From positions 1,336,643 to 1,381,522 of the forward strand of contig CP011806.1 in assembly GCA_001664505.1 (NCBI GenBank): a DNA stretch of 44,880 bases, given 5' to 3'. Source of the DNA: Acidobacteria bacterium Mor1. Its GTDB lineage: Bacteria; Acidobacteriota; Polarisedimenticolia; Polarisedimenticolales; Polarisedimenticolaceae. Positions within the stretch are counted from its first letter, which is position 1, and the number at the start of each line of letters is the position of its first letter. This document shows, in pieces, positions 1 to 44,880 of the stretch. The position numbers were made by a program, and so were the translations under genes. Below the pieces are notes generated by a model. The model did no database searches. It worked only from the letters and a program-made list of their open reading frames with translations, and had not been told where the DNA came from.

Positions 1-33
1 TGCCCGGTGTACCATGGCTTGTGGGAGGTTGAG

Positions 34-405
34 ATGAGCGAACGCGTTGCTGCGAGTCCGGTGCCCGCCGCGGGGTTCGAGCCCCGTTTTCGCGGGACCA
101 TGCGCTCCGACGGCGACCTCGGCCCTATCGAGGAACGCTACGGTCGCCGGCTGATGCGCCTGATCGACCCCGACTCCGACGAGGCCTCCGCCCTGCTCGA
201 CGCAGGCCGGGTCGAACTGGTCGGCCCCGACGGCGCCCCTCTGGGCGCTACCCCGCTGGAACAGGCGTACCTCGAGCTGGAGCGACGCCTGCGGGATCGC
301 CTGGCCCAGATGGACGAGGAACTGGATTCCGAGTTCCGGGCGCTGTCCGACTGCCTGGACCGGGTGCGTGACCGGGAGCGGCGCTGCGGGCGCCGGGCGG
401 GCTAG
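34..405 (+). CDS. Hypothetical protein, 123 aa, charged and C-terminally helical
   Basis: I do not recognise the family. The ATG at 34 is chosen because a GGAGG Shine-Dalgarno sits at 24-28, five bases upstream; an in-frame GTG at 7 lacks one. The N-terminal third is low-complexity and Pro/Ala-rich. The middle has a short stretch reading like a small beta unit (VELVGPDGAPLG). The last 50 residues are strongly charged and heptad-like (LEQAYLELERRLRDRL), suggesting a long amphipathic helix or coiled coil. There is no signal peptide or membrane segment, so it is probably cytoplasmic. It converges on the next gene with a gap of only 13 bases. That it is a real gene is likely; its function is unknown. 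Confidence 0.6.
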   Translation: MSERVAASPVPAAGFEPRFRGTMRSDGDLGPIEERYGRRLMRLIDPDSDEASALLDAGRVELVGPDGAPLGATPLEQAYLELERRLRDRLAQMDEELDSEFRALSDCLDRVRDRERRCGRRAG

Positions 406-418
406 TCAGGCCTGACCG

Positions 419-895
419 CTAGGCATCCTGCTTCATCGCGGTCTTGATCGCTTCGACGATGAAGTTCTGCATGGACGGGCTCTGGCCACGAACCGCGTCG
501 TAGACCAGGCAAGGCAGCTTCAGCGAAATCTGCACTCCGTTCTCGTTCAAACCGTCGAGCCACGCGGTGAACTCCGCCCAGGCCTTGAAGGTCAACCCCT
601 CGATCGCGCCCTTGGGGTAGAGCTCGATCAGCTCGATCTCGTCCTTCAGCCGGAACAGCACGTCATCTTCGCGATGATCGGCGAAATCGCTGTAGGCAAA
701 GAACTTGACCTCGCCGGCGGTCTGATCCTTGCCCTTGATCGAGACTTCGGGATTCTTGTTGCAGCGCATCATGATGTAGTCCCCTTTCCCGCGGAAATGG
801 AAGGCGAGAATGGGGTCGGTGCGCGGATTGTCGTCGGATGGGGTCTTGAGCGCCCGGTACACGCGGCGGGCGATTTCAGCGTTGGTTCTATACAT
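419..895 (-). CDS. Putative ribbon-helix-helix-type DNA-binding protein, 158 aa
   Basis: The ATG at 895 follows a clear AGGAG ribosome site (within 900-906, read on the minus strand). The N-terminal ~110 residues match no family I know. The last ~40 residues have the layout of a MetJ/Arc/CopG ribbon-helix-helix: a beta strand with alternating residues (VQISLKLP), a short helix (CLVYDAVRGQ), a turn, and a second helix (SMQNFIVEAIKTAM). Such proteins bind DNA as dimers through paired strands, often as tandem dimers on repeats about 8 bp apart. The divergent intergenic region upstream holds exactly such an array (1007-1110), and a good promoter lies at 943-971. Autoregulation, and control of the divergent subtilase, is therefore a reasonable inference. 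The family call rests on motif shape only. Confidence 0.6.
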   Translation of the reverse strand: MYRTNAEIARRVYRALKTPSDDNPRTDPILAFHFRGKGDYIMMRCNKNPEVSIKGKDQTAGEVKFFAYSDFADHREDDVLFRLKDEIELIELYPKGAIEGLTFKAWAEFTAWLDGLNENGVQISLKLPCLVYDAVRGQSPSMQNFIVEAIKTAMKQDA

Positions 896-942
896 CGTGA
901 CTCCTGACCAAGACCCAAAAGACCTGTTTTACATAGGGGTGG

Positions 943-971
943 AGTATACGGGTCGCTATGACCCGTCTCAA
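943..971 (-). promoter_or_regulatory. Sigma-70-type promoter of the ribbon-helix-helix-like gene
   Basis: Read on the minus strand, a -35 TTGAGA (966-971) and a -10 TATACT (943-948) are separated by 17 bases (949-965). The start codon is ~45 bases downstream. The spacer is itself an inverted repeat, CGGGTC-5-GACCCG (949-954 and 960-965). The -35 element overlaps a GTTGAGAC sequence resembling the GTGAGAC heptamer of the neighbouring array. Spacing and hexamers are seen directly; activity is inferred. Confidence 0.55.
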
Positions 972-1006
972 CCGCGAATCTGCGCGAACCGCCAGTAAAC
1001 CCGCTC

Positions 1007-1110
1007 GTCTCACTGTGAGACAGTGAGACCGTTTACGCGTCTCCACCCTCAAACTATTCAAAACAAGCAACTTACCCGGTGAGACCCTCGAGACTGTCTC
1101 ACCGTGAGAC
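1007..1110. promoter_or_regulatory. Operator-like array of GTGAGAC heptamers in 8-bp phase
   Basis: The heptamer GTGAGAC or its complement GTCTCAC occurs six times in 104 bp: 1007-1013 (inverted), 1015-1021, 1023-1029, 1079-1085, 1096-1102 (inverted) and 1104-1110. Starts at 1007, 1015 and 1023 are exactly 8 bp apart, as are 1096 and 1104. Weaker units (GTCTCCAC at 1039, TCGAGAC at 1088) fall in the same phase. Two perfect palindromes result, GTCTCAC-N-GTGAGAC at 1007-1021 and 1096-1110. The array lies in the 366-bp gap between the ribbon-helix-helix-like gene and the subtilase gene, just behind the former's promoter. No clear plus-strand promoter hexamers were found between the array and 1262. 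Confidence 0.6.
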
Positions 1111-1235
1111 TTTCTCCGTACTGCAACAGGAGGTCATCACCCCAAGTAAGCGCTTTAATTTCAGCACTTTAAGGCTCGACCCGAACACGGGACACAGGTC
1201 GGCCCCGGCCTTGCTCTAAAGGAGGGCGCCCCCGA

Positions 1236-1256
1236 ATGGAATTGCTGGGAGGGTAG
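1236..1256 (+). CDS. Possible six-codon leader peptide before the subtilase
   Basis: A purine-rich AAAGGAGGG (1218-1226) precedes an ATG at 1236, which opens a six-codon frame (MELLGG) ending in TAG at 1254-1256. The subtilase ATG at 1262 lies five bases beyond, and the leader's end overlaps the subtilase's own GGAGGGTAGGAG ribosome site. A translated leader could couple or modulate subtilase translation. The arrangement may equally be chance. Confidence 0.18.
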   Translation: MELLGG

Positions 1257-1261
1257 GAGCC

Positions 1262-3316
1262 ATGAGAAACCTCATCACAATCGCAATCGCAATACTCGCT
1301 GTCGGGTCTTGGGTTGCAGCCGCTCCGGACCACTTGGACACGAATCAGCCCCGAACCGGGATCCAAAAGATCTCGGGTGATTTGTCCGAGTTGCTGGAGC
1401 AGAACGGTGAGCCCCAACGGGTCATCGTGAGCTATCACGATCGCGTCGACGCCGGAATGCTCGAGCGTCTCGCGCATCGTGGCGCGGATGTCCACCGCCG
1501 CCTCGACAAGCTCGCTGCGATCGCCGGCACGATGAACGTCAACGAGATTTACGAGCTCGCCGCCGATCCGGCCGTCGCCTCGATCTCTCCGGACCGTCAG
1601 GTCTTCGGCTCGATGGACATCGGCGTGGGAGCCACCGCGTCCGATCGCATCGCCGAGAACCTGGGCTACACCGGCAAGGGCGTCACCATCGCGGTGATCG
1701 ACTCCGGCGTGGCGGTGACCGAAGCGATCCCGGCCGGCCGCATCCGCGCCGCTCTCGACTTCACCGGTGAAGGCGTGGTCGCCGACGGTTACGGACACGG
1801 CACCCACGTGGCCGGCATCATCGCCGGCTCCGGTCAAGGCAACGCGATCCGCGGCATCGCCCCCGATGCCGACATCGTCTCGCTGCGCGTCCTGGACGGC
1901 GACGGCGCCGGTTACGCCAGCAACGTGATCGAAGCCATCGACTGGGCCATCGACAACCGCGTCGAGTACGGGATCCGCATCCTGAACATGTCCCTCGGAC
2001 ATCCGGTTCGCGAGTCGTACACCACCGACCCGCTGAACCGCGCCGTGCAGCGCGCCTGGGCCGCCGGCCTGACCGTGATCACCTCCGCCGGAAACCGCGG
2101 ACGCGACGGCTACATGACCACCAACGTGCCCGGGAACGACCCTTACGTCCTGACCGTGGGCGCGATGAACGACCTCAACACGATCGAGCGGGCCGACGAC
2201 ATCGTCACCACCTACACCAGCCGCGGTCCCTCCGCCCTGGACCACGTGATGAAGCCCGACCTGGTCGCCACCGGCAACCGCCTGATCTCGACCCTGGCCC
2301 CCGGCGCCAAGGTCGGTTCCATGTTCCCCGACCGCATCATGCCCGACGGAAACATCGAACTCTCCGGTAGCAGCCAGGCCGCCGGCGTCGTGAGCGGTGG
2401 AGCCGCGCTGCTCCTCGAGCGGAACCCGATGCTGACCAACGATCAGCTCAAGACCATCCTGATGTACTCGACCGATCGGATCGAAGAGAGCCCCTTCGCC
2501 GTAGGCGTCGGCTACCTGCAGCTGGTCCGGGCCCTGGCCTACACCGGCCGCTTCCTCCCGATCCGCTTCAACAGCGCCTCGCCGATCGTGCTCCGCACCG
2601 AAACCGGCCTGGAGCTGCAGGCGGTGGACAGCCTCGCCGGCCGTCCGACCCAGCCCTCCAAGCTCCAGCGCCTGTTCGACGTGGTCGAAGCGGCGGGCGA
2701 GCGTGGCGTGGCCGCCCACGGCGCGCTGTGGAGCGACGGCGCTCTGTGGAGCGATGGTGCCCTGTGGAGTGACGGCGCTCTCTGGAGTGACGGTGCGCTT
2801 TGGAGCGATGGTGCGCTCTGGAGTGACCAGGCTCTTTGGAGCGACGCGGTCCTTTGGAGCGACTCGGCTCTCTGGAGCGACGGTGCCCTGTGGAGTGACG
2901 GTGCCCTCTGGAGCGACTCGGTGCTCTGGGGTGATTCGGCTCTTTGGAGCGACTCGGCCCTCTGGAGCGATTCCGCGCTCTGGGGTGACAGCGCTCTCTG
3001 GAGCGACTCGGCTCTGTGGAGTGACTCCGCCCTCTGGAGCGACAGCGCGCTCTGGGGTGACCAGGCTCTCTGGAGCGACGGCGCTCTTTGGAGCGACTCC
3101 GCCCTCTGGAGCGACAGTGCGCTCTGGAGTGACGGTGCCCTGTGGAGTGACGGTGCTCTGTGGAGCGACTCGGCTCTCTGGAGCGACTCGGTCCTCTGGA
3201 GTGACGGCGCCCTGTGGAGCGACTCGGCTCTCTGGAGCGACAGCGCTCTTTGGAGTGACTCGGCTCTCTGGAGCGACAGCGCCCTGTGGAGTGACGGCGC
3301 GCTGCTGGATGACTAG
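1262..3316 (+). CDS. Secreted subtilisin-like (S8) protease with 33 C-terminal hexapeptide repeats
   Basis: A serine protease of 684 aa, probably exported. Residues 1-20 form a Sec signal peptide (hydrophobic ITIAIAILAVGSWVAA). An inhibitor-like prodomain spans roughly 25-115. The catalytic domain shows Asp147 (VIDSGV), His179 (GHGTHVAG), the oxyanion Asn (SAGNRG) and Ser371 in GSSQAAG, where the family norm is GTSMAAP; Met and Pro of that motif are replaced. Residues 487-684 are 33 tandem hexapeptides: 32 of the form xALWSD or xALWGD (occasionally xVLW) and a degenerate last unit GALLDD. A ribosome site (GGAGGGTAGGAG) precedes the ATG. The gene faces a regulator-like gene across an operator-like array and ends at a strong terminator. 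Trp-rich short repeats occur in some other bacterial S8 proteases, but I know of no established role for them. Enzyme class is certain; substrate and repeat function are unknown. Confidence 0.9.
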   Translation: MRNLITIAIAILAVGSWVAAAPDHLDTNQPRTGIQKISGDLSELLEQNGEPQRVIVSYHDRVDAGMLERLAHRGADVHRRLDKLAAIAGTMNVNEIYELAADPAVASISPDRQVFGSMDIGVGATASDRIAENLGYTGKGVTIAVIDSGVAVTEAIPAGRIRAALDFTGEGVVADGYGHGTHVAGIIAGSGQGNAIRGIAPDADIVSLRVLDGDGAGYASNVIEAIDWAIDNRVEYGIRILNMSLGHPVRESYTTDPLNRAVQRAWAAGLTVITSAGNRGRDGYMTTNVPGNDPYVLTVGAMNDLNTIERADDIVTTYTSRGPSALDHVMKPDLVATGNRLISTLAPGAKVGSMFPDRIMPDGNIELSGSSQAAGVVSGGAALLLERNPMLTNDQLKTILMYSTDRIEESPFAVGVGYLQLVRALAYTGRFLPIRFNSASPIVLRTETGLELQAVDSLAGRPTQPSKLQRLFDVVEAAGERGVAAHGALWSDGALWSDGALWSDGALWSDGALWSDGALWSDQALWSDAVLWSDSALWSDGALWSDGALWSDSVLWGDSALWSDSALWSDSALWGDSALWSDSALWSDSALWSDSALWGDQALWSDGALWSDSALWSDSALWSDGALWSDGALWSDSALWSDSVLWSDGALWSDSALWSDSALWSDSALWSDSALWSDGALLDD
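2720..3313 (+). repeat. 33 tandem 18-bp units coding for the (G/S)ALWSD hexapeptide
   Basis: Each 18-bp unit reads roughly GGCGCTCTGTGGAGCGAC and encodes one hexapeptide. All 33 units stay in frame. The first position varies (Gly, Ser, Gln, Ala), position 2 is Ala or Val, and Ser5 becomes Gly in three units. L, W and the final D are kept in units 1-32. Synonymous codons differ between units (gcg/gct/gcc, ctg/ctc/ctt, agc/agt), so the array is not one very recent expansion; the peptide looks conserved by selection. The repeat produces long spurious open frames in other frames and on the opposite strand. Confidence 0.95.
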
Positions 3317-3419
3317 ATCGTAAGAATAGGGATCGTGAGTTGGTTGTGGTGCTCAGCCGGCCATCCTTAGCTCCACTCGGGTGAGGCATTCATCCGGTCC
3401 TGCTGGCGATTCCTATGGG

Positions 3420-3455
3420 GAGGCCGCGTCGCAAGACGCGGCCTCCTTTCGTTTC
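3420..3455 (+). terminator. Intrinsic terminator after the subtilase
   Basis: A perfect 11-bp stem (3420-3430 with 3435-3445, GAGGCCGCGTC on the left arm) with a GCAA tetraloop is followed by CTTTCGTTTC. It lies about 100 bases after the subtilase stop. On the minus strand, where the ChaN-like gene ends at 3454, there is no T tract. Confidence 0.75.
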
Positions 3456-5097
3456 AGGCGACGCTCTCCCGGGGTTCGCGCAGCAGGCCGAGGACGATTC
3501 GGGCCGCACGCACCGGCGACACCGGCCGCGAGAACAGGTGACGCAGCCGGCGCCGGTCCAGGCTCCCCTGCCGCACCTGCTCCAATAGACGGCGTCCCAG
3601 TCGATCACCGATATCGCGGGCGGCCGCCCGCCGTAGCCGGCGCGAACCCTCCAACTCCTTGCGCAACGCCGCGGGTAGGGCGACCCGCCGCGAACCCTGC
3701 TCGAACTCCCGATGCGCCGCGAGCACCCCGCGCACCTCGGGCCCGGGAGCCTCGACACCCTCGCCCTCCCCGGGGCTCCCCAGGAGGTAGTCGGTGGCGG
3801 GATCGACGAGCCGGGCTCCGAGATAGGCCAGGGCCTCGTTGTAGGCCGCGCCGTAAACGCTGGGCAGCAGATGTCCGCGATAGTCGTCGTTGGCGATGAA
3901 CAGCCGGCCGGTCAGCGCGGCCCGCAGGAAGCGGGCGGCTTCACCGGCGGCTCGTCCCGGAACGTAACGGCTGAGGAACATGGCGTTGCAGCGGGGGTCG
4001 AACAGCGCTCCCCGAGCCTCGAGCAAGCGCCGGGCCTCGTCGATCTCCTCGGGCACCCGGCCGTACTCCTCGAGGATCGGTCCCAGGAGTTCGGTGGCCT
4101 CGGGACCGGCGTAGACCTCGGGAAAGGCATCCTCCAGGTCCTCGGCCCAGCCCGCCTGGTGGTTCAGCCGGTGGCGATCCGCGCGGATGCCGAGCCAACC
4201 GAGCAGCACGCCGACCAGATGGTGCACCGCCGGGGTGAGATCGACCTCCTCGTCGGAAGGCACGTCTCCGGCCCAGCGCTCCAGAACCTGGCGGTAGGCC
4301 TCGTACTTCTGAAGCGGGCTCAGGTGAAACACGGCGTAGGTGCTCTCGTCGACCCGGACCGGGCGGTCGAGCTGCCGCCCTTCGGCGACCAGCTTCCAGT
4401 AGAGCGGATCCGGGTTCTGGAGCACGGTGACCCCGTCGGCCTCGAGTCCGGCGCGGCCCAGGCGCGCCTGCACCCTGCGAGGCAGGTGGGCCGGTGCCAG
4501 GTGGGACTCACCGAAGAAGACCATCAGGCAGGCGTCGGGGCGCTCGCGCAGGATCGAGACGATGCGCCGCGCGGCGTGATCGTCCCGCCGCTTGAGACCA
4601 CCCAGTCCCCGCCTCGGCGGCGTATCGAGCGCCAGCACCGGCACGTCGCATTCCCGGGCGGCGCTCAGCAGCGCCCCGAAACCTTCCCAGGGATAGCCCC
4701 AGTCGTCCCGGTAGTGGATCCGCTGGCGGAACTCCTCGTCGGTCAGGAGCCCGCTTTGCAAGTGGTCCAGGGTCCGTTGCTGACGGGTGAAGACGAACTC
4801 GACGCCGAGAATGACGTCCTTGCGCCGGGATGCGAGACGGCGCAGCAGTTCCGCGGTGTAGGTCTGGTAGCCGGGCACCGCGTGGTAGTCGCCGACGTAG
4901 ACCAGCGACCGGCTCGCGCAGACCTCGGCGAGCTCTTCGGCGTCCAGCGACTCCCCGGCGCTACGGGGCCAGGTGGAGAGCGGGCGGAAGTAGGGATGGT
5001 CCCGGGAGCCGTCCGCCTCGGCCAACTGGCTGCGGAGCCGCTCGACGGCCAGGCGCTGACGCTTCAGCAGGGTCCGGGAAGATGGAGCCGCACACAC
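3454..5097 (-). CDS. ChaN-like (DUF399, haem-binding-fold) protein with a long C-terminal extension
   Basis: The N-terminal half matches the ChaN/EreA-type fold: LVYVGDYHAVPGYQ (family norm LGExHxxxxH), then DVILGVEFVFTRQQ with LDHLQSG, and later LMVFFGESHLAP. ChaN proteins are haem- or iron-associated in some bacteria; activity here is not evident from sequence. The remaining ~270 residues are rich in Arg and Leu with no family I recognise. No signal peptide is seen. The frame extends upstream through tatA, so the true start must lie after the tatA stop at 5108. The GTG at 5097 (547 aa) is the best candidate, though it lacks a clear ribosome site. It is the last gene of the kinase-selB-tatA run. 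Family assignment is fairly firm; the start is uncertain. Confidence 0.7.
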   Translation of the reverse strand: MCAAPSSRTLLKRQRLAVERLRSQLAEADGSRDHPYFRPLSTWPRSAGESLDAEELAEVCASRSLVYVGDYHAVPGYQTYTAELLRRLASRRKDVILGVEFVFTRQQRTLDHLQSGLLTDEEFRQRIHYRDDWGYPWEGFGALLSAARECDVPVLALDTPPRRGLGGLKRRDDHAARRIVSILRERPDACLMVFFGESHLAPAHLPRRVQARLGRAGLEADGVTVLQNPDPLYWKLVAEGRQLDRPVRVDESTYAVFHLSPLQKYEAYRQVLERWAGDVPSDEEVDLTPAVHHLVGVLLGWLGIRADRHRLNHQAGWAEDLEDAFPEVYAGPEATELLGPILEEYGRVPEEIDEARRLLEARGALFDPRCNAMFLSRYVPGRAAGEAARFLRAALTGRLFIANDDYRGHLLPSVYGAAYNEALAYLGARLVDPATDYLLGSPGEGEGVEAPGPEVRGVLAAHREFEQGSRRVALPAALRKELEGSRRLRRAAARDIGDRLGRRLLEQVRQGSLDRRRLRHLFSRPVSPVRAARIVLGLLREPRESVA

Positions 5098-5107
5098 GGG
5101 GTTCGGA

Positions 5108-5314
5108 TCAGCGTTCGGCCGCCTGGCCCTCGGAGTCCTTCTTGCCGGTGATCTGCTCTTCCTCGCGCATTCCCGACTTGAAGTTGCGAATTCCCTCGCC
5201 CAGCCCGCGGGCCAGATCCGGAATCTTCTTGGCACCGAACAGGAGGATCAGGATCGCCAGGATGATGATCAGTTCCATGCCCCCGAGGGGCCCGATTAAT
5301 GCCAGCGGTGTCAT
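5108..5314 (-). CDS. tatA: Sec-independent protein translocase subunit TatA/TatE
   Basis: This 68-residue protein has the TatA plan: a short N-terminal transmembrane helix (about residues 13-25, [13 protein letters not shown]), the FG hinge ([12 protein letters not shown]), an amphipathic helix ([13 protein letters not shown]) and a polar tail. TatA oligomers form the pore-like part of the twin-arginine pathway, which exports folded proteins. A GAGGAG ribosome site precedes the ATG. No tatB or tatC is nearby. It sits between selB and the ChaN-like gene on the same strand. Folded metalloproteins and selenoproteins are typical Tat cargo, which may explain the neighbourhood, but that link is inference. 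Confidence 0.93.
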
Positions 5315-5367
5315 GTCTGCTCCTCTCGTGGGCCTTGCCCCACTCCCCTATTGTCGTTCTTTCCGGG

Positions 5368-7233
5368 CTAGGCGTCGAGGATCTCTCGCATATTGCCGAT
5401 TCGGCGGGTTTTGCGCCGGCTATCCAGGTGCTCCAGCAGCGGAATCGCGTTTTTTCGGCTGACTCCCGCCAGTTCCTTGAACGCTCCGACGTCGATCCGG
5501 GTGGAGGTCTGCCGGTACTCCCGCAACCGGGCCAGCAGATCCGCCTCGGCGTCGACGTGGAGGACCCGCCCGTCGGCAAGCCTCAGCAGGCGCCCCTGGA
5601 GGTACAGCCACTCGATCAGGCGGCCGTCCCGATCGTCGCCGGCCTCGATCACATCGGCGGGAGCCAGCGGATCGAGCGCGGCCTCGCGGAACCGGGCCTC
5701 GAGCTCGGCGACCCGGGCCTCGTCGGCGGCGGTCAGTTCGACCCGGTGATCCGCGGACCCGACCCACTCCCCTTCGAGCCGCACGGCCCCCTCTTGCCGG
5801 AGGAGTTCCAGCATCCCGCGCCAACCGTCCATGGGGATGTCGCCTGAGATCCGGCCGCGGAGTTCCTCCCGGGAGATCCCGGGCCGCAGCGGTTCGGCAC
5901 GATGGAAGGCGTTCAATTCCTCGGCGACCTGCGCCCCCACCTTCGCCCAGGTCGTGCCCGAGAAAGCGTGTCCCGCGAAGAGGTGAGCGGACTGCTGCTG
6001 CGCAAGGCTCTGCAGGATCTGATCGATCTCCCCTGCCGAGCGGCCCAGCTCCGCGGCGAGGGCCGCCGGCGACGCACCGGAGAAACCGGCGCGCTCCAAG
6101 CGAAGTGCCGCCGCTTCGATCGGGTCGGTATCGCGCAGGCGCGCACGTTGATCGTCGCTGAGCCGCCGCGGAGGCCGGCTGTCGAGCACCACGCCTCCGC
6201 CGATGGTGTGCACCGGTGCCGGCAGCCGCAGGATGAAGCGGTCCCCCGGAACCAGCAGAGCGGGTTCGTCCAGCCGTACCGACATCAGGCCCTCCGGAGC
6301 GTCCCGGCCCAGCGGGTGCAGCCGGGCGTTGCGCTCGGCCGTGCCCTGATGAAGACGAACCTGCCCCCCTTCCAGGTGTCGCGGCTCGATTCCCGGCAGC
6401 AACTCGACCTCGGCGATCAGGCGCCGGGTCGAGACCAGCGCTCCGCGGGTGGTCAAGGTGGAACCCCGCGGCACCTCGCCGCGCTCGAGCCCCTGCAGGT
6501 TGACCGCAGTGCGCTGCCCCGCGACCGCCCGGGGCACCTCCCGGTGATGCACCTGCAGGCTGCGCACCCGGCCCCGCTTCCCCGAAGGAAAGACCTCGAC
6601 CTCATCCCCCGGCGCCAGGCTTCCCGAGACCAGGGTGCCGGTGACCACGGTTCCGAAACCCTTGAGCACGAAGGAGCGATCGACCGGGAGCCGCGGCACG
6701 CCGTGCTCGGCGCGGGCAGGAACCTGTTCGAACAGCGCGCCGAGCCGCTCGCGCAAGACGTCGAGCCCATTTCCGGTCTGGGCGGAGACCTGGACGATCG
6801 GCGCGTCCTCGAGGAAGGTGCCCGCGAGTTGCTCCCGCAATTCCAACTCGACCACCTCGACCAGCTCGGGTTCGGCGAGGTCGGACTTGGACAGCGCCAC
6901 GATCCCGTGGCCGACATCGAGCAGCCGGCAGATCTCCAGATGCTCACGGGTCTGGGGCATCACCCCTTCATCGGCGGCGACCACCAGCAGCACCGCGTCC
7001 ACCCCGGTAGCGCCGGCGACCATGTGGCGCACGAAGCGCTCGTGGCCGGGCACGTCGACGAAGGAGATCCGCCGTTCGTCATCCATCTCGAGATCGGCGA
7101 ACCCCAGCTCGATGGTGATGCCCCGGGCCTGCTCCTCCTTGAGCCGGTCCGGGTCGACACCGGTCAGCGCCTTGACCAGGGTGCTCTTGCCGTGATCGAT
7201 GTGACCGGCGGTGCCGACGACGAGGTGCCGCAT
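5368..7233 (-). CDS. selB: Selenocysteine-specific elongation factor SelB
   Basis: SelB delivers selenocysteyl-tRNA to UGA codons marked by a SECIS hairpin. The 621-aa protein starts with the GTPase P-loop ([14 protein letters not shown]), followed by the switch I threonine region ([10 protein letters not shown]), [12 protein letters not shown] and a SKSD version of the NKxD motif. Beta-barrel domains follow ([14 protein letters not shown]). The C-terminal half carries winged-helix repeats, ending in the typical last one ([26 protein letters not shown]), which binds the SECIS element. Length fits bacterial SelB. It begins 7 bases after the upstream kinase stop, so the two are probably co-transcribed. 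selA, selC and selD are not in the window. Its presence implies that some in-frame UGA codons are read through in this genome. Confidence 0.96.
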
Positions 7234-7240
7234 CGCCTGC

Positions 7241-9565
7241 TCAGTGATTGCGCCGCTCCGCGCCTCGGAGCTCGCGCCGCACGTTCCGTCTCAGATCCTC
7301 GAGATTGAACGGCTTGTTGAGAATCGACACGCCGTTGGAACGGGCGGTCTCGAAGGGCTCGTCGCTCATGGTGTCCCCGGTGGTCAACAGCAGCCCGCGC
7401 ACCGGGCCGGGCCGCCGCTCGCACAGCTCATCGTAGAGCTGGCGGCCCTGAACCGAGGGCATGCGGTAGTCGGCGATGACCAGACCGAACTGCTCCCGGT
7501 CGACCTTTTCCAGCGCCTCGGCGCCGTCGTGCACGGTCTCGACCCGGTAGCCGTCTTCGCGCAACGCCTCGGCGATCATCGCGGCGATGGTCTCCTCGTC
7601 GTCGATCACCAGCACCCGCTCGGCGGCGATCGTCCCCTCGGCCCGAGGTTCAGGGGCGGCCCGCTCGATCGGCGTTCCGGCCTCGGCCTCGGCCGTCACC
7701 GGCAGCTCTACGCAGAAGCGGGCGCCGCCGCGTTCCGAGGGTTCGACGAAGACCCGGCCCTGATGGGCGGCGATCATGCTGAAGACCAGGGACAGGCCGA
7801 GGCCGGTACCCATGCCGGCTTCCTTGGTGGTGTAGAACGGATCGAAGATCCTCTGCCGCAGCTCCTCGGGAACCCCGGGGCCGTCGTCGTCGACCTCGAT
7901 GCAGACACGGCCGTCGACGCTGCGGGTGCGCATCAACACGGTGCCCCGGTCGGCATGGCCGATGATCGCCTGCTGGGCGTTGGTCAACAGGTTGACCAGG
8001 ATCTGCTGCAACTGATGCCTGTCGGCGAAGGTTCCCGGCAGGTCCGTGTCGAGGTCCAGCTCGATGGCAACCCCCTTGACCCGGAACGAGTACTGAAGGA
8101 GCGAGCGCACCGAGCGGGCGACCTCGTTGAGGGAGACCATGCTCCGTTCGGCCTGTTGGTTGCGCACGAACAGCAGCAGGTTGCGCACGATCTTCTGGCA
8201 GCGCTCCGACTCGGAAACCAGCGTCTCGACCCGGCCGGCCAACTTGGGATCCAGAGCCGGCGACGCGCCGACCAGCTGCGCGTAGCCGAGGATCGAAGCC
8301 AACGGGTTGTTCAACTCGTGAACGATCCCGGAAATCATCTGCCCGAGGCTCGACATCTTCTCGGACTGGTGCAGCTGTTCCTCGATGCGCCGGCGTTCGG
8401 TCACGTCGGTCAACACGACCACCAACCCCTGCTGGGCTCCCGCAGTGTGCCCGAAGGGCGAAAGGGTCACCGTCCAGTGGGTGCCGTCTTCGGTGCGGGC
8501 CGCGGCCTCGCTGACCGGCTCGCCGCCTTCGAGCACCCGCCGAGCCAGAGGCCCCAGATTGAGCGCCCCGATCCGCTCCAACGGCCGCCCGGGAGATTCA
8601 CTGCTGAAGCGGGACAGAAGCTCTGCGGCCGCGCGGTTGGATTGCACCACGCGCAGATCCCCATCGGTCAGAAACACCGCCTGGGGCATCGAATCGAGGA
8701 TGGCGCGGAAGCGGCCCTGCTCGGCCTGCTTGAGCGTCAGGATGCGGTCGAGGTGTAGCGATAGTTGGTTGCTGGCGCCGAGCAGCAGTCGCTGCTGTGC
8801 CGCCGTTAGCGGCGCCGAGGGAAACACCGCCAGATAGCCGATCGTCTCGTTGCGGCGGACCAGCGGGAGTCTCGACGGCTCCGGCCCGCCGTCGACCGGG
8901 CGTTCGCCGGCGGCCGCATCGTAGTCGAGGAGCCGGCCCTGAACGATCCGCGCCACGGTCACGTCGTGCCACTCGGCAGCAGCGTCGATCACCAGCGCTT
9001 CGAGATCTGCGCCGGCGAAGGGCCGGGAGGCGCGCACGTCGGCGGTCACCTCGGTGTTCTCTCCCTCGATCAGGAGCGACACCACCGCGTCGAGATGCAG
9101 GGCGCCGCTGAGCCCCTCGGCCACGCAGGCGAACAGGTCCTCGGTATCCGCCGCCTCGGCGGCGCGACGGCCGAGATCCTGAATCAGGTGAAGTTCACGT
9201 GCCTGGGCTTCGAGACGACTTCGCGCCCCTTCGCCGGCGGCCATGGCGCCGCGCCATGCGGCCAGGGCCTGGGCCAGGCGGTCGATCCAGTCGGCGGGGG
9301 CCAACGGGCCGGCCTTCGAACCGACGACGACACGCCAGTGAGGGCTTCCGGGGACCGGAGAGACCACGCAGCCTGCGGGAGCCGACGGATCGGCGGAGGC
9401 CTCGATTACGATTTCGTAGTCGGGACTAGGAGCGACGGAGGCTACGGCGGCCAGGGCCTGCTCGGGACGCTGCGCGATCATCAGCCGGTTCCAGTCCAAC
9501 GGCTCGTTGGCTCCGCTGGAACGGACGGCGGCGACGACGGCTGGGTAGGCGTTTGATTCAGCCAT
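7241..9565 (-). CDS. Soluble hybrid histidine kinase (GAF-PAS-HisKA-HATPase-REC)
   Basis: This is a 774-aa signalling protein without transmembrane segments. An N-terminal region of unknown type (1-130) is followed by a GAF-like domain (about 135-270) and a PAS domain (about 285-395, FRAILDSMPQAVFLTDGDLRVV). The dimerisation/phosphoacceptor helix has His416 (GIVHELNNPL), and the ATPase domain has NLLTNAQQA, DDDGPGVP and GTGLGLSL. The C-terminal receiver domain carries phosphoacceptor Asp699 (LVIADYRMP) after a VLVIDDEE acidic pocket. Having both kinase and receiver suggests an internal phosphorelay or self-regulation. No output domain or partner regulator is adjacent. It precedes selB by 7 bases, so its level may be tied to selenoprotein synthesis. 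The signal it senses cannot be read from sequence. Confidence 0.9.
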   Translation of the reverse strand: MAESNAYPAVVAAVRSSGANEPLDWNRLMIAQRPEQALAAVASVAPSPDYEIVIEASADPSAPAGCVVSPVPGSPHWRVVVGSKAGPLAPADWIDRLAQALAAWRGAMAAGEGARSRLEAQARELHLIQDLGRRAAEAADTEDLFACVAEGLSGALHLDAVVSLLIEGENTEVTADVRASRPFAGADLEALVIDAAAEWHDVTVARIVQGRLLDYDAAAGERPVDGGPEPSRLPLVRRNETIGYLAVFPSAPLTAAQQRLLLGASNQLSLHLDRILTLKQAEQGRFRAILDSMPQAVFLTDGDLRVVQSNRAAAELLSRFSSESPGRPLERIGALNLGPLARRVLEGGEPVSEAAARTEDGTHWTVTLSPFGHTAGAQQGLVVVLTDVTERRRIEEQLHQSEKMSSLGQMISGIVHELNNPLASILGYAQLVGASPALDPKLAGRVETLVSESERCQKIVRNLLLFVRNQQAERSMVSLNEVARSVRSLLQYSFRVKGVAIELDLDTDLPGTFADRHQLQQILVNLLTNAQQAIIGHADRGTVLMRTRSVDGRVCIEVDDDGPGVPEELRQRIFDPFYTTKEAGMGTGLGLSLVFSMIAAHQGRVFVEPSERGGARFCVELPVTAEAEAGTPIERAAPEPRAEGTIAAERVLVIDDEETIAAMIAEALREDGYRVETVHDGAEALEKVDREQFGLVIADYRMPSVQGRQLYDELCERRPGPVRGLLLTTGDTMSDEPFETARSNGVSILNKPFNLEDLRRNVRRELRGAERRNH

Positions 9566-9650
9566 GCAAGGTCCGGCGACCGGAGAACGCCTCCGATCCG
9601 CGGGCTACTCTAGCATGGCGGAGAGCGGGAACAGCAGCCCGTGCGGGACG

Positions 9651-10547
9651 CTAGTTCTCGAGTTTGGGCTTCTTCGCGACCGGGTTGACCGGGAACGGCT
9701 GCTTGGGCGGCGCCTTGACCATGCGCTTGCGGGCAAAGACCTTGCGCAGCCGGGTCTTGGCCTGGCATTCGATCTGGCGCACGCGCTCACGGCTGATGCC
9801 CATCCGCTCACCGATCTGCTTGAGGGTCAGGGACCCGCCGCCGGTCAGCCCGAAGCGCATCACGATGACGGTGCGCTCCTGCTCGCTGAGATGGTCCATC
9901 GCCTCGCCTACGAGGGAGCTCGCCTCGCGATGGATCAGGTCGTCCTCGGCGCTGGTGTGCGCTTCGTCGACCAGGTAGTCGGAGATCGGCGTGGTGCGTT
10001 CCTTGCCCACCTTGTCGTCGAGGCTGACCTCGCGCATGTGGAACTGCAGCACCTGTTCGATCTTGGACATGCTCTTGGAGAGCCGTTCGGAAATCTCTTC
10101 CCGCTTGGGCTTGCGGCCCAGGGAGCGGCGCAGGGAGTTCTCGGCGTCGCGGATCTCCCGGACCTTTTTCATCTGGTAGTTGGGCACCCGAACCATGTTC
10201 GAGTGCTCGCTGAGGGCCTTGAGGATGGACTTGCGGATCCACCAGATCGCGTAGGTGATGAACTTGGTGCCCTTGGTCGCGTCGTAGCGACGGGCGGCCT
10301 CGATCAGGCCGATGTTCCCCTCGTTGAGCAGATCCTCGAAGGGCAGGCCCAGGTTGCGGTATTCGCTGGCGACCTTGACGACGAAACTGAGGTTGGACTC
10401 GATGAGCTCGTTGAGCGCGGCCCGTGAACCGTCCTTGACCGCCTTGGCCAGGTCGATTTCCTGCTCCTTGGTGAGCAGCGGGTACTGGCGGATCTCGGAG
10501 AAGTACCTGGAGAGGACCGATCCACGGTCGTTTTGTACTGGATCCAT
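9651..10547 (-). CDS. Group 2-like RNA polymerase sigma-70 factor
   Basis: A sigma factor of 298 aa with regions 1.2 to 4.2 but without the long 1.1 and non-conserved regions of a primary sigma factor. Region 1.2 (VLSRYFSEIRQYPLLTKEQE), the core-binding and -10 recognition region 2 (NLSFVVKVASEYRNLGLPFEDLLNEGNIGLIEAA, FITYAIWWIRKSI), region 3 (KPKREEISERL) and region 4.2 (LKQIGERMGISRERVRQIE) all read cleanly. Such factors usually direct stationary-phase or stress genes, as RpoS does, but which regulon it serves is not known here. The C-terminal ~25 residues are a Lys/Pro-rich tail. Upstream is an AT-rich island with candidate promoter hexamers. Confidence 0.9.
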   Translation of the reverse strand: MDPVQNDRGSVLSRYFSEIRQYPLLTKEQEIDLAKAVKDGSRAALNELIESNLSFVVKVASEYRNLGLPFEDLLNEGNIGLIEAARRYDATKGTKFITYAIWWIRKSILKALSEHSNMVRVPNYQMKKVREIRDAENSLRRSLGRKPKREEISERLSKSMSKIEQVLQFHMREVSLDDKVGKERTTPISDYLVDEAHTSAEDDLIHREASSLVGEAMDHLSEQERTVIVMRFGLTGGGSLTLKQIGERMGISRERVRQIECQAKTRLRKVFARKRMVKAPPKQPFPVNPVAKKPKLEN

Positions 10548-10679
10548 GCGGCCTATGCCCCCCGTGCTTGAGTCTGAATCACAAAGTTGTCATTACCGCA
10601 GCGACCGGGTGACGGCAACGCGTAATTGCCTTGACCCTGGTACCGGCTCGCCGTACTCTCGGGAGACAGTTCATTTAAG

Positions 10680-10708
10680 TAATTAAATTTTGCTGTAATA
10701 ACAATCAA
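10680..10708 (-). promoter_or_regulatory. Candidate promoter of the sigma-factor gene
   Basis: Within an unusually AT-rich island (about 10670-10710), the minus strand reads TTGATT (10703-10708), a 17-base spacer and TAATTA (10680-10685). This would give a leader of ~125 bases. A second possibility nearer the gene is TTGCCG-17-TAATGA (about 10588-10616). Neither is decisive. Confidence 0.3.
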
Positions 10709-10710
10709 GC

Positions 10711-10845
10711 TAAGCGGCGTTTTCTCAGAGCAAACTCGACGTCGGAACACGTCTGGGGAACGGGGTTCCGGGGTTTCCTTTGAAAACGGCCCCTGGATGG
10801 CGACCTCCCGGCAAAGTGGAAAACCCGCCCACTCGGGTTTTTTTT
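10711..10845 (+). ncRNA. Candidate structured small RNA ending in an intrinsic terminator
   Basis: No plus-strand gene lies upstream, yet a well-formed plus-strand terminator stands at 10820-10845, so a separate short transcript is implied. An AT-rich stretch ending in TGTAATAA (10694-10701) could act as an extended -10 with a start near 10708. The ~135-base interval contains nested short hairpins: GGAAC-GGG-GTTCC, and GGGGTTTC facing GAAA-ACGG-CCCC. It matches no riboswitch, SRP, tmRNA or RNase P signature I know. A 6S-like RNA is conceivable but not shown. Only the terminator is firm. Confidence 0.35.
10820..10845 (+). terminator. Intrinsic terminator in the sigma-XRE intergenic region
   Basis: Arms AAAACCCG (10820-10827) and CGGGTTTT (10834-10841) enclose a six-base loop and run into further T residues, giving eight consecutive T at 10838-10845. 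It is orphan with respect to coding genes. The reverse strand could also terminate, since the stem is symmetric in its A/T flanks. Confidence 0.7.
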
Positions 10846-10951
10846 GCCGCTGCTGTAGAGTCTCGACCGCTCGAGAGCCACGAGTTTATGTGGCTGGCCG
10901 CATACTGTCAAGAACCAAACCCAGGCTGAAAACCCGCACCCACAGAGCGTT

Positions 10952-10987
10952 TTGGCTGTATATTGCAATCCTGTAATTAGAGGATTG
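10952..10987 (+). promoter_or_regulatory. Promoter and palindromic operator of the XRE regulator gene
   Basis: TTGGCT (10952-10957), a 16-base spacer and TAATTA (10974-10979) form a candidate promoter just ahead of the ATG at 10992. A perfect inverted repeat CAATCCT-8-AGGATTG (10966-10972 and 10981-10987) brackets the -10 element and reaches the ribosome site. This is the usual geometry for an autorepressing Cro/CI-type protein. Confidence 0.5.
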
Positions 10988-10991
10988 TGCC

Positions 10992-11348
10992 ATGGCAAGA
11001 GTTGTTCGCAGACGTCAACGAGTGCCGGTCGGGAACAAGGTCCGCCAACTGCGGAAGGACCGTGGCCTGACCCAGTCCGAGCTGGCCCAACGAATCGGTG
11101 TGCAGCAGTCCGACCTGTGTCGGATGGAGAACGGCGAGTACAAGGTCTCGCTGGACACGCTGTTCAAGATTCTGGCCGTGTTCGGCATGGATATCGGTGA
11201 GTTCTTCCGCGAAGAGTTCCCGCGTGCCGCTCCCTCGGACCTCGACATGCAGTTGCTGCGCTACTTCAACCAGTTGGATGAGCGCGGCAAGATCGAAGTG
11301 CTCGACTACATTCGTTACAAGTCGTCGCGGCGCTCCGAATCCTGCTGA
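10992..11348 (+). CDS. XRE/Cro-CI-family helix-turn-helix regulator
   Basis: A 118-aa DNA-binding protein. The basic N-terminus (MARVVRRRQRV) precedes a five-helix HTH: VGNKVRQLRKDRGLTQSELAQRIGVQQSDLCRMENGEYKVSLDTLFKILAVFG, with the turn and recognition helix around QSELAQRIGVQQSDLCRME. The remaining ~45 residues (DMQLLRYFNQLDERGKIEVLDYI) look like a small dimerisation helix, as in SinR-like or phage-type regulators without a peptidase domain. GAGG at 10980-10983 serves as ribosome site. The inverted repeat overlapping its promoter suggests that it represses itself. The next gene, 58 bases downstream on the same strand, is a TPR protein and may be part of its regulon. Confidence 0.88.
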   Translation: MARVVRRRQRVPVGNKVRQLRKDRGLTQSELAQRIGVQQSDLCRMENGEYKVSLDTLFKILAVFGMDIGEFFREEFPRAAPSDLDMQLLRYFNQLDERGKIEVLDYIRYKSSRRSESC

Positions 11349-11406
11349 TTTTTCGCTTTAGCATAATGAACGGCGCGTCCCCTGCGCGCGGACTATCTTC
11401 GATACC

Positions 11407-12315
11407 GTGAAAAACGAAGAACACAACGAACGCTACCGGTCCGCCATGGCGGAAGGCAAGGCGAAGACCCTCGAGGGTGATTTCGCCTGCGCGCTGGAGT
11501 GTTACCGGTCCGCTCGTGAGGCCGGCGGCGCCATGGACTCCTCGGAGTCGGTGGACCGCGCCGAACTCAACATGGCCATGGTTCGCCTCCAGATGGGCCA
11601 GGCCAAGCGCGGCGAGGAAGGTCTCCGCGAGATCCTGCTCCGCGCCCGCAACCAGCGCATCGCTTTCTCCGCCGCCTACAACCTCGCTTCCAGCCTGCGT
11701 AAGCAGGGGCACTACGAGCGAGCCCTGGGTTATGCCCGCCGCGCGATGGATCGAGCCGCCGAGCTCGAGGCCCACGACCTGCAGGCCGGCGTGCATACGC
11801 TGACCGGGAACATCCTGCTCAACCAGAGCTATCCCGACGACGCCCTCGTCGAGTACGAGACCGCGTGGCGCCTGCACCACGAGGCCGGCCGCCCCTCGCT
11901 CTACTCGCTGGCGATCCTCAAGGAAAACATCGGCTACTGCCTGCTTTTGATGGACCGCCTGCCCGAGGGCATGCAGCGGCTCAACGAGGCGCTGGACCTC
12001 GCCGAGGAAGCGGGCGACCGCCGCTGCCAGGCCGAGTGCCTCCAGGACCTGTGCTACGGGCATCTGCTTCTCGAAGAATACGAGGAAGCGATCCTGATGG
12101 GTGAGCGCGCCCTGCGCCGCGCGGTCAGCAGCGACTATCCCGACATCGAAGAGAACTGCCACTACCTGCTGGGCGAACTCGGCAACCGCATCGAAGATCC
12201 CGACCTCAGGGATGCACACTTCGACCGGCTGCAGGAGCTCCATCCGGAGTTGCCCATGTTGAAGGAATTCCTATGCTCGGTGGACGTCGCCAGCATCATC
12301 ACCCTCAAACGATGA
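11407..12315 (+). CDS. Cytoplasmic tetratricopeptide-repeat protein
   Basis: A 302-aa all-helical protein with about six TPR units. Recognisable units include GDFACALECYRSAREAGG, RNQRIAFSAAYNLASSLRKQGHYERALGYARRAM, YPDDALVEYETAWRLHHEAG, LLLMDRLPEGMQRLNEALDLAEEAG and LLLEEYEEAILMGERALRRA. TPR arrays are protein-interaction scaffolds, and the spacing resembles the MalT/Rapid-type longer helices used in signalling. The start is GTG at 11407; an in-frame ATG at 11446 is the alternative, and neither has a strong ribosome site. Its stop overlaps the next gene's start (ATGA at 12312-12315), so the two products are translationally coupled. Specific partner unknown. Confidence 0.8.
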   Translation: MKNEEHNERYRSAMAEGKAKTLEGDFACALECYRSAREAGGAMDSSESVDRAELNMAMVRLQMGQAKRGEEGLREILLRARNQRIAFSAAYNLASSLRKQGHYERALGYARRAMDRAAELEAHDLQAGVHTLTGNILLNQSYPDDALVEYETAWRLHHEAGRPSLYSLAILKENIGYCLLLMDRLPEGMQRLNEALDLAEEAGDRRCQAECLQDLCYGHLLLEEYEEAILMGERALRRAVSSDYPDIEENCHYLLGELGNRIEDPDLRDAHFDRLQELHPELPMLKEFLCSVDVASIITLKR

Positions 12316-13247
12316 GACGCTTCCTGGCCATCATCGTCGTGCTCCTGGCCCTGGCCGGAGTGACCGCCCATGCCGATGTCGCGATGTCGGTCGAGGGCGA
12401 GGTCCACTCGGTCCGTTCGGAGCACTTCTCGGCACCTCAGGGCGAGGTCGGCACTCTGCTGCTGCACCGCCGCCAACTGAGCGACGGGACCACGATCCAG
12501 GCCGCCATCGAGGGAACCACCGACCTGGCCGTCGATACACATCCGATGCTCGCCGTGGTCGGTGAGCGTCTGGTGCTGGTCTGGTCCCGGGACGAAGGGG
12601 ACGGCGTCGATCTCTACCAGGCGGTGTGGCAGGCCGGCTCCTGGAGCGCGCCCGAGCTGCTGATCTCCCGCTCCAACGACACCGAGAATCCCACCCTCCG
12701 CCACGACGGACGCCTGATCCACGTGGTCTGGAGCGAGTCGGGCAACGACGACGACGATGACGGCAACCGCTGGTTCCGGATCGCGCTCAACGATCGCAAC
12801 CTGCGGATCCAGTTCGGCCCTGAAGAGCTCCCCGGCGGCAACAACGAGGCCGACCTCGTGCCGATCAACGGCGAAGACGGCGTGTCCACCGAACCCTCCC
12901 CCGATCTGACCTACATGGCCGGAGAGGTGGAAGCGCCCGGATCGGACAGCGGCGCGATCTTCGTCTGGGGTATCCGCGACGAGCCGATCCCGATCGACTT
13001 CAACCGCGGCTTCCACCTGCCCGACGACGTGCGGGACGTCCAGGACATCCGCGCCGAGTGGCTCGGCGGCCGGCTGACCCTGACCTTCGTCCACGCGCGC
13101 ACGCTGTACTACACGGCGTACGAGAGCGGTTCCTGGTCGGACCAGAAGCTGGTGCTGCTCGAGGGGAACCTGAGTGCCGACGCGGCGCGCCGGTTGATCC
13201 TGGAGAGTGCCGAGGCCAGCGCCCTGTCCGAGGGTATGCAGGACTAG
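12312..13247 (+). CDS. Exported protein of unknown function, beta-propeller-like
   Basis: 311 aa beginning with a signal peptide (MRRFLAIIVVLLALAGVTAHA). The ATG at 12312 is chosen because it overlaps the TPR gene stop in ATGA. The mature part contains repeated strand patterns such as HPMLAVVGERLVLVWSRDEGDGVDLYQAVW, NPTLRHDGRLIHVVWSESGNDDDDDGNRW and AEWLGGRLTLTFVHARTLYYTAY. These resemble BNR/sialidase-type propeller blades (a strand ending in VWS followed by an acidic loop). The DDDDD loop may bind calcium. I cannot name a family. Coupling to a cytoplasmic TPR protein implies a shared role on both sides of the membrane. A strong terminator follows at 13273. Confidence 0.65.
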   Translation: MRRFLAIIVVLLALAGVTAHADVAMSVEGEVHSVRSEHFSAPQGEVGTLLLHRRQLSDGTTIQAAIEGTTDLAVDTHPMLAVVGERLVLVWSRDEGDGVDLYQAVWQAGSWSAPELLISRSNDTENPTLRHDGRLIHVVWSESGNDDDDDGNRWFRIALNDRNLRIQFGPEELPGGNNEADLVPINGEDGVSTEPSPDLTYMAGEVEAPGSDSGAIFVWGIRDEPIPIDFNRGFHLPDDVRDVQDIRAEWLGGRLTLTFVHARTLYYTAYESGSWSDQKLVLLEGNLSADAARRLILESAEASALSEGMQD

Positions 13248-13272
13248 GCGCGATTCAATGCAAACGCTGGAT

Positions 13273-13305
13273 GGAGCCACCGCTTGCGGTGGCTCCTTTC
13301 GTTTC
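13273..13305 (+). terminator. Intrinsic terminator after the TPR/exported-protein pair
   Basis: Perfect 10-bp stem GGAGCCACCG / CGGTGGCTCC (13273-13282 and 13287-13296), loop CTTG, then TTTCGTTTC. The tail CTCCTTTCGTTTC is identical to that of the terminator at 3420. Confidence 0.8.
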
Positions 13306-13340
13306 GGGGGATTCCCCGGACGTTCTCCTCGAACGCTCCC

Positions 13341-14066
13341 CTAGTGCAGGAAGTCGTCCTCGTCACGAGGCACGACCTTGAATTTGCGGCGGACCATCCT
13401 CCAGCGAAGCTCCCGGTACAGATCGCCGACCCGCCACCACTTCTTCAGATACACCAGGCCGACGATCAGCCCGCCGAGGTGCGAGACGTGGGACACACCG
13501 CTACCGGTCGACCCCATCGTGGCGAAGAACTGGATCGCGCCGTAGATCATCACCGCGGTGCGGGCCTGCATCGGGAACAGCATGAAGAACATGATCACCC
13601 GGGTCGGAAACACCAACCCGAAGGCGAGCAGCACACCGTAAATCGCGCCCGAGGCGCCGACGGTCCAACTTCCGGCCGAGCCCGTGAGGTAGCCGCCGGC
13701 GAAAATGAACAGCGTCGCGCCGATCCCGCAGACCAGGTAGTAGCGGAGAAACGCGCGCCCGCCCCATTGACGCTCCAGTTCGCCGCCGAACATCCAGAGC
13801 ATCAACATGTTGAACAACACGTGGAAGAACCCGCCGTGGAACCACATGTAGGTGAACGGCTGCCAGACCCATCCCCGCACCGTCAGCGCCGGCGACATCC
13901 CGAAGATCGGATTCAGATCGATGGTGCCCGTCCATCTCAACAGTTCCTGCACGACGAACACCGCGCCGCAGGCGATGATGATCTTCTTGATCATCGGCGT
14001 CACCGGCGGGACACCGATCGTGGCGCCTCCCGAGCGGAAGCTCGGGCCCTGGCGATAGAAGCTCAT
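13341..14066 (-). CDS. Rhomboid-family intramembrane serine protease
   Basis: A 241-aa membrane protein with about six hydrophobic helices. The signature WFHGGFFHVLFNMLMLWMFGGELE is present, with catalytic Ser139 in GASGAIYG and catalytic His196 in SHLGGLIVG. Rhomboids cut single-pass membrane proteins within the lipid bilayer. The C-terminal ~40 residues (KKWWRVGDLYRELRWRMVRRKFKVVPRDEDD) are a basic cytoplasmic tail. The ATG at 14066 is chosen because it overlaps the stop of the preceding gene in ATGA; the frame is open further upstream but inside that gene. The coupled gene encodes a secreted protein and may be a partner. Substrate unknown. Confidence 0.92.
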   Translation of the reverse strand: MSFYRQGPSFRSGGATIGVPPVTPMIKKIIIACGAVFVVQELLRWTGTIDLNPIFGMSPALTVRGWVWQPFTYMWFHGGFFHVLFNMLMLWMFGGELERQWGGRAFLRYYLVCGIGATLFIFAGGYLTGSAGSWTVGASGAIYGVLLAFGLVFPTRVIMFFMLFPMQARTAVMIYGAIQFFATMGSTGSGVSHVSHLGGLIVGLVYLKKWWRVGDLYRELRWRMVRRKFKVVPRDEDDFLH

Positions 14067-14665
14067 GGTCCCTCTACCTCCACCAATCCCAGTTCGCGGT
14101 CGACGTAGATCCAGATCGGTTCCAGATCGATGGTGCCGAGCTCCTTGCCGTGATAGCCGCAACAGGTGCAGCCCTCGCGGCTGTCGCCGGGACTCCCGCA
14201 GCGGATGGTCTGCAGCTTTCCGTTGATCTTGACCGAAAGGTCGTAGCCCCAGACGCCCCGCTTGTTTTGGATCCGTAACCTCAAACTGTTGTTCCCATCC
14301 TTGAGCTTGGGCCCCAGATCGACCCATCCTCCCACCGAGCGACCTCCACGAATGAGCAACTCATCTTCGAGGTAGATCTCGGCGGAGTCATCGGCATGAG
14401 CACTGCGAATCTTGATATCCAGCGGCGGCGCGTCCGGCTTGGCGAACTCGATCGACGCCACCTCGGCGCGAGGCAACGTGATCCGGCGGCGGTCGGTGTC
14501 GACGACCACCTCTTCACCGTCGAAGCGGACGACCTTGCCGGTCACCACCGTCCCGTCCCGCCGCACCACCCGATCGCTCCCGGCCCACAGGGCGGGGGCG
14601 AGGATCGCGAGCAGCAACAGGAGCACCGGCACGCGCCGGGCAACGCGTGGAAAAGCAAGGGGCAT
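14063..14665 (-). CDS. Exported protein of unknown function coupled to rhomboid
   Basis: About 200 aa with an N-terminal signal sequence (RVARRVPVLLLLLAILAPALWAG). A small beta-rich segment follows (RRDGTVVTGKVVRFDGEEVVVDTDRRRITLPRAEVASIEF), resembling an SH3/LSm-like strand set seen in envelope proteins. The middle reads like a carbohydrate-binding or beta-sandwich module (AEIYLEDELLIRGGRSVGGWVDLG). Near the C-terminus are three clustered cysteines (EGCTCCGYHGKE), possibly metal-binding. Start candidates are ATG at 14665 or 14677; neither has a strong ribosome site. Its stop overlaps the rhomboid start. Function is not recognised. Confidence 0.6.
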   Translation of the reverse strand: MPLAFPRVARRVPVLLLLLAILAPALWAGSDRVVRRDGTVVTGKVVRFDGEEVVVDTDRRRITLPRAEVASIEFAKPDAPPLDIKIRSAHADDSAEIYLEDELLIRGGRSVGGWVDLGPKLKDGNNSLRLRIQNKRGVWGYDLSVKINGKLQTIRCGSPGDSREGCTCCGYHGKELGTIDLEPIWIYVDRELGLVEVEGP

Positions 14666-14705
14666 GCGGTATTGCATCCAGATCAAGACGGAATCTGAGC
14701 ATACC

Positions 14706-16088
14706 GTGGCACGCCGCCCCTGTCGAGAAGACGCCGCCCTCACACGGCTGTTGGAGGCGTTGGTCCATTTCACCGGACTCGAGCGGGCCTACCTGGTGGG
14801 CAAGGGGCCCCACGGCCCCCGTGTCCATGCCCGCTACACCTCACGGCGAGACGGCCGGGAGGGCATCAGCCGCGGCCTGAGCCGCCGCGCCCTGGGGGGC
14901 GCGCCACGGGGTATCGCCGACCTGCGCCGCCCCGCTCGCCACGAGGACTGCTGGGTCGAACAGGCTTCGGTACGGCGGCTGGAGCTGCGCTCGATGATGT
15001 CCCGGCCGATCCCCGGTCGGCAGGTCGGGTTGGCGCTGGTCCTGGATAGCCGCAGCCCTCGCCGCGATACCGAGTTCCGGCGCATGGCTCCGGTAGTCGA
15101 TCGCTTCGCCGGCCTGATCGGCGCCCTGCTGGAACCGGAAGAGACCCCCGAGACCGGCTCCGACGATCTGGGGCTGGCGGGACGGTCCGCCCGGATCGAG
15201 GAGGTACGCCGGGCGATTCGCAGCGCCGCCCCCTACCGGGTTCCGGTTTTGATCCGCGGTCCGTCGGGAAGCGGCAAGGAACGGGTCGCCCGGGCGCTTC
15301 ATCGGCTCAGCGGCCGCCCCGGTGCCTTTGTCGCCGTGAACTGTTGCGCCCTGCCCGAAGCCCTGCTCGAAGCGGAACTCTTCGGCGCCGTGCGCGGCGC
15401 CTACACCGGGATCGACCGGGACCGGCGGGGGCTGTTTCGTCGCGCCGAGAAGGGCACCCTGCTCCTCGACGAGATCGGCGACATGCCGCCGGGCATGCAG
15501 GCAAAGCTGCTCCGTGTGCTCCAGGAAGGTGCCGTTCGCCCGGTAGGTGCCGATACCGAGGTGCCGGTCGACGTGCGCATCCTCTCGGCGACCCACCGGG
15601 AGCTGGACGCTGCCGCCGCCCGGGGACGTTTCCGGGCAGACCTGCTCTACCGGATCCGCATGCTGCCCATCGACCTTCCGCCGCTGGCCGAACGGGTGGA
15701 AGATCTGCCTGAACTCTGTCGCGCGTTGATCGGCGATCTGGCCAAACGCCACGGACTCAGCCCCGGGGCTCCGGACCAGCGGGCGCTTCAGCGCCTCCGC
15801 CGCCACTCCTGGCCGGGAAACGTCCGCGAACTCGAAGCGGTGCTGGTCCGCGGCCTGCTGGCCGCCGGCGGCGGAGACATCCGCGAGGAGCACCTGCTCC
15901 TCGATGACGAGGCTGCTTCGGCATGCGGCTCGCGGCTCGAGCGGGAGATGATCGAGCAGGCGCTCGAGGCGACCCGGCACAACCTGACCCGGGCCGCCCG
16001 GCGGATCGGTTGGTCCCGGCAGAAGCTCTACCGGCGAATCGAGAGTCTCGGCGTCGCGCGGAACCCGGACGCCGATCGAGGCTCCTGA
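14706..16088 (+). CDS. Sigma-54-type AAA+ transcriptional activator with GAF-like domain
   Basis: About 460 aa. A GAF-like sensory domain (about 1-140, LTRLLEALVHFTGLERAYLV) precedes a AAA+ domain with Walker A GPSGSGKE, Walker B GTLLLDEIGDMP, the arginine region FRADLLYRIRMLPIDLPPLAER and sensor II WPGNVRELE. The C-terminus is a Fis-type HTH (NLTRAARRIGWSRQKLYRRIESLG). The loop that normally contacts sigma-54 (GAFTGA) reads GAYTGI, and the usual ESGTGKE is PSGSGKE; both are departures in conserved motifs. Start is uncertain: GTG at 14706 or ATG at 14664. The latter would collide with the divergent gene's start in a shared GCATGC, so the GTG is preferred. It probably regulates genes elsewhere or the divergent rhomboid pair. 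Confidence 0.85.
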   Translation: MARRPCREDAALTRLLEALVHFTGLERAYLVGKGPHGPRVHARYTSRRDGREGISRGLSRRALGGAPRGIADLRRPARHEDCWVEQASVRRLELRSMMSRPIPGRQVGLALVLDSRSPRRDTEFRRMAPVVDRFAGLIGALLEPEETPETGSDDLGLAGRSARIEEVRRAIRSAAPYRVPVLIRGPSGSGKERVARALHRLSGRPGAFVAVNCCALPEALLEAELFGAVRGAYTGIDRDRRGLFRRAEKGTLLLDEIGDMPPGMQAKLLRVLQEGAVRPVGADTEVPVDVRILSATHRELDAAAARGRFRADLLYRIRMLPIDLPPLAERVEDLPELCRALIGDLAKRHGLSPGAPDQRALQRLRRHSWPGNVRELEAVLVRGLLAAGGGDIREEHLLLDDEAASACGSRLEREMIEQALEATRHNLTRAARRIGWSRQKLYRRIESLGVARNPDADRGS

Positions 16089-16092
16089 ACGG

Positions 16093-16716
16093 CTACTCCC
16101 GGTCGGGGCGCTCTTCCCGGGGCACCATGTCGTCGGCCAGCTCCACGTTCCAGTAGGCCTCATCGAGGAAGGTCTTCCATTCCTCGTGGCAGCGGCCGAT
16201 CCAACCCGCCCGCAGGATCGGGTGTCCCGCCGGTTTGCGTGGTTCGCGAATCAACTTCATGCCCGCCTCTTCCGGCGTGCGATTGCCCTTCTTGCTGTTG
16301 CAGCCGATGCAGGCGCAGACGACGTTGACCCAGCTCGATCCCCCGCCCCGGGAGATCGGCATGATGTGATCCAGGTTCAGCTCGCTCTGGGCGAAGCCCT
16401 TGCCGCAGTACTGACAGCGATTGCGATCCCGGTGGAAGATGTTGCGCCGGGTGAAGCGCACCTCCCGGTGCGGCAGCCGGTCGTAGTAGACGAGCTGGAT
16501 CACCCGGGGAATGCGGATGCTGCGGGTAGGGGTGCGGATGATCCAGTCGCCGGCACCCGGCGGCAGGTCACACCAGTTCTCGAAGTCGTAGGTGATGAAG
16601 TCGTCACCGACCGCCTTGGCCCGGCCGGCATAGAAGAGTCGGAACGCGCGTTTGACGTCGGTGATCTGGACTGCCTGGTAGAGACGGTTCAATACCAGGA
16701 CTGCATCGCGGCTCAT
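16093..16716 (-). CDS. HNH endonuclease-like protein
   Basis: 207 aa. The core is an HNH nuclease motif with zinc ligands: CQYCGKGF, then LNLDHIMPISRGGGSSWVNVVCACIGCNSKKGNRTPEEAGM, containing the DH, the Asn and the paired cysteines. The N-terminal 80 residues (VLVLNRLYQAVQITDVKRAFRLFYAGRAKAV) match a widely conserved, uncharacterised HNH subgroup found singly in bacterial chromosomes. It is not an obvious restriction enzyme or homing endonuclease, and no methylase is adjacent. It converges on the sigma-54 activator with a 4-base gap. DNA or RNA cleavage is plausible from the fold; the biological role is unknown. Confidence 0.85.
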   Translation of the reverse strand: MSRDAVLVLNRLYQAVQITDVKRAFRLFYAGRAKAVGDDFITYDFENWCDLPPGAGDWIIRTPTRSIRIPRVIQLVYYDRLPHREVRFTRRNIFHRDRNRCQYCGKGFAQSELNLDHIMPISRGGGSSWVNVVCACIGCNSKKGNRTPEEAGMKLIREPRKPAGHPILRAGWIGRCHEEWKTFLDEAYWNVELADDMVPREERPDRE

Positions 16717-16794
16717 GTTGCGGCGTCCTCCCGGGCCGGCGGTATTCCGGCCTCGTAGCTCACTCGTTCAACCGTGTTACTCCTGGACTCGGGG

Positions 16795-17328
16795 TCAGTT
16801 CCTCCCCCGCACGAGTCTTTCGACGGCTTGCTCGACCTCGGGGCCGAAGCCGTCAGCGCGAAGCACGATGTTTCCCTGGCCGTCGACGACCAGGTGTGTG
16901 GGCACATCCTGCACCCCACATGCGGCTCCGACCTTGTTGTCCCTGTCGAACAACAAGGTGCCCGGCGGGTCCTTCCGTTCGGCGAACTCTTTCAACTTGG
17001 CTTCGGTCTGCCGGGTCGAGACCGCGACCAGCAGGAGCTTGTAGCCCCGGCCCGACCAACGATCCGACAGCTCGCGCACCTGCGGTAGTTCGTCCCGGCA
17101 CGGGGGGCACCAGGTGGCGAAGAACACCATGTGGGTGGCGGCCGAGCCTCCGTCGACCGACGCGTCGCTGCCGCGCAACGGATCGCGGGCGTTCAGCGGA
17201 AACGAAAGGTCTCCGGCGAAGGCGCTTCCGGCGCAGAGGAATGACAACAGAATAAGAAGGACGGCCGGCACCGCTCGACGAACGAGCCGCGCGGCCTGGA
17301 GCCTTGGTGGGTCGGAACTCCGCCTCAC
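16795..17328 (-). CDS. TlpA/ResA-like periplasmic thiol-disulfide oxidoreductase
   Basis: 177 aa. The N-terminus has a hydrophobic signal segment (about 20-38, VPAVLLILLSFLCAGSAFAG). The thioredoxin-like domain carries the active-site WCPPC (Trp73, Cys74, Cys77) and the cis-Pro loop DVPTHLVVD. WCPPC is typical of TlpA/ResA/CcmG proteins that reduce cysteines in apocytochromes or other exported proteins. GTG at 17328 follows AAAGGAG. It is the third gene of a cluster with thioredoxin and a DsbD/CcdA-like transporter on the same strand, fitting a relay from cytoplasmic thioredoxin through the membrane to this protein. Confidence 0.88.
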   Translation of the reverse strand: MRRSSDPPRLQAARLVRRAVPAVLLILLSFLCAGSAFAGDLSFPLNARDPLRGSDASVDGGSAATHMVFFATWCPPCRDELPQVRELSDRWSGRGYKLLLVAVSTRQTEAKLKEFAERKDPPGTLLFDRDNKVGAACGVQDVPTHLVVDGQGNIVLRADGFGPEVEQAVERLVRGRN

Positions 17329-17383
17329 GCTATTTGCTCCTTTCGCCCTGCCTTGCCCTGCCCCTGGATCGGTTGCCCAGGGA

Positions 17384-18139
17384 TCAGGCGCGCAGGACCA
17401 ACATGCGGACGGCCTGATAAAGGAAGTAGGCCGCGACCGCCATCATACCCAAGCCGAAGATCCATTTGACCGCGTTCATCCAGCGGCCGGGCTTGGGCAG
17501 GCTGGCCAGGGTCCCGGCAGAGACGCCGACCAGCAGCAACAACATGCCGATGCCGAGCCCGTACACCAGGAGCAGGAACCCGCCCCAGGCGATGGCGCCG
17601 GTATCGGCTACATACACAAGCAATACGCCGGTTACCGGCGCCGTGCAAGGCGCCGCGACGAAACCGGCGGCGAGGCCCATGAGGAACGCGCCGAGATAGC
17701 CGCCGCGCTGGGCCCCCTGGGCCTGAACGTTGGAGAAAACGCCCGGTACCCGGATCGTCACCACACCCAGCATCGCCAGCGCGAAAAACAGGAACAGCAG
17801 GCCGATCAGGCCAAAGATCGCCGGATGCCGGGTGAAGGAGCCGAACTGGGCTCCGATCATCGCCGCGATGACTCCGAGGACCCCGTACATCAGGCCCATG
17901 GCCAGGACGTAGATTCCCGACAGCCCGATCGCGCGCTTGCGGTCGCCCCCCGCGGCGCCCCCGATGAAGGTCGCAGTGACCGGGATCATCGGATAGACGC
18001 AGGGGGTGAGAGAGGTCACCACGCCGGCCGCGAACACGTAGAACACGGCCGTCGGCGACCCGGCCTGGAGCTGGGCTTCCAGCATCTCCTTGAGGGCGTA
18101 CCCCCATTCGTTGGCTACCTGCTCCAGGGATTCGAGCAT
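17384..18139 (-). CDS. DsbD/CcdA-type transmembrane electron transporter
   Basis: 251 aa with about six to eight membrane helices. The paired-cysteine motifs are TPCVYPMIP (Cys47) and APCTAP (Cys165), which pass electrons across the membrane by disulfide exchange. It matches the central domain of DsbD and lacks the two periplasmic domains, so it is CcdA-sized. Electrons would come from the thioredoxin encoded three bases upstream and go to the TlpA-like protein downstream. The start at 18139 follows the thioredoxin stop (TAG, ATC, ATG). Likely role is cytochrome c maturation or periplasmic disulfide reduction; the exact client is inferred. Confidence 0.92.
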   Translation of the reverse strand: MLESLEQVANEWGYALKEMLEAQLQAGSPTAVFYVFAAGVVTSLTPCVYPMIPVTATFIGGAAGGDRKRAIGLSGIYVLAMGLMYGVLGVIAAMIGAQFGSFTRHPAIFGLIGLLFLFFALAMLGVVTIRVPGVFSNVQAQGAQRGGYLGAFLMGLAAGFVAAPCTAPVTGVLLVYVADTGAIAWGGFLLLVYGLGIGMLLLLVGVSAGTLASLPKPGRWMNAVKWIFGLGMMAVAAYFLYQAVRMLVLRA

Positions 18140-18142
18140 GAT

Positions 18143-18466
18143 CTAGAGAACCTTCTCCACGCGGTCGACGAGCTGCTGCTTGCTCAGCAGACCGACATGC
18201 TGGTCCTTGACCTGTCCATCGCGAATGAACAGGAGCGTCGGCACCGAGAGGACCGCGAACTTGGCGGCGGTACCCGGGGCGGAATCGACGTCGACCTTCA
18301 CGACCTTGACCTTCTCGCCGTAGTCTCCGGCGACCTCGTCGACGATCGGCTCGAGCTTCTTGCACGGCCCACACCAGGACGCGGAGAAGTCGACGACCAC
18401 CGGCTGCTTGCTCTGGAGGACTTCGCTTTCGAAGTTGCTGTCATCGGCCTTGATCACTGCACTCAT
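18143..18466 (-). CDS. trxA: Thioredoxin
   Basis: 107 aa, the usual size, with the classical active site SWCGPCKK (Trp31 to Cys35), the buried-Asp strand VVVDFSAS, the cis-Pro loop SVPTLLFI and the C-terminal glycine turn QHVGLLSKQQL. It reduces protein disulfides in the cytoplasm. There is no signal peptide. It is the first gene of the redox cluster, and its stop codon lies three bases from the DsbD-like start. A single chromosome may carry several thioredoxins; this one appears dedicated to the membrane relay. Confidence 0.93.
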   Translation of the reverse strand: MSAVIKADDSNFESEVLQSKQPVVVDFSASWCGPCKKLEPIVDEVAGDYGEKVKVVKVDVDSAPGTAAKFAVLSVPTLLFIRDGQVKDQHVGLLSKQQLVDRVEKVL

Positions 18467-18539
18467 GCAACACCTCTATGGCGCGGATTCCGACCCGGAA
18501 CCGCGGTGGCCCACGGCCCGCGACAGGCCTCGCCACTGG

Positions 18540-18574
18540 AAAAACGAACGGCACCCGCGGGAGCCGCGGGGCCG
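18540..18574 (-). terminator. Intrinsic terminator of the ECF sigma/anti-sigma operon
   Basis: Read on the minus strand, an 11-bp GC-rich stem with one bulge (18564-18574 with 18549-18560, loop of three) is followed by TTCGTTTTT (18548 down to 18540). It lies ~55 bases after the anti-sigma stop. A second, tail-less hairpin (CCCTCCC / GGGAGGG, about 18586-18608) sits in front of it. Confidence 0.75.
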
Positions 18575-18629
18575 CTGCGCTCGAACCCTCCCAGCCGAAG
18601 CGGGAGGGGTACCCGGGCGCGAGAAAAGA

Positions 18630-19361
18630 TTATAGATCGGAGTGGACGACTAGCGCAGCAGGGAGGATCGGGCTCCCCGGAAGGTAGGCCGCCTGCTGGA
18701 GTTCAGGCTCACCTTCGAGCCGGATCGTCTCGAGATCCGGGTAGAAGTTCCCGCGGACCCGAAGCCGGGAGCCCCGCATCCTAGGGTCGAAAACGACCTG
18801 GCGAGCGGCCTGGGAATCGGGGTTCACGTACCAGTAGCCGCCTTCCTCGAGCTTGAGGGCGTTGAAATGGCGGCGATGGGTGCAGGCCCGCTGGATATCG
18901 ACCGATTTTCCGGCCTTGTCGCACTGGAGATCGACCACCGTGGCGGTGCGGACCACCGGCTCCGAGACCGGCCCCTGGTCTCCGAAGCCGGGGAACAGGG
19001 TTACCGCGGCCAGGGCGATGACGGCAGCGGCGGCCACCATGGCCACCTGGGGCGACAGGAAACGGCTCCAGAAGCCTCCCTGAGAGGCCTGGGCGGTCTC
19101 CACCGGCGCGAACTCCTCGACCTCCTGGTCCAGGAGGCTCGAAAGGCGGGTTTCAAGCCCCGGAGGGGCCACGGCCCGTTCTGCCTTGGATTTGATTACG
19201 CTCAGGAATGAATTCTCTACTTCGAGATACCTGGCGCACATTTCGCAGCCGTTCAGGTGCCCCTGAAGCTGCTCGCGAAGCTCAGAATCGACTTCGTCGG
19301 CTTGAAAATGGTAGATCTGCTGCTTGAAAACGCCGCAATCGACCTTCGGATTCGAGCTCAT
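18630..19361 (-). CDS. Zinc-finger anti-sigma factor
   Basis: 243 aa. The N-terminal domain has the ZAS (zinc-binding anti-sigma) pattern: an upstream Cys or His (VDCGVFKQQIYHF) and the H-x3-C-x2-C core HLNGCEMC. A single membrane helix (about 110-128, VAMVAAAAVIALAAVTLF) anchors it. The extracytoplasmic part (about 130-243) has two cysteines and beta-rich text (RGNFYPDLETIRLEGEPEL). ATG at 19361 begins 19 bases after the stop of the ECF sigma gene; an upstream in-frame GTG at 19400 lies inside that gene. By family rule it holds the sigma factor at the membrane until a signal frees it. Confidence 0.88.
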   Translation of the reverse strand: MSSNPKVDCGVFKQQIYHFQADEVDSELREQLQGHLNGCEMCARYLEVENSFLSVIKSKAERAVAPPGLETRLSSLLDQEVEEFAPVETAQASQGGFWSRFLSPQVAMVAAAAVIALAAVTLFPGFGDQGPVSEPVVRTATVVDLQCDKAGKSVDIQRACTHRRHFNALKLEEGGYWYVNPDSQAARQVVFDPRMRGSRLRVRGNFYPDLETIRLEGEPELQQAAYLPGSPILPAALVVHSDL

Positions 19362-19380
19362 TCCCCTGGTTTCCTTTTCC

Positions 19381-19983
19381 TCACCCCTGCTTACCAACAC
19401 TGGAGGGGGGCTTCCCTATTCCACGGCGTTTCGCATATTCCAATAATTCGTTCTGGAGCAGCTTCCTGCCGCGGTGTAGCCGGCTCATGACCGTGCCGAG
19501 GGGAATCGACAGAGTCTCGGCGATTTCCTTGTACGACATGTCCTCGACCAGGGCCAGCAGGACCACCGACCGGTAGTCCTCGCTCAGGCTGTCGATCGCC
19601 TCCTGAACTTCGGTATCCAGCACCCCCTCGGAGAGGATCTCCTCGGGCGAGCGTGGCTGGTTCTGGTTGAGGAACTCCTCCTGGACCACCTTGTCGTAGA
19701 TCGGCTCGATCTTGTCGAAATCGACCTCATCGGGGCGGACCTTCTTGGCCCGGTACCGGTTGATGAAGGTGTTGCGCAGGATACGGAAAAGCCAGGCCTT
19801 GATGTGGGTGCCCGGCTTGTAGGAGTCGAAGAAGCGGAACGCCCGGAGAAAGGCCTCCTGGACCAGGTCCTCGGCGTCCTTGGGGTTGCGCGTCAGCTTG
19901 AGCGCCAGGTTGTAGAGCGCGTCCAGATGCGGGAGGGCGACCTCCTCGAATTCGGCTTTTCGCTCGTGAGGGACCTTCCCCAC
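19381..19983 (-). CDS. ECF-family RNA polymerase sigma factor
   Basis: 200 aa. Region 2 reads LYNLALKLTRNPKDAEDLVQEAFLRAFRFFDSYKPGTHIKAWLFRILRNTFIN, and region 4 reads LSEDYRSVVLLALVEDMSYKEIAETLSIPLGTVMSRLHRGRKLL. A linker of ~45 residues joins them. The GTG start at 19983 is backed by GAGGAGG five bases upstream. It is followed directly by its probable anti-sigma factor and a terminator. Such pairs respond to envelope stress or redox signals and normally activate their own promoter; the target regulon is not visible in this window. Confidence 0.93.
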   Translation of the reverse strand: MGKVPHERKAEFEEVALPHLDALYNLALKLTRNPKDAEDLVQEAFLRAFRFFDSYKPGTHIKAWLFRILRNTFINRYRAKKVRPDEVDFDKIEPIYDKVVQEEFLNQNQPRSPEEILSEGVLDTEVQEAIDSLSEDYRSVVLLALVEDMSYKEIAETLSIPLGTVMSRLHRGRKLLQNELLEYAKRRGIGKPPSSVGKQG

Positions 19984-20039
19984 TCCGGCCTCCTCTTCCG
20001 GACCATCCCCGATCGCGGTGCGGCCGACCGGGACCTCGT

Positions 20040-20069
20040 AAGCTACAACGGGTGTAAGGCAGCGGTCAA
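20040..20069 (-). promoter_or_regulatory. Possible promoter of the ECF sigma operon
   Basis: On the minus strand TTGACC (20064-20069), an 18-base spacer and TAGCTT (20040-20045) stand ~57 bases before the GTG. The -35 is good and the -10 poor. No AAC-type ECF -35 element is obvious, so self-activation cannot be claimed. Confidence 0.25.
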
Positions 20070-20166
20070 TCGCGGCCCGGCGGCGGCACCGGCGGGCCGG
20101 CGAGGACGGAGGCCCGGTCTGCTAGCATGCCCCTCCCGGCCCGCGCCGGCTCCGAGTGCACCTCTC

Positions 20167-20934
20167 ATGATGACCCAATCCGGCCACGTCCCGCTGTCTG
20201 GCGCCCTCGTCGAGCGGCTGCGCGCCGCCCGGCGCATCCTGCTGTTGACCGGCGCCGGCGTGTCCGCCGAGAGCGGCCTGGCAACCTTCCGCGGCCCCGA
20301 CGGCATGTGGGAGGGACGGGATCCGATGAGCCTGGCCACCCCGGAGGCCTTCGCCGAGGATCCGGAGACCGTGTGGCGCTTCTATGCCTGGCGGCGAGAG
20401 CAAGCCGCCCGGGCAGAACCCAACCCGGCCCATCGGGCGATCGCCGCCCTTCAGCAGGAACGGTCGGGCACATCGCTCGTGACCCAGAACGTCGACGGCC
20501 TCCACGAGCGCGCAGGCAGCCCCGAGACCGTTCGGCTGCACGGAAGCCTCTGGCGACTGCGCTGCACCGGCGGCTGCGGCGAAGACGAGGACCTGCGGCA
20601 GGACCTGGGCACGTTGCCGGCGCGCTGCGCCTGCGGCGAGCTGCTGCGCCCCGGCGTGGTCTGGTTCGGCGAGTCGCTGCCTCAGGCGGCCATCGCCGCA
20701 GCGACCGCGGCGGCCGAGAGCGCCGAACTAGTCATCGTCGCCGGGACATCCTCGGTGGTCTACCCGGCTGCGGCGCTGCCTGAACTGGCTCGCCGCCACG
20801 GCGCGTACGTCGTGGAGGTCAACCCCGAGGCGACGCCGCTGACCGGCCGGGTCGACGAAGCGCTGCCCAATCCCGCGGGAACCGCCCTGCCCGCCCTGGT
20901 CCGGGCGGCAGGTGTGCGGTTCGAGGAGTCCTGA
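20167..20934 (+). CDS. Sirtuin, NAD-dependent protein deacylase (Sir2/CobB type)
   Basis: 255 aa. The Rossmann glycine motif is LLTGAGVSAESGLATFRG (about 27-43), followed by TQNVDGLH (107-113) and catalytic His125 (RLHG). The zinc site is irregular: CTGGC (Cys133, Cys137) and CAC (Cys154, Cys156) instead of the usual C-x2-C pairs. Tyr73 and Arg76 (FYAWR) match the Tyr-x2-Arg of CobB/SIRT5-like deacylases that remove succinyl groups as well as acetyl. The enzyme consumes NAD and releases nicotinamide. ATG at 20167 is used; there is no clear ribosome site, so the start is tentative. Its stop overlaps the larC start (TGATG), so the two are made together. Confidence 0.92.
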   Translation: MMTQSGHVPLSGALVERLRAARRILLLTGAGVSAESGLATFRGPDGMWEGRDPMSLATPEAFAEDPETVWRFYAWRREQAARAEPNPAHRAIAALQQERSGTSLVTQNVDGLHERAGSPETVRLHGSLWRLRCTGGCGEDEDLRQDLGTLPARCACGELLRPGVVWFGESLPQAAIAAATAAAESAELVIVAGTSSVVYPAAALPELARRHGAYVVEVNPEATPLTGRVDEALPNPAGTALPALVRAAGVRFEES

Positions 20935-22148
20935 TGAGTCGCGTGTTGTACATCGACGCACGTTCCGCCGGCGCCGCCGGGGACATGCTCCTCGGCGCCG
21001 CCATCGACCTCGGCGTTTCACCGGCTCAGGTGCGCAAGGCCCTGGAGGGTCTGCCGCTCAGCGGCTACCGGCTCAGCAGCCGTCGAATCACCCGTGCCTC
21101 GCTGCGGGTCCGTCGGGTCCACGTGCGACTCGACGGCGACCACCACGCCCATCGGGGCTGGCGCGAGATTCGGCGGATCCTCTCGAAGAGCGGGCTGGCC
21201 CCCGCCGTGCGCCGCCGGGCGGAAGCAGTGTTCCGGCGCCTGCTCGAAGCCGAGGCTGAGGTCCACGGCAAGACCTTCGACAGCGTGCATCTTCATGAGG
21301 CCGGCGGCATCGACGCCATCGTCGACGTGGTCGGCACCTGCTTCGCGCTGGACCGGCTCGCCCCCGACCGGATCGTCGTCTCACCGATGCGCACCGGTTT
21401 CGGGCAGGTGCGTTGCGCCCACGGCGTGTATCCGATCCCCGCTCCGGCGACGGCGCTCCTTTGCCGGGGCGTGCCGGTCTTCGCCGGGGACATCCCCGGC
21501 GAGCACCTGACCCCGACCGGCGCCGCGCTGCTCACGACCCTCGCCGATGAATGGGGTGAGATGCCGGCGATGACTCCCGAGACGATCGGCTACGGTGCAG
21601 GCTCGCGGGAAAGGGAAGATGACCCCAACGCCCTGCGCATGGTCCTGGGACACAGCGGAGACGTCGTCGAGGAAGGGGCCGGCGACGAGGTGGTGGTCCT
21701 CGAGTGGGCGATGGACGACATCGATCCCCAGCGCTTGGCTCACGCCTGCGAACGCCTGCTCGAGGCGGGCGCCCTCGACGTGACCACCGCGGCGGTGACG
21801 ATGAAGAAGGGCCGCAGCGGGCACGCGTTGACCGCACTCTGCGCCCCCGGCGATTTCATGTCCCTGTCGGACCTGGTGTTCCGCGAAACCGGAACCCTCG
21901 GCCTACGCTACCGCCGGGAACGGCGGCGGGTGCTCCCCCGGGAGACCGCCCGGGTGAAGACACCCTACGGGGCCGTGACGCTCAAGGTCGGCATTCTCGA
22001 CGGTGAGATCGTACGGGCCTGGCCGGAGCACGACGAATGCGCCACCCTGGCGCGCAAGAAGAAGGTATCCCTCGAGGCCGTCCGCGAGGCCGCTCTGCGC
22101 GCCTATCGCGAACTGCCCGCCAAGAAACGCCTGGCCCGGAAACGCTAG
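20934..22148 (+). CDS. larC: Nickel-insertion protein LarC (nickel pincer cofactor)
   Basis: 404 aa matching LarC, which inserts nickel into the pyridinium-dithiocarboxylate precursor to give the nickel-pincer nucleotide used by lactate racemase and related enzymes. It begins with VLYIDARSAGAAGDMLLGA, where the family norm is DCxxGxxGDM, so the first Cys is Ala here. The HLHEAGGIDAIVDVVG, PTGAALL and ETNIDD-like EWAMDDIDP sections, and the KKGRSGHALTALC segment, are in order. Bacterial LarC is often split by frameshifting into LarC1/LarC2; here it is one frame. larA, larB and larE are absent from the window. The overlap with a NAD-using sirtuin is noteworthy. Confidence 0.9.
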   Translation: MSRVLYIDARSAGAAGDMLLGAAIDLGVSPAQVRKALEGLPLSGYRLSSRRITRASLRVRRVHVRLDGDHHAHRGWREIRRILSKSGLAPAVRRRAEAVFRRLLEAEAEVHGKTFDSVHLHEAGGIDAIVDVVGTCFALDRLAPDRIVVSPMRTGFGQVRCAHGVYPIPAPATALLCRGVPVFAGDIPGEHLTPTGAALLTTLADEWGEMPAMTPETIGYGAGSREREDDPNALRMVLGHSGDVVEEGAGDEVVVLEWAMDDIDPQRLAHACERLLEAGALDVTTAAVTMKKGRSGHALTALCAPGDFMSLSDLVFRETGTLGLRYRRERRRVLPRETARVKTPYGAVTLKVGILDGEIVRAWPEHDECATLARKKKVSLEAVREAALRAYRELPAKKRLARKR

Positions 22149-22164
22149 GCAAGGAGAGACGATC

Positions 22165-22575
22165 GTGGACGAGAACAAGCCCGAAGCCCAGCCGCCTGCC
22201 GGCTCGCCTGCGCCCGACGCCAAACCCGAGGCTCCCGAGGAGAAACCGGAGCCGAAGATCAGCATCGACGACTTCTTCAAGGTGCAGCTGCGGGTGGCCC
22301 AGGTGCTCGAAGTCGAGAAGATCGAGAACGCGGACAAGCTGCTCAAGCTGCGGATCGATCTGGGCGATGAACAGCGCCAACTGGTGGCGGGGATCGCCAA
22401 GGCCTACACGCCGGAGCAACTCGTCGGCAAACGCATCATCGTCGTCGCCAACCTCAAGCCGGCCAAGCTGCGGGGAGTGGTCAGCGAGGGCATGTTGCTC
22501 GCGGCGGACCTCGACGGGCGCCCGATCGTGGCGAGCTTCGACGACCCGGTTCCGCCGGGAACCCAGGTTCGCTAG
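22165..22575 (+). CDS. Free-standing tRNA-binding OB-fold protein (MetRS C-terminal/Trbp111 type)
   Basis: 136 aa. The GTG at 22165 follows AAGGAGAGA. The first ~45 residues are a Pro/Glu/Lys-rich flexible stretch. The rest is the EMAPII/Trbp111 OB-fold: ISIDDFFKVQLRVAQVLEVEKIENADKLLKLRIDLG, RQLVAGIAKAYTPEQLVGKRIIVVANL and KLRGVVSEGMLLAA. In many bacteria this is the C-terminal domain of methionyl-tRNA synthetase or a separate tRNA-binding dimer. It starts 16 bases after larC and is probably co-transcribed. It is annotated as MetG-beta-like in some genomes; that it assists MetRS is inference. Confidence 0.87.
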   Translation: MDENKPEAQPPAGSPAPDAKPEAPEEKPEPKISIDDFFKVQLRVAQVLEVEKIENADKLLKLRIDLGDEQRQLVAGIAKAYTPEQLVGKRIIVVANLKPAKLRGVVSEGMLLAADLDGRPIVASFDDPVPPGTQVR

Positions 22576-22605
22576 AAGGTGGAGACGAAGGGAGGGCGGC
22601 CTCGA

Positions 22606-22887
22606 TCAGCCGCTCTCCTCGGTTTCCCACATGTAGCGGATCTGGTCCTTACGCAGGAACAGGTTCGGCCCATCGGCGGCCGTGATCTTGATCATCGCGA
22701 CGTCGTAGTACTCGATGGTGCCATGGACGAGCTGCCCGTCGACCAGCTTGACGCTGACCGGCACACGCGCGTCCTTGGTCTTCTCGAGGTACTCCGCTTC
22801 CTTGCCCGTATCATCGGGAGGCGGGGTTCGCTTGGGAGGTCTACCTCCCCGACCCTGCTTCCCGCCGTGCCCCTTTCCGGCAGCCAC
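22606..22887 (-). CDS. Hfq-like LSm-fold RNA-binding protein
   Basis: 93 aa. The first ~35 residues are Gly/Lys/Pro-rich and basic. The rest aligns by eye with Hfq: EYLEKTKDARVPVSVKLVDGQLVHGTIEYYDVAMIKITAADGPNLFLRKDQIRYMW, compared with the Hfq pattern of a starting helix, xVxVxLxxG, xGxIxxFD and a final strand. The canonical YKHAIS Sm2 motif is replaced by LRKDQIRYM. GTG at 22887 is chosen for the GGAGG five to six bases upstream; an in-frame GTG at 22935 is the alternative. If it is the Hfq of this organism it would pair small RNAs with mRNAs, but it is divergent, so the call is family-level. Confidence 0.72.
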   Translation of the reverse strand: MAAGKGHGGKQGRGGRPPKRTPPPDDTGKEAEYLEKTKDARVPVSVKLVDGQLVHGTIEYYDVAMIKITAADGPNLFLRKDQIRYMWETEESG

Positions 22888-22980
22888 TGTCCACCTCCGT
22901 GACCGATTGCCGGGACCGATCCCTGCCGCCTTCACCCCCTGAAGACTGCGTCGTGCCGGCCTCTTGATGCAACGATTGTA

Positions 22981-23985
22981 TTACGACCCGGCGTCTTCGG
23001 CTTGCACGGCGGTAACGGCTGCTGCAAACACGACATCTCTTTCTTGACATCCACGTGACAGGTCGTTGGCCGGACGCGAAAGTCCCTGGAGAATCGGCCC
23101 CACCGCCGTGGCCCCGGCCAATCGTTCGGTGAGCTTGTAGGCGATGTTGCCGGCCCCCAGATCGGGGAAGACCAGCACGTTGGCCCGGCCGGCGACCGGG
23201 CTGCCGGGGGCCTTCTTTTCGCCGATGGCGGGCACCAGCGCAGCGTCGGCCTGGAGTTCGCCGTCGACCTCGAGGCCGGGGGCGTCCTTGCGGATACGGG
23301 CCAGGGCCTCGGTGACCTTGTCCACGTCGGCGTGGGAGGCGCTCCCCTTCGTCGAGAAGGACAGGAGCGCCACCTTGGGTTCTCGCTCGAGCAACAGCCG
23401 GTACTGGCCGGCGGTGCGGATCGCGATGTCCGCCAGCTGGACCGGATCGGGGTCGGGGACCATGCCGCAATCGGCGTAGGCCAGCACCGACTCCCCCGCC
23501 TCGGTGGGCCGGCGTAGCTCCATGAGAAAAAACGAGGAGACCACGGCCGCGCCCGGCGCCGGCCGGATCACCTTGAGCGCCGCCCGCAGGGTGTCCGAGG
23601 TGGTATGCACCGCCCCGGCCACGGTTCCGTCGGCCTGGCCGCTGCGCACCAAGGCCGCGGCGAAGTACAGCGGGTCGTCGAGCAGGTCCTCGAGGGCCTC
23701 CTCTTCCATCGGCCGATGCTGGGTGGCGGCGCGCACGGCGGCGCGGCAGCCCCGGCGCATCGTCTCGTCCCCGGGGTCGATCAACGCCACGTCGCCCAGG
23801 GACACCCCGGCGGACACGGCGGTGGCCTCCACCGCGGCGACATCCCCGATCAATAGCGGCCGGGCGATACCCTCGGCGGCCAGGCGGCTCGCCGCCTTGA
23901 CGGTGCGCGGATCGGTGGCTTCGGGAAGGGCGATGACCTTGTCCAGGTCAGCCGCCCGTTTCAGGATGCGGTCGAGTGTGGCCAT
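22981..23985 (-). CDS. pta: Phosphate acetyltransferase
   Basis: 334 aa, the short single-domain Pta form. It converts acetyl-CoA and phosphate to acetyl phosphate and CoA. The family blocks [96 protein letters not shown] and [20 protein letters not shown] are all present. No acetate kinase gene lies nearby. It begins seven bases after the stop of the glycosyltransferase gene upstream on the same strand. Acetyl phosphate also drives protein acetylation; the sirtuin a few genes away acts in the opposite direction, though they are not one operon. Confidence 0.95.
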
Positions 23986-23992
23986 GGGCGCA

Positions 23993-25396
23993 TCATAGAC
24001 GCTGAGGTGAGCCGCTGCGCCGGAGCTTCGACTCGAAGAACTCGACGGCCAGCAGCACCAACGCCGGGCCGTACTGCAGCCAACGGATGCTCCAGGGCAC
24101 GTCGGTTTCCCAACCGATGTAGGACACCGGCACCGTCAGCGCCAGCCACAGCCAGCCCCGGGAAACCAGCAGACAGGCCAGGGGCAGGACCCACAGCACA
24201 TACCAGGGGTGCACCGTCGGCGAAAGCAGCAAGACCACTCCCAGGGTGGTCAATGCCTGCCTCTCGGGGTTCCGCCCCTTCCAGGCGATCAGAAGCGCCA
24301 GGCCGCCGGCCGCGGCGGCGACCAGGATGCGGGCGACCTCCCGGGGCCAGACGTAGGGATAGAGCGCATCCCAGAACGAGCCGCCGAAGGTGGATTTGAG
24401 CCATCCGATCAGCTGCTTGAGCAAGCTCGACGGATCGAACTCCCGGAGCAGGCCCTCGAGCCCGGCGTAGAGAAAGGCGTTGTGTTCCCAACGCTCGCCG
24501 TAGGCGAAGAGCCCCGAGCCGACCGCGGGCCCGGTCAGGGCGTAGGGCAGCAGCAGCGCGACGAACACCAGGGTGAAGGCGCCGAGCGCCTGCAGCGCTC
24601 CCGCGCGGCCGACCTGGCGCAGCCGGTGGGCCAGCACCATCGGCAGCAAGATCAAGGGCATCAACTTGGCCTGCACCGCCCCGGCCAGCGCTCCGCCCGC
24701 AGCGATGCCGTGCTCTCGTCGCAGGAAGGTCAGGGCGACCAGCACCAGCAACGTGCCCAGGGGTTCGATGTGGCCGCTGCCCGCGGTCTCCAGGATCGCC
24801 AACGGCGACCAGGCGTAGAGCACGACCCGGGGTCGAGGGAAGCCCCGCACATCGAGCATGTGCAACAGCAGCAGGCAGACGCCGAAGTCCAGGAGCCCGA
24901 CCGACAATTTGAGCAAGGTCGGCCCGGAACCGAGGAAGGCCAGCAGCAGGAAGAACATCTCGGCGAGGGGTGGGTAGATCGTACGCAGTTCCGGGTGATT
25001 GATGCGCGCCCAGTCGTCATCCCGCAGTTCGGCCAGTTCCTCGTCCAGAGGGGCGTGGGCGAAAGGGTGGATCCCCGCCTCCTGGACCCGTCCGTCCCAC
25101 AGGAAGCGGTACAGATCGTCTGAGAGCATCGGATCGCCCCACGCGGCAAGGAGGCGAAAGACGAGGCCTGCGATCAGGGCCATCCTGAGTGGGTGCCGGC
25201 CGCCCTTGCGGCAGAGCCACCAGGCGGCCGCCATGCCGCCGGTGAGGCCGGCGTAAGCCCCCAGAAACCACGGCAGCTCGCCGCGGAGATCTCCGGCCAA
25301 CGCCAGGCCCAGATAAGAGATCGCCGACAGAATGGCGAGGGCTAGAATAAATCCGCTACCGTGGCGGTTTGTATCGGCGGAGGCCACGCGTGGCAT
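23993..25396 (-). CDS. Multi-pass membrane glycosyltransferase (GT87/mannosyltransferase-like)
   Basis: 467 aa with about ten to twelve hydrophobic helices. The first periplasmic loop holds [25 protein letters not shown], the acidic pair typical of GT-C lipid-linked-sugar glycosyltransferases (GT87/DUF2029-like, mannosyl or arabinosyl type). Further on are [17 protein letters not shown] and [17 protein letters not shown], also typical. The enzyme would use a polyprenyl-phosphate sugar on the outer face of the membrane. It lies 7 bases upstream of pta on the same strand and diverges from a processive glycosyltransferase gene. Acceptor and donor cannot be told from the sequence. Confidence 0.82.
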
Positions 25397-25437
25397 TGTA
25401 GAGGTACGTCCGGCACCTTCACAGGGGCCGATGAGGG

Positions 25438-26934
25438 GTGGCAGAGCTCGTGGATCCTGTTTTTCGCTGGCTGATCGTGGGCGCGTACTTCGCGATACTG
25501 CTCGCGCTCAGTGCCTACGGTGCCCATCGCTGGTACCTGATCTGGCTCTATGCCCGGCACCGGCGCCGGGACTGTACCCCCGCTCGCCGCTTCGACGAGC
25601 TACCGGTGCTGACCGTCCAGCTCCCCCTGTTCAACGAGATGTACGTGGCGCCGCGTCTGATCGATGCGGTCTGCAACCTGGACTATCCCCGGGACCGGCT
25701 GGAGATCCAGGTCCTCGACGACTCCACCGACGAGACCACCACCATCTGCCGCGAGATCGTCGAGCGCAAACGCGCCGAGGGCATCGACATCAAGCTGATC
25801 CACCGCACCGACCGCACCGGGTTCAAGGCCGGGGCGCTGGAGGAAGGGCAGCAGGTCGCCCGGGGTGAGTTCATCGCGATCTTCGATGCCGACTTCGTGC
25901 CGCCGCCCGATTTCGCCCAGCGCCTGATCCATCACTTCACCGACGACAAGGTCGGCATGGTCCAGGCGCGCTGGGGGCACCTCAACCCGAACTACTCGGC
26001 GCTGACCCGGGTGCAGTCGATGCTGCTCGACGGCCACTTCGTCATCGAGCACACCGCCCGCAACCACTCGGGACGTTTCTTCAACTTCAACGGCACCGCC
26101 GGCATCTGGCGCAAGACCACGGTTGCCGACGCCGGCGGATGGCAGCACGACACCCTGACCGAAGATCTGGATCTCTCGTACCGGGCGCAGATGAAGGGCT
26201 GGAAGTTCGTCTACCTGCCCGACGAGGTCACGCCGGCGGAGTTGCCGGTCGAGGTCAGCGCGTTCAAGACCCAGCAGCACCGCTGGGCCAAGGGATCGAT
26301 CCAGACCGCCCGCAAGCTGCTGCCCAGACTGCTGCGCAGCGACCTGCCGTTCATGGTCAAGACCGAAGCGGTGATGCACCTGACCGCCAACATCGGCTAC
26401 GTGCTTATGGTCGCCCTGGCGATCCTGGTGGTGCCCTCGGTCTGGCTCCGCGGCAGCCAGGCCGCCTGGCAGGTGCTGTTCATCGATCTGCCGATCTTCA
26501 CCCTGTCGTCGCTGTCTGTCGCCGGGTTCTACATCGTGGCTCAACGGGAAGCCCTCGGGTCCTGGCGCGGTATCGCCCGCTGGATCCCGTTCCTGATGGC
26601 CATCGGCATCGGCCTCTCGGTCAACAACGCCAAGGCGGTGCTGCAGGCGCTGGTGGGGCACGAGTCCCCCTTCCGCCGCACCCCCAAGTACAACCTCAAC
26701 CGGGGCGAAGGCATCTCCAGTCGCAAGTACCGCGGGGGCCTGAGCCTGGATACCTGGATCGAGCTGGCGCTGACGGTCTACTTCACCGTCGGGCTGTCGG
26801 CGGTGATCGCCTCGGGGTTGTGGGGCGCGGTACCGTTCCTGATGCTGTTCCAGATCGGCTACGGCTACACGGCGCTGATGACCATCGTGCAGAGCGGGCA
26901 GCGAGGCGCCGCGGCGGCACCGGCGACGAAGTAG
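25438..26934 (+). CDS. Cellulose-synthase-like family 2 membrane glycosyltransferase
   Basis: 498 aa. An N-terminal membrane helix (about 10-30) precedes a GT-A domain: LTVQLPLFNE, LEIQVLDDSTDETT, FIAIFDADFVPP (the DxD motif), EDLDLSYRAQMKGWK and QQHRWAKGSIQ (the QxxRW motif of processive enzymes). Three to four C-terminal helices follow. Related proteins make beta-linked glucans or transfer sugars to lipids. Start is GTG at 25438, preceded by an AGGGG-type site. No PilZ domain or bcs partner is present, so cellulose itself is not implied. The next gene begins 10 bases downstream. Confidence 0.9.
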   Translation: MAELVDPVFRWLIVGAYFAILLALSAYGAHRWYLIWLYARHRRRDCTPARRFDELPVLTVQLPLFNEMYVAPRLIDAVCNLDYPRDRLEIQVLDDSTDETTTICREIVERKRAEGIDIKLIHRTDRTGFKAGALEEGQQVARGEFIAIFDADFVPPPDFAQRLIHHFTDDKVGMVQARWGHLNPNYSALTRVQSMLLDGHFVIEHTARNHSGRFFNFNGTAGIWRKTTVADAGGWQHDTLTEDLDLSYRAQMKGWKFVYLPDEVTPAELPVEVSAFKTQQHRWAKGSIQTARKLLPRLLRSDLPFMVKTEAVMHLTANIGYVLMVALAILVVPSVWLRGSQAAWQVLFIDLPIFTLSSLSVAGFYIVAQREALGSWRGIARWIPFLMAIGIGLSVNNAKAVLQALVGHESPFRRTPKYNLNRGEGISSRKYRGGLSLDTWIELALTVYFTVGLSAVIASGLWGAVPFLMLFQIGYGYTALMTIVQSGQRGAAAAPATK

Positions 26935-26944
26935 ACTCCCCTAC

Positions 26945-28270
26945 ATGGAATTCCGGGCAACGCTGTTCGGGCCGCCTCGGGCGAGGACTGTCCTCGTCAT
27001 GCTTTGCCTCGCCCTGTGGGGCGGGGTTCTCGTGGGCGACGACAAGCCCGGCGAGATCGTCCCGCCCGGCCTGGATCCCGAGGCCCGACGAAGCCTCGAC
27101 CGCCGCCTCGTCGCGGCCGGCCCCGACGGCGCCTTCTCGGCCCGCGGCTGGAAACGGATCGCCCGGGCGGTCGGCGATGCCCGGGTGCTGTACCTCGGTG
27201 AACCCAACCACGGGTCCCGCGAGGTGTTCGCGCTGCGCACCAGGCTCGTCCGGGAGATGCATGAGCGTCTCGGCTTCGACGTGATCTTGCTGGAAGCCGG
27301 CTTCGGCGAGGTCGCGACCGCCATGGCCCGCACCGAGCCCTCCGCGGCCGGGCTGAACGGAGCCATGTTCGGAGGCTGGCGCACTTCGGAAATGCGCGAG
27401 CTATTCGCCTACGCCCTGGAGCAGGGTCTCTCCCTCGACGGCTTCGATGTGCAGCGGACCGGCGGCGGCTTCCGGGCCTGGCTCGACGCCTTTCTCGCCG
27501 GCGACGGCGCGACCGGGGCGGTCGGCGCCGACCTCGAGCAGCGCTACGGGCAGGCCTATCTGAAGCTTCGGGATTTCAAAGCGCCGGTCACAGGCTTCGC
27601 CGCAGACGTCGAACAACTGATCCGGGACTACGAGGAACTCGCGCGGCGCATCGAAACCGCCCGCGGCGACGACCCAACGGACGCCCGGCCGGCGGAAGCT
27701 TCGATCCAGCACCACCGGGAGTACATCCTGCGTACGCTGGAGAACCGCGCCGAGTTCCTGCGCTACATGCTCGCCTTCCGCCGGGACAACGACTGGAACA
27801 AACGCTGGGCCGCCCGGGACCGGATGATGGCAGAGAACGTCGCCTGGCTGGCCGAGCAGATCTATCCCGGCCGCAAGATCATCGTCATCGGCCACAACTT
27901 CCACATCGCCCGCCACAACGAACGCGAGGAGGTCATGGGCGAGTACCTGGAGGGGTTGCTCGACCGGTCCTCCTACGTCCTGGGAGCCTACTCGGGGCGG
28001 GGTGAGTTCGCCGACAACTCCGGCAAGCCCGAACCTCTCAGCCCGCCGGATGAGCAGCGGCTCGACATCAAGCACGTGATCCTCGGGATGGAGGCACCGA
28101 TCGGTTTCCTCGACTTCCCGCCGCAACCGCACCGCCGCTGGGCATGGCTAGACCGGGAGATCGCCGTCCACGACAGCTTCATCGATCTGTCCCGCGGCGA
28201 CTCGATGATCCTGCGCAAACACTTCGACGGACTGCTGCTGATCAAGGACTCGTCGGTACCGCAACCCTGA
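26945..28270 (+). CDS. Erythromycin-esterase-family protein, exported
   Basis: 441 aa. A hydrophobic N-terminus (VLVMLCLALWGGVLVG) suggests export. The EreA-type core is clear: VLYLGEPNHGSREVF, GFDVILLEAGFGE, RDRMMAENVAWLAEQIYPGRKIIVIGHNFHIAR. In EreA/EreB these Glu and His residues lie in the active site that opens macrolide lactones. Most environmental members have unknown natural substrates, so resistance should not be assumed. It follows the glycosyltransferase by 10 bases and may be in its operon. It shares its overall fold with the ChaN-like protein elsewhere in the window. Confidence 0.87.
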   Translation: MEFRATLFGPPRARTVLVMLCLALWGGVLVGDDKPGEIVPPGLDPEARRSLDRRLVAAGPDGAFSARGWKRIARAVGDARVLYLGEPNHGSREVFALRTRLVREMHERLGFDVILLEAGFGEVATAMARTEPSAAGLNGAMFGGWRTSEMRELFAYALEQGLSLDGFDVQRTGGGFRAWLDAFLAGDGATGAVGADLEQRYGQAYLKLRDFKAPVTGFAADVEQLIRDYEELARRIETARGDDPTDARPAEASIQHHREYILRTLENRAEFLRYMLAFRRDNDWNKRWAARDRMMAENVAWLAEQIYPGRKIIVIGHNFHIARHNEREEVMGEYLEGLLDRSSYVLGAYSGRGEFADNSGKPEPLSPPDEQRLDIKHVILGMEAPIGFLDFPPQPHRRWAWLDREIAVHDSFIDLSRGDSMILRKHFDGLLLIKDSSVPQP

Positions 28271-28323
28271 GTCCGCGAATGCGGATTCGATACGGCGCCG
28301 ACCATCGTCCGCGAACGCGGACT
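28271..28323 (+). repeat. Two copies of a 17-bp hairpin-forming element
   Basis: GTCCGCGAAYGCGGAYT occurs at 28271-28287 and 28307-28323, 36 bp apart, differing at two positions. Each folds as GTCCGC-4-GCGGAY. They lie between the convergent ends of the esterase-like and DUF885-like genes. With no T tract they do not look like classical terminators; they may act as a bidirectional transcript end or stabiliser. Confidence 0.5.
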
Positions 28324-28349
28324 GCCTGGGCTTTCGACGCCTAGCTTCG

Positions 28350-29984
<1,635 letters not shown>

Positions 29985-30035
29985 GCCGAGAGGTTATCCC
30001 AGTCGACAGCCCGACGAGAAGCCGGCGATGCAAAC

Positions 30036-30053
30036 GCGGCCCAGGTGGGCCGC
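30036..30053 (-). terminator. Possible terminator at the end of the tig-to-moeA block
   Basis: On the minus strand, a perfect 7-bp stem GCGGCCC / GGGCCGC (30047-30053 and 30036-30042) with a 4-base loop is followed by only a short GTTTGC. It lies just after the moeA stop at 30062. The weak T tract makes it a partial or Rho-assisted end. Confidence 0.4.
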
Positions 30054-30061
30054 AGCGCCGC

Positions 30062-31270
30062 TCAGGAACCCGGCGGCGACCAGAGCAGTCCGGGAAGCCG
30101 CTCCCCTGCCTCGGCCCCGGCCGAACCCACCGGGGTGATCACGTAGCCGTTGGCTCCGCTCAGCGACAGCACATCCCCCGACGAGGCGTTGGTCACCGGC
30201 GCGGCGTGCCAGCCTTCTGCGGTCTGCCGCAGCTGCGCCAGGTGGAAGGTGACACGTGGCCCCCGGGCCCTGAGGGGCGCGTCGAGCGCCGCCTCGATCT
30301 CACCGACGAAGGGATCGGCATGGCCCAGCATCTTGCGCAGCGCCGGTTGAACCAGGGTCACGAAGCCGGTGAAGGTCGAGACCGGGTTGCCCGGGAGCCC
30401 CATCACGAGACAGGGGCCGCAGCGGCCGGCCAGCACCGGTTTGCCCGGCTTCATCGCCACCTTGTGGAACAGCACCTCGGTGCCCGCCTGCTCCAGCGCC
30501 TGACCGACGAGGTCGTACTTGCCGACGGACACACCGCCGGTGATCAGCAGCACGTCGTGGGACAACCCTTCGCGCAGCGCCTCGCCGAGCCCCTGGGGCT
30601 CGTCGGGAGCGACGCCGAGATAGTGCCCGTCGAGTCCCATCTCCTGAAGCTGGGCGACCAGCGCCGCGGCATTGCTGTTGCGCACCTGATGATCCGCGGG
30701 GGTTTCCGCGGGGTCGACGATCTCGTCTCCGGTGGAGAGCACGGCGACCCGGGGCGCTTGGTGGACCGGAACGGTGGTGCACCCCACCGAGGCCAGCGCG
30801 GCAATCTGCGCCGCACCTACGGGCGTGCCCGCGGCCAGCACGGGGGCGCCTGCCGGGCGATCCTCTCCCCGGTAGCGGATGTTGCGCTCGGGTTCGACGG
30901 CGTGGACGAACCGCACGCCGGCCTCGGTCTCCTCGGTGTGCTCGACCATCACCACCGTGTCCGCGCCCGGCGGCACGATGGCCCCGGTGAAGATCCGCAC
31001 CGCGTGTCCGGGCTCGACCCGGGTCTCCCCCACCGCCTGCCCGGCGCGGACCTCGCCTCCCGGCTTCAGCACGGTGCCGGCCTCGGCAGCATCGGCGGCG
31101 CGCAGGGCATAGCCGTCCATGGCGGAGCGGTCGGTCGGTGGGAAGTCCCGGTCGGCAGCCACGTCGATAGCCAGCACCCGCCCCCGGGCGCCCCACAGGG
31201 GTACCTCGGCCACGGGACGGGGGGATACGGCATCCAGCAGGATCTTGCGCGCTTCGTCGAGGTTGATCAT
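30062..31270 (-). CDS. moeA: Molybdopterin molybdenumtransferase MoeA
   Basis: 402 aa. MoeA inserts molybdate into adenylylated molybdopterin. The family blocks are in order: ARGRVLAIDVAADRDFPPTDRSAMDGYAL, VRIFTGAIVPPGADTVVMVEH, VAVLSTGDEIVDP, VLLITGGVSVGKYDLVGQAL and PVLAGRCGPCLVMGLPGNPVSTFTGF. ATG at 31270 begins with the usual MINLDEARKILLDAV. An alternative ATG at 31294 would overlap the prmC stop in ATGA and add eight residues; it is also plausible. No other molybdenum cofactor genes are in the window. Its place after the translation-factor genes looks like operon drift rather than function. Confidence 0.94.
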   Translation of the reverse strand: MINLDEARKILLDAVSPRPVAEVPLWGARGRVLAIDVAADRDFPPTDRSAMDGYALRAADAAEAGTVLKPGGEVRAGQAVGETRVEPGHAVRIFTGAIVPPGADTVVMVEHTEETEAGVRFVHAVEPERNIRYRGEDRPAGAPVLAAGTPVGAAQIAALASVGCTTVPVHQAPRVAVLSTGDEIVDPAETPADHQVRNSNAAALVAQLQEMGLDGHYLGVAPDEPQGLGEALREGLSHDVLLITGGVSVGKYDLVGQALEQAGTEVLFHKVAMKPGKPVLAGRCGPCLVMGLPGNPVSTFTGFVTLVQPALRKMLGHADPFVGEIEAALDAPLRARGPRVTFHLAQLRQTAEGWHAAPVTNASSGDVLSLSGANGYVITPVGSAGAEAGERLPGLLWSPPGS

Positions 31271-31290
31271 GCCGGGATGATAGCGGTGGC

Positions 31291-32190
31291 TCATGCCGCG
31301 GGCGAGCGGGCGATAACCACCCGGGGAATGCCCCGCAGATCGTCCTGCACCGCGATCTCCTCGTAGCCGGCCTCGGTAGCGATCTTGCGAACCGGGTCGG
31401 CCTGCCCGTAGCCGATCTCCAGCAGCAGGAAACCGCCGGGGCGCAGCAGCCGGGCCGCGGCGGGAATCAGGGCCTCGTAGGCCTCGAGGCCGCTCGGCCC
31501 GGGGACCAGCGCCTGCTTGGGCTCCCAGTCCCGCACCTCGGGCTCCAGTCCGTGCCACTCCAGCTCGGTCACGTAGGGCGGGTTACTCACCACGGCGTCG
31601 AAGGCTCCACGCCATTCGGCGGGGGGCCGGGCGAAATCTCCACCGACCACCTCGACACGTTTCAGCAACCCCGGATGATCGCGGTCGACCCGCGCGACGT
31701 TGCTCTCGGCGGCGGCGCGGGTATCCGCCGACGCTTCCAGTGCCGACAGGCGCCACCCGGGCCGCTTCACACCCAGGGCGATCGGGATGCAGCCGCTGCC
31801 GGTGCCGAGGTCCAGGACCCGGGCTTCGCCGGGAAGCTCCAGACTCAACACCGCGTCGACCAGGCCCTCGGTCTCGGGACGGGGTATCAGCACCCGGGAA
31901 TCGACGGCGATGTCCACCCCGTGGAACTCCTGGAACCCGGTGATGTACTGGAGCGGCTCGCGATTGGCCCGGCGCACCACCGCCGACTCGAAGGGCCCGA
32001 GAACATCCTCGGCGAGGATGTCGGGTCGGCGCACGAACAGCCCGCCACGGTCGCAGCCCAGCAGGCAGGACAGCAGCAGCTCTGCGTTGAGCCGGGGCTC
32101 TTCGACCCCGGAGCCCTCGAGCCTGGTCGTTGCGCGCTCGAGCGCCGCGGCAACGGTCGTAGGGGGCCTGGGCTCGTCTCGATCGATCAT
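31291..32190 (-). CDS. prmC: Peptide chain release factor glutamine methyltransferase PrmC
   Basis: 299 aa. PrmC methylates the Gln of the GGQ motif in release factors RF1 and RF2. The N-terminal helical domain precedes PLQYITGFQEFHGVDI and the SAM-binding motifs VLDLGTGSGCIPIAL and FDAVVSNPPYVTELE, the last being the NPPY catalytic site. The C-terminus ends GGFLLLEIGYGQ. It follows prfA on the same strand, the standard prfA-prmC pairing, so enzyme and substrate are made together. Confidence 0.95.
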   Translation of the reverse strand: MIDRDEPRPPTTVAAALERATTRLEGSGVEEPRLNAELLLSCLLGCDRGGLFVRRPDILAEDVLGPFESAVVRRANREPLQYITGFQEFHGVDIAVDSRVLIPRPETEGLVDAVLSLELPGEARVLDLGTGSGCIPIALGVKRPGWRLSALEASADTRAAAESNVARVDRDHPGLLKRVEVVGGDFARPPAEWRGAFDAVVSNPPYVTELEWHGLEPEVRDWEPKQALVPGPSGLEAYEALIPAAARLLRPGGFLLLEIGYGQADPVRKIATEAGYEEIAVQDDLRGIPRVVIARSPAA

Positions 32191-32273
32191 GGCCTGTTCA
32201 GACTGCGGTCGGGCGGGTCTCGCTGGTCAGCCGGCGAGTGCGGGCAACGCAGTGGGCGCGCCGCCGCCGGGCG

Positions 32274-33365
32274 CTACATCTCGGCCCGCAGGCGGTCGGC
32301 GCGATCCTGGGAGACCAGCGCCTCGACGATGTTACCCAGCTCCCCTTCCATCACCTGGGTCAGGTTGTGTACCGTCAGCTTGATGCGGTGATCGGTGACC
32401 CGGTTCTGGGGGAAGTTGTAGGTACGGATCTTCTCGCTGCGATCGCCGGAGCCGATCAGCGAGCTGCGCTCCTTGGCGATCTCGTCGTGCTGCTCCTGGA
32501 CCATCTTGTCGTAGAGCCGCGAGCGCAGGACCTTCATCGCCTGGGCCTTGTTCTTGTGCCAGGACTTCTCGTCCTGACATTGAACCACGAGACCGGTGGG
32601 CAGGTGGGTAATCCGCACCGCCGACTGGGTGGTGTTGACGCTCTGGCCGCCGGGGCCCGACGAGCAGAAGGTATCGAGGCGAATGTCCTTCTCGTCGATC
32701 TCGACCTCGACGTCGTCGGCTTCGGGCAGGACCGCGACGGTGACCGCCGAGGTATGCACCCGGCCCTGGGCCTCGGTCTCGGGCACCCGCTGCACGCGAT
32801 GCACGCCGCTCTCGAACTTGAGCCGGCTGAAGACCCGGTCCCCTTCGATCATCGCCACGACTTCCTTGACGCCTCCGGCGGCGCTCTCGGAGACATCCAT
32901 CGTCTCCACCTTCCAGCCGGTGCTCTCGGCGAAGCGGGAGTACATGCGGAACATCTCGGCGGCGAACAGGGTCGCCTCGTCACCGCCGGTGCCGGCGCGG
33001 ATCTCAAGCACCACGTTGCGGGCGTCGTTGGGGTCGGTGGGCAGCAGCAGAACCTTCAGTTCCTGCTCCAGCTCCTCGAGGCGGCCCTCCAGACGGGTGA
33101 CCTCCTCCCCGGCCATCTCCGCCATTTCGGGATCGCCGGAGTTCAGCAACTCCCTGGAGCCCTCGAGCTCCTCGGTGGCCGCGCGGAACTCACGGTAGTT
33201 CTCGACGATCGGCTTGAGCTCGGTGTAGGTCTTGGTGACTTCCTTGTACTTCTCACGGTCGGCGACCACCTCGGGGTCGGCCATCGACTCGTTGAGCTCT
33301 TCGAAGCGTTTTTCCAAGCCCTCGAGTTTCTCGAGCAGCTTCGCGTCCATGGTTGCCGTCGCCAT
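32274..33365 (-). CDS. prfA: Peptide chain release factor 1
   Basis: 363 aa. RF1 recognises UAA and UAG. The stop-codon reading motif is PET in [19 protein letters not shown], fitting the RF1 P-x-T pattern, and the peptidyl-transferase motif is in [22 protein letters not shown]. The N-terminal coiled-coil domain ([30 protein letters not shown]) is complete. ATG at 33365 lies three bases after the rho stop; a second ATG at 33350 is possible. UGA is left to RF2 and to SelB, whose gene is also in this window. Confidence 0.97.
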
Positions 33366-33368
33366 CCC

Positions 33369-34784
33369 TTACCCCGCCATGCTGTCCAGGAACTCTTCGT
33401 TCGTCTTGGTCTTGGTCATCTTCTCGCGCAGCAGCTCCATCGCCTCGACCGGCGACATCTGCTGCAGCACCTTGCGCAGCACCCAGCTGCGATCGATCTC
33501 TCGCTGGGTCAGCAGCAGCTCTTCCTTGCGCGTTCCCGAGCGCAGCAGGTCCACCGCGGGGAAGACCCGGCGGTCGGCCAGACGGCGATCGAGGTTGATC
33601 TCCATGTTGCCGGTACCCTTGAACTCCTCGAAGATCACGTCGTCCATCCGAGAGCCGGTGTCGACCAGGGCCGTGGCCAGGATGGTCAGCGAACCGCCGT
33701 CCTCGACCTTGCGGGCGGCGCCGAAGAAACGCTTGGGCTTGGCCAACGCGGCGGAGTCGAGACCGCCGGAGAGCACCCTGCCCGAAGCGGGCATCACGGC
33801 GTTGTAGGCCCGGGCGAGGCGGGTGATCGAGTCGAGGAGCAGCACCACGTCATGGCCCGCCTCGACCTGGCGCTTGGCCTTCTCCATCACCATCTCGGCG
33901 ACCTGCACGTGACGGGCGGCGGGCTCGTCGAAGGTGGACGCGATGACGTCCCCCTTGACCGAGCGCACCATGTCGGTGACCTCCTCCGGGCGCTCGTCGA
34001 TGAGCAGCACCATCAGCTTCACTTCGGGATGGTTGTCGGCCAGCGCGTGGGCGATGGCCTGCAGCATCATCGTCTTTCCGGTACGCGGCGGCGAGACGAT
34101 CAGGCCGCGCTGCCCCTTTCCCAGAGGCACCATCAGGTCCAGCACCCGGCCGGAGATATCCTCACCCGGCGACTCGACGCGCAGCCGCACGTCGGGATAG
34201 ACCGGGGTCAGTTTGTCGAAGCGCTTGCGGGTCTTGGCCTGCTCGGGGGTCACGTCGTTGACGGTGTCGACCCGGGAGAGCGCGAAGTAGCGCTCCGAGG
34301 CCTTGGGCAACCGGATCTGGCCACAGACGGTATCGCCGGTCTGCAGGTTGAAGCGGCGGATCTGCGACGGGGAGACGTAGACATCGTCGGGCCCCGGCAG
34401 ATAGCTGGCGTCGGGGGCCCGCAGGAACCCGTAGCCGTCGGAGAGCTTCTCCAGCACTCCCTCGGTCACCAGGGTGCCGTTCTGCGCCGAGTAGGCGCGC
34501 ATCACCCGGTAGACCAACTCGCGGCGATGCAGGTTGGTCGCGTTCTCGATCTGAAGCTCCTTGGCCATCTCGACAAGACTCGCCGCGTCGCGGTTCTTGA
34601 GCTCACGGATGTCCAGGGCCAACTCTTCGGCGCCCTCGACGGCAGCGGCCTCGATCTCGCCGTTGGTGCCGTTGGTGCCGTTTTGGGCTTCCTTGCGAGA
34701 GCCCTTCCGGGAGGCCGGCTTGGACCGCTTCCGGCGGGGCCGCCGTGATTCGGTCTTCGTCGGAGCTTCCTGCTGTTTGGTCAT
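33369..34784 (-). CDS. rho: Transcription termination factor Rho
   Basis: 471 aa. Rho is the hexameric helicase that ends transcripts. The N-terminus (1-55) is a basic Lys/Arg-rich tail. The Rho-N helix domain ([39 protein letters not shown]) is next, followed by the RNA-binding cold-shock domain ([37 protein letters not shown]). The RecA-type motor has Walker [13 protein letters not shown], Walker [17 protein letters not shown] and the R-loop/Q-loop text [18 protein letters not shown]. Its start overlaps the engB stop in ATGA. Confidence 0.97.
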
Positions 34785-35371
34785 GTCAATGCCCGATCCA
34801 AGTGTGCCCAGATCTGACGGATACCCAGCCCTGTGCTGGAGGACGCGAGAATCGGTGCCCCGTCTTCGGGGAAGGGTCCGAACTCATCGGCCAGAATCCG
34901 CGCCGCGGCCGTTCGTTTGTTGCCCGACAGTTTGTCGGCCTTGGTGGCCACGATCAGATGCGGGACGTCGTAGTGTTCCAACCACTGTTTCATCGCCCGG
35001 TCGAGCCGGGTCGGTTTGTGTCGTGAGTCGACGAGCATCAGCGCGATCGCGATCCGGTCCCGCCGCCGCTCGAGAAAGCCCTCGATCATCGGAGCCCACT
35101 GGGCCTGCACCGACTTGGGCACCTTGGCAAAGCCGTAGCCCGGCAAGTCGATGAAGTAGAAGGCTTCGTTGATGCGATAGAAGTTGACCGTCTGTGTCTT
35201 ACCCGGCGTCGACGATGTCTTGGCCAGCTTGCCCGAACGGAGCAGCCGGTTGATCAACGACGACTTGCCGACGTTGGATCTCCCAAGGAAAACCACGTCG
35301 CGCCCCGCCGCCTGCGGCTCATCCTGCGGCCGCGCGGTAGCGCGCTCGAAACGACTCGACAGAACCTTCAA
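34781..35371 (-). CDS. engB: Ribosome biogenesis GTPase EngB (YsxC/YihA)
   Basis: 196 aa. The GTPase motifs are G1 [13 protein letters not shown]2 [13 protein letters not shown]3 [11 protein letters not shown]4 VATKADKL and a G5-like SSSTG. EngB is needed for maturation of the large ribosomal subunit. The start codon is TTG at 35371 with only a weak purine stretch upstream; an in-frame ATG does not occur nearby. It overlaps rho by four bases at its 3' end and follows lon by ~60 bases. Confidence 0.95.
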
Positions 35372-35431
35372 CGGACTCGATCCGAACTCGGACCGCCTTT
35401 GGCCACCGACGCATGCCGGCGACGTCAGACG

Positions 35432-37888
<2,457 letters not shown>

Positions 37889-37952
37889 GATAGCCGTCCT
37901 TGCGGACCGGAGCGAGCGACTTTTCTGACGGAGAAAACCGAGCCGGACTTAA

Positions 37953-39191
<1,239 letters not shown>

Positions 39192-39233
39192 CTAGCTAGT
39201 CCTTTGCTGCTGGCCGGGCCATCCCCTCGCGGG

Positions 39234-39827
39234 TCAGGCCTCGGAACCTCTCTGGGTGATCACCATGTCGATGATGCCGTATTCCTTGGCCTGATCGGCT
39301 TCCAGGATGTAATCCCGGTCGGTGTCCATAGAGATCTTTTCCATCGTCTGACCGGTGTTTTCAACCAGTATTTTGTTCAACCGCTCCCGCAGCCGGAGTA
39401 TTTCACGGGCCTGGATGTCGATATCCGCGGCCTGGCCCTGGGCCCCGCCGTGAGGCTGGTGGATCAGAACCCGGGAGTTGGGCAACGTGAAGCGCTTGCC
39501 CTTGGTTCCGGCCGACAGGATCACCGCCGCCATGCTGGCGGCCTGGCCGACACAAAACGTACTGATATCAGGCTTTACGAAGGTCATGGTATCGAGGATC
39601 GCAAGTCCCGCGGTAACGGAACCGCCCGGGGAGTTGATGTAGATCGAGATATCCCGATCCGGATCCTCGGCTTCCAGGAACAACATCTGGGCAATCAACA
39701 AGTTAGCCAGATGGTCGTCGATCGGCTCGCCAAGGAAGATGATGTTGTCCTTGAGGAGCCTCGAATAGATGTCATAGGACCGTTCGCCGCGGCTGGTCTG
39801 CTCGACGACATACGGGATTAAAGGCAT
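39234..39827 (-). CDS. clpP: ATP-dependent Clp protease proteolytic subunit ClpP
   Basis: 197 aa. The catalytic triad is Ser98 (GQAASMAA), His123 (LIHQPHGG) and Asp172 (DTDRDY), positions matching mature ClpP numbering. The N-terminus ([25 protein letters not shown]) has no long propeptide. The first base of its ATG directly follows the tig stop TAA, so translation is likely coupled. It forms the 14-mer chamber that works with the ClpX encoded next. Confidence 0.98.
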
Positions 39828-41162
39828 TTAAACATCCTCCCCTTGAATATTAGCAAGGGAGGTCAGCAAGTCAAGCGTAGCCTCTCTAACCAATTGATTT
39901 TGAAGGGCTTGCATCCCAGCACCCTCTTTGAGTCGCTTTTTCAGCTCCTCGGCGGGCTGTCCGGCCCGCTGGGCCTCGATCTGGATGCGCTGCTCGATCT
40001 GCTCGGGGCCGACCTCCACCGATTCCTCCGCGGCGATGGCGTCCAGCACGATGCGAGCATGGACCGACTTCCGGGCGCCTTCCTCCTGGCGGCCGCGGAT
40101 GTCCTTCCAGTCCAGCTCCATCTGCCGGGGGTCCATCCCCTGCATCATCAACGAGCGGACGAAATCTTCCAGACGCTGGTCGATTTCCCGCTCCACTAGA
40201 ACTTCGGGCAGGACGACAGGGTTTTCCACAAGAACCTTGTCGAGAAGCGCCTGCTGCATCGCCTGGTCCGCCTCTCCCTTGCGGCGGGCGGTCAGATCCT
40301 CCCGGATGCGCTCCTTGAGCGCGGCCAGATCGTCGAAATCGCCCAGATCCTTGGCGAACTCGTCGTCGAGCTCGGGAACCTCTTTCCGCTTCACCTCGTG
40401 GACCTTGATCTTGTAGCTCACGTTCTTGCCGGCGAGCTGCTCGTGCTCGAACTCCTTCGGGTATTCCACCGCGAACTCGAGCTCCGCTCCGGCGGTGGCC
40501 CCTTCGAGCTTCTCGTTGAAGGCGGGCAGGTGATGCTGGGAGCCGACCTCGACCATCACGTTCTCGCGATTCTCGGGCTCGGCGGCACTCCCCTTCTCAC
40601 CCTCGGCCTCTTCACCCTCGGCCGCCTCCGCCTCGGCGCCTTCGACCACCGAGGCGACGTCGGCCATCAGCACGTCGCCGACACCGGCGGCCCGGCCTTC
40701 CTCGGTCACCAACTGGGTGCGCTGCTGGCGCAACTCGTCGAGGAACTGATCGATGTCCGCCTCGCCGACCGGCTGCTGTTCCCGGGCGACCTCGATGCCC
40801 TTGTAGTCCTTGGGCTGGACCTCGGGCATGACCTCGAGGGTCGCCTTGAAACGGAAGGGCTGGCCGTGCTCGAAGTGCACCTCGTCGACCACCGGGTCGC
40901 CGATGACCTGCAGCTTCTTGTCGTGCATCGCCTCGTGGTAGAGCCGGGACATCAAACGGTCGCGGACCTCATCGTCGATCTCGCTCTTGAAGCGCGCCTG
41001 GACGACGGTCAGCGGCGCCTTGCCCGGGCGGAACCCCGGGATGTTTGCCTTGGCGGCGTAGGCGCGAAGAACCGCCTCGGTCTCGCCGGCCACGGCGTCG
41101 ATGCCGGCCTCGATCTCGAGGGTCTTCTTGACGTCGCTCACATCGGTCAGTTCGATCTTCAT
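39828..41162 (-). CDS. tig: Trigger factor, ribosome-associated chaperone/prolyl isomerase
   Basis: 444 aa. The ribosome-binding loop GFRPGKAP is at about 43-50. The PPIase domain (about 145-250) is interrupted at about 174-200 by an acidic Glu/Ala-rich insert (GAEAEAAEGEEAEGEK), which most trigger factors lack. The C-terminal chaperone arms are helical (MDPRQMELDWKDIRGRQEEGARKSVHARIVLDAIAAEE). ATG at 41162 is preferred because the conserved MKIELTDVSDVKKTLEIE starts there; an ATG at 41189 adds nine residues. It meets nascent chains at the ribosome exit and starts the folding/proteolysis block. Confidence 0.95.
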   Translation of the reverse strand: MKIELTDVSDVKKTLEIEAGIDAVAGETEAVLRAYAAKANIPGFRPGKAPLTVVQARFKSEIDDEVRDRLMSRLYHEAMHDKKLQVIGDPVVDEVHFEHGQPFRFKATLEVMPEVQPKDYKGIEVAREQQPVGEADIDQFLDELRQQRTQLVTEEGRAAGVGDVLMADVASVVEGAEAEAAEGEEAEGEKGSAAEPENRENVMVEVGSQHHLPAFNEKLEGATAGAELEFAVEYPKEFEHEQLAGKNVSYKIKVHEVKRKEVPELDDEFAKDLGDFDDLAALKERIREDLTARRKGEADQAMQQALLDKVLVENPVVLPEVLVEREIDQRLEDFVRSLMMQGMDPRQMELDWKDIRGRQEEGARKSVHARIVLDAIAAEESVEVGPEQIEQRIQIEAQRAGQPAEELKKRLKEGAGMQALQNQLVREATLDLLTSLANIQGEDV

Positions 41163-41374
41163 CAGGTCCCCGTATCGTCCCGGCTGCATTCCCGGGGATG
41201 GCGCTTCAAAACGTCGTCGGAATCACGGCCTGGGCCGCGTGGGTCGTGGGGCGCTTTGAAGGGTAACCGTCCGTCGTAGGTACGCGTGCCGGTTAGGGCG
41301 AAGGGCGCTTGCCCTGAGTTCGCCGGAGGCTGTTTGCCCCGGAGAACCGCCGTTGGGCAAGGCCAAGGTTAAAG

Positions 41375-41450
41375 TGGTGAGCCGCCAGGGAATCGAACCC
41401 CGAACCCGCAGATTAAGAGTCTGCTGCTCTGCCAGTTGAGCTAGCGGCCC
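41375..41450 (-). tRNA. tRNA-Lys (anticodon CTT)
   Basis: A full cloverleaf of 76 bases on the minus strand including an encoded 3' CCA (41375-41377). The acceptor arms GGGCCGC and GCGGCTC pair with one G-U. The D loop has AGCTCAACTGGCAGAGC. The anticodon stem is GCAGA/TCTGC around the loop CTCTTAA, giving anticodon CTT, which reads AAG (lysine). The T arm is intact (GGTTCGATTCC). It lies ~210 bases upstream of tig. Confidence 0.95.
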
Positions 41451-41464
41451 ACACAGGACCGCGG

Positions 41465-41470
41465 ATATTA
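41465..41470 (-). promoter_or_regulatory. Likely -10 element of the tRNA-Lys promoter
   Basis: TAATAT on the minus strand ends 14 bases before the mature tRNA 5' end, giving a 5' leader of about seven bases. No strong -35 could be recognised at 16-18 bases upstream (the sequence there is GGACCT-like). Confidence 0.35.
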
Positions 41471-41586
41471 ACACGAAACCTGCAAAAGGTCCGCCCGCCC
41501 CGGCGGGCTGGCGCGGCCCCACGCTGCATGGCAGAGTCGGAGCGGGAGGCGCGACGCGCTCCCGCCGCCCCCTCGGAGATTCTGCG

Positions 41587-42075
41587 ATGCCTCGACGACG
41601 ACCCAGAGCCTTCCCGGGCACCCCTTTTCGGTCCCTGGCCGGCCTGGTGATGCTGTTGCTGGCGATGCTCCTGCTCGCCCTGCTCCCGGTGAGCGTCGCC
41701 GCCGCCGGGGACACTCTGACCCTGACGGTGCGGATCGAGGGGCTCAAATCCGACCGCGGCGGAATCGCCATCGCGATCTACGATTCGGAACAGGCCTTCA
41801 CCGAGCGGACCGCGCCGCTGCACAAGGCCTTCCTGCCGATCGAAGACAAGAGCTGCAGCTGGGTGTTGACCGACCTCACCGCGGGTGACTACGCCGTCCT
41901 CGTCTACCACGACCGCAACGGAAACGAACAGCTCGACACCAACAAGCTGCGGATCCCCAAGGAACCCTACGGCTTCTCCAACAACGCGAGGGGGAGCTTC
42001 GGCCCGCCGGGATTCGACAAGGTCCGCTTCACCCTCAGCGAACCGGAGCAGACCATCGAGATCGAGGTCCGCTAG
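41587..42075 (+). CDS. DUF2141 domain exported protein
   Basis: 162 aa. A basic N-terminus is followed by a signal segment (about 17-39, LAGLVMLLLAMLLLALLPVSVAA). The mature ~120 residues match DUF2141: LTVRIEGLKSDRGGIAIAIYDSEQAF, then LTAGDYAVLVYHDRNGNEQLDTNKLRIPKEPYGFSNNARG, and FTLSEPEQTIEIEV. The family is a small periplasmic beta-sandwich of unknown function. GGAG eight to nine bases before the ATG acts as the ribosome site. It stands divergent to the tRNA-Lys gene and is followed by two small genes. Confidence 0.88.
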   Translation: MPRRRPRAFPGTPFRSLAGLVMLLLAMLLLALLPVSVAAAGDTLTLTVRIEGLKSDRGGIAIAIYDSEQAFTERTAPLHKAFLPIEDKSCSWVLTDLTAGDYAVLVYHDRNGNEQLDTNKLRIPKEPYGFSNNARGSFGPPGFDKVRFTLSEPEQTIEIEVR

Positions 42076-42091
42076 CGCCCGGGACACCGCG

Positions 42092-42277
42092 ATGCTGCTG
42101 CCCCTGACCTACGTCTGCCCCCACTGCGCCCAGGCCAGCGAGACCTCCGCCGACCCCTCCCAGGGAAGCTCCCAGCAATACGTGGAGGACTGCCAGGTTT
42201 GCTGCCGCCCCCTGCTGTTGCGGGTCGGTGTCGAAGATGGCGAGGCCTGGGCCGAGGCCAGCCCCGAGTCGGAATAG
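42092..42277 (+). CDS. CPXCG-motif cysteine-rich small protein
   Basis: 61 aa. Two cysteine pairs, TYVCPHCAQ and DCQVCCRP, joined by the conserved acidic/Ser stretch DPSQGSSQQYVEDC, match the CPXCG protein family, a small zinc-ribbon-like protein of unknown role. The ATG at 42092 lies 16 bases after the stop of the DUF2141 gene. The second family Cys pair usually reads CxxC; here the text is CQVCC. Cytoplasmic by sequence. Confidence 0.85.
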   Translation: MLLPLTYVCPHCAQASETSADPSQGSSQQYVEDCQVCCRPLLLRVGVEDGEAWAEASPESE

Positions 42278-42338
42278 CCCCCCGGCAGCGGGCGGTTACA
42301 ATGGGTCCGTCGTTCTTCTGTTCCCGAGGTCCACTCCG

Positions 42339-42893
42339 ATGGCTCAACGGTCTCCTGCCCGTCTACGGCTCACCGGTTGCCTGGTCGCGCTCGTCGCGGT
42401 GCTGACCACCGGCTGCGGCAGCTGGCACCGGGCCGGCCTCGATGACGAGATGCAGGACCTTTGCGACAAGGTGGGCCGCCGGGTCTCCCTCGATACCTGG
42501 GAGCGCCCCGAGAGCTGGGTCGGCTACACCGCCGCCGAGCTGGAAGAGCAATGGGGCGCCCCGAAGAAGGTCACCCTGCTCGACGACGGACGGGTGCGCT
42601 ACGCCTTCGAACGAAAGCTGACCGGCAAGCGGGACTACTGCGCCACCGCGGTCAAGAGCCCGCCGGTGACCGCGCCCTCGGTCCTACCCGATCCCCAGGG
42701 GCACGTGGCGGCCAACGCCCCGCCCCCGCGGGGCAAGGGGCCCGGAGACGGCGACCTGCAGGTACCGGTCGTGGTCGGCCGCCTGGAGGCGGAGTTCATC
42801 CTCGAGGCCGGCGAGGTCGCCGAACAGGAACTGGGGACCATCCGCTGGAAGCGCCGCTACCGTTACCTCGGCGCCCAGATGCGCACCGAGTAG
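42339..42893 (+). CDS. Predicted lipoprotein of unknown function
   Basis: 184 aa. A signal sequence ends in a lipobox-like VAVLTTGC, so the mature protein would be lipid-anchored at Cys26. The following part includes YTAAELEEQWGAPKKVTLLDDGRVRYAFER, the pattern of a SmpA/BamE-like or outer-membrane small lipoprotein (a strand pair after a helix starting E-L-x-x-x-W-G-x-P). The C-terminal half has a Pro/Gly-rich linker (PPPRGKGPGDGD) then beta-rich text. BamE-likeness is only suggestive. Confidence 0.7.
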   Translation: MAQRSPARLRLTGCLVALVAVLTTGCGSWHRAGLDDEMQDLCDKVGRRVSLDTWERPESWVGYTAAELEEQWGAPKKVTLLDDGRVRYAFERKLTGKRDYCATAVKSPPVTAPSVLPDPQGHVAANAPPPRGKGPGDGDLQVPVVVGRLEAEFILEAGEVAEQELGTIRWKRRYRYLGAQMRTE

Positions 42894-42897
42894 CGGG

Positions 42898-44880
42898 TCA
42901 CTGGCAGGGCGCGCAGTCGTCACTGCACGCCGGATTCGAATCGTTGCAATCGATGGCGGCGCAGATTCCGTCGCCGTCTGCGTCGACGCAGCTGTCCGCG
43001 CATGGGATGACCCGCTCGGTGCCGCCGGAGTCCGCGCCGTAGCTGCCCGGGTTCGGAAGCACCGGCCGGGTCAGGTAGTAGAACGCTCCCCCTGCGGCGG
43101 GTATCGCCGGATCGATCACCTCGGTCAGGTCGCCAAGGGCCAAGGGCGTGCAGCCCAGAGACATGTCGGGCAACTCGGCCCGCACCGTCTCGTGGAAGGT
43201 CGCGCCCACCGGCACCGGCCAGCTGTAGGCCCGGTTGTCCAGAGGGTCGAAGAAGCCGGTGGTCCCGCTGTTCTCGTCGATCACGCCGTAGCCGAGATCG
43301 CCGGGGCATTGGTTGTCCAGCCCGTCGTTGAGTTCCGGCGCCCCGGGATAGATCGTGCCGAAGGCGTCGTTGCAATCCAACGGCGCAGAGCACGAAGGCG
43401 CCGAGCCGAAACCGTCGCCGTCGAAGTCGAGACAGTTCTGGTCTCCTTCGACCGAGCCGATGTCGCACTCCCCGAGGTTGCGCACCACCTCGGCCTGGTC
43501 CCGCTCGCTACAGGCGAAGGCGGTGCCCGGAAACACCGGGCTACCCGCATCGATCACCGGGCTGCCCACCAGCGGCCGGTAGGTCTCGGTGGACCCGCCG
43601 TTGTCTCCCAGGGGCCCCAGGGCCGGATCCTGATTGAGGATGTTGCCGGTAGTGTCCCCGACGATGCTGCAGCCCGTGGGCTGCTCGATCAGGTTGTAGC
43701 CGCGGCTGTCGACGGTGGTGGAGCAGTCGCCGTTGCCGTTGTTGGCCACGATGGTGCCGGCGAGCACCACGGTCCCGGAGCCGCTGATCCCGCCGGCTCC
43801 GTTGACCGCACTGTTGTCGACGATGGTGCTGCTGCGCACCTCGGCCCCGCCGCTCTCGAGGACGATGCCACCGGCTTCGTTCCCGGTGCCCTGGTTCTCG
43901 GCAATCGTCGAGTCGGAGATGGTCAGCATCTCCCCTTCGTGGAGCACGCCGACATCGTTCCCCCGGATGGTCGAGCGCTCGATCGTGGCGAATCCGCCGA
44001 AGGGGCCCGGCCCCCTGGGCTCGGTGCGGATCCCGGTGCCGTTGTCCTCCACGGTGCAGCGGTTGAGGAAGACCCGCCCCGGATCAGCGCCTGCGCCGCC
44101 ACCGTTCTCGGCGAGCACCCCGGTACCGCTATTCCGAATCGTCGATTCGGTCAGATACATCAGCCCCCCGAGGTCGGCGAGCACGCCGATTCCACCGCCG
44201 GAGATCACACTGTCGCGAACGTTTACGATCCCCTCCCACAGGCTGAGGCGCCCCATCGCGCAGCTATCGATGTGGTAGGTCCCGGGCTCGCTGACGAACA
44301 CCTCATCGAGATACAGGCCGCCGAGATAAGCGTCGGGGGAACCCGCCGCCACCCCCTCGAAGGTCGTCCCGAGAATCCGGCTCTGATCGCTTCCGGCGCC
44401 GAGCAGCGCCTTGGCGCCGACCCCTCGCAGGTTGCCGAACGCGCCGTCGACCACGAAGTCGCCGGGCGGTACCCGGATACCGCAACCGTTCTGGGCCAGC
44501 ACCACCGCCTCGCGCAGGGTGCAATCGGAGACACACTCGCCGTCATAGGGCCCGTCCGTCGCGGTGGTCACCGAAATACCGCAGTCACAGACATCGCCGA
44601 CCCCGTCCTGATCGACATCCGCCTGGGAGGGGTCGGCACGCAGCGGACAGTTGTCGCGGCAATCGGGGACGCCGTCGCCGTCGATATCGCTCGAGGAGTC
44701 TTCATCGGCACAGTGGTCGCCGCAGGTGCCGTCGCAGGTCGCGCCGCAATCGGCCCGGGTGTCGTCGCAATCGTCGAAGCGGCAGAGGCCGTCGCCGTCG
44801 TTGTCCACGCAGTCCTGGCGGCAACCGGGGCGGGTATCGTCGCAGTCGCTGCAGGCAGGCTCTCCGTCCCCGTCGAGATC
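42898..44880 (-). CDS. Large secreted beta-helix protein with calcium-type repeats (partial)
   Basis: At least 660 aa; the reading frame runs to the right edge of the window, so the start is outside. From the N-terminal side, thrombospondin type 3/MopE-like acidic motifs (DIDGDGVPDCRDNCP, DVDQDGVGDVCDC) are followed by a CTLREAV element, then a right-handed parallel beta-helix region (about 100-430) with repeated short strands such as VRDSVISGGGIGVLADLGG and ISDSTIAENQGTG. A C-terminal part has more acidic metal-binding repeats (DFDGDGFGSAPSC, DADGDGICAAIDCNDSNPACSDDC). Such proteins are exported and bind calcium at the surface. The ligand is unknown. Stop at 42898 lies four bases from the convergent lipoprotein gene end. 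Confidence 0.82.
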   Translation of the reverse strand, partial: DLDGDGEPACSDCDDTRPGCRQDCVDNDGDGLCRFDDCDDTRADCGATCDGTCGDHCADEDSSSDIDGDGVPDCRDNCPLRADPSQADVDQDGVGDVCDCGISVTTATDGPYDGECVSDCTLREAVVLAQNGCGIRVPPGDFVVDGAFGNLRGVGAKALLGAGSDQSRILGTTFEGVAAGSPDAYLGGLYLDEVFVSEPGTYHIDSCAMGRLSLWEGIVNVRDSVISGGGIGVLADLGGLMYLTESTIRNSGTGVLAENGGGAGADPGRVFLNRCTVEDNGTGIRTEPRGPGPFGGFATIERSTIRGNDVGVLHEGEMLTISDSTIAENQGTGNEAGGIVLESGGAEVRSSTIVDNSAVNGAGGISGSGTVVLAGTIVANNGNGDCSTTVDSRGYNLIEQPTGCSIVGDTTGNILNQDPALGPLGDNGGSTETYRPLVGSPVIDAGSPVFPGTAFACSERDQAEVVRNLGECDIGSVEGDQNCLDFDGDGFGSAPSCSAPLDCNDAFGTIYPGAPELNDGLDNQCPGDLGYGVIDENSGTTGFFDPLDNRAYSWPVPVGATFHETVRAELPDMSLGCTPLALGDLTEVIDPAIPAAGGAFYYLTRPVLPNPGSYGADSGGTERVIPCADSCVDADGDGICAAIDCNDSNPACSDDCAPCQ

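What the first reader, a model, noticed from the sequence alone, without database searches (positions are those of the whole stretch)
1007..1110. Array of GTGAGAC units in 8-bp phase between a ribbon-helix-helix-like gene and a repeat subtilase
Six exact heptamers (three runs in strict 8-bp steps) plus phased weaker units occupy 104 bp of the divergent intergenic region. Eight-bp-phased tandem sites are how MetJ-type ribbon-helix-helix dimers bind, and the adjacent gene product has a C-terminus of that shape. This looks like a small self-contained control system for a secreted protease with an unknown repeat domain. The array is seen directly; the pairing of protein and site is inference.
Basis: partly seen in the sequence, partly recalled or inferred. 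Interest (0 to 1): 0.75.

Follow-up and report, generated by a model that had tools for sequence, protein, structure and literature searches.

The report
Sigma-54 enhancer of a repeat protease

Summary
The GTGAGAC cluster is real (6 copies in 104 bp; at most 2 in shuffles). Its conserved core is two 15-bp palindromes, GTCTCA-N3-TGAGAC, 89 bp apart. The same pair, 89-92 bp apart, lies upstream of the orthologous LWxD-repeat subtilase in ten genomes of the class, followed in all ten by a GG-N10-GC sigma-54 promoter. So it looks like an enhancer for the protease. It does not follow the 158-aa gene: 25 of 28 orthologues lack it. Exact palindromes occur three times in the 5.985-Mb genome: two here, one 57 bp before the ATG of a 1609-aa protein with kinase, STAND-like ATPase, GAF, sigma-54 activator and Fis-HTH domains. 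Orthologues of that protein sit directly upstream of the protease in two genomes, carry the palindrome at their own promoter in several others, and are absent from the two order genomes that lack the sites. A paralogue clade carries the same half-site at wider spacing at its own promoter. Sigma-54 activation through an enhancer is a known mechanism; the kinase-STAND-fused activator with an assigned operator and target appears to be a new variant. No binding or expression was measured.

The parts
1007..1021 (.). UAS1: 15-bp palindrome GTCTCACTGTGAGAC, predicted dimer site of the Fis-HTH activator
   Evidence: Exact GTCTCA-N3-TGAGAC; conserved as a pair in ten genomes; only 3 exact matches in the 5.985-Mb genome, reversed control 0
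1096..1110 (.). UAS2: 15-bp palindrome GTCTCACCGTGAGAC, 89 bp from UAS1
   Evidence: Spacing 89-92 bp in ten genomes
1023..1029 (+). Accessory half-site GTGAGAC, 8 bp after UAS1
   Evidence: Half-sites outside the palindromes are enriched, 13 against 0.8 expected, but in only five of ten genomes
1079..1085 (+). Accessory half-site GTGAGAC
1200..1214 (+). Sigma-54 promoter CGGCCCCGGCCTTGC; GG at 1201-1202 (-24), GC at 1213-1214 (-12); start site about 1226 (inferred)
   Evidence: 8 of 10 consensus positions; all ten genomes score 7 or more; shuffles give 1.8 of ten on average, never more than 6; rpoN present
1262..3316 (+). Target gene: S8 subtilase (684 aa), signal-peptide-like N-terminus, about 32 LWSD hexapeptide repeats
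   Evidence: Pfam Peptidase_S8 1.3e-45; repeats
419..895 (-). Divergent neighbour: conserved 158-aa protein with an RHH-like C-terminus; shares the intergenic region, not shown to be part of the circuit
943..971 (-). Own sigma-70-type promoter of the 158-aa gene (TTGAGA-17-TATACT); its -35 overlaps a GTCTCA half-site
   Evidence: Read from the sequence; similar elements upstream of orthologues in the order

Best explanation
The array is the upstream activating sequence (enhancer) of the divergent subtilase gene. Two 15-bp palindromes (GTCTCA-N3-TGAGAC), centred about 212 and 123 bp upstream of the predicted start site, bind dimers of a bacterial enhancer-binding protein through its Fis-type helix-turn-helix. 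The activator loops to RNA polymerase-sigma54 at the GG-N10-GC promoter (1201-1214) and opens it by ATP hydrolysis, switching on the secreted LWSD-repeat protease. The activator is most likely the 1609-aa protein at G000:C1:5324279-5329108, in which a Ser/Thr-kinase domain, a STAND-like ATPase, TPR-type and GAF sensory regions are fused to the sigma-54 AAA+ domain and HTH_8. It carries the same palindrome at its own promoter, so it probably regulates itself. Shown by computation: palindromes, fixed spacing, sigma-54 element, co-occurrence, linkage, regulator-promoter site. Inferred: binding, looping, activation, the signal sensed, the role of the kinase, and the sign of autoregulation.
For: (1) Ten genomes carry the pair upstream of the orthologous subtilase at 89-92 bp, although the rest of the region has diverged. 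(2) All ten have GG-N10-GC at 98-112 bp from the second palindrome; RpoN is present in all 11 genomes tested. (3) In the order, all 16 exact palindromes in seven genomes lie at the subtilase (11) or just upstream of a regulator start (5); reversed control 0 in 41 genomes. (4) Exact pairs occur once per genome in five genomes, always at the subtilase; control 0. (5) The regulator gene lies directly upstream of the sites and subtilase in G013 and G010. (6) It is absent from G001 and G005, the two order genomes without palindromes (all candidates scored). (7) The own regulator has Pkinase, AAA_16, GAF, Sigma54_activat and HTH_8; HRD, DFG, Walker A and GAFTGA motifs can be read in its sequence. 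(8) A paralogue clade has TGTCTC-N6-GAGACA once per genome, at its own promoter, split from the N5 group by one branch (98/93).
Against: No binding or expression data. The genome has over 20 other proteins matching the sigma-54 activator region, so the assignment is comparative. In G004 only a C-terminal fragment of the closest regulator was found and no site upstream of it. In G009 the likely regulator is cut off by a contig end and its site has one mismatch. Three further paralogues (G003 C7, G004 C218, G008 C19) have neither palindrome. A few exact palindromes in other families of the class lie inside genes or next to unrelated genes. The 89-92 bp spacing is about 8.5 helical turns, so the two sites face opposite sides of the DNA, which is not the textbook arrangement.
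Confidence: 0.82

Rival explanations
1. The 158-aa ribbon-helix-helix-like protein binds the array in MetJ fashion and represses itself and the protease.
For: Divergent neighbour in three genomes; C-terminus QISLKLP...PSMQNFIVEAIK looks like strand-helix-helix; AF2 gives helices 126-135 and 142-157; the gene is linked to the regulator within about 10 kb in several class-level genomes.
Against: 25 of 28 orthologues have no array; the array stays with the subtilase where the two genes are apart; G001 and G005 have the protein with an unchanged strand but no site; no RHH profile or fold match.
Confidence: 0.05
2. The palindromes are a sigma-54 enhancer, but for another activator; the palindrome at the kinase-fused regulator's promoter only means that this regulator is another target of the same unknown protein.
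For: Many sigma-54 activator proteins in the genome; the site at the regulator promoter is single, and no sigma-54 element was seen by eye in the upstream sequence printed.
Against: Co-absence in G001 and G005; adjacency in G013 and G010; a paralogue clade with the same half-site at another spacing at its own promoter is hard to explain unless these proteins bind their own promoters.
Confidence: 0.11
3. The region is a short mobile element or transcript hairpin: the 18-nt arms 1007-1024 and 1093-1110 are 94% complementary.
For: Inverted-repeat arms 68 nt apart; a terminator-like use of the palindrome after the regulator stop in G018.
Against: Arms keep position and spacing across families while the spacer is not conserved; found only at the protease or regulator in the order; each arm is itself palindromic and no Rfam family matches.
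Confidence: 0.02

Closest known systems
Sigma-54 promoters with one-component enhancer-binding proteins (for example the Desulfovibrio vulgaris regulons reconstructed by comparative genomics, PMC4641369)
   Same: Inverted-repeat or palindromic activator sites upstream of sigma-54 promoters, activator gene linked to its target, and inferred autoregulation
   Different: Input half here is a Ser/Thr-kinase plus STAND-like ATPase plus TPR-type region plus GAF; target is a repeat subtilase; two palindromes at fixed 89-92 bp
NifA/NorR-type GAF-AAA+-Fis activators (NCBIfam TIGR01817, NF003451)
   Same: C-terminal GAF-Sigma54_activat-HTH_8 half aligns
   Different: Scores are below the curated cut-offs (361 against 529; 335 against 476), so not a member of either; the kinase and STAND-like parts lie outside the aligned stretch
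FHA-domain enhancer-binding proteins of Myxococcus (Jelsbak 2005, seen here only as a reference in PMC12288465)
   Same: Link Ser/Thr phosphorylation with sigma-54 activation (from general knowledge)
   Different: There the activator has an FHA domain; here a kinase domain is in the same polypeptide
MetJ/Arc/CopG ribbon-helix-helix operators
   Same: 8-bp step between neighbouring half-sites in the window
   Different: Conserved unit is an inverted 15-bp palindrome at a sigma-54 promoter, not tandem direct boxes; it does not follow the RHH-like gene

Membership tests
Sigma-54-dependent promoter with distal enhancer | -24/-12 element GG-N10-GC with TTGC | tested here: met
   10 of 10 orthologous promoters score 7 or more of 10; shuffles 1.8 of ten on average, maximum 6
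Sigma-54-dependent promoter with distal enhancer | Activator sites roughly 80-250 bp upstream of the start | tested here: met
   Palindrome centres 1014 and 1103; promoter 1201-1214
Sigma-54-dependent promoter with distal enhancer | RpoN in the genome | tested here: met
   PF04552 in 11 of 11 genomes
Sigma-54-dependent promoter with distal enhancer | Transcription requires RpoN and the activator | not testable with these tools
   No expression data
Bacterial enhancer-binding protein (candidate regulator) | Sigma54_activat AAA+ domain with GAFTGA loop, and Fis-type HTH | tested here: met
   PF00158 1.1e-68, PF02954 1.3e-16; GAFTGA read in the translation
Bacterial enhancer-binding protein (candidate regulator) | Binds the palindrome | not testable with these tools
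   Supported only indirectly by site distribution, linkage and co-absence
Named activator families NifA, NtrC, NorR | Score above the curated NCBIfam cut-off | tested here: not met
   361 against 529 (NifA), 345 against 559 (NtrC), 335 against 476 (NorR)
MetJ-type RHH operator | Array recurs upstream of orthologues of the RHH-like gene | tested here: not met
   3 of 28, all explained by the adjacent subtilase
MetJ-type RHH operator | Tandem boxes in 8-bp steps are conserved | tested here: not met
   Conserved feature is the palindrome pair; the 1015-to-1023 step is not conserved
Ribbon-helix-helix protein (158 aa) | RHH domain by profile or fold | tested here: inconclusive
   No profile hit; AF2 C-terminal helices present, strand region pLDDT under 50; no PDB match under E 0.001

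The most novel reading that the evidence does not exclude
A family of single-polypeptide signalling activators (Ser/Thr kinase, STAND-like ATPase, TPR-type region, GAF, sigma-54 AAA+, Fis HTH) that control their own genes and secreted repeat proteases, with paralogues in one genome kept apart mainly by the spacing between identical half-sites (GTCTC-N5-GAGAC against GTCTC-N8-GAGAC).
Probability: 0.5. Interest if true: 0.75.

Novelty: new variant of a known kind. Interest (0 to 1): 0.6.

Why it matters
It gives a predicted operator, promoter class, target and autoregulatory site for a kinase-fused sigma-54 activator in a class of Acidobacteriota known here mainly from metagenome-assembled genomes. 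If the binding holds, it allows a direct test of how a Ser/Thr kinase and STAND-like module can gate sigma-54 transcription inside one protein, and of whether half-site spacing alone separates paralogous activators. It also points to what controls a secreted protease whose repeat tail has no known function.

Tried and rejected
MetJ-like pairing of array and RHH-like protein: rejected by orthologue upstream regions and by the array following the subtilase. RNA element in the leader: no Rfam match; the conserved TTGCTCTAAAGG block was first taken for a leader motif and proved to be the -12 end of the sigma-54 promoter. First regulator tree labelled the G006 C60 fragment as carrying the N5 site; one search places another regulator of G006 at the end of contig C49, whose promoter has the N8 site, so I now take C60 as the C-terminal part of that gene and re-ran the tree; the joining of C49 and C60 is inferred. 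Exact palindromes after the regulator stop in G018 and G029 were set aside as terminator-like. Literature searches for a kinase fused to a sigma-54 activator showed no such case in the titles, abstracts and passages seen from the open-access library, which is weak evidence of absence. The AF2 model of the 158-aa protein gave no usable fold match.

Full report
What was checked. Their total in the window is ordinary, but their clustering is not: six in 104 bp, against at most two in 100 shuffles, and no other 7-mer in the window clusters so strongly. Read as units, they form two 15-bp palindromes, 1007-1021 and 1096-1110, with extra half-sites at 1023 and 1079.

Which gene does it belong to? The 158-aa protein is conserved in 28 of 100 relatives, all in the same class. 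Relatives in public records include Candidatus Polarisedimenticola svalbardensis and other Acidobacteriota. Only three of the 28 upstream regions hold the array: the window, G009 and G007. In these three the divergent neighbour is the subtilase. Searching for the subtilase and for the palindrome independently showed that the palindrome lies upstream of the best subtilase homologue in G002, G003, G004 and G006 as well, where that gene is elsewhere in the genome. Allowing a few mismatches gave the pair in ten genomes, 89-92 bp apart.

Promoter. Aligning the ten regions shows little conservation apart from the palindromes and a GG...TTGC block. That block is GG-N10-GC, the -24/-12 sigma-54 element, in all ten, 98-112 bp from the second palindrome; shuffles reach this in 1.8 of ten on average and never more than six. 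RpoN is encoded in all 11 genomes tested. Thus the array has the layout of a sigma-54 enhancer. Accessory half-sites are enriched (13 against 0.8) but only in five of the ten genomes, and they explain why the window looks like an array rather than a pair.

Regulator. In G013 and G010 the gene directly before the palindromes and subtilase encodes a 1670-1730 aa protein with Pkinase, AAA_16, TPR, GAF, Sigma54_activat and HTH_8 domains. In the window's genome the full-length orthologue (43% identity to the G008 protein) is at C1:5324279-5329108 with the same layout; TPR repeats are not scored by Pfam there, so I call that part TPR-type. The exact palindrome GTCTCA-N3-TGAGAC occurs three times in the 5.985-Mb genome, twice in the window and once 57 bp before this regulator's ATG. 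The same single site stands 57 bp before the start codon in G002, G006 and G008, 36 bp in G003, and with one mismatch at about 75 bp in G007 and about 47 bp in G009. Across the order, all 16 exact matches are at the subtilase (11) or the regulator (5); the reversed control gives none in 41 genomes. G001 and G005 have neither palindrome nor regulator; the second search of these, with the STAND/TPR region, scored all candidates.

Paralogues. Some genomes have a second regulator clade whose promoters carry TGTCTC-N6-GAGACA, that is the same GTCTC half-site with eight instead of five bases between. This pattern occurs exactly once in each of five genomes, each time upstream of such a paralogue, and not in the other six searched. 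In the tree of the C-terminal regions the two operator classes are separated by one branch with 98/93 support. This covariation of protein clade and operator spacing is the best indirect evidence that these proteins bind these palindromes. The number of cases is small (five and five), and three further paralogues have neither motif.

Mechanism. I propose that the regulator binds both palindromes, contacts sigma-54 RNA polymerase by looping over the roughly 100-bp interval, and activates the protease gene in response to a signal integrated by the kinase, STAND-like and GAF parts. The kinase has HRD and DFG motifs and the activator domain has Walker A and GAFTGA (sequence), so both may be active. 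The sign of autoregulation is unknown; the regulator promoters look sigma-70-like with the site just upstream (read). The signal and the protease substrate are unknown.

The 158-aa protein. Its C-terminus resembles a ribbon-helix-helix but no profile or fold search confirmed it. It has its own sigma-70-type promoter (read). It is linked to the regulator within about 10 kb in several class-level genomes (for example G010, G013, G028, G032), so a functional relation is possible, but the array does not depend on it.

Limits. Most genomes are metagenome assemblies; the G004 and G009 regulators are incomplete. The literature library is open-access only. No experiment supports binding. A precedent for this type of inference, comparative reconstruction of sigma-54 activator regulons including autoregulation, is PMC4641369.

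Noticed in passing
L207:5855-6204 (G000); L201:6824-7156; L133:1877-2257; L199:2345-2749: Small proteins of about 110-150 aa with signal-peptide-like N-termini and ends such as DPF, NPW or NPF flank the regulator; no Pfam match. In G007 and G008 a two-mismatch palindrome lies 64-80 bp upstream. They may be further targets.
   Followed up: partly
window 2718-3309; loci L092, L093, L095, L107, L110: The xx[LVI]W[GSTA]D hexapeptide repeat tail occurs on S8 subtilases across the class, also on ones without the palindrome pair. Function unknown.
   Followed up: partly
L136:6094; L197:859: In family f5 the same palindrome follows or overlaps the regulator's stop codon and, in G018, looks like a transcription terminator hairpin.
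   Followed up: partly
L195:6302 and 6393: G039 has a mismatched palindrome pair 91 bp apart at the regulator's 3' end; the downstream gene was not identified.
   Followed up: no
window 419-895 and orthologues: A 158-aa protein family with 67-81% identity across most families of the class and no Pfam or NCBIfam name; strongly conserved GEVKFFAYSDF and PSMQN blocks.
   Followed up: partly
L207:11414-14887 (-): A kinase-less paralogue of the regulator lies convergent with it in the window's genome, 3' to 3'.
   Followed up: no
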